Notes under the pieces: model-generated
Told to the model about the DNA's origin: nothing
Seen by the model: the letters and a program-made list of their open reading frames with translations, nothing else
The model's database searches: none
In this document: one piece after another, positions 1 through 41,270 of the stretch
Position numbering within the stretch: position 1 is the first letter of the stretch
Layout: every line of letters begins with the position of its first letter
Program-made: the position numbers and the translations under genes
DNA from: Anaerolineales bacterium
GTDB lineage: Bacteria; Chloroflexota; Anaerolineae; Anaerolineales; DRMV01
Assembly (NCBI GenBank): GCA_027019065.1
Contig: JALUXH010000199.1
Coordinates: forward strand, 1 to 41,270
Reading direction: 5' to 3'
DNA: 41,270 nucleotides

Positions 1-2
1 AG

Positions 3-152
3 TTTTGGTTAGACCCGGTGGTCACTTTAGCGGCAAACTACGGATACGGGCGGGCCGAATTGCGGCGCATTGAACGATTGTTACAAAGGCAAATCGCTTT
101 GCTTTGGGAGCGATGGGATGACTTCTGCGGTAGTCACGGTAGCATGGCCTAA
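3..152 (+). CDS. C-terminal part of a DUF4160-like protein (5' truncated by window edge)
   Basis: Frame 3 translates FWLDPVVTLAANYGYGRAELRRIERLLQRQIALLWERWDDFCGSHGSMA*, typical of a DUF4160 C-terminus; overlaps the next ORF. Confidence 0.6.
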   Translation, partial: FWLDPVVTLAANYGYGRAELRRIERLLQRQIALLWERWDDFCGSHGSMA

Positions 153-435
153 GATCATGGCTGTGCGGGTAAGCGAAGATACGCTCAGCGTGGATTTAGA
201 GGATGGGCGGACGATTTCAGTACCCCTGAGTTGGTATCCGCGGCTGGTGTATGCAACAGAGGCGGAACGGCAACACTTTGAGATTGCAGGAGCAGGGTAC
301 GGCATCCACTGGCCAGACATAGATGAAGACATTGGCGTGGAAGGCTTGTTGTTAGGGAAACGTTCCACCGAAAGCCAAACCTCTTTGAAGCGCTGGCTGG
401 CAGAGCGGGAGAAGAAGCGAAAAGATAGCGCTTAA
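118..435 (+). CDS. DUF2442 domain protein
   Basis: MTSAVVTVAWPKIMAVRVSEDTLSVDLEDGRTISVPLSWYPRL...IHWPDIDEDIGVEGLLLG; start moved from 70 to 118 so it overlaps the DUF4160 end. Confidence 0.75.
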   Translation: MTSAVVTVAWPKIMAVRVSEDTLSVDLEDGRTISVPLSWYPRLVYATEAERQHFEIAGAGYGIHWPDIDEDIGVEGLLLGKRSTESQTSLKRWLAEREKKRKDSA

Positions 436-554
436 ACCCGCGACAGCCCCTTCACCAAATACACCTCCCCCCGCGTGAAGCCCCGTTCCAGGTAATACTG
501 CCGGGTGCCCACGGCGGCAATCACGGCCATGCGGCGGAAGCCGGCGGCGCGGGC
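432..554 (-). pseudogene. Duplicated 3' end of elp3 (last 40 codons plus stop)
   Basis: Reads AAGFRRMAVIAAVGTRQYYLERGFTRGEVYLVKGLSRV* on minus strand; 119/123 identical to 2832-2954 at an exact 2400-bp offset. Confidence 0.9.
432..554. repeat. Direct repeat copy A (123 bp)
   Basis: Line-by-line alignment with 2832-2954; mismatches only at 435, 513, 525, 552. Confidence 0.95.
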
Positions 555-598
555 AGTTGTGTAGCCACAGCACCCTGACACTGCAAGTAAAACGAAGA

Positions 599-627
599 CG
601 CCCTGCTGCCAAAGCAGGGCGTTTTTT
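599..627 (+). terminator. Rho-independent terminator-like hairpin
   Basis: CGCCCTGCT-gccaa-AGCAGGGCG followed by TTTTTT; just beyond the 3' end of the R gene. Confidence 0.8.
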
Positions 628-632
628 GTGGC

Positions 633-1490
633 TCAGGCGGCCAAATCAAGCGGCAGGTCGCTGATATCGCGCAGGCGCTGCCCCGAAATCATGGTTTCAA
701 GCAGGCCCTGGGCTGTTTCATCGCCGACTGCCGCAACCGCCTGCTGAAGTTCGGGCAAAGCGACGTGATACACACCATCCAGGTCGCCCGTGCCCAACGC
801 AAGGGAAGCCAGCCTGCCCGGGTGCGGCTCGGCAGTAACCACCACAATGTGCGGTGTATGCCCTTTCCGGTTGCGGATGAGGTTCAGCCCTTCAGTGCGC
901 ACGTTTTGCGAACGGTCGCTGCGGATGGTCCATTTGCAGGAAATGCTGGCGTGCAAGAGCGGCACGGTGTTGTTCACCCGGCGCAACGGTGAAAGGCCGG
1001 CGATGGTGCGCCCTTCAACGAGCTTCTCTCCCCGATTGATCGCTTCGTCAGGAAGCGGCTCACGCGCCACAATGATGTCGGGGGCAATGAGGTAATCCCC
1101 CAATGCCGCCCGCAGCGCCGGATGCGCGTGCAGCGCCTCGGTCAGGTCGGCCAAATGGCGGTATTGGGCGAAATCCTGAATGTGTGCATTGAGGTAAAAA
1201 CGCCAGTCGCCGGGGCGAAGGTGTTGCAGCAAGCCAAAGGCTTCCTCAAGGTAACGGCGGGTAACGCCTTCAAAGGATTTGCCTACCTGCTGCGGCTTGC
1301 GCTCATTCCGCGAAAGGCCACAACCAGCGTTTGTAGCAATGCTTTCCCACATCAAGCGGGCAACCTCGCGGCTGGTTTTGTTGCTCTTATCGGCATTGTT
1401 GGGATAGCCCGCCGAGGAAAGCCAAACCACCTCATCGCAAAGCGCGCGATGATAACGCTGCCGCAAGTTTTGCCACACCGTGGGCGTCAT
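633..1490 (-). CDS. Type II restriction endonuclease, NgoMIV family
   Basis: NgoMIV-like blocks: LLQHLRPGDW, APDIIV, PLLHASISCKWTIRSDRSQNVRTEGLNLIRNRKGHTPHIVVVTAEP, LALGTGDLDGVYH, GQRLRDISDLPLDLA. Confidence 0.93.
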   Translation of the reverse strand: MTPTVWQNLRQRYHRALCDEVVWLSSAGYPNNADKSNKTSREVARLMWESIATNAGCGLSRNERKPQQVGKSFEGVTRRYLEEAFGLLQHLRPGDWRFYLNAHIQDFAQYRHLADLTEALHAHPALRAALGDYLIAPDIIVAREPLPDEAINRGEKLVEGRTIAGLSPLRRVNNTVPLLHASISCKWTIRSDRSQNVRTEGLNLIRNRKGHTPHIVVVTAEPHPGRLASLALGTGDLDGVYHVALPELQQAVAAVGDETAQGLLETMISGQRLRDISDLPLDLAA

Positions 1491-2824
1491 GACACATCTC
1501 CCTCTTTGAGAAAGCCGAGGACATACTCCGAGTGCATCCGCTTTTCAATAGCTGAGCCAATGCCGCCGCGCCGCGTGGGCATCATCCGGCGGTCGCGGTC
1601 CAACTGACGCTCGCCAATGCCCACACAGCGCAGCCCTACCTGCTCGCCAATGGCAGCCAGGCTTTGGGGCACGCGAGCAGGCACGCCGCGCATTGTGCTC
1701 TCGCCCACAACCAACACGGCAACACCTTCAGGCGCAAGCACCCGCCCCATTTCGCTCAATCCCCGGCGCATTTCAGAGAAATACCGGTGAAGCACTTTGC
1801 CCTTTCTGGCATCCACCGCGGCAACTTCAGCCACGGCCTGCATGGCTGCAGGCGGCAGGGCTTCCATTTCAAAGCCCTGCAACGCCTCGCCGCCGATGTA
1901 TTCCTTCCGCAAAGCGCCCAATGCCCGAATGCTGTAGCCCCACCAAATCAGCGAAAACTTATGCGCCCGCATGTAGTCAATGGCGTTGGCAGCATAGGGC
2001 GGCGACGTCACAATGAGGTGAACGCTGTTCGTGGCAAAAGGAAGGCGCTGGGCATCGGCTTCGCTCAACCAGGGGGAAACCGATGGGCGCGGCGGCATTT
2101 GAGCCAACAGGCGTAAAGCCCGCCGTGCTTTTGCACGGAAGGCTTCCACTGCCGAGCGGGGGGCTTTTGCTACTTTATGGGGGCGGGTGTGGGAAAGGTC
2201 GCGTGCCTGCGCCACGCTCCCCGATTTGGCAATGATGATGCTGGAAAACACCACCCGCAAAAAAGGCTGCATGGCAGGCGGGCTTTCCTCAATGGCCGCG
2301 CTCAAAGCAAGCAGTTCCTGCTGGGTTTGAGGCAAAAACCAGTAATCGGCAAAGGCACGGGTGGGGGCGTCCAGGCGGGTTTCCCGCAAAACGGCAAGGT
2401 CTTGGGGGTTTTCCAGCATTTGCCGGGCACGGGTGAGCACGGCGTGGAAAGCCGATTCAAACAATGCGGGGGCCGGCGGGTTGGCTTTGGCCGCCACTAA
2501 CCGCAGCGCCAAAGGGTCAATGTCGGTACCTAACGCCACACGCCCCAGGCGGTGGGCTTCCAAAATCGTAGTGCCGGAACCCATCATGGGGTCAAGCACA
2601 TGGTCGCCGGGCCCGGTGAGGTGGCGGATGAAAAGCCGCGGCAACGCCGGCGGGAATTTTGCAGGGAAAGGATGGAGCGCATGTAGCGGGTCTTCCCCCT
2701 TTTGGCCGTGGAAGTTCAGGTCGCCTTCCAGCAGCAAGCGCAGTTTGGCCGCTTGCGAGGGGGCGGCAACCACTTCGGGACGCAGTTGAGGTTGAGGCAA
2801 GGTGTATTCCAGCGGCAGTTGCAT
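1487..2824 (-). CDS. DNA methyltransferase of the R-M pair (TSPPY motif, probably N4-cytosine)
   Basis: HPFPAKFPP, VLDPMMGSGTT (motif I), VTSPPYAANAIDYMRAHKFSLIWW (motif IV); ATGA overlap with the R gene. Confidence 0.9.
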   Translation of the reverse strand: MQLPLEYTLPQPQLRPEVVAAPSQAAKLRLLLEGDLNFHGQKGEDPLHALHPFPAKFPPALPRLFIRHLTGPGDHVLDPMMGSGTTILEAHRLGRVALGTDIDPLALRLVAAKANPPAPALFESAFHAVLTRARQMLENPQDLAVLRETRLDAPTRAFADYWFLPQTQQELLALSAAIEESPPAMQPFLRVVFSSIIIAKSGSVAQARDLSHTRPHKVAKAPRSAVEAFRAKARRALRLLAQMPPRPSVSPWLSEADAQRLPFATNSVHLIVTSPPYAANAIDYMRAHKFSLIWWGYSIRALGALRKEYIGGEALQGFEMEALPPAAMQAVAEVAAVDARKGKVLHRYFSEMRRGLSEMGRVLAPEGVAVLVVGESTMRGVPARVPQSLAAIGEQVGLRCVGIGERQLDRDRRMMPTRRGGIGSAIEKRMHSEYVLGFLKEGDVS

Positions 2825-2830
2825 AACCTC

Positions 2831-2836
2831 ATTATA
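2831..2836 (-). promoter_or_regulatory. Perfect -10 hexamer (TATAAT) overlapping the elp3 stop, 6 bp before the methyltransferase ATG
   Basis: Minus strand reads GGGTATAATGAGGTTATG; weak -35 candidate TTGGTG at 16-bp spacing; also an RBS-like GAGG. Confidence 0.45.
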
Positions 2837-2954
2837 CCCGCGACAGCCCCTTCACCAAATACACCTCCCCCCGCGTGAAGCCCCGTTCCAGGTAATACTG
2901 CCGGGTGCCCACCGCGGCAATCACCGCCATGCGGCGGAAGCCGGCGGCGCGAGC
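2832..2954. repeat. Direct repeat copy B (123 bp), inside intact elp3
   Basis: See copy A at 432-554. Confidence 0.95.
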
Positions 2955-4442
2955 GATGCGGTCGGCTTCTGCTAACAGTCGCGTGCCCAGGCCGATGTGC
3001 TGGGCTGCGCCTTCCTGGGCCGCGCCTACGGGCAGCGATTGGCCGTAAACATGCACTTCGCGGATGATGGCCGCCCCCGCGAGGTCGGCCATGCCCACAT
3101 CGGGCGCTTCGGGGCGGGGCAGCGAAAGCCGCAGGAAGCCCGCCAGGCGGTCGTCGGGGGTGACGAATTGCAAAAAGTGCTCCTCCGCGTGGGCGGCGGC
3201 GTAGGTGAAGTCTTCCAGCCGCAGCAGTTCGGGGCGCACGGGCTTGCCCCGCACCTCACGGCAGCGGATGCAACGGCAGCGGGTGCCGCGGCGCGCCATT
3301 TCGGCGAGCACATCCTGCCGCAAACTGGTGCGCTTGTTGCCCGCCACCACGTGCGTGGAGGGAATGTCGCGGATCACCCGGTTGATGCGGCAATAGGGCG
3401 GCACGGTGGCCTTCACGTCGGCCAGCAGGTCAACCAGTGCCTCGGTGGTGTAGGGGGTGTAGTTCCCGGCTTTCCAGATTTCGTAGAGTTCGGTGCCGGG
3501 CAGCAGTTGAGCCGGGTAAATTTTCAGTTCGTCGGGGCACAGGCCCTGCCACAGGCGGGCGAAATCGGTGCGGTCGCTCTCCGGCGTGGCACCCAGCAGG
3601 TTGGGCATCCAGTGCGCCACGATTTTGAAGCCCGCCGCCCGCAGCAGCGCCGCGGCGCGCAGGTTGTCTGCCGCTGTGTGGCCGCGCTTGTTGAGGGCTA
3701 AAATGCGGTCGTCCATGCTCTGGAAGCCCACCTGCACCTTGGTCACGCCCAGTTCGCGCAGGCGGCGCAGGGAAGCCGGCGAAACGTGGTCGGGGCGGGT
3801 TTCCACCACCAGCCCCACATTGCGGTGGCGGGCGGTCTCGTTGTGGCGCTGGGCGGCGGCCAGCGAAGGCGCGCGGCACTCGCCTTCCTGCTGCCACGCG
3901 GCAGGGCAGTCGTCGGCGTTGAGGGCGTCGTACAGGCGGCGGATGAACCACGTCTGGTAATCCTTCGGGTAAGCCGTCCACGTGCCGCCGAGCACCAGCA
4001 GCTCAATTTTGTCGGTGGGGTGGCCGACGGCTTCCAGCGCGGCCAGGCGGGCGCGCACCTGGGCGTAGGGGTCAAAGGCGTGCATCAGCGCCCGCTGCGC
4101 GCCGGGTTCGTCGGGCAGGTAACTTTTGGGCATCCGCACATCGTCGGGGCAGAAAATGCACTCGCCCGGGCAGGGGTAGGGCTTGGTGAGCACCGTGACC
4201 ACCGTGACGCCCGAAAGCGAGCGCACCGGCTTCAGGCGGATGCGCGCCAGCAGGTCATGGTCGGCTTCCCACGCGCCGCTTTCCACCAGGCGGCGGTAGG
4301 CCGCCACTAAGGCGCTCTTGCTCAACAGCCCGCGCGGCAGCGGGTGGTGCTTGATGGCCGTCATTACATCCAGGCCGTCGCGGATGGCTTCCAGCGCGGC
4401 CACGGCCTGGGCAAAGGTTTCGGGGGAAAGGTCAGAGGGCAT
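2832..4442 (-). CDS. elp3: Elp3 family radical SAM / GNAT tRNA uridine-modifying enzyme
   Basis: TVVTVLTKPYPCPGECIFCPDD, ELLVLGGTWTAYP, VVETRPDHVSP, KVQVGFQSMDD, C-terminal GNAT domain. Confidence 0.93.
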   Translation of the reverse strand: MPSDLSPETFAQAVAALEAIRDGLDVMTAIKHHPLPRGLLSKSALVAAYRRLVESGAWEADHDLLARIRLKPVRSLSGVTVVTVLTKPYPCPGECIFCPDDVRMPKSYLPDEPGAQRALMHAFDPYAQVRARLAALEAVGHPTDKIELLVLGGTWTAYPKDYQTWFIRRLYDALNADDCPAAWQQEGECRAPSLAAAQRHNETARHRNVGLVVETRPDHVSPASLRRLRELGVTKVQVGFQSMDDRILALNKRGHTAADNLRAAALLRAAGFKIVAHWMPNLLGATPESDRTDFARLWQGLCPDELKIYPAQLLPGTELYEIWKAGNYTPYTTEALVDLLADVKATVPPYCRINRVIRDIPSTHVVAGNKRTSLRQDVLAEMARRGTRCRCIRCREVRGKPVRPELLRLEDFTYAAAHAEEHFLQFVTPDDRLAGFLRLSLPRPEAPDVGMADLAGAAIIREVHVYGQSLPVGAAQEGAAQHIGLGTRLLAEADRIARAAGFRRMAVIAAVGTRQYYLERGFTRGEVYLVKGLSRV

Positions 4443-4533
4443 GGTGTGGCCTGGGGGGAGGGGCGCCCCGCCGGGGGGCTTGGGTGAAGTGTGCGCGCCT
4501 GGCGGCGCGAGCGAGGTTGCACCCCAATTCTAC

Positions 4534-4562
4534 TTGACTTTTGCCGCCTGTGCGCCTATAAC
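4534..4562 (+). promoter_or_regulatory. Sigma70-like promoter TTGACT-17-TATAAC
   Basis: Near-consensus hexamers with 17-bp spacer upstream of 4607. Confidence 0.65.
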
Positions 4563-4606
4563 AAGGGCATTCCTGCCCGCCTGGCAGGTTTTGGAAGGAG
4601 AAAGCC

Positions 4607-5089
4607 ATGACTGTCCATACCCCTGCCCCGCCGCGCGGCCTGAAGGCCATCCCCTGGCGGCTGCCGATATGGATTTACCGCCTGCACCTCGGCTTTTTGC
4701 TCAACGAGCGCTTCCTGCTGCTGGAGCACACCGGGCGCAAAAGCGGCAAGGTGCGCCGCGCGGTGCTGGAAATCATCGGCAAAGATGCCGAACCACGGGC
4801 CTATTATGTGGCTTCGGGGTTTGGCGAGCGGTCGCACTGGTTCCGCAACGTGATGCACCATCCGGAAGTCCGCATTCAGGTGGGGCGGCGGCGTTACCGG
4901 GCGTACGCGGAGCGGCTTCCGGAAAGCGAGGCGCTGGAACGCCTGCGCGCCTATGCCCAAGCGCACCCCACGGCCCTGCGTGAACTGGTCCGGCTGCTGC
5001 ACTACCCTTACGACGGCAGCGACGAAAGCCTGGAAGCCATTGGCCGCGCCTTGCCCGTGGTGCGCTTTCGGGTGCTGGAAGCCGCATAA
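4607..5089 (+). CDS. Deazaflavin (F420)-dependent nitroreductase-like protein (Ddn/DUF385 type)
   Basis: [21 protein letters not shown]...[28 protein letters not shown]. Confidence 0.8.
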
Positions 5090-5105
5090 CCCCCAGGAGG
5101 TTGCC

Positions 5106-5558
5106 ATGCCCTTGATGTGCCGTGGTGTGCGGGGGGCCACCACCGTGCCCGAAAACACCCGTGAGGCCATCTTGCGGGAAACCCGCCGCCTGCTGGCGCT
5201 GATGATTCACCTCAACGGCATCCGCGCCGAAGATGTAGCCAGCGCCACCCTGACCACCACTCCCGACCTGAACGCCGAATTCCCCGCCCTGGCGGCCCGA
5301 CAGTTGGGATGGAAGCATGTGCCGTTGCTGTGCGGGCACGAGATGAACGTGCCGGGGCAGATGCCGCGCGTGGTGCGGGTGCTGGTGCACTGGAATACCA
5401 CCAAAGCCCAGGATGAAATCGTGCATGTCTATCTTGGCGAAGCCGCCAGACTGCGCCCCGACCAACTGCACCTGCAAACGGTGGACTGGGAGGCGCTGGA
5501 AGCCTGGATTGCCGGGCAACTGGCCGCTTTCCGGCGCGGCGAGGAGGAGCAGCCATGA
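5106..5558 (+). CDS. aroH: Chorismate mutase, AroH class
   Basis: [30 protein letters not shown]...[15 protein letters not shown]...; start chosen after AGGAGG. Confidence 0.85.
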
Positions 5559-6415
5559 CCACGGTAGCCTTTCAGGGCGAGCACGGCGCTTATTCCGAAG
5601 AAGCCATCCGGCAGCACTTTGGCGGCGAAGCCCAGACCCTGCCCTGCCGTTCTTTTGAAGAGATTTTTGCGGCGGTGGAAGGCGGGCGCGCCGATTTCGG
5701 CGTGCTGCCGGTAGAAAACGCGGTCGCCGGCTCTATCAACAAGGCCTACGACCTGCTGCTGGCCCACGATTTGCGGGTGAGCGGCGAAATCTACCTGCCG
5801 GTGCGGCACCATCTGCTTGCGCCCGCGGGCACGCGCCTGGAAGACATCCACACCGTGCGCTCGCACCCCCAGGCGCTGGCGCAGTGCGAAGATTACCTCG
5901 CCGCCCACGGCTGGCGCGCCGAGCCGTGGTATGATACCGCCGGCAGCGCAAAAGACCTCGCCGCCGCCCCGCAGCCCGGCGTCGCCGTGCTGGCCAGCCG
6001 CCTGGCGGCCGAAATCTACGGCTTGCAGGTGCTGGCCGCAGATGTGCAGGACCGGGCGTGGAACGTCACGCGCTTTTTCGTCATCGGCTATGGTGAGGCC
6101 GAGCCGCAGGCGCGCATGAAAACCTCGCTGGTGTTTGCTGTGCCGCACCGCCCCGGCGCACTGGTGGCCTGCCTGGACGAATTTGCCCGCCGCGGCCTCA
6201 ACCTGACCAAACTGGAAAGCCGCCCCCGCCGCAACCGCCCCTGGCATTACGTCTTCTACCTGGATTGCGAGGGGGCCTGGCAGGAGCCGCGTTGCGCCGA
6301 GGCGCTGGTCGGGCTGCTGGCCCGGGCGGCTTTCCTCAAGTTGCTGGGGTCTTACCCCGCGGCTGAAAACCCCCTCACCAGCGCCGCGGTTTCCCCAAAA
6401 GCAAAAATCCCCTGA
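5555..6415 (+). CDS. pheA: Prephenate dehydratase
   Basis: [28 protein letters not shown] domain with ESRPRR; ATGA overlap with aroH. Confidence 0.92.
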
Positions 6416-6435
6416 TTTTCCCCGTGGAGGTTGCA

Positions 6436-6882
6436 ATGACCACGATGATCAAACCCGCCAGCATTACCGCCGACCGCAAGAAGGCCGAACTGACCATTGT
6501 TTGGGAAGACGGCCACGTGAGCGTGTACTCCTTTTCCCTGCTCCGCAACGCCTGCCCCTGCGCCGAGTGCGCGGGAGGGCACGAAAACATGCACCACGAC
6601 CCCGACCCGGTGGTCTTCTTCCTTCCCGAAGAGGATTCGCCCCGCACCCACATCAAGGCCATTGACCCGGTGGGCAATTACGGCTTCAACATCATTTGGG
6701 AAGACGGCCACCACTACGGCATCTACAACTGGGATTATTTGCGGAAACTCTGCCCTTGCGAGGCCTGCCAGCGGGAGCGGGAAGCCCGGGGGCTGATTCC
6801 CGACAAGGAAACGCTGGAACGGGAAATTGAACGCCGCCTGCACCCGCCCAAACCCCAGGTGCCGATGGAATTCAAATTGTAG
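6436..6882 (+). CDS. DUF971 domain protein
   Basis: Two IVWEDGH/IIWEDGH motifs, LLRNACPCAEC and LRKLCPCEAC. Confidence 0.8.
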   Translation: MTTMIKPASITADRKKAELTIVWEDGHVSVYSFSLLRNACPCAECAGGHENMHHDPDPVVFFLPEEDSPRTHIKAIDPVGNYGFNIIWEDGHHYGIYNWDYLRKLCPCEACQREREARGLIPDKETLEREIERRLHPPKPQVPMEFKL

Positions 6883-7096
6883 GGCAGCGCGCAGCGCCGC
6901 GGCGGGAGGCAAAAAGATTGCTGGGGAGAAAAGCACCCACTTTACCCCCTGCGGCGCGCTTTCCCGCGCGGGGTTTGCCGGAGGGCGGCATCCTCAGGCC
7001 TCGCTTGCCGGGCTTGCCTTGCAGGCTTTTTGCAAAGGCGTCGGCGTTGGCCGATGCCGGGCGCGCCGCGTGCCGACGGCAGGTTTTTGGCGGCTA

Positions 7097-7105
7097 TGCT
7101 ACAAT
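7097..7105 (+). promoter_or_regulatory. Extended -10 element TGCTACAAT
   Basis: TGn plus TACAAT about 110 bp upstream of the lipoprotein ATG. Confidence 0.4.
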
Positions 7106-7211
7106 ACAAACGTGCAAAGCCTGTTTCCCTGCCCGGCGCGCGGCGCTTTCGGATGCACGCTGCAAAAGTTTCGGCCGGCGCGCCTCCCATGATGAGAAAA
7201 GGAGTGAAAAA

Positions 7212-7892
7212 ATGAAACGTTTGTGGATTTTTCTGGCCGCCCTTGTGGTGCTGCTGATGGCCTGCAGTTTCAGTTTCGGCAGCGGTTCAGGGGGAAGCCC
7301 CTCTGCCACGGCCACGCCTCAGGCCAAAATTCTTTTCCAGGATGATTTTTCCGACCCGGGAAGCGGCTGGGACCGGGTGAAGGATGACACCACGGGCAGC
7401 CTGACCGATTACGTGGACGGCCGCTATCGCATCCTGGTGAACGAAAGCCAGACCGACATTTGGGCCAACCCCGGCAAGAACTTTGACGGCGATATTGTGG
7501 TCGCCGTAGACGCCGTGCGCAACAGCGGCCCGAAAGACAACGATTTCGGCATCATCTGCCGCTATCAAGACGCCGACAATTATTATTACTTCGTGATCAG
7601 CAGCGACGGCTACGTCGGCATTGGCAAAGTGGTCAACGGGGAGCAGAAACTTTTGAACAAAGAAGGCAAAATGGTGCCTTCGGACAAGCTGCCCCAGGGC
7701 AAAGATGCGACTTATCACCTGGTGGCCAGTTGTATTGGCGATGTGCTCACCCTGACCGTAAACGGCAAGCGCATCATGACCGTCAAAGACGGCAGCCTGG
7801 CCCCCTCGGGCGATGCGGGTTTGCTGGCAGGCACCTTTGACACCAAAGGCACCGATATCCTTTTTGACAACTTTGTCGTGCGGCGGCCGTAA
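7212..7892 (+). CDS. Lipoprotein with a LamG/DUF1080-like beta-sandwich domain
   Basis: MKRLWIFLAALVVLLMACSF lipobox; ILFQDDFSDPGSGWDR...GRYRILV...DNFVVRRP. Confidence 0.75.
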   Translation: MKRLWIFLAALVVLLMACSFSFGSGSGGSPSATATPQAKILFQDDFSDPGSGWDRVKDDTTGSLTDYVDGRYRILVNESQTDIWANPGKNFDGDIVVAVDAVRNSGPKDNDFGIICRYQDADNYYYFVISSDGYVGIGKVVNGEQKLLNKEGKMVPSDKLPQGKDATYHLVASCIGDVLTLTVNGKRIMTVKDGSLAPSGDAGLLAGTFDTKGTDILFDNFVVRRP

Positions 7893-7915
7893 AGGCCGGA
7901 AAAGGATGCTTTCAG

Positions 7916-7944
7916 GGCGCGTGGCGTTGGTCACGCGCCTTTTT
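7916..7944 (+). terminator. Rho-independent terminator
   Basis: GGCGCGTG-gcgttggt-CACGCGCC followed by TTTTT. Confidence 0.75.
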
Positions 7945-7978
7945 CGCGCATCCATTCAGCCTACTTGGGGCAGGCAAT

Positions 7979-8002
7979 GTAGGGCGGGATGCCGTCTCGC
8001 CC
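7979..8002 (+). repeat. Short dispersed hairpin repeat, copy 1
   Basis: GGGCGGGA-tgccg-TCTCGCCC; related copy at 13071-13093. Confidence 0.5.
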
Positions 8003-8049
8003 CCACGGCTGACACCCAGCCCTAAACCCCATCAAGATTGCCAGGGAAG

Positions 8050-8390
8050 GAAAACGCCGAGAGACGCAGAGGGAGCAAAGAGCGCAAAGAGATTTTCTGT
8101 TTTTGTGCTGTGATTTGTGAAATCTCTGTGGTTTCTCCTCGCCAGGGCTGAACAGTTCCCCACAATTTGTAACTGTTCAGCCCACCTGCGATGAAAACGC
8201 CGAGGCACACAGGAGACCAAAGGTTACAACGGCATCACGCCAAGAGCGCAAAGGGAACAAAGACGCAAAGTCAACTTCTGTGTTTTCTGCGACGCTTCTG
8301 TGCTTTCTGGGGTTGCAAGCGGTGCGAATCTGTGGAAGCTGCGTCATCTGTGGTTTCTCCTTGCCCGGGCTGAACAGTTCCCCACAATTT
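8050..8390. repeat. Non-coding AT-richer intergenic repeat, two diverged tandem units
   Basis: 44-nt segment 8125-8168 repeated at 8347-8390 (42/44 identical); GAAAACGCCGAG at 8050 and 8193; perfect 13-bp hairpin 8145-8157/8171-8183. Confidence 0.75.
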
Positions 8391-8391
8391 T

Positions 8392-9210
8392 TCAATTCAT
8401 CGGTTTGTGGGCGATAAGAGCAAAAACGCGGTGAGGAACTCGCAAGGGTTCCTCAGGAAAACGGTGGCGTAGCAGACGAGCCAGGTCATCATCAAACGCG
8501 GCTATCGTTTTTGAAGCAAGACCTGCAGCAGCCACGCCGGCGCTTGCCCGTATACGCCCTCGCCAGTCTTCATGGCTGTACGGCACTTCCACATCAAACG
8601 AAAAGCTCTCAATATCCACGAATCCCCCAAAAGCCACGTCAATAAACCAATCCCGATAGATACCGGTACTGCCTGACAGTTTAAGCACCGGAAGATCAGC
8701 CCAGGCAGGGTTATAGGTTTTGATAAGTTCTTCTGTAGCCTGAACTACAGTGCCGGGCAGAGGCAGCCAGTCAAAGTGAGTGATGACCAGCTTTCCGCCG
8801 GGCCGCAAAACCCGAAAAACTTCTCCTGCCGCCTGCTGCCGCTGGAACCAATGCCAGCACTGTCCCGCACTGACCACGTCAAAGACGGCTGCTGCTAAAG
8901 GTAATGCTTCAGCCACAGCCCTTACAGGCATTAATTTTACCCCTTCTTTCTCGGCCAATTCGCAAGCCGCCAGCAGCAACGGCGCGGCTCGGTCAAGCGC
9001 AACGACTTGCCCACCGCTGGCAGCAAATCCGCGCGCCAGGCTCCCCGTGCCACTACCAATATCTAACACTCGTTGGTTAGGGAGGCCAATGGCAAAAGTT
9101 TGCAACCGGCGAAAGAGCACGAGTGGAAATCCGGCGCGGTGCCGAGCGTAGTCCGAAGCAGTGCGCCCAAAATCGATATTCGTCATGTTCTGAGAGTCGT
9201 CTGATTCCAA
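8392..9210 (-). CDS. Class I SAM-dependent methyltransferase (true start may be 9186)
   Basis: RVLDIGSGTGSLARGFAASGGQVVALDRA...FRVLRPGGKLVITHFDW. Confidence 0.85.
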   Translation of the reverse strand: MESDDSQNMTNIDFGRTASDYARHRAGFPLVLFRRLQTFAIGLPNQRVLDIGSGTGSLARGFAASGGQVVALDRAAPLLLAACELAEKEGVKLMPVRAVAEALPLAAAVFDVVSAGQCWHWFQRQQAAGEVFRVLRPGGKLVITHFDWLPLPGTVVQATEELIKTYNPAWADLPVLKLSGSTGIYRDWFIDVAFGGFVDIESFSFDVEVPYSHEDWRGRIRASAGVAAAGLASKTIAAFDDDLARLLRHRFPEEPLRVPHRVFALIAHKPMN

Positions 9211-9234
9211 CGCAACGTCAATCTCAATTAAGGT

Positions 9235-9433
9235 CTCATGTTACGCAGCTGAGTATCCACATATCTAAGCGCCCTCACCTTACCCCCGCTGCGCGCCCCC
9301 TCTCCTCTCCCAGTGGGAGAGGAGAGGGGGCCGAGCCGCCGCGAAGAGGGAGTGGTGAGGGCGAAAAGGCCGAATGTTCAACGGTTTCATAGGGTGAAAT
9401 TGCTGCCTGTCAATCACTGCTGCGTAACGTGAG
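9235..9433. repeat. Inverted-repeat-bounded element with nested palindromes (MITE/REP-like)
   Basis: 15-bp outer arms ctcatgttacgcagc/gctgcgtaacgtgag (14/15); inner CGCCCTCACC/GGTGAGGGCG (9270-9279/9354-9363); central 16-bp stem 9296-9311/9315-9330. Confidence 0.6.
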
Positions 9434-9480
9434 TTAAGGTGGCAGATTGGATATCGTGAACCCAAGTCCTGCGCTTTCTT

Positions 9481-11379
9481 TCAGGCGGCGCTGCCTTTGG
9501 GCCTGGGGGTGGCCCGCTTGGGCACCGGCGGCGGGAAGATGGCTTCAAATTCCTCCCGCGAGAGGGTTTCTTCTTCCAGCAGCCGCTGGGCGACGGCGTC
9601 CAGTTTGTCGCGGTATTTCTGCAGCAGGCTTTTGGCCTGGGTATAGGCTTCGTTTACCAGGCGGCGCACTTCGGCGTCGATTTGTTCGGCGATGGTTTCC
9701 GAGTAATCGCGCTGTTCGGCGATTTCCCGGCCGAGGAAGACCAGTTCCTCTTTCTTCCCATAGACCAGCGGCCCCAGGTCATCGCTCATGCCCCAGCGCA
9801 TCACCATGGTGCGCGCCAGGCGGGTGACGCGCTCTAAGTCGTTGGAAGCGCCAGAGGTAATGTCGTCGAACACCAGTTCCTCCGCGGCGCGCCCTCCCAT
9901 CAGGCCGACCATGTCGGCAAACACCTTGCGGCGCGACATCAGGGTGCGGTCTTCTTCCGGAAGGGTGAGGGTGTAGCCGCCGGCCATACCGCGGGCGATG
10001 ATGGAAACCTTGTGCACCGGGTCGGCTTCCGGCAGTGCCTGCATCACCACCGCGTGCCCGGCTTCGTGGTAGGCCACGATGCGCTTTTCGTCTTCGTTGA
10101 TGACGCGGCTCTTGCGCTGCGGCCCGGCGATGACCCGCTCAATGGCTTCCTCAAAATCCGGCTGTTCAATAATCTGGCTGCCGCGGCGGGCGGCGAGGAT
10201 GGCGGCTTCGTTGACCAGGTTTTCCAGGTCGGCGCCCACGAAGCCCGGCGTGGAGCGCGCCAGCACCTTCAAATCCACATCGGGGGAAATCGGCTTGCCG
10301 CGCACATGCACTTTGAGGATGGCTTCCCGGCCGCGCATGTCGGGGCGGTCGAGCACCACGCGGCGGTCGAAGCGGCCCGGGCGCAGCAGCGCCGGGTCGA
10401 GGATGTCGGGGCGGTTGGTGGCGGCCATCACGATGATGTTGGTGTCGCTGTCAAAGCCGTCCATTTCCACCAGCAACTGGTTGAGGGTTTGTTCACGTTC
10501 GTCGTGGCTGCCGCCCAGCCCCGCCCCCCGCTGGCGGCCTACGGCGTCAATTTCGTCCACAAACACGATGCAGGGGGAGTGCCGCTTGGCCTGGTCAAAC
10601 AGGTCGCGCACGCGGCTGGCGCCCACGCCGACGAACATTTCCACAAATTCCGAGCCGGAGATGGAGAAGAAGGGCACGCCCGCTTCCCCGGCCACGGCTT
10701 TTGCCAGCAGGGTTTTGCCCGTCCCCGGCGGCCCCACCAGCAGCACCCCTTTGGGGATGCGCGCGCCGAGGGCGAGGAATTTCTCGGGTTCTTTCAGAAA
10801 CTCCACGACTTCCTGCAATTCTTCTTTGGCTTCGTCCACACCGGCCACGTCGTCAAAAGTCACCATGGGGCGGTCGCCAGTGAACATACGGGCGCGCGAT
10901 TTCCCGAAGGCCAGCGCGCCGCCGCCCCCGCCCTGGCTCTGCCGCATCAGATACCAGAACATCGCCACCACCAGGATGATGGGCAGCACATACATCAGGC
11001 CGGTGAAAATGTCGGGCCAGATGCTGGGCGGCTGGAAATCCAGTTTGACGCGGTCGGGGGCAAGGTCGGTGGTAGAAACGCCGAGGTCGCGCAACTGCCG
11101 CAGGAAGCCTTCCCCGGGCTCGATGTTGGCATTGCGTTTGGTGCCGTCTTTGTAGATGACCTCTACCGAGGTGCTTTTGACCACCATGCGGACGATTTTG
11201 CCCGCGTGCAGGTCGGCAGCCACCTGGTTGAGGTAGAGGGGCGTTTGCTCCCCGCTTTTTCCGGCGTAACTGTACCACAGCACGGCCACCACGGCGAGGA
11301 TGATGAAAAGGTAAAGGGTAGAAGCCCGGCTCCGAGGGGGTGTATTCACAGAAACCTCCGTTCGCTTAAGTGGCAACAA
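9481..11379 (-). CDS. ftsH: ATP-dependent zinc metalloprotease FtsH
   Basis: [38 protein letters not shown]. Confidence 0.96.
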
Positions 11380-11435
11380 CGCCCCTCCGCCGCAGCGGGG
11401 CGGGGCTGTTGAGAGATGTCCATCACTGTTGACAA

Positions 11436-11444
11436 ATTATACCA
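11436..11444 (-). promoter_or_regulatory. Extended -10 TGGTATAAT upstream of ftsH
   Basis: Minus strand reads GGCTGGTATAATTTG; no convincing -35. Confidence 0.5.
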
Positions 11445-11509
11445 GCCGTCTTCCCTTTGCCGGGGGTTTTAACAAAATGCTCACGAAAGGGAACGCGCCG
11501 GGGCGGGCT

Positions 11510-12883
11510 TCAGGCCGTCTGGCGCTGGGCAGCCTGCTCGGCTTCCCGCCGTTTGAGCAGCAGGGAAAGCAGGAAAAGCACCGCCGCGATGCCGCCCAGC
11601 ACCTGGAACGAGGCGGCATAACCGGCCACGCCGCCGCCCATGCTGGCGGCCACCGCGCCGACCACCGCGCCGGTCAGCATTTGCCCGACTTTCGTCATCA
11701 CCGAAATCAGCGCCTGCGCCGAGGCGCGCTCTTCCGCCGGGGCTTCGGCCAGCATGATGTAGCGCAGCGGCGCGCCCAGCAGCGCCGAAAGCCCAAAGCC
11801 GATGAGGATGGCTGCCGTGTAAAACGCAGCCGTGCTCAGGTGCAGGAAGCCCAACATCGCCGTGCCGATGGCCGCCAGCGCCGTGCCCAACATGATGACC
11901 CGCCGCGAGCCGACTTTATCCAGCCCGTGGCCGAAAAGCGGCGCGCCAATGGAAAGCGTGGCCACCACCGGCAGCAGCATGAAACTGGCCTTCGACTCGC
12001 TGACCCCAAACGCCGCCACCAGCAGCGCCGGGATGAACACCATGCTGCCTTCCACCACGCCGGCCCCGAAGGCCAGCGCGTTGGCCAGCACCAGTTGGCG
12101 CCCGCCGAACAGCCTCGGGTGGATGATGGGGTCAGCGGCGCGGCGTTCCACCCACGCCAGCACGGGCAGCAGCACCACCCCCAGGAGCAGGAACCCCGCC
12201 ACCCGCGGCGAGCGGGCGCTTTCCGCCAGATGGGCAGCGTCTAACTGATTGAGCGCATAAGCCAGGCTGCTGAGCAAGGCCGCCAGCAGCAGCATGCCCT
12301 GCCAGTCGGCTTTCCCCTTGCCCCCCTTGCCCGTGGAAGGCAGCCAGCGCCACGCGGCCGGAATCAGCAGCAAAGCAAAGGGCAGCGGCCCCCAGAAAAG
12401 CATGTGCCACGAGAAGAACTTGAGCACCACCCCCGCCAGTATCGGCCCGATGAGGAAAGCCACGCCGAAGACCGAACCGATGATGCCCAACGCCCTTCCG
12501 CGGCGTTCGGGCGGGAAGGTGTCGCCGATGACCGCCGAAGCCACCGGGAAGATGCCGCCGGCCCCGAAGCCCTGAATGCCGCGCCCCACGATGACCCATG
12601 TGAGCGAAGGAGCCAGCGCCACCACCACCGAGCCCGCAGCAAACAGCAGGACGTCGGCAATATACACATCGCGCCGCCCCAGCCGGTCGGAAAGTTTCGC
12701 CATCAGCGGCGTGCCGATGAGGTTGAAGAGCAAATAAGTGGTGAAGACCCACACCACGGCCCGGTCGGTGGTGTGAAAACCGTCGCGAATGGCCGGCAGC
12801 GCCGGGCCGATGATGGCAATGTCAATGGCTGCCATCAGCACGCCGAGGAAAAGCACCCACAGCACAGGGTTGCGATTTTTCAT
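11510..12883 (-). CDS. MFS transporter (multidrug-efflux-like)
   Basis: Multiple hydrophobic helices; GTPLMAKLSDRLGRRDVYIADVLLFAAGS; VIVGRGIQGFGAGGIFPV. Confidence 0.88.
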   Translation of the reverse strand: MKNRNPVLWVLFLGVLMAAIDIAIIGPALPAIRDGFHTTDRAVVWVFTTYLLFNLIGTPLMAKLSDRLGRRDVYIADVLLFAAGSVVVALAPSLTWVIVGRGIQGFGAGGIFPVASAVIGDTFPPERRGRALGIIGSVFGVAFLIGPILAGVVLKFFSWHMLFWGPLPFALLLIPAAWRWLPSTGKGGKGKADWQGMLLLAALLSSLAYALNQLDAAHLAESARSPRVAGFLLLGVVLLPVLAWVERRAADPIIHPRLFGGRQLVLANALAFGAGVVEGSMVFIPALLVAAFGVSESKASFMLLPVVATLSIGAPLFGHGLDKVGSRRVIMLGTALAAIGTAMLGFLHLSTAAFYTAAILIGFGLSALLGAPLRYIMLAEAPAEERASAQALISVMTKVGQMLTGAVVGAVAASMGGGVAGYAASFQVLGGIAAVLFLLSLLLKRREAEQAAQRQTA

Positions 12884-12986
12884 CTCTCTGCTCCTTCCGT
12901 GCGTTGATTGGCAGGCGCCGGAAGCGCCCTGCTGCTGCCGGTCATACCGGATCAGGAGGGCGTACGCAAAACCGCCTGCCGGAGAG

Positions 12987-13018
12987 TTACCATTTGGTAA
13001 GTTCTGGGAATTGTACCA
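12987..13018 (-). promoter_or_regulatory. Extended -10 (TGGTACAAT) followed by a 14-bp near-perfect palindrome TTACCATTTGGTAA (putative operator)
   Basis: Minus-strand TGGTACAAT at 13010-13018; TTACCA-TT-TGGTAA at 12987-13000. Confidence 0.45.
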
Positions 13019-13070
13019 TAAAATGGCAACAAGACTCGCCGGAACAAACCCTCCGGCGCACTAAAATGTT

Positions 13071-13093
13071 GCAGGGCGGGACGCCGTTCCGCC
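13071..13093 (+). repeat. Short dispersed hairpin repeat, copy 2
   Basis: GGGCGGGA-cgccg-TTCCGCCT; 17/21 identical to the copy near 7981. Confidence 0.45.
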
Positions 13094-13183
13094 TTACGAG
13101 GGCCTGTTTTTGTAACTGCCTACGCTGGGGTGCCCTCCAGGCGTCTTGATGTGCTGCGCCTTTGCCATACCCCTCCCCTTGCT

Positions 13184-13207
13184 CCCCTCCCCGCATGCGG
13201 GGAGGGG
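13184..13207. repeat. Perfect 24-bp palindrome CCCCTCCCCGCATGCGGGGAGGGG (REP-like)
   Basis: Direct reading; same style as the palindromes at 9296-9330 and 23378-23414. Confidence 0.7.
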
Positions 13208-13416
13208 ATGGGGGTGGGGTCAACGCAGCGGCGGCGGCGCCAAAGAAAAACGCGGTGTGAAAACACGCCTCGCATTGCCAGCGCTACGATTTGGGTAGGC
13301 AATTACTTTTTTTCGGCGTTTGGCCGGGGTGGAGCGGGAATGCGGGGGTGCCGGGGGCAGGTATTTGCCCCCGGCCGTGAGGGTGTTCCCCACAACCTTT
13401 GGGTGCTCTTCACTGC

Positions 13417-13445
13417 TTGACAAAGGCCCTCACTCTCCCTATAAT
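13417..13445 (+). promoter_or_regulatory. Perfect consensus sigma70 promoter TTGACA-17-TATAAT
   Basis: TTGACA 13417-13422, TATAAT 13440-13445. Confidence 0.85.
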
Positions 13446-13455
13446 GTAAATGCGC

Positions 13456-13473
13456 TTCCAAATCGTTTTGGAA
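13456..13473 (+). promoter_or_regulatory. LacI-family operator TTCCAAATCGTTTTGGAA
   Basis: 18-bp palindrome with central CG (8/9 symmetric), starting about where transcription should start. Confidence 0.8.
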
Positions 13474-13515
13474 AAGGCGGGACGCCCCGTCCATCAGCCC
13501 AAAAGGACAGGCAGC

Positions 13516-14532
13516 ATGGCCAACGCGGTCACAATCAAAGACATTGCCCGGCGGGTGGGGAAATCGGTGACGACCGTTTCGCGGGCTCTGCATGGCTATT
13601 CGGATGTCGCGCCGGAAACCCGCGAACTGGTACAGCGCGTCGCCCGCGAGATGGGCTACACCCCCAACGTCATGGCGCAGCGCCTGCAGAAGCAGCGCGC
13701 CGAAACCCTCGGCCTCATCTTGCCGACGTTTGGGCCGCGCTTTTCCGACCCCTTTTTCAGCGAATTCGTCGCCGGGGTTGGCAACCAGGCTGCCGAGCGG
13801 GGCTACGATTTGCTGCTTTCCACCCGCGCCCCCGGAGAAGAAGAAATGGTGGCTTACCGCAAGGCGGCGTTAGGGCGGCGCGTGGATGGCTTCATCATCA
13901 TCCGCACCCGCGCCAACGACGAGCGCATCCGCTTCCTGCAACAGATCGGCTTCCCGTTCGTGGCTTTCGGGCGCACCGCCGATGCCGACGGCTTCCCTTA
14001 CGTGGACGAAGACGGCGTGGAAGGTATGCGCCAGATTGCCCACCACCTGGCCGACCTGGGACACCGCCGCATTGGCTACCTTTCCCCCCCGCTGGACCTG
14101 ATGTTTGCCCAGCACCGGCTGGAAGGCCTCCGGCGCGGGCTGGCCGAGCGCGGCCTGGCGCTGGATGAAACCTACCTGCGCATCGGCGCGCTGACCGAGC
14201 AAAGCGGCTATGCCCTGGCGCGGGAGCTGCTGGCCTTGCCTTCCCCGCCCACCGCCCTTGCCTGCGGCAACGACCTGATGGCCATCGGCGCCATGCGGGC
14301 AGCGCAAGAGCAGGGTTTGAAAATCGGCAGCGACATCGCCATCAGCGGCTTTGACGACATTCCCCTGGCCCAGCACACCTTTCCCCCTTTGACCACCGTC
14401 CACCAGCCGATTTACCAAATCGGCAAACGGGTGGCTTCCATGCTGATCAACCTGGTAGAAGGCATGCCCCTGGCCGAGCGCCAGGTTTTGCTCAAACCCG
14501 AGTTCGTTGTGCGGCAATCCACGCTACCCTGA
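13516..14532 (+). CDS. LacI family transcriptional regulator
   Basis: VTIKDIARRVGKSVTTVSRALHGYSDVAPETRELVQRVAREMGYTPN; periplasmic-binding-like C-terminal domain. Confidence 0.93.
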   Translation: MANAVTIKDIARRVGKSVTTVSRALHGYSDVAPETRELVQRVAREMGYTPNVMAQRLQKQRAETLGLILPTFGPRFSDPFFSEFVAGVGNQAAERGYDLLLSTRAPGEEEMVAYRKAALGRRVDGFIIIRTRANDERIRFLQQIGFPFVAFGRTADADGFPYVDEDGVEGMRQIAHHLADLGHRRIGYLSPPLDLMFAQHRLEGLRRGLAERGLALDETYLRIGALTEQSGYALARELLALPSPPTALACGNDLMAIGAMRAAQEQGLKIGSDIAISGFDDIPLAQHTFPPLTTVHQPIYQIGKRVASMLINLVEGMPLAERQVLLKPEFVVRQSTLP

Positions 14533-14614
14533 GGAGGTGCCCTCGCCAAAATCCTGTTGTGTGCCCTACCCGAATTTTCTGACCTCAGTCGCTTTTTCTA
14601 AGGAGGAAAGCAAG

Positions 14615-16066
14615 ATGAAACGCAAACTCTATGCCCTGTTTGGGCTGCTGCTGGTCTTCAGCATGGTCCTGGTGGCCTGCGGCCAGCAGTCGCCGGCAAC
14701 GGTCGTCGTCACCAAAGAGGTCAAGGAAGTCGTGACCCAGGTTGTGACGCAGCAGGTTGTCGTAACCAAAGAAGTCCAGGCCAAACCGACCCACGTGATT
14801 GAATTCTGGACGACCGACAACGAAGAAGAGCGCGTCAAGCGGTACGAGGAAGTCGCCAACCGCTACATGAAACTGCACCCCGATGTGGAAATCCGCATCG
14901 TGCCCATTGACGAAGCCACCATCAGCCAGCGGATTGCCACCGCGCAGGCCGCCAATCGCCTGCCCGACATTGTGCGCATGGGCGTGGAGCGCGTGGCCGC
15001 ATTCGCCGCCGATGGCATTTTGGACGAAAACCTGGCGAGCAAGGCCATTGATTCCATTGGCAAAGATGATTTCCGCGCCGGCCCGCTGCAGATGGTCACC
15101 GACCCCTCTACCGGCAAATACGCCGCCGTGCCTTACGACGGCTGGATCCAGGCCATTTGGTACCGCAAAGACATTTTTGACCAGCTGGGACTGAAGCCGC
15201 CCATCACCTGGGACGACATCAACGCCGCCTGCGACAAACTGCCCGGCACCGGCAACCTGCTGTATGCTCTGGTGCTGCCCACCGACCCCGGCCAGAACTA
15301 CCCGCATCAGGTGTTTGAACAGGTTGCCATGTCGAACGACGCCTGGCCGTTTGACAAGCAAGGCAACGTCACGATGGATTCGCCCAACATGGTGGAAGCC
15401 CTGAAGTTCTACACCGGCCTGCAGCGCTGCGCCGCCCCCGGCCCGCAATACTGGCGCGGGGCGCGTGAAATGTACGAACTTGACCAATCGGGCATGCTCT
15501 TCTATTCCACCTACATCATGGACGACCTGGTCGTAGGCTCCGGCAAACAGGGCGGCGGCAACATCCAGATTGCCGTGCCCGACCTGGCGAAGAAGACCGG
15601 CTTTGCGCCTGTGATGCAGGGCCCCAACGGCCAGGCCACTTATGGCCAGCTGGTTACCCTCGGCATCATGAAAGGCGCCGATCCGGTGGCTGCCGATGTG
15701 GTCAAATTCTTTATGACCGGCCAAAACTACCAGGATATCCTCGCCCTGGCGCCGTTCGGCAAGGTGCCGGTGCTGAAGAGCGCGGTGAAAGGCTGGAAGG
15801 GCTTGAGCAAATACTTCAAGTATTACAGCCCCGAAACGCTGGATGAAATCGCCAACGGCTACGACCACATGCAGCGCTGGCTCTTCCGCCCCGACTACAA
15901 CGCCACCGAACGCGCCGTCATCGGCGACATTGAAGGCCGCCTGCTCATCCCGCAGGTCATCAGCAACATCGCACTGGAAGGCAGCATGACGCCCGACGAA
16001 GGCGCGAAGTGGCTTCAGCAGCAAGTGGAGCAACTTTACGCCGACCGCAAGAACCAGAAGAAGTAG
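14615..16066 (+). CDS. Extracellular solute-binding lipoprotein of a sugar ABC transporter (family 1)
   Basis: MKRKLYALFGLLLVFSMVLVACGQQ lipobox; VIEFWTTDNEEERVKRYEEVANRYMKLHPDVEIRIVPI; AGGAGG RBS. Confidence 0.88.
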   Translation: MKRKLYALFGLLLVFSMVLVACGQQSPATVVVTKEVKEVVTQVVTQQVVVTKEVQAKPTHVIEFWTTDNEEERVKRYEEVANRYMKLHPDVEIRIVPIDEATISQRIATAQAANRLPDIVRMGVERVAAFAADGILDENLASKAIDSIGKDDFRAGPLQMVTDPSTGKYAAVPYDGWIQAIWYRKDIFDQLGLKPPITWDDINAACDKLPGTGNLLYALVLPTDPGQNYPHQVFEQVAMSNDAWPFDKQGNVTMDSPNMVEALKFYTGLQRCAAPGPQYWRGAREMYELDQSGMLFYSTYIMDDLVVGSGKQGGGNIQIAVPDLAKKTGFAPVMQGPNGQATYGQLVTLGIMKGADPVAADVVKFFMTGQNYQDILALAPFGKVPVLKSAVKGWKGLSKYFKYYSPETLDEIANGYDHMQRWLFRPDYNATERAVIGDIEGRLLIPQVISNIALEGSMTPDEGAKWLQQQVEQLYADRKNQKK

Positions 16067-16079
16067 CCGTTCCACCCTT

Positions 16080-16121
16080 GCCGAGGGATGGCCGTTGTGA
16101 ACGCCATCCCTCGGCTTTTTT
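16080..16121 (+). terminator. Strong Rho-independent terminator between binding protein and permeases
   Basis: GCCGAGGGATGGC / GCCATCCCTCGGC (13-bp perfect stem) followed by TTTTTT. Confidence 0.9.
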
Positions 16122-16350
16122 ACCCCGCCCCTGCTCGGGCTTTTGCAAAACGGGCTGCGGATGGCGCAGAGAACGGTGGATGTGCGCGGCAACAGGGAAC
16201 ACCGCCACGAACTACGGCCACAAACCCGCTTTGCCGGCCCCGTTGTCTCGTCCGTTGTGCTCCTCAGGAAACGCTGTGGCTCGGCTTCTGCAGAATCTGC
16301 GGCTCGCTGCCGAGTTGAGCAGGCCCATTTCGCCTTTACCGAGGTGGCTT

Positions 16351-17286
16351 ATGTCTGTGGTTTCCCGCTGGCGGTCGCTGCGCGCCCAGGAGGCGCGGCT
16401 GGGGTGGGCGCTGCTCGCCCCAACGCTGATCATCGTCTTTGGGCTGGTCATCTTTCCGGCGTTCTTCAGCATCTGGATCAGTTTCCACGCGGTGGGGCTG
16501 CATAACCTGAACGACGTCTTCCATGCGCCGTTCAACGGCTTGGAAAACTACAAGCGCGTGGTCACCGATTTTGCCTTCAAGTACCACAGCATCCAGAACA
16601 TGGGCGCGGCGCTGACCAGCATCGTGTATTCGTTTAGCGCCACCCTTTTGGCTCTCATCGGCGGGCTGGTGGCGGCTTTGCTGCTGAACAAGCCTTTCCG
16701 CGGCCGCGGGCTGGTGCGGGCGACGTTCCTCTTTTCCTACGTCGCGCCCATCGTGAGCGTGGCTTTCGTCTGGCGCTGGATTCTGGACCCGCGCCCTTCG
16801 GGGGTGATGAACGACCTTTTGATGCGCCTGGGCGTCATCCACGCGCCGATGGCTTACCTTTCCCAGCGAGGCCTGGCGCTCATTGTGGTCATTTTGCTGG
16901 ATGCGTGGCGTTATTTCCCCTTTGCCATGCTGATGATTCTGGCGCGGCTGCAGGCCATCGACAAAAGCCTGTACGAAGCCGCCGAGGTGGACGGCGCCAA
17001 TGTGTGGGAACGCTTCCGCTACATCACCATTCCGGAACTGCGCTTTGTGCTCGGTGCGGTTTTCCTGCTGCGGCTGATCTGGACGTTCAACAAATTTGAC
17101 GACATCTTCCTGCTCACAGGCGGCGGTTTTGGCACCAAAGTTTTGCCCATTCTGGTGTACGAATTCAGTTTTCGCCTGCGCGACTTCGGCCGCGGCGCGG
17201 CGGCTGCCATGATTCTGGTGGCGTTCCTGGTGGTGTTCATTGCCGTTTACCTGCGCTTCGTGATGCGTTCCGAAGAGGAAGCCTGA
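16351..17286 (+). CDS. Sugar ABC transporter permease (MalF/UgpA-like)
   Basis: LLAPTLIIVFGLVIFPAFFSIWISF; EAAEVDGANVWERFRYITIPEL permease EAA loop. Confidence 0.9.
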   Translation: MSVVSRWRSLRAQEARLGWALLAPTLIIVFGLVIFPAFFSIWISFHAVGLHNLNDVFHAPFNGLENYKRVVTDFAFKYHSIQNMGAALTSIVYSFSATLLALIGGLVAALLLNKPFRGRGLVRATFLFSYVAPIVSVAFVWRWILDPRPSGVMNDLLMRLGVIHAPMAYLSQRGLALIVVILLDAWRYFPFAMLMILARLQAIDKSLYEAAEVDGANVWERFRYITIPELRFVLGAVFLLRLIWTFNKFDDIFLLTGGGFGTKVLPILVYEFSFRLRDFGRGAAAAMILVAFLVVFIAVYLRFVMRSEEEA

Positions 17287-17298
17287 GGAGGAGCCCCC

Positions 17299-18195
17299 AT
17301 GCGCGACCGTGAAAATATCCTGACCTACATGGCGCGGCGGATGAACCTGGGGAAGATCATCTGGCTGCTCACGCTGACCTTTTTCCTGGTGGGGGTGCTC
17401 TTCCCGTTTTACTGGATGGTTTCCTCTTCGTTCAAAACCCAGCGGGAAATCGCCGGCCGCCACCCCGTGTATGTGCCCCATGCCTTGCGGCTGGAAGCCT
17501 ACAAGGAATTATTTGACCCCAGCGCGCCGCATTTTCAGGATTTCGGGCGCAATATCGTCAACAGCATCAAGGTTTCGGTGCCCACCGCGTTGATTGCCGT
17601 GATTTTGAGCGTGCTGGGGGCGTATGCCATTGCCCGCCTGCGCTTCAAAGGCAAGGAACTGATGCTCAACGGCGTGCTGGCGGTGTACCTCATTCCAGGG
17701 GTGCTGCTCATCATCCCTCTGTTTGCCATGCTGGCGAAAATCGGCGACGCCGTCGGTTTTGAAGTGCAGGATAACCTCGGCGTGCTGGTCGTCACCTACC
17801 TGGCGCAAACGCTGCCGGTGGCGCTCTACATGCTCACCAATTACTTCCGCACCATTCCCGACGAAATTGAGCAGGCGGCGCTCATTGACGGCTGCAACCG
17901 GCTGGAAGTCATCTGGCGGGTGACGCTGCCGCTTTCCATCCCCGCGATTGTGTCGGTGTTCGTTTACACTTTCATGATTGCGTGGAACGAGTTTCTCTAT
18001 GCCTTCGTCTTCCTCAACAGCCGCCAGATGTTCACCATGCCCATCAAGATCCAGGCCATTTTCAGCGACCCCAGCCCGCGGCCGCATGTGGTGATGGCGG
18101 CTTCCACCATCATGACGGTGCCGGTGGTGCTGCTGTTCCTGGTGCTGGAACGCTTTTTGGAAGAAGGCCTGACGGCAGGCGGCGTGAAGGGGTAA
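17299..18195 (+). CDS. Sugar ABC transporter permease (MalG/UgpE-like)
   Basis: FYWMVSSSFKT; EIEQAALIDGCNRLEVIWRVTLPLSIPAIVSV EAA loop. Confidence 0.9.
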   Translation: MRDRENILTYMARRMNLGKIIWLLTLTFFLVGVLFPFYWMVSSSFKTQREIAGRHPVYVPHALRLEAYKELFDPSAPHFQDFGRNIVNSIKVSVPTALIAVILSVLGAYAIARLRFKGKELMLNGVLAVYLIPGVLLIIPLFAMLAKIGDAVGFEVQDNLGVLVVTYLAQTLPVALYMLTNYFRTIPDEIEQAALIDGCNRLEVIWRVTLPLSIPAIVSVFVYTFMIAWNEFLYAFVFLNSRQMFTMPIKIQAIFSDPSPRPHVVMAASTIMTVPVVLLFLVLERFLEEGLTAGGVKG

Positions 18196-18226
18196 TTGCC
18201 GTCTCCCCCGTTTTATGGGCAGGATC

Positions 18227-18256
18227 GGCGGCGCGTGGGAACTTCCACGCGCCGCC
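18227..18256. terminator. Strong GC hairpin between convergent genes (no U-tract)
   Basis: GGCGGCGCGTGG-gaactt-CCACGCGCCGCC. Confidence 0.5.
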
Positions 18257-18263
18257 TGGGCGT

Positions 18264-19040
18264 TTAAGGGGAATAGTGCTTTTGCAGCCAGGCGTGCCCC
18301 GGGCCCTGCTGCAGGCAGCCCGCCAGCGCCGCGGCTGTGGCGGGCGCATGGCGCGGAAGGAGCGCCAGCACGGGGGCTTCCCAGGCCGGAGGATGCACTG
18401 GCAGCGCCCGCACCTTTTGCGCGGCTTTGGGGAAAGCGCTCAGCCACGCCGCGGGCAGGAAGCCCAGCGCGGCGGCGTCGTCCTGCACGGCGGTGAGCAT
18501 GGCCTGGGGAGAGGGGGCGAGGGAAGCGTCGCCGCGGCGAGGGGCGGCCCCAAGCCAGGCATCCAGCCTGGCGCGTGCGGCCGTGCCGGGCATCGGCAGC
18601 CAGAGCGCCACGGGCGGGGGCGTGCCTTGCGTGCTGCTCCAGACCTGAACCTGCCCCATCACCATGCGGCGCAGGTCGGCCTCGGCGGGCGCGGCAGGGG
18701 TGCCGCGGGGCACCACTGCCACCAGCCGCTCACGGCCCAGCGGGAAAGCGCGCCAGCCCTCGGGCGGGCTTTCCCCCCACCACAGGCGGAGGTTGGCCGT
18801 CCCGGGCGGGGCGGCTTGCTGGGACTGCGAGAACACCGCCAGGGGGACGTTCAGGCCATGGGCACAGGTCTCCAGGGCTTCCCGCACCGGCGCCAGCGAC
18901 TGAGGCAGCGCCACGACCACCGGCTTCGGCAGGGGTGTGGGCGTCGCGGTGGGGGGCGCCGGCGCGGCGGGCGTGGCCGTTGCGGGCGCACAGGCGGCCA
19001 GCAGAAGCAAGAGCAAAAAAGTCCAGCGGCGGAAGCGCAT
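18264..19040 (-). CDS. PstS-like substrate-binding lipoprotein
   Basis: MRFRRWTFLLLLLLAACAPA lipobox, Pro/Thr-rich linker, periplasmic-binding-like body. Confidence 0.65.
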   Translation of the reverse strand: MRFRRWTFLLLLLLAACAPATATPAAPAPPTATPTPLPKPVVVALPQSLAPVREALETCAHGLNVPLAVFSQSQQAAPPGTANLRLWWGESPPEGWRAFPLGRERLVAVVPRGTPAAPAEADLRRMVMGQVQVWSSTQGTPPPVALWLPMPGTAARARLDAWLGAAPRRGDASLAPSPQAMLTAVQDDAAALGFLPAAWLSAFPKAAQKVRALPVHPPAWEAPVLALLPRHAPATAAALAGCLQQGPGHAWLQKHYSP

Positions 19041-19046
19041 GAGGGG

Positions 19047-19055
19047 AATATACCA
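19047..19055 (-). promoter_or_regulatory. Extended -10 TGGTATATT six bases before the lipoprotein ATG (leaderless-type geometry)
   Basis: Minus strand reads TGGTATATTCCCCTCATG. Confidence 0.4.
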
Positions 19056-19156
19056 CACGCGCCGCGGTGTTACAATAAAAATGCAGCCTGGGCTCTTCCG
19101 GGCAGCGGGCGGGCTGGAGCGTCCAAAGGCCCGCGCGTCAGTCAAAGGAGGCAAGT

Positions 19157-20869
19157 ATGCCCGAGCATGATTTCCGCGTCGTTGCACCTTCTCCGGAGGT
19201 AGAAATCTACCTGCCCGATGGGCGGGTGATTGCCGGGCCGCGCGGCGCGCCGGTGGGCGATTTCCTGCAATTGATGGCCGACGAACTCCCCGCGCCGCTG
19301 ATGGGGGCGGTGGTCAACGGCGAGTTGCACGAATTGACGTACCCCATCCGGCTGGAAGCCCGCGTGCAGCCGGTCACGCTGGCCGATTCCGACGGGATGC
19401 GCATTTACCGCCGCTCGCTGGTGTTTTTGCTGGAAGTGGCCTTTGCCGAACTTTTCCCCAACGGGCGCCTGGCCGTGGATCATTCGGTGGTTTCGGGCGG
19501 CTATTTCTGCCGCACCACCCCGCCGCTGGACGAAGCGGCGCTGCAGCGCCTGGAAGCCCGCATGTGGGAACTCGTGGCGGCCGACCTGCCCATTGTGCGC
19601 GGCGAAATGCCGCTGGATGAAGCCATGGCTTATTTCCGGTCGCACGGCCACGGCGATAAGGTACGCCTGCTGCGCCACCGCACCAAAGATTACCTCACGG
19701 TGTATCGCCTCGGTGATTATCTGGACTATCACCACGGCTACATGGTGCCTTCCACCGGCCGTTTGCGCTGGTTTGGGCTGGTGCTGGCCGGGCACGGCTT
19801 CATTTTGCGCTTCCCCCAGCGCGAAAAGCCCACCCAACTGCCGCCGATGACGCGGCCTTCCAAACTGCTGACCACTTTCCAGCAATACGGCGACTGGCTG
19901 CGGCGGCTGGGCATCAACAACGTCGGCGCCCTCAATGATGCCGTGGGAAACGGCCGCATTCGGGAAATCGTGCTGGTGGCCGAAGCCCTGCACGAGCAGC
20001 GGATTGCCGACATCGCCGGTCAGATCGCCCGCCGCCGCGACAAGGTGCGGGTGGTGCTGATTGCCGGGCCGTCTTCTTCCGGCAAGACCACCTTTTCCAA
20101 GCGGCTGGCGGTGCAACTGCTCACCCACGGGCTTTCACCTTTCCCCCTGGAACTGGACAACTACTTTGTGGACCGCGAACAAACGCCCAAAGATGAGCAC
20201 GGGAATTACGATTTTGAACACATTGACGCGCTGGACCGAAAACGGCTGGCTTCCGATGTCGGCCGCTTGCTGCGCGGCGAGGAAGTGCAGCTGCCGCATT
20301 ACAACTTCAAGGAAGGCCGCAGCGAGCCTGGGGAAGTCATTCAGCTGGCCCCCGAGCAGATTATCATCATGGAAGGCATCCACGGCCTGGACCCCCGCCT
20401 GCTGCCGGGCATCCCGGGCGAGCAGACCTTTCGCATTTACGTTTCGGCTCTGACCCAACTCAACCTGGATTGCCACAATCGGGTTTCCACCACCGATACG
20501 CGCCTCATTCGCCGCATCGTGCGCGACGCCCGCGACCGCGGCTACACCGCCGAAGACACCATCGGCCGCTGGGAAGCCGTGCGCCGCGGCGAGAAACGCT
20601 GGATCTTCCCTTTCCAGGAAGAGGCCGATGTGATGTTCAACTCCGCGCTGGTCTACGAACTGGCGGTGCTCAAGCCGTTCGCCGTCCCGTTGTTGCTGCA
20701 GGTGCCCCACCACACCCCGGCACACATTGAAGCCAAGCGCCTGCTTTCATTGCTGGAATGGTTTGTGCCCGTAGATACGGCGCTGGTGCCCGATGATTCC
20801 CTTTTGCGGGAATTCGTGGGCGGCTCTATCTTGCGCGATTTCCTCTTGTGGCAAAACGGCATGCACTGA
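19157..20869 (+). CDS. TGS-domain uridine kinase-like nucleoside kinase with ThrRS-like N-terminal domains
   Basis: ThrRS-type HSVVSGGYFCR region; kinase part VVLIAGPSSSGKTTFSKRL and PLELDNYFVDREQTPKDEHGNYDFEHIDALD. Confidence 0.87.
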   Translation: MPEHDFRVVAPSPEVEIYLPDGRVIAGPRGAPVGDFLQLMADELPAPLMGAVVNGELHELTYPIRLEARVQPVTLADSDGMRIYRRSLVFLLEVAFAELFPNGRLAVDHSVVSGGYFCRTTPPLDEAALQRLEARMWELVAADLPIVRGEMPLDEAMAYFRSHGHGDKVRLLRHRTKDYLTVYRLGDYLDYHHGYMVPSTGRLRWFGLVLAGHGFILRFPQREKPTQLPPMTRPSKLLTTFQQYGDWLRRLGINNVGALNDAVGNGRIREIVLVAEALHEQRIADIAGQIARRRDKVRVVLIAGPSSSGKTTFSKRLAVQLLTHGLSPFPLELDNYFVDREQTPKDEHGNYDFEHIDALDRKRLASDVGRLLRGEEVQLPHYNFKEGRSEPGEVIQLAPEQIIIMEGIHGLDPRLLPGIPGEQTFRIYVSALTQLNLDCHNRVSTTDTRLIRRIVRDARDRGYTAEDTIGRWEAVRRGEKRWIFPFQEEADVMFNSALVYELAVLKPFAVPLLLQVPHHTPAHIEAKRLLSLLEWFVPVDTALVPDDSLLREFVGGSILRDFLLWQNGMH

Positions 20870-20903
20870 ACGGCCGTCCCTGCACCTGCAGAGGAGGTAC
20901 GCC

Positions 20904-22016
20904 ATGAGCACATTAGGAGAACTGCTTGACAACCTGACCACCGAAGGGGAACTCTACGAACCGCTGGATGATGGCAGCGTGCGCTGCCTGGCCTGCGGGC
21001 ACCGGTGCGTCATCAAGCCGGGGCGGCGCGGGGCGTGCCAGGTGCGCTTCAACCGCGGGGGCAAACTGATGGTGCCGTGGGGTTACGTGGCCGGGCTGCA
21101 GGCCGACCCCATTGAAAAAAAGCCCTTCTATCATTTCATGCCCGGGACCGATGCCCTCACGTTTGGCATGTTGGGCTGCGACATGCATTGCCCCTTCTGC
21201 CAAAACTGGCTCACCTCGCAGGCCATGCGCGACCCGGCGGCCAACGTGGCCGGCCGCTTCGTCCGCCGCATCACCCCCGAAGCCGTCGTCCAGGCGGCGC
21301 TGCGCACCGGTGCTTCTACGATGGCTTCTTCCTACAATGAGCCGCTGATTTCCGGCGAGTGGGCGGTCGGCGTCTTCCGCCTGGCAAAACAGCACGGCCT
21401 GAAAACGGTCTTTGTTTCCAACGGCCACGCCACGCCGGAGGCGCTGGAATTCCTGAAGCCCTGGCTGGACGGCTACAAAGTAGACCTCAAAACCATGGAC
21501 CCGCGGGAATACCACAAACTCGGCGGCAATCTCAATCGGGTGCTGGATACCATCCGCTCGGCGCACGAAATGGGGTTCTGGGTAGAAGTGGTCACGCTGG
21601 TGATCCCCGGCTATAATGACAGCCTGGGCATGTTGATGGATGCCGCGCGTTTCATCGCCTCGGTTTCCCCCAACATTCCCTGGCACGTCACGGCTTTCCA
21701 CCCCGATTACAAGATGACCGACCCGCCCCCCACCTCGGTGGAAACGCTGATTCGCGCCGCCGAAATCGGGCAGGAAGCCGGGCTGCATTTTGTTTATGCA
21801 GGCAATCTGCCCGGCCATGTGGGGGAATACGAAACCACCTTTTGCCCCCATTGCGGGGCGCCGCTCATCCGGCGCTGGGGCTACGTGATTGAGGAATACC
21901 ACATCACGGCAGAGGGCACCTGCCCCCGCTGCGGGAAACCGGTGCCCGGCGTGTGGCCTGCCGACCCGGCCACAGTGCGCCTGGGCGGGCCGGGACGGCC
22001 GCGGCTGGTGTGGTAG
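20904..22016 (+). CDS. amrS: AmmeMemoRadiSam-type radical SAM enzyme (AmrS-like)
   Basis: CLACGHRCVIKPGRRGACQVR; GMLGCDMHCPFCQNW; SSYNEPLI; AGNLPGH; C-terminal CPHCG. Confidence 0.88.
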   Translation: MSTLGELLDNLTTEGELYEPLDDGSVRCLACGHRCVIKPGRRGACQVRFNRGGKLMVPWGYVAGLQADPIEKKPFYHFMPGTDALTFGMLGCDMHCPFCQNWLTSQAMRDPAANVAGRFVRRITPEAVVQAALRTGASTMASSYNEPLISGEWAVGVFRLAKQHGLKTVFVSNGHATPEALEFLKPWLDGYKVDLKTMDPREYHKLGGNLNRVLDTIRSAHEMGFWVEVVTLVIPGYNDSLGMLMDAARFIASVSPNIPWHVTAFHPDYKMTDPPPTSVETLIRAAEIGQEAGLHFVYAGNLPGHVGEYETTFCPHCGAPLIRRWGYVIEEYHITAEGTCPRCGKPVPGVWPADPATVRLGGPGRPRLVW

Positions 22017-22055
22017 CTCATGTGAGGCGGCGAAAGCAACATAGGGCGGGAACAA

Positions 22056-22091
22056 AAAAGGCCTGACGGGGCAAAGCCCGTCAGGCCTTTT
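22056..22091. terminator. Bidirectional Rho-independent terminator between convergent genes
   Basis: AAAAGGCCTGACGGG-gcaaag-CCCGTCAGGCCTTTT, 15-bp perfect stem. Confidence 0.9.
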
Positions 22092-22109
22092 GCTTATCCG
22101 AGGGAATGA

Positions 22110-23252
22110 TTACCCGCCGGGCTTGTAGCCGGTGGAGATGCTTCCGTCGAGCAGCCCCTTGCGGATTTCGTTCAACTTGTCTTTGACATCCTGCGGGATC
22201 TTGGCGTCAAAGTCGTGGAAGGGCGCCAGGCCGGTCTTGCCATAGTAATTGCCGCTGGGGAAATCGCCCGATTTGGCTTTCTGGATAAGGTCAAACACGC
22301 CGGGGGTGATCAGTTTCATCGCGCTGCTCACCAGGCAGGGGTGCGCCTCGGGCACGGTCAGCCACTGGTCGGTGTCCACACCGATGCAGTAAACATCCTT
22401 GCCGGACTTGGCGGCGGAAGCCACCTCAATGAGCGCACCGTTGCCGGTTTTGCCGCCCGCGCCGAAGATCACATCTGCGCCCTGGTCCATGGCCTGTTTG
22501 GCGGTCGCAGCACCCCATTCGGGGTCGGTGAAAGCATTATCCAACCCGCCGGGGTGGTAAGTGGAGATGGTTTTGATATCGGGCTTGATGTACTTCGCGC
22601 CGTGTTCGTAGCCTTCCTTGAAGGCCACCACCGGCGGCACCAGGTTGGTGCCGAGCACGGCGCCAATGGTGTTGGTCTTGGTCAGCATGGCCGCCAGCGC
22701 ACCGGCGAGGAAGCCGGCCTGGTCTTCGTGGAAAATCAGGCCCGCGACATTCGCCACCGGCTTGGCCTGGAACTGGTCAACGCCGATGAACTTGATGTTC
22801 GGGTATTTCTGAGCCATTTCATCGGTCGCCTGACCGAGCGCAAAGCCCACCGTCACGATGACGTCGTAGCCGTTGTCGGCAAACAGTTGGATGTTGGTCG
22901 CGTAGTCTTTGGCATCGGTGGTTTCAATGTAATCAATTTTGTCGGCAATGCCTTTAGCCTTGGCCTCTTTGACGCCTTCCCAGGCCGACTGGTTGAAGGA
23001 TTTGTCGTCGATCTGGCCAACGTCGGTCACCAGGCCCACACAGAAAACATCGGGGCTGGTGCAGTCAACCTCGGCAGATTTGGTAGGGGCCTTGGTTGCC
23101 GCGGGCGCCTGCGTCGCGGCAGGGGCTTCGGTTGCCGCGGGCGCCTGGGTGGCGGCCGGGGCAGGGGTTGCCGTGCTCTGTTTGCCGCAGGCAGCCAGCG
23201 CCACCACGGCAATCAACAGCATGGCAACGAGAACGAAAAGTTTCTTGCGCAT
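22110..23252 (-). CDS. BMP family ABC transporter substrate-binding lipoprotein
   Basis: Lipobox ALAACG; VGLVTDVGQIDDKSFNQSAWEGVKEA; APAATQ-type linker repeats. Confidence 0.92.
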   Translation of the reverse strand: MRKKLFVLVAMLLIAVVALAACGKQSTATPAPAATQAPAATEAPAATQAPAATKAPTKSAEVDCTSPDVFCVGLVTDVGQIDDKSFNQSAWEGVKEAKAKGIADKIDYIETTDAKDYATNIQLFADNGYDVIVTVGFALGQATDEMAQKYPNIKFIGVDQFQAKPVANVAGLIFHEDQAGFLAGALAAMLTKTNTIGAVLGTNLVPPVVAFKEGYEHGAKYIKPDIKTISTYHPGGLDNAFTDPEWGAATAKQAMDQGADVIFGAGGKTGNGALIEVASAAKSGKDVYCIGVDTDQWLTVPEAHPCLVSSAMKLITPGVFDLIQKAKSGDFPSGNYYGKTGLAPFHDFDAKIPQDVKDKLNEIRKGLLDGSISTGYKPGG

Positions 23253-23293
23253 CTTGCTCCTCCTGAAAGAGAAAAGGGGTCACGACGGGCGTA

Positions 23294-23322
23294 AGTATAG
23301 CCGTTTTTGCCGTTTCCAGCAA
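23294..23322 (-). promoter_or_regulatory. Promoter TTGCTG-17-TATACT for the BMP-family gene
   Basis: -35 at 23317-23322 and -10 at 23294-23299 on minus strand. Confidence 0.6.
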
Positions 23323-23334
23323 GGCAAAATGTCC

Positions 23335-23480
23335 GGTGATTACCCAGATCTCTCCCCACCCCCGCCCCGCCGGGGCCTCCCCCTCCCCTCCCTTTGTAAG
23401 GGAGGGGAGGGGGAAAAGCCGCCGCAGGCGGCTTGGGGGAGGGGTGAGATCACCCTTCTTCCGAGTTTTGGGTAATCACC
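23335..23480. repeat. 146-bp MITE-like element with perfect 12-bp terminal inverted repeats
   Basis: GGTGATTACCCA 23335-23346 and TGGGTAATCACC 23469-23480; internal 17-bp stem 23378-23394/23398-23414 and 8-bp stem AAGCCGCC-gca-GGCGGCTT 23416-23434. Confidence 0.75.
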
Positions 23481-23494
23481 AGCCCAAAAAGGGG

Positions 23495-23523
23495 TTGCTT
23501 TTTGAAGGATTCTAATTTATAAT
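23495..23523 (+). promoter_or_regulatory. Promoter TTGCTT-17-TATAAT upstream of the Fur-family gene
   Basis: TTGCTT 23495-23500, TATAAT 23518-23523. Confidence 0.6.
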
Positions 23524-23557
23524 TGCTCTAACCTTGATAGAATTACAAGGAAAAGCC

Positions 23558-24022
23558 ATGAACCTTTCTCCTCCCACCACAGAAGTTCCCGAAGAGCGCC
23601 TGATTGAAGCGCTGCGCGAGGCCGGCCTGCGGCTCACGCCGCAGCGGCTGGCCATCTGCCGCTACCTGGCAGGCAGCCACACCCACCCCACCCCGCAGGA
23701 AATCTACCGCGCCCTGAAGCCGGAATACCCCTCACTCAGCCTTGCCACCGTTTACAACACCCTCAGCGCGCTGGTAGAACTGGGCGCCATCCACGCCCTC
23801 GGCGATGCCGGCGACGACACCACCCACTACGACGCCGACACGGCGCCGCACATCAACCTGGTGTGCGTCCGCTGCCACCGCATCTTTGACCTTCCTCACC
23901 AGGCCGTCGCCGAACTGGAACAGGAGGCCGCCGAACACACCGGCTTCCGCATCTTTGGCGCGCGTGTCGTTTACTACGGCCTTTGCCCAGACTGCCAGCG
24001 AGCCGAAGCAAAAGAGCCATGA
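23558..24022 (+). CDS. Fur/Zur/PerR family transcriptional regulator
   Basis: LREAGLRLTPQRLAICRYL; SLATVYNTLSALVELGAI; HINLVCVRCHRIFDL; CPDC. Confidence 0.92.
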   Translation: MNLSPPTTEVPEERLIEALREAGLRLTPQRLAICRYLAGSHTHPTPQEIYRALKPEYPSLSLATVYNTLSALVELGAIHALGDAGDDTTHYDADTAPHINLVCVRCHRIFDLPHQAVAELEQEAAEHTGFRIFGARVVYYGLCPDCQRAEAKEP

Positions 24023-26316
24023 GCACCCACGAACACCCCGACGAATTCCCCCGCGGGCGCTGCACCGACGTCGTCGGCGATACCCTCATCGGCTACGACG
24101 GTGTGCTGGAAACCCGGCTGGACTACGACCGCGCCCGCCTGCAAATCACCTACGACCCGCGCCGGCTGGAAGACGCCCAGGCCCGGCAAATCGCGCAGGA
24201 AGCCGCCCATCACGCCTGGGAACGCGTCCAACATTGCCCTCTGGCAGGCACCGCCTCTTGCAACGACTGCGCCGCGCGCCTGACCCACGACCTGACCCGC
24301 TTTTTCGGCCAGCCCCCCAAAGTGGTGCTTCAGGACGGCACGCTGGTGGCCCGCCTGCCCCGCCGCGCCCCTTTGCAGGCCACAGCCGAAGCAGCCATCA
24401 CCCGGCCCCCGCGAAAAGCAGCCCGCCCCCGCTGGAACAAACTCACCTGGGAAACCCTGCTGACCGTCACCACGCTGGCCGCGCTGCTGGGGGCGCTGGC
24501 AGCCGCCCGCCTGGCCGCCCCGCCGTGGGTTTCCACCGCGCTTTTCGTGCTCGCTTACGCTGCGGGCGGCTATTTCGGCTTCGTGGACGGCGTTGAACTG
24601 CTGCTCACCGAGCGGGAAATAGACGTGGATTTGCTGATGGTCGTGGCCGCCTTGGGAGCAGCCCTTGTGGGCCAGCCTGCCGACGGTGCAGTGCTGCTCT
24701 TCCTCTTCTCGCTGTCCAACACCCTTCAATCCTATGCCCTGGGGCGCACCCGCCGCGCCATTGCAAGCCTGATGGATTTGCGCCCCCCCACCGCCACCGT
24801 CCAAACCGAAAACGGCTGGGAAACCCTGCCCGTCGAGCGGCTGCGCCTCGGCGATGTGGTGATGGTGCGGCCGGGCGAGCGCTTCCCGATTGACGGCGAA
24901 GTGGTGGCCGGCAAAACCGAAGTGGACCAATCGCCCATCACCGGCGAATCGGTGCCCGTGTTCAAAGAACCCGGCGACAAGGTGTTTGCCGCCACCGTCA
25001 ACACCACAGGCACTGTTGAAGTGCGCGTGACCCACCTGGCACAGGAATCCACCCTCGCGAAAATTGTGCAACTGGTGGAAGAAGCGCAGGAAGCCAAAGC
25101 CAAAACCCAGCGCGCGCTGGAAACCTTTGAGCGCCGCTATGCCAAATTCGTGCTTGGCGGCGCGGCTTTACTGGCCGTTGTGCCGCCCCTCGCGTTCCAC
25201 ACCCCTTTCAGCCCCGCCTTCTACCGCGCCATGACCTGGCTGGTGGTGGCTTCCCCCTGCGCGCTGGTGATTTCCACCCCGGCGACCATTCTCTCGGCCA
25301 TTGCCAACGGGGCGCGCAAAGGCGTGCTCTTCAAAGGCGGCGCGCACCTGGAACGCACCGCGGCGCTGGAAGTGGTGGCCTTCGACAAAACCGGCACGCT
25401 CACCGTGGGCGAGCCGCAAGTGCAGGGCGTGTATCCTGCTGAAGGTATAGACGAAAACGACCTGCTGCGCCTGGTGGCCGCTCTGGAAGCCCGCTCTGAA
25501 CACCCCATTGCCCGCGCCCTCACCCACGCCGCCCGGGCGCGCGGCCTGGAAATCCCCCCCTCCGCCGATTTCCGGGCGGTCATCGGGCAGGGCGTGCAGG
25601 GCACGGTAGATGGCGCGCCCCTCTGGGTCGGCAACGCACGCATGTTCCACGAGCGCGCCATCTCCCTGCCCGCCCCCCTGCGCGAACAGGCCTCAGCCCT
25701 GGAAGCCGGCGGGCAAACCGTCGTCATCGCCTACCGCCCCGCCGAAAAGCGCTGGCTGGGCCTGGTGGCGGTGGCCGACACCTTGCGCCCCGAAGCCGCC
25801 GAAGTAGTCCGGAAACTGCACGCCTTAGGCGTCCGGCATGTGGTCATGCTCACGGGCGATAACGAACCGGTGGCCGCGGCCATTGCGGCCAAAGTGGGCG
25901 TGGACGAATTCCATGCCGAACTGCTGCCCAAAGACAAAGTGCGGGTGTTAAAACACCTGCAAAAGCAGTACGGCGCCGTGGCCATGGTCGGCGACGGCGT
26001 CAACGACGCCCCCGCGCTGGCACTGGCCGATGTGGGCATCGCGATGGGCGGCGCAGGCACCGATGTGGCCCTGGAAACCGCCGACGTGGTGCTCATGGCC
26101 GATAACCTCCACCATCTGCCTTACGCCATCGGGCTGGCGCGCAAAGCCCGCCGCGTGGTGTGGCAAAACCTCACCTTCGCGATGGGCGTCATCGTTTTCC
26201 TGGTGGCCTCGGCTTTCGGCGCCGGGCTTACCCTGCCGTGGGGCGTGGTCGGCCACGAAGGCAGCACCGTGCTCGTGGTGCTCAACGGCCTGCGGCTGCT
26301 GGGCTACCGCGGCTAA
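24019..26316 (+). CDS. Heavy-metal translocating P1B-type ATPase (ZntA/CadA-like)
   Basis: DQSPITGES, SPCALVISTPATIL, DKTGTLT, SEHPIARAL, MVGDGVNDAPALA; ATGA overlap with the regulator. Confidence 0.93.
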   Translation: MSTHEHPDEFPRGRCTDVVGDTLIGYDGVLETRLDYDRARLQITYDPRRLEDAQARQIAQEAAHHAWERVQHCPLAGTASCNDCAARLTHDLTRFFGQPPKVVLQDGTLVARLPRRAPLQATAEAAITRPPRKAARPRWNKLTWETLLTVTTLAALLGALAAARLAAPPWVSTALFVLAYAAGGYFGFVDGVELLLTEREIDVDLLMVVAALGAALVGQPADGAVLLFLFSLSNTLQSYALGRTRRAIASLMDLRPPTATVQTENGWETLPVERLRLGDVVMVRPGERFPIDGEVVAGKTEVDQSPITGESVPVFKEPGDKVFAATVNTTGTVEVRVTHLAQESTLAKIVQLVEEAQEAKAKTQRALETFERRYAKFVLGGAALLAVVPPLAFHTPFSPAFYRAMTWLVVASPCALVISTPATILSAIANGARKGVLFKGGAHLERTAALEVVAFDKTGTLTVGEPQVQGVYPAEGIDENDLLRLVAALEARSEHPIARALTHAARARGLEIPPSADFRAVIGQGVQGTVDGAPLWVGNARMFHERAISLPAPLREQASALEAGGQTVVIAYRPAEKRWLGLVAVADTLRPEAAEVVRKLHALGVRHVVMLTGDNEPVAAAIAAKVGVDEFHAELLPKDKVRVLKHLQKQYGAVAMVGDGVNDAPALALADVGIAMGGAGTDVALETADVVLMADNLHHLPYAIGLARKARRVVWQNLTFAMGVIVFLVASAFGAGLTLPWGVVGHEGSTVLVVLNGLRLLGYRG

Positions 26317-26349
26317 ACGCCCCGGCCGCCCCCACAAGCCCAAAAACCC

Positions 26350-26392
26350 GCCCCATCGGTGCCTGTTGGCGCAACCGATGGGGCTTTTCTTT
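26350..26392 (+). terminator. Rho-independent terminator after the P-type ATPase
   Basis: GCCCCATCGGT / ACCGATGGGGC followed by TTTTCTTT. Confidence 0.8.
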
Positions 26393-26437
26393 GCCAAGAC
26401 CGATAAAGAGAAACGGCGCGGCGCGCAAAGGGCGGCC

Positions 26438-27463
26438 TTATCGGCCTTCGGTTTTCCACGGAGCCACATACCACCGAAGATAGGCTTCCACATGGCGGCT
26501 CCAATAGGCTTCGTTGTGCCGGCCGACGTTGAAATGCCACTCGTGGGGGATGCCTTCCTTCGTCAACACCCCTTCAAACCAGCGCGCCGATTCGGTAATC
26601 TGGTGCTGGTCGGCATCGCCGATATCCAGGTAAATGCGCGGCCACTTGCCCGGCGGGATGCCCTGCAGCCAGGCACGAATGTGCGGCACGTCTTCCCAGA
26701 AGACCGGCGGGCTGTGGCCGCCAATGCTGCCGAACAGTTCCCAATGGGAAAGCCCCAGGTGAATGGCCCACGATGCCCCGCGGGAAAGCCCCCCGATGGC
26801 GCGGTCGCGGCGGTCGTTGCGGGTACGGAAGTGAGCCTCCACCCACGGCATGAGCACTTGCAGAAAAGTTTCATCCCAGCCGGTGTTGCGGGGCTGCTCC
26901 CATGAGCGCTCGCCGGGCATCACGATGATAAAAGGTGGCGCTTCTCCCGCGGCGATCAGGCGGTCGGCCGCGGCAGGCGCGCCCAGCCGCGCCCATTGCG
27001 TCTGGTCAAAATTTTGGCCGTGGATGAGATAAAGCACAGGGTAACGGCGGTCGGGCTGCTGCTCGTAGCACGGCGGCAGGTAAACCAGCACCGGCATTTT
27101 GTAGGTCAGGTAGCGGGAAGGCAGGGCGGCGCGGACCAGGTTCCCGCCGGCGCGCAAACAGGCGGCGGCAGGCGGCGTGGCGGTGAAGGCTGGCGCGGGC
27201 GAGAGGGCAGCGGTGGCCGCAAGGGGGGAAGGCGTTGGCAGCGGCAAAGGCGTTGCCGACGCCGCGGGGGAAACCGTCTGCGCCGGCGTCGGCGGCAACC
27301 AGGGTGTGGCCGTGCCGCGGCGCGGCGCCGCCGCGCACCCGCCCCACAAGAAAAGCCCGACGAGGAGTAACCACCATCGGGCCAATGCCGGGCGAGCCCC
27401 CCCGGCAACCTGCCGAAGCCGCGCCGGAGGCTGTTTTCCCCTTAGCGCACGCGCCGTTTCCAT
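26438..27463 (-). CDS. Putative esterase (alpha/beta fold, esterase D-like) with Pro/Thr-rich N-terminus
   Basis: MPVLVYLPPCYEQQPDRRYPVLYLIHGQ; IGGLSRGASWAIHLGL nucleophile elbow. Confidence 0.82.
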   Translation of the reverse strand: METARALRGKQPPARLRQVAGGARPALARWWLLLVGLFLWGGCAAAPRRGTATPWLPPTPAQTVSPAASATPLPLPTPSPLAATAALSPAPAFTATPPAAACLRAGGNLVRAALPSRYLTYKMPVLVYLPPCYEQQPDRRYPVLYLIHGQNFDQTQWARLGAPAAADRLIAAGEAPPFIIVMPGERSWEQPRNTGWDETFLQVLMPWVEAHFRTRNDRRDRAIGGLSRGASWAIHLGLSHWELFGSIGGHSPPVFWEDVPHIRAWLQGIPPGKWPRIYLDIGDADQHQITESARWFEGVLTKEGIPHEWHFNVGRHNEAYWSRHVEAYLRWYVAPWKTEGR

Positions 27464-28230
27464 TCTTCTTTCAATTGCAATTGCTTTGGGCTGACGCCCG
27501 ATTCCAGCAGCAGGAAATCGGACATCAGGCGATTGAACTTGCTGGGTTCGTCCAGCATGGGAAAATGCCCCGATTTTTCAAAGACGATCTGGTGCATGTT
27601 GGCCGGCAGGCGGGCGAGGGTCTCTTCGGCCGGCAGGCCGATAAGGGGGTCGTTGCGGCCGTGCACCAGCAGGCACGGCGCTTCCACCCGCAAAACTTCG
27701 GCCAGCAAATCGGCTGCCCGGATTTCGGCCAGCGAGGTCGTGATGGCGGCCGGGTCGGTTTTCGGGGCTTCCTTGCGGGCGGTTTCCGTTGAAAGGGTAG
27801 GGGTGAGCAGCCAGGAAGCCAGGCGCTCCGGCGGTTCGCTTTGCAGCCGGGGGTGAATGGCTTCCACGGTGCTCGGCATCGCGATCATGGCCATGCGGTC
27901 TACGGCCAGCGGGTATTGCAGCGCAAAGAACAGGCCTACCACCGCGCCCAGGCCGTGGCCGATGAGCGCGACTTTCCCGATGCCCATTTCTTCCAGGAAG
28001 GCCGCCAGCAGGTGAATCTGTGCGGCGAGGGTGTAATGTTCGGGGTGCTTGTCGCTGTCGCCAAAGCCCCACAAATCCAGCGCATAGGCGCGATAGCGCT
28101 GGGAAGCGCCCTGCATCGCCGGCACCCAATAGCGCCACGAACCGACCCACCCGTGCAGGAAGAGCACGGGGCGGCCGCGTCCCAAAACTTCGTAATGCAC
28201 GATATGGTCTTTGATAATAATGGCGCTCAT
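27442..28230 (-). CDS. Alpha/beta hydrolase
   Basis: VLFLHGWVGSWRYW; LIGHGLGAVVGL; LLVHGRNDPLI; paralogue of 39603-40418. Confidence 0.88.
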   Translation of the reverse strand: MSAIIIKDHIVHYEVLGRGRPVLFLHGWVGSWRYWVPAMQGASQRYRAYALDLWGFGDSDKHPEHYTLAAQIHLLAAFLEEMGIGKVALIGHGLGAVVGLFFALQYPLAVDRMAMIAMPSTVEAIHPRLQSEPPERLASWLLTPTLSTETARKEAPKTDPAAITTSLAEIRAADLLAEVLRVEAPCLLVHGRNDPLIGLPAEETLARLPANMHQIVFEKSGHFPMLDEPSKFNRLMSDFLLLESGVSPKQLQLKEEWKRRVR

Positions 28231-28260
28231 GGGGCCACCTTCGGACGGATGAGGAAAGGG

Positions 28261-28638
28261 TCAGCCGCGGCCAACCTGTTGCAGCAGTTCGGCCACGCGG
28301 GCCGTCAACTGATCCGGAGAAAACGGCTTCAGGATGTAATCCACCGCTCCGGCGGCAAGGCCTTCCTTGACCTCGCTTTCCTGCCCTTTGGCCGAGAGAA
28401 ACACCACGGGAATGTCTTTCGTGGCCTCATCGGCTTTCAACTGGCGGCAGGCTTCATAACCGGTCAGGCGCGGCATCCGGACGTCCATCAGCACAATATC
28501 GGGCAATTCGCGGCGCACGGCCTCCACGGCTTCGGCGCCGTTGGCCGTGGGCACCACTTCGTGCCCTGCAAATTGCAGCGTGAAGGTAATCAGGTCGCGG
28601 ATGTCGCGTTCATCTTCGGCAATGACAATTTTTGCCAT
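28261..28638 (-). CDS. CheY-like single-domain response regulator
   Basis: KIVIAEDERDIRDLI; IVLMDVRMPRLTGYEACRQLK; VVFLSAKGQ; ILKPFSPDQL. Confidence 0.93.
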   Translation of the reverse strand: MAKIVIAEDERDIRDLITFTLQFAGHEVVPTANGAEAVEAVRRELPDIVLMDVRMPRLTGYEACRQLKADEATKDIPVVFLSAKGQESEVKEGLAAGAVDYILKPFSPDQLTARVAELLQQVGRG

Positions 28639-28641
28639 GGC

Positions 28642-31600
28642 TCATGCCTCTCCAGCAGAATCTTCAAGTTCGGGGGGTAAAACGGGCAGCGTGAACGAGA
28701 AGGTGCTTCCCTCGCCGGGCACGCCGCTGCTTTCCAGCCAGATGCGCCCGCCGTGCATCTCTACCAACGTCCGCACGATAGACAGCCCCAGGCCGGTTCC
28801 GGCAGAGGCCATCACCAGCGGGTTTTCGCCGCGGTAGAAGCGTTCAAAGACCCGCGGCTGCTCTTCCGGCGGAATGCCGATGCCTGTATCCTGCACATCC
28901 ACCTGCACGGCGTCGCCGGCGCGCCGCGCCCGCACCACCACCCGGCCGCCTTCCGGCGTGTAGCGGTAGGCGTTTTCCACCAGGTTTTCGGCAATTTGCC
29001 GCACGCGTTCACGGTCGCCGTAGACCGGCGGCAGATCGGCGGGGATTTCCGCGCTGAAGGTCATGCTGCGGCCTTCCTCTTTTGCCACCCGCGCCTGCTC
29101 GGCAACGACCTCCTGAAGCAGGGCGGCCAGATCCACCGCTTCCAGCGCCAGCGAAATGCGCCCGGCCTCAATGCGGGAGATATCCAGCAGGTCGCCGACA
29201 AGCAGGTTAAGGCGCTCGGTGTTGCTTTTGACGGTTTCCAGGAATTTCTGCTGCTGGTCGGTGAGCGGCCCGGCCGCGCCCATCAGCAGAATGTCCACAT
29301 AGCCTTTGATGGCGGTCATGGGGGTTCGCAGTTCGTGGGAAACCGTGGCCACGAATTCCGATTTCAGGCGGTCGACTTCCACCTGGTGGGTAATGTCGCG
29401 AAACACCGACACCGTGCCCAGGAAATCTTTGCGGTAGAACACCGGCGCCAGGTGAACGGAAACCACGCGCCCGTCTTCCAGTTCCAGACGCTCTTCGTAG
29501 GCCACTTCCTGATCGCGGTAGCCTTCCGGTTCGGCAGACCAGTGGTGGATGGTTTCCATCCATTGGCGGCCTTCGCGGCCGAAAAGGCCCACGAAGTGTT
29601 CCAGCGGGCGGTTGAGGGCCTGCCCGGCGGGCAGGCCGAGGATGCGCTCGGCGGAAGAGTTGAAAAGGGTGATGACGCCTTTTCGGTCGGTCACGAGGAC
29701 GCCGTCGGCAATGGCTTCCAGAATGGCGCGGGCGCGGCTGGCTTCCACTTCCTGCTGGCGGAGCAGGCCGCCCAGCCGTTCGGCCTGTTCCCGAATCAGG
29801 TTGAAGAGTTCGGCATTGTTGATGGCCACGGCCACCTGGCGGGCGGTCGCAGAGGCCAGGTCAAGGTGGTAGTCGGTGAAGTGATGGGGCTGCGAGTGGA
29901 AGAGCAGCAGGGCGCCGAGCACATCCTGCGCCACTACCAGCGGCACGCCGATGACACTGCGGTGGGAAATCGGCAGCCCGTGGTCTTTTTTGCGCCAGCG
30001 GGGGTCTTTTTGCAGGTCGGGCACCAGCACGGCCTGGTTGTGGGCGATGATCCACCCGGCGAAAGAATCGGTGGCGGAAATATCGGTCGGGCGGCCGCCG
30101 AGGGGCGGCTGTTCGGCATAGCCCCGCCCGGCGCGCAGAAACAGCGTGGGGGCGTCGGGGCGTTTGAGCAGAATGCTGCTTTGCTCGGCGCTCAGGGCGT
30201 CGTTGAGCAGGTCAAGGGTGCGGTTGAGCACCTGGTCAAGGTCAAGGCTGGCCGAAAGTTCGGTGATGATGCGCAGCAAGGTTTGGGCGCGGTGGTGTTC
30301 CTGCTGCAGCCGGCGGGTGCGGTCGGCCACTCGGGCTTCCAGTTCTTCGGTAAAGCGGCGGCTGGCGGCGTAAAGGCGGGCGTTTTGGAGGGCGACGGCG
30401 GCCTGTTTGGCAAGCGTTTGGACGAGTTCAATTTCATCGCCGGTGAGGGACGCTTTTTCGGGCAGGTGGATGAACAGCGTTCCGAAGAGGGTTTGTCCGG
30501 CCGGAAGCGGCACGACGGTGACTTTGGGGGCGCGTGCAGCCAGGAAGGCTTCCAGCGGCTGCAAAAGCGGCTCGGTGTGCACGTCGGCATCGGCCAGCAC
30601 GCCCAGGCTTTCGGCAAGATGGGCAAAAACGGGCGCAAAGGGCAGTGTTTGGGGCAGGGGCTGCTCTTTTGGGGCGGGGGCTGTGGCCAGCAGGGTGGGG
30701 GTTTCGTCTTCCAGCAGCACAAAGGAAACCGCGCGGTTGCCCAGCGCCTCGTGCAGGCGGCGGGTGGTGTATTCGGCAATGTAAGCCGGGTCGAGCGATG
30801 CGGAAAGTTCGGCGGTCACTTCATAAACCAGCGCCAGACGGCGGGTGCGGTGGTCAAGTTCTTCGGCGTGGCGGCGCACTTCTTCGTAAAGGCGGGCGTT
30901 GCCCAGCGCGGCCGCGGCCTGCCCGGCAAAGGTTTCGGCCGTTTCAACCCAATCGCGGGTGAAGAAACCCGGTTCTTGCTTTTCAAGGGCAATCACGCCC
31001 AGCACTTCGTCTTTGAACCGCAGGGGCAGCCCCAGCCAGGAGCGGTTGGGCACGGCTTCCGGCGCCGGAAAGCGGTCGTCGGCGTGGGTGTCTTCCACAA
31101 CCAGCGCCTGACCTGAATCCAGCATTTCCTGGAAGAGGCGGCTGTCTTCCACGGCAATGGTGATGCCGAGCAGTTCTTCGGCGTTGGGGAAGCCGCGGGC
31201 GTCGCGCACCTGCAGCCGGTTGCCTTCCCGCAGCCAAAGGGTGCCGCCGTCGTAGGGCAGCACGGCAGCCAGGTGTTCAAGCAGCGAGGTTTCCACTTCT
31301 TCCAGCGAAAGGCTGCGCGCCACCAGGCCCGACGAGGCGCCGGCGAGGGCGTGCAGTTGCGAGGCGCGCCGCTCGGCCGTGCGCAGCAGGCGGGCGTTTT
31401 CCAGGGTGAGGGCCGTTTGCCCGGCCAGCGACACCACCAGCGACTGGTCTTCGCGGGTGAAGGCCGCCGTGGTGTTGAAGTTATCTAACACAATCACGCC
31501 CAGGGGGCGCTCGCCGGCGCGGATCGGCACCATCATGCTGGAAACCGGGATGCGGTCGGCCGTGGCGCGGCGGTAAGCGGTCAGGGCGTCTGATGCCAGC

Positions 31601-34600
31601 GGGTAAGCGGCGGCGAAGTCCAGTTCGCCAATGCGCCGCGGGCGGCCTTCCAGCATCACCTGCGCGGGCAGGCTGGTTTGCGGGAAGGTGATGGCGAGCA
31701 TGGCGCCGGCATCGGCATAGCCGCCGGCGACCTGGGGCTGAAGTTCGCCGCGCTCGGCATTCCACAGCGCCACGAAGCCGGCGTGGGCGTGCTGCAACGC
31801 GCTGAGGGTGCTTTCCATGAGGGTTTGGAGGATGCGGTTGGGGTCCAGCACGCCCAGCTGGCGGCTGAAGGTCAGCAGCAGGTCCACTTCCTGCAGGCGG
31901 CGGGAAGTGTGCGCCAGCAAATCCAGGTTTTGGAGCACGATGCCCACCTGCCGCCCCACGAGGTCAAAGATCATTTCGTCCTGAGCGGTGAAGGAAGGGG
32001 TCGGCATACTGGAAGTCGCCAGCACGATGTGATCTACGGTGGGCGTCTGGCTGCCCTGCTGCTCCACCAGCACAGGGAAGGCGACAAAGCTCTGCGCCTG
32101 CAGCCGCTGCAAAAGGGGTGAGCGCTGCCATTCGGGGGTGCGGTCTATATCGGAAACGACCAGCACCTGTTTCTGGTGGAAGGCTTCGGCCAGGGGGTTG
32201 CGCTGGCCGAGGAGCATATCCAGTTTGAGGGCGGGGGGCAGTTCTCCGAAGGTTTGCAGCAGGCGGACGCCGCCTTCTTCTGTTGCGCCGGGCACAAAGG
32301 GCGTGGGTTCGGCAATGAGCACGTAGTTGAAGCCGAAGCGCTCCATCAACTGGCGGCCGAGGGTTTGCAGCACGGCCGTGTGGCTGGGCTGCCGGTTGAG
32401 CAGGGCGGTGATTTCCAGGCTAATCCGCAGCCGTTCGGCCTGCCGGGCCAGGGCGTAGCGGTCAAGGGTTTGCTGCAGGTCTTTGTGCAGCCAGCGGGGG
32501 ATGTTGTTTTGCGCCTGGCGGGCGGCCGCTTCGGCTTCGGCCACGCGGTCGGTCAGGCGCTGCCGGTCGGTTTCCCATTCATCGGCCAGGTGCTGCACCT
32601 GCAGCAGCCAGGCCGCGGTGGCGGCAAACAGGCGCAGGATGTCTTGGGCGGGGGCATCGGGGCGGCGGGCGTCGCTGGGGGCATCAAGGTAGAGCAGCCC
32701 CAGCGGCTCGCCCTGGGTGGTACGCAGGGGGGCCAGCAGCAGGTCGCGCGGGTGCCAGGTGCGCGCGTCGGCGTGAGCGGGCATCGGGCGGGAAATTTCA
32801 GGCAGCGCCAGGCTGGCAGGCAGCCGGGGGCGTTCTTCCTGGGGAATGAAATACACACCGTGCTGTTGAAAACGGTCTTCCAGCAGCAGGCTGAGGTCAT
32901 CCCACCGGATGGGCTGCAGGGTTTCCATGCCCACCGAAGCCACCGGCTGCAAATGGCCGTTCTCGTCCAGGCGGGTCAGCAGCACGGCGTCGAAGCCCAG
33001 GGCTTCGCGCACCAGGGTTACAAAGGCCTCCACGGCCTCGCGCGGGGCCTCAAGGGGATGGGCTTTTTGCAAATAGCGTTGCAGCAGGTGCAGGGCGCGC
33101 ACCTGCCGTTGAAGGGCGACGTTTTCCTGAAAGAGGTTTTGGGCGTGCCGGGCGCTGCCCACGGCCAGGGCAATGTGTTGCGCCAGAAGGCGGGCGAATT
33201 GCTGCCGCGCGCCGCTGAAATGGTTGGGGTGGCGGCTGTGCAGATGGATCACGCCGACGAGGGTGTTTTGATAGCGCAGGGGCAAAGCAAGGGATGCCCG
33301 CACGCCTTCATGGGGCTGGGGGTAAGCCGCCACGCGGTAGTCGGCCACCTGCTCCGGGGTGCCGTGTTCCAGGGCGGCGTGGTCCAGGGGGTGAAAATGG
33401 AATTCGCAGGGCCCGCCGGTGTGGTGCAGCACCTTCCAGCCCCCGTTGGCACCGGCAGCCACCAGCATGGTTTGGCCGCAGTCGGCTTCGGTCAGCGCCA
33501 CCATTTGCTCATGTGCATAGGCCAGCAGTTGTTCTAACGACGAAAAAGCCGCCAGTTCCCGGCTGAGGCGGGTGAGGGTGCTCAGTTCCTGCACCTGGGT
33601 GCGCAGGGCTGCGTCGCTGCGGCCGAGCAGGCGCTGGCGCTCCACGCCGATGGCCATTTGGGCGGCGGTGGCGGCGGCCAGCTGCAGGTCGTTGCGGTCA
33701 AAATGGCCGGTTTGCGGGTGGCCGAGCAAAATTTCGCCCATGTTCTCGCCGTGCGCCTGCAGGGGCACCACAATGGCCGAGCGCACATCGCCCAAAGCCC
33801 GCAGCAGGGGGCGGTACGCGGCAATCACCCGCCGGTCGGTGGTCAGGTCGGCGGAAAGGAAAGGCCGCCCGGAACGGGTCACGGTGAGCGGGAAATCGGG
33901 GGCATTGGAAGGGATGGTGCCAATGGCGCGGGCTTTTTCGGGCGAAATGCCAAACAGGGAAGGTTCATGGGGGGCCAGTTGCGTTTGGTGTTCGTCCAGC
34001 AGCAACACGGCGGCGTAGCGGGCATCGACCAGGCGAGCCAGTTCCACCAGCGAGAATTTGAACAGTTCATCCAGGGTGGCAGGCGAAGCGGTCAGGCTGG
34101 CAATGCGGCGGAGGGCTTCCGCGCGGCGGGCGCGCTGGCGGGCTTCCTGGAAGAGCACCGCGTTTTCCAGCAGGGGGGCCACCTGGGCGGCAATCAGCGT
34201 GAGCACTTGCAGGTCGTCGTCGCCAAAGGGGCTGCCATCGGGCTTGTTGGCCGCCTGCAAGAAGCCGAGGAAGCGCTCGCCCGTGGTCAGAGGATAGAGC
34301 ACACTGGCATGAACGCCCGCCGTGCGGTTGAGTTCATCCAGGCCGAGGGTTTGCCAGCGGGCATCGGCGGCGGCTTCTTCTGTGGTCAGGGGTTCACCGG
34401 CCAGCAGCAGGGCTTCGGCTTCGCTGCCTGCCGGAATGCGCGTCTGGTAGGCGGCCACAAAACCCTCGGGAAGGCCGACAAACGGCCATTGCGCCGCCAG
34501 GGTGCGGTGGACTTCGTCGTAAAGCAGGAAGCCCAGCATTTCGGCCGGAAGGAGGGGACGGATGTTTTCCAGAATGCGTCCGACCAGTTCCTCAACCTGC

Positions 34601-35643
34601 CGCGCGCCGCCCACCGAGCGGGCAATTCCGGCCAGGCTGCGGAGTTCTTCCAGACGGCGGCGGGTTTCGCTGAACAGGCGGGCGTTGTGCAGCGCCAGCG
34701 CCACTTCCCGCCCGATGAGCGCCAGAAATTCCAGATCCGAGCGGCTGTACGCGGCGGGCGAGAACAAGGCCACTTCCAGCGTGCCCACCATTTCTTCGCC
34801 CACTTTGAGGGGCACGCCCATATAGGCGCGCAGCGGGTGGCGGCGGCGGTCCACCGCCGGCGGCACGGGGGTGTACCGGTCAATATCGTCCAGCAAAAGC
34901 GGCTGCTGCCGGCCGACCAGATAGCCGGTCAGGCCTTCATCGGGGGCGTAACGGGCAGGGGCAGGGACGGCTTCCACCCCCCGGCCGGTCGCCATGTAGC
35001 GGTGAGGCACCAGCCCCTGGTGGCGTTCATCCCAAAGGGTAATTTCCAACACATCGGAAGGCAGCAGGCGGTCCACGGCCTCGGCCACGGCCCGAATGGC
35101 TTCTTCCAGGTCAAGGCGGCTGCCGATTTGCTCGCCCAGTTCCAGCAAAACTTTCAGGGCTTCGGAAGGCGGTGCGCCTTGCGCCGTCTGTTCGCCGGCG
35201 GCTGCCATCAGGCGCGCCGGCCGCAGCGTGACGACCAGCGCCACGCCTTCGGGGGAAGGCACGGCAAACGAGGCGCCTTCCAGGGCGCGGGTGCTCAGGG
35301 TGAGCCGTGCGCGGCCCGGGGCCGCGGAAAGGCGGATGAATTCGTCGGAAGGGCGGATGCGCTGGGCAAGGAACTCCAGGGAAGGCTGGTCTTCGGGCAA
35401 AAGGCCAAACCATTCGCGGGCGCGGGCGTTGAGATAACCCACCCGACCGCCGGCCAGCACAACCACTACGGCGTCTTCGTCGTTTTGGAGGTGGGCAAAG
35501 GTGGCATCTGCAGGTAATGCAAGGGGCATGGCGCCGCGCGTCACGGCTTCCCCCAGCTGCGTCATGGTACGGGCAACGAGCCACAGGCCCGCGCCGATAA
35601 GGGTCAGCGTAATGCCTAACGCAACGGCTTCGGTTCCAAACAT
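28642..35643 (-). CDS. Giant multi-GAF/PAS sensor histidine kinase (2333 aa)
   Basis: N-terminal TM helix, PAS, about ten GAF-like modules by eye (recurrent ..ALxNARLF.. ends), second PAS, HisKA FVATVSHELRTPMTAIKGY, HATPase N/G1/G2 boxes. Confidence 0.93.
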   Translation of the reverse strand: MFGTEAVALGITLTLIGAGLWLVARTMTQLGEAVTRGAMPLALPADATFAHLQNDEDAVVVVLAGGRVGYLNARAREWFGLLPEDQPSLEFLAQRIRPSDEFIRLSAAPGRARLTLSTRALEGASFAVPSPEGVALVVTLRPARLMAAAGEQTAQGAPPSEALKVLLELGEQIGSRLDLEEAIRAVAEAVDRLLPSDVLEITLWDERHQGLVPHRYMATGRGVEAVPAPARYAPDEGLTGYLVGRQQPLLLDDIDRYTPVPPAVDRRRHPLRAYMGVPLKVGEEMVGTLEVALFSPAAYSRSDLEFLALIGREVALALHNARLFSETRRRLEELRSLAGIARSVGGARQVEELVGRILENIRPLLPAEMLGFLLYDEVHRTLAAQWPFVGLPEGFVAAYQTRIPAGSEAEALLLAGEPLTTEEAAADARWQTLGLDELNRTAGVHASVLYPLTTGERFLGFLQAANKPDGSPFGDDDLQVLTLIAAQVAPLLENAVLFQEARQRARRAEALRRIASLTASPATLDELFKFSLVELARLVDARYAAVLLLDEHQTQLAPHEPSLFGISPEKARAIGTIPSNAPDFPLTVTRSGRPFLSADLTTDRRVIAAYRPLLRALGDVRSAIVVPLQAHGENMGEILLGHPQTGHFDRNDLQLAAATAAQMAIGVERQRLLGRSDAALRTQVQELSTLTRLSRELAAFSSLEQLLAYAHEQMVALTEADCGQTMLVAAGANGGWKVLHHTGGPCEFHFHPLDHAALEHGTPEQVADYRVAAYPQPHEGVRASLALPLRYQNTLVGVIHLHSRHPNHFSGARQQFARLLAQHIALAVGSARHAQNLFQENVALQRQVRALHLLQRYLQKAHPLEAPREAVEAFVTLVREALGFDAVLLTRLDENGHLQPVASVGMETLQPIRWDDLSLLLEDRFQQHGVYFIPQEERPRLPASLALPEISRPMPAHADARTWHPRDLLLAPLRTTQGEPLGLLYLDAPSDARRPDAPAQDILRLFAATAAWLLQVQHLADEWETDRQRLTDRVAEAEAAARQAQNNIPRWLHKDLQQTLDRYALARQAERLRISLEITALLNRQPSHTAVLQTLGRQLMERFGFNYVLIAEPTPFVPGATEEGGVRLLQTFGELPPALKLDMLLGQRNPLAEAFHQKQVLVVSDIDRTPEWQRSPLLQRLQAQSFVAFPVLVEQQGSQTPTVDHIVLATSSMPTPSFTAQDEMIFDLVGRQVGIVLQNLDLLAHTSRRLQEVDLLLTFSRQLGVLDPNRILQTLMESTLSALQHAHAGFVALWNAERGELQPQVAGGYADAGAMLAITFPQTSLPAQVMLEGRPRRIGELDFAAAYPLASDALTAYRRATADRIPVSSMMVPIRAGERPLGVIVLDNFNTTAAFTREDQSLVVSLAGQTALTLENARLLRTAERRASQLHALAGASSGLVARSLSLEEVETSLLEHLAAVLPYDGGTLWLREGNRLQVRDARGFPNAEELLGITIAVEDSRLFQEMLDSGQALVVEDTHADDRFPAPEAVPNRSWLGLPLRFKDEVLGVIALEKQEPGFFTRDWVETAETFAGQAAAALGNARLYEEVRRHAEELDHRTRRLALVYEVTAELSASLDPAYIAEYTTRRLHEALGNRAVSFVLLEDETPTLLATAPAPKEQPLPQTLPFAPVFAHLAESLGVLADADVHTEPLLQPLEAFLAARAPKVTVVPLPAGQTLFGTLFIHLPEKASLTGDEIELVQTLAKQAAVALQNARLYAASRRFTEELEARVADRTRRLQQEHHRAQTLLRIITELSASLDLDQVLNRTLDLLNDALSAEQSSILLKRPDAPTLFLRAGRGYAEQPPLGGRPTDISATDSFAGWIIAHNQAVLVPDLQKDPRWRKKDHGLPISHRSVIGVPLVVAQDVLGALLLFHSQPHHFTDYHLDLASATARQVAVAINNAELFNLIREQAERLGGLLRQQEVEASRARAILEAIADGVLVTDRKGVITLFNSSAERILGLPAGQALNRPLEHFVGLFGREGRQWMETIHHWSAEPEGYRDQEVAYEERLELEDGRVVSVHLAPVFYRKDFLGTVSVFRDITHQVEVDRLKSEFVATVSHELRTPMTAIKGYVDILLMGAAGPLTDQQQKFLETVKSNTERLNLLVGDLLDISRIEAGRISLALEAVDLAALLQEVVAEQARVAKEEGRSMTFSAEIPADLPPVYGDRERVRQIAENLVENAYRYTPEGGRVVVRARRAGDAVQVDVQDTGIGIPPEEQPRVFERFYRGENPLVMASAGTGLGLSIVRTLVEMHGGRIWLESSGVPGEGSTFSFTLPVLPPELEDSAGEA

Positions 35644-35670
35644 TGCCTTCCCCTTGTGAGGGGTGAAAGG

Positions 35671-36567
35671 TCAGTTTTCGGTGGGCGTGTCTTTGCGGCG
35701 GGCTTCCGCAGCCAGTTCGGTGATTTCCCGAATGTCGGCGAACTGGTACTGAGAAGGTGAAACGATGCCCATGGAAAGGGTCATCAGGGGCACCTGGCGG
35801 GGGGCGCCGTCTTCTTCCACGGTGATGTAGCCCTGTTCACGGTCCATGAAGTTGTAATGGCTTTTGACTTCATCGGCAAAGCGCTCTTTCAGGCGGGCGC
35901 GGATGGCCGGCGCGGCTTCTTCGGTGGTGATGACCACAAAGTTTTCGTCGCCCGGGTGGCCGATAAAGTCTTCCGGCGTGCCGAGTTCGTCAACCACTTC
36001 ATTGAGCAGCATGGCGGTGAAGCGGAGGACGTCGTTGGCCGCCACGAAGCCGTACACTTCCCGGAAGGCGTCGTAGTAGTTGATACGGATATCCATCAGC
36101 GCCCAGCCGTCGGTGCGGATGATGCGGCGCAGTTGCTCTTCAATCAGCCGCCCGGCAGGAAGGCCGGAGCGCGGGTCGGTGAGGCTTTCCCGTTCGGCGC
36201 GGCGGATGGCGTTTTGCACCCGCAGGCGCAGTTCTTCAATGTCAAAGGGCTTGGTGATGTAGTCGTCCGCGCCGAGTTCCAGCCCCTGCAGGCGGTCGCT
36301 GCGCTCGTCTTTCTGGGTGAGGAAGATGACCGGGATATGGCTGGTGCGGATGCTGGTGCGGAGGCGGCGGCACACTTCGTAGCCGTCAATATCCGGCAGC
36401 ATGATATCCAGCACAATCAAGTGCGGCATACTCTGGCGCGTTTTCTCCAGGGCGTCAGAGCCGCGGGGGGCGAGTTCCACCTCGTAGCCCTGGCTGGAGA
36501 AGTAGATCTGGAGCATGTTGGCGATGTCCAAATCGTCTTCCACCACTAAAATGCGAGCCTTGCTCAT
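35671..36567 (-). CDS. Response regulator with degenerate GGDEF-like output domain
   Basis: Receiver: ILVVEDDLDIANML, IVLDIMLPDIDGYEV, YITKPFDIEEL; GGDEF position reads FIGHPGDENFVVIT. Confidence 0.87.
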   Translation of the reverse strand: MSKARILVVEDDLDIANMLQIYFSSQGYEVELAPRGSDALEKTRQSMPHLIVLDIMLPDIDGYEVCRRLRTSIRTSHIPVIFLTQKDERSDRLQGLELGADDYITKPFDIEELRLRVQNAIRRAERESLTDPRSGLPAGRLIEEQLRRIIRTDGWALMDIRINYYDAFREVYGFVAANDVLRFTAMLLNEVVDELGTPEDFIGHPGDENFVVITTEEAAPAIRARLKERFADEVKSHYNFMDREQGYITVEEDGAPRQVPLMTLSMGIVSPSQYQFADIREITELAAEARRKDTPTEN

Positions 36568-36570
36568 AGC

Positions 36571-37671
36571 CTACCTCCCTGCTCGCGACGCCCGCCGTTT
36601 CTGGGCTGCGGCGCGCACCCGAGCGATGTGTTCGGCGGTGACCGGTTTTTCGAACGACCGGAAACCGCTCAGGCGAAAACCGTGCTTGCCTGCAATGCGG
36701 GTAATTTCTTCCACCTGGGCAAGGGAAATCTCTTTGCCGACGGTGTAGTCTTCAAAACGTCCTTCCAGGGCCAGGGCCATCGTTTCGGCCATGCAGGCAT
36801 ACGCCTTGCCGGGCGGGAAACCGAAATCAAAGTGGAAATCGACCGGCCCGGGCACCTCCACCATGCCGCCGTCAATGACCAGGACGTCGTCGCGCGCGGC
36901 AGCCACCTGGGCGGAAACGTCGCGCGGCCGGGCGACGTCGCAAACCACGCTGCCGGGCTGCAGGTGTTCGGGGGCAATCACGGCATCCAAGGCGCTGGTC
37001 ACGGTCAGGATTAACTGGGCGTGGCGCAGGTCGCGCATCTCGGTGCTGACGCGCAAGCGCGCCCGGCCGCCGTCGGCGGCAATGCGTTCCCGCACGGCTT
37101 CCAGGGGGGCACGGTGCCGTCCCATTAAGTATACCTCACCCGCGCGGCGGGCAATCAGGGTCGCGGCAACCCGTCCAATGGCGCCGGAAGCCCCCACCAC
37201 GGCTGCGGTGGCTTCCGCCGGGGGGATGGCCATCAGGCGGGCGGCTTCCCAAACGGCGTCCACGGCAATGGCTACGGTGTAGGAATCGCCGGTGGTGACG
37301 GGCACGTCCAGCGCCCGCGCCACCGTGGCCCCGGCATCGCCCACCACCGAGGTGAATGCCCCCAACCCTAAAATTTTGGCGCCCAGCCGCTCGGCCAGGC
37401 GTCCGGTCTGGATGATTTTCCGGTACACCATCCGCTCGGGCAGTTCCAGCATCCGCCGCGGGGTGTAGGGGCAGGCAATGAACCAGCCTTTGATTTCTTT
37501 GCCGGTGGCCTGAGAAACGATGCCTGTAATTTCGGAAATGTAAACCGGCGGGAAGAAAGTGGAAAAAAAGTCAATTTGCCGCTCGGTGAGGATGCGCCCC
37601 AAAAGTGGGAACTTGCGGCTGACATCGCGTTTGGGGTCAATGGGGTGAATGATAAAAGCAAAAGTATCCAT
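36571..37671 (-). CDS. Dehydrogenase resembling cyanobacterial long-chain acyl-ACP reductase (AAR)
   Basis: DVSRKFP, ITGIVSQATGKEIKGWFIACPYTPRRML, GLGAFTSVVGD, TTGDSYTVAIAVDAV, AAVVGASGAIGRVAATLI, FPPGKAYACMAETMALALEGRFEDYTVGKEIS. Confidence 0.75.
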   Translation of the reverse strand: MDTFAFIIHPIDPKRDVSRKFPLLGRILTERQIDFFSTFFPPVYISEITGIVSQATGKEIKGWFIACPYTPRRMLELPERMVYRKIIQTGRLAERLGAKILGLGAFTSVVGDAGATVARALDVPVTTGDSYTVAIAVDAVWEAARLMAIPPAEATAAVVGASGAIGRVAATLIARRAGEVYLMGRHRAPLEAVRERIAADGGRARLRVSTEMRDLRHAQLILTVTSALDAVIAPEHLQPGSVVCDVARPRDVSAQVAAARDDVLVIDGGMVEVPGPVDFHFDFGFPPGKAYACMAETMALALEGRFEDYTVGKEISLAQVEEITRIAGKHGFRLSGFRSFEKPVTAEHIARVRAAAQKRRASRAGR

Positions 37672-37737
37672 AAGCGCGGCGCTGCAAGGGTGATGGTCTG
37701 GTGGAGGGGGCCGTCGGGGCCGGAAGGCTGCGCGGGG

Positions 37738-39021
37738 CTACCAGGAATGCGAACTTTGTTCGCCCGGGCGGGGGTAAAGGCGGGGATGGCGGTGCCCACC
37801 GCGAAGGTGGTGGTGGTCGCTTTCCTCGTAAGGGACGTCTTTCATAATGACCCGCCGTTCGGGCGAGGCCGCCAAAACGACATCCGATTCAATCATGCGG
37901 GCGGGGTAAATGACCAGCCCCGAGCCCAGGCGGCAGTTGTGACCCACACAGCCGCCGAGCACCGGGCGGTTGGCGTCGCGCAGCAGGCCGTGGCCGTCGC
38001 GGGCTTTGATGGGGGCGGAAATCAGGTTGAAATCGGTAAAGGTGGTCCCCGCGCCGATAAAAGTGTTGCGCCCTACCACGCACATTTGCAGGCAGGTGTT
38101 TTGGGCCACCATGCTGTTGTCCATCAGCGTGGTCATGAAAAGGGCGGCGCGAAAGGGCAGGAAGGCGCCGTCGCCGACGACCGAGAGCAGCAGCTGGCAG
38201 CCCTGGGAAATGTTGACGTTATCGCCGATGATGCAGTTATCTACCACGGCGCCCGCGCCGATGGTGACGTTATCGCCGATGAGGGTGGGCCCGTGGATGA
38301 CGGCGGTGGGGTCGATCACGGCGTTGCGCCCCACAACCACCAGCGGCGAAGCCGAGAGCACCTGCTTCCCTTCGTACATGGCTTTGGCGAGCACACGCAG
38401 TTTGAAGAACGGGTCGCGGTTGAGGCGGGCTTCAAAGCGCGCCCCGCGGGCAAAAACGCCGAAGACCACATCGGCAATAAAAATGTGTACCCAACTGTCA
38501 ATGGCCAGCAGCGCCCGCAGCGGCACCTGGAACACCAGGTCGCCCTGCTCGGTGGCCATATAAGTCGGGACGTGGTAATAGCCGATTTCCCGCGCCTGCA
38601 GGTCGATGACCAGCGGCTCCGGCGTTTCATCGGTGGCGGTGCCGTGGGGGTAGTACCACAGGTCGGCAAGGTAAAGGTCGCCCTGAGGCGTGTATGAGAC
38701 GGAAAGGGGCAGGGCGTGTTCGCGGAAGGCCGGGTCATCGGCCGCCAAAGCGGCCTGCACCGGGCGGCCGCGCTTGCGGGCGGCTTCCAGGAAAGCCCGG
38801 ATGTAGAATTCGTCAAAGAAAAGGTTGTCGCGATAAACAATGGCTTCTTCGCGCACCGGCGGCAGGCGGCGGCCGGCGCGGATCTCAATTTCCCGCTCCA
38901 CGTAGGGCGTCAGCACATCGCGCTGGGCCAGCCAGAGCGGCTTGTTGTGAATTCGCAAGTCGCGTGCCGGTTCGTTGAAGGGCGGGATATGCCGGTCGTC
39001 GCGCAGAATGATTTTGAGCAT
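37738..39021 (-). CDS. Left-handed beta-helix (hexapeptide repeat) acyl/nucleotidyltransferase-like protein
   Basis: VVVGRNAVIDPTAVIHGPTLIGDNVTIGAGAVVDNCIIGDNVNISQGCQL hexapeptides; His-rich C-terminus. Confidence 0.75.
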   Translation of the reverse strand: MLKIILRDDRHIPPFNEPARDLRIHNKPLWLAQRDVLTPYVEREIEIRAGRRLPPVREEAIVYRDNLFFDEFYIRAFLEAARKRGRPVQAALAADDPAFREHALPLSVSYTPQGDLYLADLWYYPHGTATDETPEPLVIDLQAREIGYYHVPTYMATEQGDLVFQVPLRALLAIDSWVHIFIADVVFGVFARGARFEARLNRDPFFKLRVLAKAMYEGKQVLSASPLVVVGRNAVIDPTAVIHGPTLIGDNVTIGAGAVVDNCIIGDNVNISQGCQLLLSVVGDGAFLPFRAALFMTTLMDNSMVAQNTCLQMCVVGRNTFIGAGTTFTDFNLISAPIKARDGHGLLRDANRPVLGGCVGHNCRLGSGLVIYPARMIESDVVLAASPERRVIMKDVPYEESDHHHLRGGHRHPRLYPRPGEQSSHSW

Positions 39022-39048
39022 GGGCTGTCGGAAGCGCGCCCGGGCGCT

Positions 39049-39606
39049 TCAGTGCAGGGGGTGCTGCGGAATGTAGAGCGCGGCCGGGAAATCGTCGGCG
39101 GGGCGCACGGCAAACCATCGCCCGCCGCTCAGCCAGTAGAGCATTTCTTGCAGATAGCCTTCCCACGGGGTGCAGCGGAAGGCTTGCGCGGGGTGGGCGG
39201 GTGCGAAGGGGCAGCGCTGCGAATGCCAGAGCATGGCGCGGGGCAGGGTTTCTATCTGGACGGCCAGGCCGAACCACGCGGAGGTCAGCGCTGCGAGGTG
39301 GTGCAGCCCGGTGGCCATTTTGCGGGGCCACGGCAGGAAACGAAACGCCGCGGCCTGGAAGATGCTTTCTTCGGCAAGATGGGGAATCATCTGGCGGGCA
39401 AAGGCGCGGCCAATCCGCAGCCCTATGCCCAGCCCGGCCGCCTCGCCGTAATGCGCGCACAGGGCGGGCAGCAGGGTTTCCCACGGGCGCAGCGGGGTTT
39501 CCGCCTGGGGCAGGAAATCTGCCGGCCCGAGAATTTCGCGCACGGCTTCCTGCCATGCCCTGGCAACATGCACATCCACAACCGCTGCTGCCGGCGAGAA
39601 AATCAT
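39049..39606 (-). CDS. V4R-like (putative small-molecule/hydrocarbon-binding) protein
   Basis: LCAHYGEAAGLGIGLRIGRAFARQ, MLWHSQRCPFAPAH, GYLQEMLYWLSGGRWFAVR resemble V4R-family proteins. Confidence 0.5.
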   Translation of the reverse strand: MIFSPAAAVVDVHVARAWQEAVREILGPADFLPQAETPLRPWETLLPALCAHYGEAAGLGIGLRIGRAFARQMIPHLAEESIFQAAAFRFLPWPRKMATGLHHLAALTSAWFGLAVQIETLPRAMLWHSQRCPFAPAHPAQAFRCTPWEGYLQEMLYWLSGGRWFAVRPADDFPAALYIPQHPLH

Positions 39607-40418
39607 GTTTCCGGTACCTCGGCCAGGTCGGGATGGGCGCCTTCCAAAAAGGCGTGCAGGGACGCCACAAAGGCATGCGGCTGGTCAAGCATGATGAAAT
39701 GCCCGGCTTCTTTGAAGCGCACAATTTCGGCATGGGGCACGCCCCGTTTGAGGGCTATCCACTGGCGGGGGTTGACGATGACGTCTTTGTTGCCGTACAT
39801 GCCCATCACCGGCACCCGGATTTGGGAAAGGGAGGGTTCCAAATTGGTGCGCCGCAAGGAAGCAATGCTGTGCAGGAAAGATTCCAGCGTGGTTTGGGAA
39901 AGGTCGCGGTCCATCATTTCGGGCCAGCGGGGGTCTTTAGAGATAAGGGGTGAAGTCAGGCGAATGCCCAGTTTGAGCAGGGTCATTTGATGATAGACCA
40001 GGAAGGCGATGGGGCGGTAACCGGCCAGTTTGAGGGGGAGGGAAAGGGAGTTGCCGTCAATGGGAGAGCCAATGACCACCACCCGGCTGACGCGCTCGGG
40101 GTAGCGGATGGCCACGCTGAGGGAAACCGTGCCCCCCATGCTGTGCCCCACCAGCGGGGCATGGCTGATGCCGAGTTGTTCCATGAATTGATCTACCAGG
40201 CTGACGAAGTCGGCAACATCGTAAGAGTCGCGCTTTTTGCCGGATTCCCCAAACCCCCAAAAATCCAGCGCGTAGGCGCGGTAATACTGCCCCAGGTAGG
40301 CCATGGTTTCCTGCCACACGCCCCATGAGCCGAGCCAGCCATGCAGCAAAATCACAGGTTTGCCGCGCCCGAAAACCTCGTAATGAACAACGCCCTGATC
40401 GGTGGTAATAGAAGACAC
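39603..40418 (-). CDS. Alpha/beta hydrolase (GTG start likely)
   Basis: VVHYEVFGRGKPVILLHGWLGSWGVW; LVGHSMGGTVSL; overlaps the downstream V4R-like gene by 4 bp. Confidence 0.88.
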   Translation of the reverse strand: MSSITTDQGVVHYEVFGRGKPVILLHGWLGSWGVWQETMAYLGQYYRAYALDFWGFGESGKKRDSYDVADFVSLVDQFMEQLGISHAPLVGHSMGGTVSLSVAIRYPERVSRVVVIGSPIDGNSLSLPLKLAGYRPIAFLVYHQMTLLKLGIRLTSPLISKDPRWPEMMDRDLSQTTLESFLHSIASLRRTNLEPSLSQIRVPVMGMYGNKDVIVNPRQWIALKRGVPHAEIVRFKEAGHFIMLDQPHAFVASLHAFLEGAHPDLAEVPET

Positions 40419-40531
40419 AACGGCCTCGGTGTTCTAAAATGAGGGGGAAGGCGCGCCCGCCGCGGCAGCGCCGCCTCGCCTGGGCGCGCTTTCTGCTCTC
40501 GCGGGCAGGGGCGGCCGGAACACCCAGGCGG

Positions 40532-41071
40532 TCACGCCCGATTGCCCTCAATTTCTTCCATGATGCTGAGCAGCAATTCCAGCAGCACCTTTTTCACCGA
40601 TTCTTTGTCGGTGGCCACGCAGGGCAACAGCTTGACGTGCGTATCCAGCCGGAGGGCAATGCGCATATCGTCAAGTTCCCAGGCATCGTCCATATCCTGT
40701 TTGTTGGCGGCAACCACGTAAGGGGTAGGGGCATAAGCGCGGAAGGTTTCCAGGATGCTGCGGGCTTCCCGAAAGGTCTCCGGGCGGGTGCTGTCAACCA
40801 GCACAATGAACCCCAGCATGCCTTCAGAGAGAATTTCCCACATGAAGTCAAAGCGACGCTGGCCAGGGGTGCCGAAGAGGTAGAGCACCAGGTCTTCATC
40901 CACGGTAATGCGGCCAAAATCCATCGCAACGGTGGTTGTATCTTTGACTCTTTCGGCCTCGCTGGTAATTTTGCGCTCCGTCGCGACGACGTCAATTTCG
41001 CTGACGGTCTGAATGAAGGCCGTTTTGCCTGCGTTGAAGGGGCCGGTCACCACAATTTTTACAGTCTGCAT
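40532..41071 (-). CDS. Small Ras-like GTPase (COG2229/MglA-like)
   Basis: VTGPFNAGKTAFIQ P-loop, LYLFGTPGQRRFDFMWEIL switch II, VVAANKQDMDDA. Confidence 0.9.
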   Translation of the reverse strand: MQTVKIVVTGPFNAGKTAFIQTVSEIDVVATERKITSEAERVKDTTTVAMDFGRITVDEDLVLYLFGTPGQRRFDFMWEILSEGMLGFIVLVDSTRPETFREARSILETFRAYAPTPYVVAANKQDMDDAWELDDMRIALRLDTHVKLLPCVATDKESVKKVLLELLLSIMEEIEGNRA

Positions 41072-41168
41072 GGCATAATTCCTCGGTCAAAGGATCGTTG
41101 AAAAAGGGAAAGCCGCTGCCTCGGGGAAAAACAACCGTTGAGATGATACCGGGGGGGGCAGAAAACCC

Positions 41169-41270
41169 TCAGAGGCCGCGAATGCGGGAAATCAGACGAT
41201 TGACCAGCGAGCGTTGCTCTTCTTTGGATTTGCCTTCCAGTGCCGTGTGAATGGGGCGGGGCGGGGCGGG
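41169..41270 (-). CDS. C-terminal end of a further co-directional gene (truncated by window edge)
   Basis: Minus strand reads ...PIHTALEGKSKEEQRSLVNRLISRIRGL*. Confidence 0.5.
   Translation of the reverse strand, partial: PAPPRPIHTALEGKSKEEQRSLVNRLISRIRGL

What the first reader, a model, noticed from the sequence alone, without database searches (positions are those of the whole stretch)
432..2954. R-M cassette bracketed by a 123-bp direct duplication of the elp3 3' end
432-554 and 2832-2954 align without gaps at an exact 2400-bp offset (119/123). Copy B is the end of intact elp3; copy A is a stranded fragment carrying the last 40 codons plus stop. Between them lie only the methyltransferase, the NgoMIV-like endonuclease and a terminator. 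No transposase, integrase or short IRs are visible. This matches insertion with long target duplication, described for R-M gene complexes in Helicobacter, or site-specific insertion into a conserved 3' end as islands do with tRNA genes. elp3 encodes a tRNA-modifying enzyme.
Basis: partly seen in the sequence, partly recalled or inferred. Interest (0 to 1): 0.88.

Follow-up and report, generated by a model that had tools for sequence, protein, structure and literature searches.

The report
R-M genes bracketed by gene-end repeats
A bacterial DNA-cutting defence gene pair sits between two copies of the tail of a neighbouring housekeeping gene; the same layout recurs around relatives of this pair next to unrelated genes, which suggests such pairs can slip into genomes by ordinary recombination at one gene end, without a transposon.

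Summary
In detail: 432-554 and 2832-2954 match ungapped at 119/123. Copy B is the end of intact elp3, copy A a stranded 3' end, with only a methyltransferase (MT), an NgoMIV-family endonuclease (RE) and a terminator between. Sister genome G002 carries elp3-MT-RE (92.5% DNA identity) with no second elp3 end. Of 80 related RE loci, only the G002 locus neighbours elp3. Yet 8 of 78 MT-RE units are bracketed by direct repeats, against 0 of 282 shifted control placements (p=3.6e-6). In four cases (elp3, mgtE, an SDR gene, a DUF3795 gene) the repeat is a host-gene 3' end stopping at the stop codon, and copy differences are mostly synonymous (31.5 vs 16.5), as if two alleles had been juxtaposed rather than one target duplicated. 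Best reading: single-crossover (or homology-facilitated) integration of a fragment carrying gene-end+MT+RE, closed by an illegitimate join. Experiments in E. coli produced such duplications of 109-950 bp. For the window itself this is inference: A does not resemble the nearest genome's elp3, no empty elp3 site was found, and the contig ends 431 nt beyond A.

The parts
432..554 (-). Copy A: stranded 3' end of elp3 (last 40 codons + stop); core of the repeat probably 432/436-551
2832..2954 (-). Copy B: the same 123 bp as the 3' end of intact elp3
2832..4442 (-). elp3, intact, 536 aa (TIGR01211)
1487..2824 (-). amino-methyltransferase gene (PF01555; DPMMGSGTT and TSPPY motifs), 445 aa; starts 7 nt after the elp3 stop codon
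633..1490 (-). NgoMIV-family type II restriction endonuclease gene (PF09015; only PDB relative NgoMIV 1FIU/4ABT, E=4e-73), 285 aa
598..627 (.). terminator-like hairpin downstream of RE, shared with G003
545..563 (.). RE-side join: GGCGCG(G) shared by the elp3 interior and the btuF 3' end that follows RE in G003; probable illegitimate junction with 6-7 nt microhomology
70..435 (+). DUF2442 gene (PF10387), intact to its natural stop (433-435), convergent with copy A; with an unnamed partial ORF (1-149) it forms a pair that lies elsewhere in G002 and G011

Best explanation
An ordinary NgoMIV-type R-M gene pair was integrated at the 3' end of elp3 by one-sided homologous recombination, not by a transposase or integrase. 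A donor fragment running from the elp3 3' end through MT and RE to just inside the next gene (btuF, as in G003) was either circularised by an illegitimate join (microhomology GGCGCG) and integrated by a single crossover in the elp3 end (Campbell type), or entered linearly with one homologous and one illegitimate end (homology-facilitated illegitimate recombination). Either route leaves intact elp3-MT-RE, then a truncated copy of the elp3 end (A), then the recipient's downstream DNA (DUF2442). The identity of the copies stops at the stop codon because donor and recipient share the gene but not what follows it. Shown: the architecture; recurrence in the R-M family; a repeat-free elp3-MT-RE arrangement in G002; a single-copy empty site for the mgtE case; synonymous-biased copy differences. 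Inferred: the circular or linear intermediate, the direction of transfer, and that this route applies to the window itself.
For: 8 of 78 non-redundant MT-RE units are bracketed by direct repeats (>=40 nt, >=75%, within 700 nt of each end) against 0 of 282 shifted placements in the same loci, p=3.6e-6. In four (window elp3, L173 mgtE, L208 SDR gene in mirror image, L279 DUF3795 gene) the repeat is a gene 3' end stopping at the stop codon, as expected if two alleles of one gene with different downstream neighbours were joined. Differences between those copies are 31.5 synonymous to 16.5 nonsynonymous; P=8e-4 to 5e-5 for copies identical at birth with a free-evolving stranded copy; window 3:0. 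G002 has the repeat-free elp3-MT-RE order; identity there is 90.9-93.6% for RE, elp3 and MT but 76-82% for the three other loci compared. RE-btuF in G003 matches the window's RE-side edge to about 558. The mgtE empty site has one copy running into the flank that follows copy R in G452. In E. coli, conjugation of a plasmid linearised so that one end is homologous to the 3' end of lacZ gave mostly duplications of 109-950 bp, attributed to recircularisation and a single crossover (PMC3240628).
Against: A is 97% identical to B and 94% to G002 but only 75% to the elp3 end of G004, the genome closest at most other loci; a one-step import into a G004-like recipient should leave a G004-like A, so an extra step (recipient already carrying G002-like elp3) is needed. 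The window has only three internal differences between copies. No genome with elp3 directly followed by DUF2442 was found. The L173 copies carry 10 nonsynonymous differences. L195 is coding only doubtfully and L130, L165 and L169 look non-coding, so not all brackets fit the gene-end pattern. The SDR fragment is only 52 nt and could come from a paralogue.
Confidence: 0.48

Rival explanations
1. Local event after the R-M pair had settled: a tandem duplication of about 555-2954 followed by loss of the outer R-M copy, or a template switch that copied 120 bp of the elp3 end into a rearrangement breakpoint joining RE to DUF2442. The repeat then says nothing about how the R-M pair moved.
For: G002 has elp3-MT-RE without A, and A and B share G000-specific derived sites, so A postdates the elp3-MT join. 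Flanks of the block are scrambled between G000, G002 and G003. The join 551/555 is exactly what a tandem duplication of that unit would leave.
Against: Needs A to stop at the elp3 stop codon and DUF2442 to begin at its own stop by chance. Does not explain why 8 of 78 R-M units but 0 of 282 control placements are bracketed, nor the synonymous bias over four loci.
Confidence: 0.24
2. Insertion with long target duplication by an R-M-specific or replication-linked process, as proposed for Helicobacter: the target segment is copied during insertion and both copies start identical.
For: Repeat length (43-159 bp) and variability, absence of transposase and the empty mgtE site fit the description.
Against: In four cases the copies end at a gene's stop codon, which a random target would not do. 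Copy differences are synonymous-biased beyond that model. In the window A is younger than the elp3-MT join.
Confidence: 0.14
3. Remnant of a site-specific island that used the 3' end of the host gene as attachment site, with an integrase lost or acting in trans.
For: Gene 3' ends recur; the mgtE end carries different defence modules in relatives (R-M in G452; R-M plus GmrSD and a ResIII-type helicase in G456; the latter without R-M in G458), like an island hot spot.
Against: Four unrelated target genes for one R-M family, variable repeat length, and no integrase between the repeats in the loci annotated.
Confidence: 0.07
4. Assembly artefact at a contig end of a draft (probably metagenome-assembled) genome.
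For: The window is a whole contig, A lies 431 nt from its end, the genome has 277 contigs and 3% contamination; the G003 contig also breaks inside this stretch of elp3.
Against: Both A joins are between unrelated sequences with only about 6-7 nt in common, too short for a usual assembly chimera; the architecture recurs in independent assemblies.
Confidence: 0.07

Closest known systems
Insertion of R-M units with long, variable target duplication (Nobusato et al. 2000; Furuta et al. 2010; summarised in PMC3874152 and PMC3031569)
   Same: R-M genes alone between direct repeats of about 100 bp, no transposase or integrase
   Different: In four cases the repeats are gene 3' ends stopping at the stop codon, and copy differences look allelic; the unit in the window appears already to have been linked to elp3 (G002) before the repeat arose
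Single-crossover integration of a recircularised fragment, and homology-facilitated illegitimate recombination (PMC3240628)
   Same: One homologous anchor in the 3' part of a gene, one illegitimate join, a 109-950 bp duplication of the gene end
   Different: Shown with a laboratory plasmid in E. coli; here inferred from natural sequences. HFIR junctions there mostly lacked homology; here there are 6-7 nt
[quoted passage not shown]
   Same: No mobile element needed; core genes as anchors
   Different: That model uses two homologous flanks and leaves no repeat
NgoMIV type II R-M system (PDB 1FIU)
   Same: Endonuclease PF09015, E=4e-73
   Different: Paired here with an amino-methyltransferase; the plasmid NgoMIV-family enzyme looked at is next to a DNA cytosine methyltransferase

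Membership tests
NgoMIV-family type II R-M system | Endonuclease of family PF09015 | tested here: met
   341.9 bits, cut-off 23.2; PDB 1FIU E=4e-73
NgoMIV-family type II R-M system | Active-site residues kept (positions of the active site recalled from memory) | tested here: inconclusive
   D138, S184-C185-K186 and E200 invariant in 8 homologues; not checked against the structure
NgoMIV-family type II R-M system | Adjacent methyltransferase gene | tested here: met
   MT directly upstream of RE on the same strand here; MT homologue detected in 77 of 80 RE loci
NgoMIV-family type II R-M system | Recognition of GCCGGC | not testable with these tools
   GCCGGC is under-represented also in genomes without the system, so site counts say nothing
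R-M insertion with long target duplication | R-M genes bracketed by direct repeats of about 100 bp | tested here: met
R-M insertion with long target duplication | Empty site in a relative with one copy | tested here: inconclusive
   Not found for elp3 among the 60 relatives searched; found for the mgtE case (G465)
R-M insertion with long target duplication | Duplication made at the arrival of the unit (copies identical at birth) | tested here: inconclusive
   G002 lacks A; A shares G000-specific sites; synonymous bias argues against it
R-M insertion with long target duplication | No transposase, integrase or terminal inverted repeats | tested here: met
   Only MT and RE between the copies; no end-to-end inverted repeat among the 25 longest listed
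Site-specific island at a gene 3' end | Integrase within the element | tested here: not met
   Only MT and RE between A and B
Site-specific island at a gene 3' end | Fixed attachment gene | tested here: not met
   Only G002 of 80 loci next to elp3; other anchors are mgtE, SDR, DUF3795
Single-crossover or HFIR integration | Homologous anchor plus illegitimate join | tested here: inconclusive
   The joins fit but the intermediate cannot be seen
Single-crossover or HFIR integration | Copies are donor and recipient alleles | tested here: inconclusive
   Synonymous bias over four loci; in the window only 3:0, and A is not G004-like

The most novel reading that the evidence does not exclude
One-sided homologous capture at gene 3' ends is a general route by which integrase-less R-M and other defence units spread; the 'long target duplications' reported for 25 years are juxtaposed donor and recipient alleles, recognisable by repeats that end at stop codons and differ synonymously, and they would allow the unit to be popped out or amplified by RecA.
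Probability: 0.33. Interest if true: 0.75.

Novelty: new member of a known kind. Interest (0 to 1): 0.55.

Why it matters
How R-M pairs without any transposase move has been open since long target duplications were reported. The recurrent gene-end brackets, with a within-locus control and a codon-level test, make the question testable on public genomes: repeats from target duplication should be identical when young and end anywhere; repeats from allele juxtaposition should end at stop codons and differ like orthologues. Anchoring at conserved gene ends would also explain insertion without harm to the host gene and give a ready path to excision.

Tried and rejected
Site-specific targeting of elp3: rejected, only the G002 locus among 80 RE loci is next to elp3. 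First idea that A is simply the recipient's native elp3 end: rejected for a G004-like recipient, A is 75% identical to G004 and 94% to G002. Restriction-site avoidance as a hint on specificity: uninformative. Furuta et al. 2010 is not held, so its repeats could not be compared. The 463-bp repeat next to a truncated RE in L218 and the RE-end repeat in L181 (1 synonymous to 5 nonsynonymous) were not counted as brackets.

Full report
WHAT IS THERE. The repeat is as described: 432-554 and 2832-2954, ungapped, 119/123, 2400 nt apart, and nowhere else in the genome. Copy B ends intact elp3; copy A holds the last 40 codons plus stop. Between them lie only an amino-methyltransferase gene, an NgoMIV-family endonuclease gene and a terminator. 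MT starts 7 nt after the elp3 stop. The window is one whole contig of a draft genome (G000), so little can be seen beyond A.

RELATIVES OF THE LOCUS. G002 (same genus) has elp3-MT-RE in the same order, 92.5% identical over 633-4426, and no second elp3 end. The block has sharp edges at the RE stop and at the elp3 start, and unrelated flanks. Elsewhere G000 and G002 share 76-82% at the three other loci compared, while elp3, MT and RE share 92.5, 93.6 and 90.9%. The block therefore seems to have been exchanged as a unit, although elp3 is a conserved gene and the excess for elp3 alone is moderate (G005, about as distant elsewhere, has 87.8%). G003 has RE and the terminator at about 91%, followed by a convergent btuF gene; its RE lacks the first codons, where an unrelated sequence begins at the contig end. 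In the other same-genus genomes examined btuF is followed by other sequence, and in G000 it lies on another contig. The tail between terminator and A in the window aligns with the G003 tail down to about position 558, better than all 1000 shuffles, and at the join GGCGCG(G) occurs in both the elp3 interior and the btuF end. That would explain the mismatch at 552. The DUF2442 pair lies elsewhere in G002 and G011, with its stop codon in the same place, so DUF2442 is intact and meets copy A at its natural end. No genome searched had DUF2442 beside elp3.

AGE OF COPY A. A and B share sites that differ from G002, including the loss of the TAG stop that gives the extra residues SRV. Unless the copies were homogenised, A formed after the G000-G002 split, whereas elp3-MT adjacency is older. 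This removes the simple reading that A was made when the R-M pair first arrived at elp3. It leaves re-integration into a strain without the pair, or a local event.

IS BRACKETING COMMON? I fetched 80 related RE loci and further ones from 793 genomes of two groups. In 857 kb of loci, direct repeats of >=60 nt, >=80% and spaced over 1 kb bracket MT-RE five times and lie elsewhere once. With a wider criterion on 78 non-redundant units, 8 are bracketed and none of 282 shifted placements in the same loci is (Fisher p=3.6e-6). The brackets: window, L130, L165, L169, L173, L195, L208, L279.

WHAT THE REPEATS ARE. In L173 (Gemmatimonadota) the repeat is the end of mgtE; in L208 (Chloroflexota) the end of an SDR gene, with the intact gene on the RE side; in L279 the end of a DUF3795 gene; in the window the end of elp3. 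In these four the match stops at the stop codon or within a few bases. L195 is a doubtful coding end; L130, L165 and L169 look non-coding. For mgtE, relative G465 has a single mgtE end running directly into the flank that follows copy R in G452: an empty site, although its mgtE has an internal deletion. G456 and G458 carry a GmrSD gene and, after it, in G456 a ResIII-type helicase gene (its counterpart in G458 is split) at the same mgtE end, also closed by an mgtE-end fragment of another length, so more than one event, and more than R-M genes, used this gene end.

CODON TEST. Synonymous/nonsynonymous differences between copies: window 3/0, L173 12/10, L208 9.5/4.5, L279 7/2. If the copies were identical at birth and the stranded one evolved freely, about 36-41% should be synonymous; observed 31.5 of 48, P=8e-4 to 5e-5 depending on constraint. 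Equal rates and independence of sites are assumed; the cases are few and were picked for ending at a stop codon. The window alone proves nothing.

MECHANISM. Two alleles of one gene, differing in what follows the gene, joined by one homologous crossover and one illegitimate join, give: intact gene next to MT, R-M pair, truncated second copy, native flank; repeats of variable length ending at the stop codon; allelic differences. In E. coli, conjugation of a plasmid linearised to be homologous at one end to the 3' part of lacZ mostly gave duplications of 109-950 bp of that gene end, which the authors attribute to recircularisation and a single crossover (PMC3240628). Integration of accessory genes by recombination at flanking core genes is proposed for integrase-less hot spots (PMC5635113). 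The mechanism is inferred for all loci here; the weakest point in the window is that A is G002-like and not G004-like.

VERDICT. Observation confirmed; interpretation partly supported; a new member of the known class of R-M units in long direct repeats, with a testable reinterpretation of how such repeats arise.

Noticed in passing
L239:5656-14131 (G456), L240:9921-15918 (G458), L173:2786-6972 (G452): The mgtE 3' end in this Gemmatimonadota clade carries different defence modules (MT-RE; MT-RE plus GmrSD and a ResIII-type helicase; the GmrSD-helicase part without MT-RE), each closed by an mgtE-end fragment of different length.
   Followed up: partly
L181:2424-2494 and 3338-3408: Here the 3' end of the endonuclease gene itself is duplicated around an insert of about 0.85 kb; the stranded copy has mostly nonsynonymous changes.
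   Followed up: partly
L087:1-150 (G003): The endonuclease gene lacks its first 12 codons; an unrelated sequence ends there at the contig edge (resembles the end of a transposase, but no Pfam match).
   Followed up: partly
window 1487-2824; L280 (plasmid pNORD58_4): NgoMIV-like endonucleases of this clade are paired with an amino-methyltransferase, whereas the plasmid NgoMIV-family enzyme looked at is next to a DNA cytosine methyltransferase: the partner type has been swapped within the family.
   Followed up: partly
window 9235-9436, 13108-13306, 23347-23451: Dispersed repeats; the 9235-9436 one has dozens of copies at 80-99% in related genomes.
   Followed up: no
L218:877-1338 and 4585-5047: A 463-bp direct repeat (95%) ends 25 nt from a truncated endonuclease gene; possibly an insertion sequence.
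   Followed up: no
window 1-435; L085:5438-5879; L086:4938-5356: The DUF2442 gene and its partner ORF sit in unrelated places in three genomes at about 81% identity, so the pair itself seems mobile.
   Followed up: partly

What the first reader, a model, noticed from the sequence alone, without database searches (positions are those of the whole stretch)
432..2954. All differences between the two elp3 3' ends are synonymous: the element may bring its own replacement gene end
The four mismatches (435/2835, 513/2913, 525/2925, 552/2952) are all third-codon positions: GTT/GTA, GCC/GCG, GCC/GCG, GCC/GCT. A dead fragment decaying after duplication should mutate at any codon position. Homology starts exactly at the stop codon. 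This fits copy B being an imported, functional 3' end from another lineage's elp3 that restores the target gene, with copy A the displaced original.
Basis: partly seen in the sequence, partly recalled or inferred. Interest (0 to 1): 0.78.

Follow-up and report, generated by a model that had tools for sequence, protein, structure and literature searches.

The report
Duplicated elp3 end flanking restriction-modification genes
A small restriction-modification gene pair in an uncultured Anaerolineales bacterium sits between two nearly identical copies of the tail of its neighbour gene elp3; this looks like an ordinary scar of recombination around a mobile defence cassette, and the "all differences are silent" pattern does not show that the gene tail came from another lineage.

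Summary
The repeat is real: 432-554 and 2832-2954, 119/123 identical, all four mismatches at third codon positions. Between the copies lies an NgoMIV-type restriction-modification (RM) cassette (MTase 1487-2824, REase 633-1490, minus strand).

The inference drawn from the mismatches fails. Mismatch 435/2835 is a junction: the A at 435 belongs to the stop codon of the neighbouring DUF2442 gene. Outgroups place 525/2925 and 552/2952 in copy B, the functional gene end. Only 513 arose in copy A, and one silent change has chance 0.29.

Same-genus G002 has elp3 joined to the same RM cassette at a near-identical junction, without copy A. The RM-elp3 link therefore most likely predates the duplication. 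A and B are each other's nearest relatives (3/111 differences, against 6-7 to G002) and share a lost elp3 stop, although the 111-bp tree resolves this weakly. Elp3 shows no identity step near copy B, so there is no sign of a foreign donor.

Best reading: a fragment of an elp3-RM allele from the same or a sister lineage recombined at the elp3 end, leaving copy A beside DUF2442. Tandem duplication with loss of the second RM is nearly as likely. This resembles the known "RM with ~100-bp target duplication" pattern.

The parts
1..152 (+). 3' part of a DUF4160 gene, cut by the contig end
   Evidence: translation; weak Pfam DUF4160 match of the fragment (E 0.045), full-length homologue in G002 E 2e-15
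70..435 (+). ORF of the DUF2442 gene (true start probably inside); its TAA stop is 433-435 and overlaps the edge of copy A
   Evidence: Pfam DUF2442 E 6e-24; homologues in G002 and G011 lie elsewhere, not beside elp3
432..554 (-). copy A: truncated elp3 3' end (40 codons + stop); continuous identity to copy B runs 436-554 apart from three substitutions
   Evidence: absent after the RM cassette in G002 and G003
555..632 (-). RM downstream flank with a GC-rich hairpin terminator (598-622); homologous to the flank in G003 down to about 563
   Evidence: BLASTN 563-1455 vs L047, 91%; alignment; terminator scan
633..1490 (-). NgoMIV-family type II restriction endonuclease, predicted GCCGGC cutter
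   Evidence: Pfam NgoMIV_restric E 3e-102; PDB 1fiu E 4e-73, PD...SCK...E and RSDR stretches conserved
1487..2824 (-). DNA methyltransferase of the RM cassette (N6_N4_Mtase family; DPMMGSGTT and TSPPY motifs)
   Evidence: Pfam N6_N4_Mtase E 1e-20; PADLOC MTase_II; sequence
2825..2836 (-). MTase leader TATAAT-GAGGTT: a perfect -10 box 6 nt before the ATG that also supplies the present elp3 stop codon (GTA TAA T)
   Evidence: TATAAT boxes also precede the MTase in G002, G010 and G011; TATAAT occurs only 27 times in 241 kb of this genome, both strands
2832..2954 (-). copy B: 3' end of the intact elp3 gene
2832..4442 (-). elp3 (radical SAM/GNAT tRNA-modifying enzyme)
   Evidence: NCBIfam TIGR01211 ELP3 E 3e-144

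Best explanation
An NgoMIV-type RM cassette became fixed directly behind elp3 in an ancestor of this species and G002 (shown by the shared junction). Later, inside this lineage, a DNA fragment holding the last ~120 bp of elp3 plus the RM cassette and its terminator recombined by a single homology-anchored crossover with an elp3 allele that had the DUF4160-DUF2442 pair as its downstream neighbour (inferred). The result is elp3 + copy B - RM - copy A - DUF2442. The elp3 end next to the RM completes the gene; the displaced end is a dead scrap. The 554|555 joint is where the incoming fragment was closed or joined non-homologously (inferred). The two 123-bp repeats can in turn excise or amplify the RM cassette (inferred). 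Donor and recipient were the same or sister lineages, not a distant one.
For: The elp3|MTase junction is shared with G002, with elp3 and RM equally diverged (~92.5%), and copy A is absent there and in G003. So the RM insertion is older than copy A, and A-B divergence (3/119, 95% CI 0.5-7.4%) is below the 8.1% elp3 divergence to G002 (Poisson p = 0.013, or 0.08 with the local distance). A and B share TAG->TCG and +G relative to G002, and TAG is also present in G005. Copy A is bounded on one side by the exact elp3 end with an in-frame stop against a different gene, and on the other by an arbitrary mid-gene joint, as expected for two elp3 alleles brought together by one crossover. Precedent: in E. 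coli, re-circularised fragments carrying a lacZ end integrate by single crossover and leave duplications of 109-950 bp of the gene end (PMC3240628).
Against: No genome with elp3 directly beside DUF2442 was found. Copy A seems to reach ~5 bp (CGGGT) into the RM leader, which fits a tandem duplication of the RM unit equally well. Only three substitutions date the event, and the 111-bp tree is weakly resolved. Gene conversion between A and B could make an older duplication look young.
Confidence: 0.42

Rival explanations
1. In-situ tandem duplication of the unit [elp3 last 123 bp + RM + terminator], followed by replacement of the second RM copy by the DUF4160-DUF2442 pair. Copy A is a remnant of the second unit; nothing was imported.
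For: A and B are nearest neighbours. Copy A runs past the ancestral elp3 stop into what looks like the RM leader (CGGGT). Tandem amplification of RM units through flanking direct repeats is described (PMC3031569).
Against: Needs the second RM to be replaced cleanly at the leader, leaving an in-frame stop for a dead fragment. No tandem unit was seen in any relative.
Confidence: 0.3
2. Classical RM insertion with long target duplication: the RM entered the elp3/DUF2442 boundary and duplicated 123 bp of target in one step.
For: Geometry and size (order of 100 bp) match the described class (PMC3874152; PMC3031569).
Against: The RM sits at a near-identical junction in G002 without any downstream repeat, and A-B divergence is below the G000-G002 divergence, so the RM insertion is older than the repeat unless A was lost in G002 and G003 and converted here. 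No flanking repeats at homologous RM cassettes in G007, G008, G010, G011 or G016.
Confidence: 0.12
3. One reading: RM plus a replacement elp3 end came from a clearly different lineage.
For: B and G002 share the elp3|MTase junction, including the T at 2835.
Against: B is no closer to G002 than A is (7 vs 6 of 111). B and A share derived states. Identity to G002 is flat across elp3 and RM. The all-synonymous pattern has no weight.
Confidence: 0.05
4. Assembly artefact: the 76-bp identical core (437-512) let two real molecules (elp3-DUF2442 chromosome and an elp3-RM chromosome or circle of another strain) be joined in the metagenome assembly.
For: The record is a metagenome bin in 277 contigs; the contig ends in the DUF4160 gene; 76 bp is within range of assembly k-mers.
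Against: Both outer junctions (554|555 and DUF2442|A) lie outside the identical core and need real reads; elp3-MTase linkage is independently supported by G002.
Confidence: 0.11

Closest known systems
RM insertion with long and variable target duplication (Nobusato 2000, Furuta 2010; cited in PMC3874152 and PMC3031569)
   Same: A bare type II RM cassette with no integrase or transposase, flanked by direct copies (~123 bp) of host sequence taken from a gene end.
   Different: Comparison with G002 and G003 indicates that the RM insertion predates the repeat, so the repeat is probably a later recombination scar rather than a target duplication made at insertion.
Single-crossover integration of a gene-end fragment / homology-facilitated illegitimate recombination (PMC3240628)
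   Same: One homologous anchor at a gene 3' end, one arbitrary joint, partial gene-end duplication of 109-950 bp.
   Different: Here inferred from an uncultured genome; no donor molecule or empty site observed.
NgoMIV-type GCCGGC restriction enzymes
   Same: REase closely matches NgoMIV (PDB 1fiu) along its full length; homologues occur on many plasmids.
   Different: Partner MTase is of the N6_N4 family; by general knowledge (not tested here) M.NgoMIV is a C5 methyltransferase.

Membership tests
NgoMIV-family type II RM system | REase homologous to NgoMIV over its full length with conserved PD...SCK...E and RSDR stretches | tested here: met
NgoMIV-family type II RM system | adjacent cognate DNA methyltransferase | tested here: met
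   MTase overlaps the REase by 4 bp; pair conserved in G002, G007, G008, G010, G011, G016
NgoMIV-family type II RM system | recognition of GCCGGC | tested here: inconclusive
   no extra depletion of GCCGGC in RM-bearing genomes (O/E 0.59, 0.58) against RM-free relatives (0.50, 0.49)
RM insertion with long target duplication | direct repeats of order 100 bp of host sequence flanking a bare RM | tested here: met
RM insertion with long target duplication | repeat made at the time of RM insertion (empty site holds one copy, no RM) | tested here: not met
   G002 and G003 carry the RM without a second copy and A-B divergence is smaller than that between species; subject to gene conversion
Integrase-type element attacking a gene 3' end and restoring it | element-encoded site-specific recombinase | tested here: not met
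   only MTase and REase ORFs lie between the repeats
Single-crossover integration of a gene-end fragment | donor circle or linear fragment and an RM-free recipient locus | not tested

The most novel reading that the evidence does not exclude
Bare RM cassettes travel between close relatives as homology-anchored units that carry the 3' end of the gene they sit behind, so the host gene is completed by the incoming end while the old end is pushed downstream; the -10 box of the MTase doubles as the stop codon of the host gene, tying the two together.
Probability: 0.15. Interest if true: 0.5.

Novelty: new member of a known kind. Interest (0 to 1): 0.25.

Why it matters
It is a datable example of how small integrase-free defence cassettes move: comparison with relatives suggests that a repeat which looks like a target duplication can be younger than the insertion it flanks. 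It also shows that an 'all differences are synonymous' argument collapses once changes are polarised and junction bases are removed.

Tried and rejected
1) Codon-position test of four sites: rejected, because one site is a junction and two changed in the functional copy.
2) Foreign donor for copy B: no identity step along elp3 and no affinity of B over A to G002; the 111-bp tree is too short to settle sisterhood (no starred branches; AU p 0.34 for the alternatives).
3) Flanking repeats as a habit of this RM family: none at homologous cassettes.
4) GCCGGC avoidance as a sign of RM activity: no signal.
5) A GCCGGC site (540-545) lies 9 bp from the 554|555 joint, which might suggest cleavage-driven joining; with 48 sites in 41 kb this is easily chance.
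6) btuF tail at 555-575: the alignment to G003's flank is better than shuffles (4/5000 for 32 nt; 0.0044 for 17 nt) but short, and the motive to look arose after seeing it; not used.
7) Furuta 2010 (PMC2853133) is not held, so the target-duplication class is cited through later papers.

Full report
Setting. The window is the whole 41,270-bp contig G000:C199 of a metagenome-assembled genome (2.48 Mb, 277 contigs). Its nearest named relatives are Anaerolineales MAGs. Reading the minus strand: elp3 (4442-2832), MTase (2824-1487), REase (1490-633), a hairpin terminator (598-622), copy A (554-432), then a convergent DUF2442 gene (ORF 70-435, +) behind a DUF4160 gene cut by the contig end.

The observation. 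The two 123-bp copies and the four third-position mismatches are as described, and no further copy exists in the genome. The edge needs correcting. On the coding strand copy A reads CTG TCG CGG GT|TTAAGCGC and copy B CTG TCG CGG GT|ATAATGAGGTTATG. The DUF2442 gene ends in its own CTTAA, as does its homologue at an unrelated place in G002, so the A at 435 belongs to that gene. The T at 2835 belongs to a TATAAT box before the MTase; TATAAT boxes also occur before the MTase in G002 and at unrelated loci in G010 and G011, although TATAAT is rare in this genome (27 in 241 kb, both strands). Site 435/2835 is therefore a junction.

Polarity. In the codon alignment of relatives, codon 510 (site 513) is GCG in B, G002 and G005 but GCC in A: a change in A. 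Codon 506 (525) is GCC in A, G002, G005 and G009 but GCG in B. Codon 497 (552) is GCC in A and all close relatives but GCT in B. Two of three substitutions are thus in the working gene, where silence is expected (86 of 128 elp3 differences between G000 and G002 are third-position; three out of three has p = 0.30). The single change in the dead copy is silent with p = 0.286. The main argument of the finding has no force.

Relatives. G002 (same genus) has elp3-MTase-REase with a near-identical elp3|MTase junction (CATAACCTCATTATACC on the + strand, one G shorter just inside), elp3 and RM both about 92.5% identical to the window and flat along their length. Downstream of its REase lies an unrelated gene and no elp3 end. 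G003 carries the REase with a flank homologous to the window down to about 563 and then a btuF-like gene, again without copy A; its elp3 contig breaks near the gene end, so adjacency there is not shown. G004, G005 and G009 have no RM and a different gene after elp3 in each. In G007, G008, G010, G011 and G016 related RM cassettes lie elsewhere and have no flanking repeats. The link elp3-RM thus most likely predates the split from G002, while copy A is known only here.

Timing. A-B differ at 3/111 aligned codon bases, A-G002 at 6 and B-G002 at 7; all others with full coverage are at least 22 apart. If A and B had separated with the species, about 9.6 differences would be expected over 119 bp (p = 0.013; 0.08 with the local distance). 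A and B also share the loss of the elp3 stop (TAG in G002 and G005, TCG here) and one inserted G. A tree of 111 bp is too weak to prove it: alternatives pairing either copy with G002 are not rejected (AU p = 0.34). Gene conversion between A and B is the main caveat.

Mechanism. Two models fit. (i) A fragment holding the elp3 end and the RM cassette recombined by a single crossover with an elp3 allele that had DUF2442 behind it. This explains why copy A is cut at an arbitrary mid-gene point on the RM side, yet ends at an in-frame stop against DUF2442. A direct experimental precedent exists in E. coli, with lacZ-end duplications of 109-950 bp from re-circularised fragments (PMC3240628). (ii) A tandem duplication of [elp3 end + RM + terminator], the second RM then being replaced by DUF4160-DUF2442. 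This explains why copy A reaches into what looks like the RM leader (CGGGT). I give 0.42 and 0.30. Insertion with long target duplication as first described for RM systems (PMC3874152; PMC3031569) matches the geometry but not the order of events. An assembly join inside the 76-bp identical core cannot be excluded without reads. Shown: the repeat, the junctions, the shared RM-elp3 linkage in G002, and the polarity of the changes. Inferred: the recombination route, the DUF2442-bearing recipient allele, and any later excision or amplification.

Consequences. The RM is an NgoMIV-type pair with the catalytic and CCGG-contact stretches conserved (residue roles from general knowledge). Depletion of GCCGGC does not reveal its activity. 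In this species the -10 box of the MTase also supplies the elp3 stop codon, so the two genes now overlap functionally.

Verdict. Real repeat, over-read evidence. It is a new member of a known kind of RM-associated rearrangement and of modest interest.

Noticed in passing
window 2829-2838 (-): The elp3 stop codon of this species lies inside the TATAAT box of the downstream MTase (GTA TAA T); in G002 elp3 stops earlier at TAG. Stop loss with rescue by the RM promoter.
   Followed up: partly
L115, L119 (G008, G016): Homologous RM cassettes in other genera also appear to start 5-7 nt after a stop codon of a different upstream gene, suggesting that insertion directly behind gene ends is a habit of this RM family.
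   Followed up: partly
window 555-575: Short stretch resembling the 3' end of the btuF-like gene that follows the RM in G003; may be a remnant of an earlier downstream neighbour.
   Followed up: partly
window 540-545 and 2940-2945: A GCCGGC site (predicted target of this RM) lies 9 bp from the 554|555 joint; site density makes chance likely.
   Followed up: partly
window 28642-35643 (-): 2333-aa hybrid sensor kinase with about ten GAF domains, a PAS domain, HisKA and HATPase_c, followed by a response regulator/GGDEF gene.
   Followed up: no
elp3 downstream region in G000, G002, G004, G005, G009: The gene following elp3 differs in every close relative, so this junction seems to be a site of frequent rearrangement.
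   Followed up: partly
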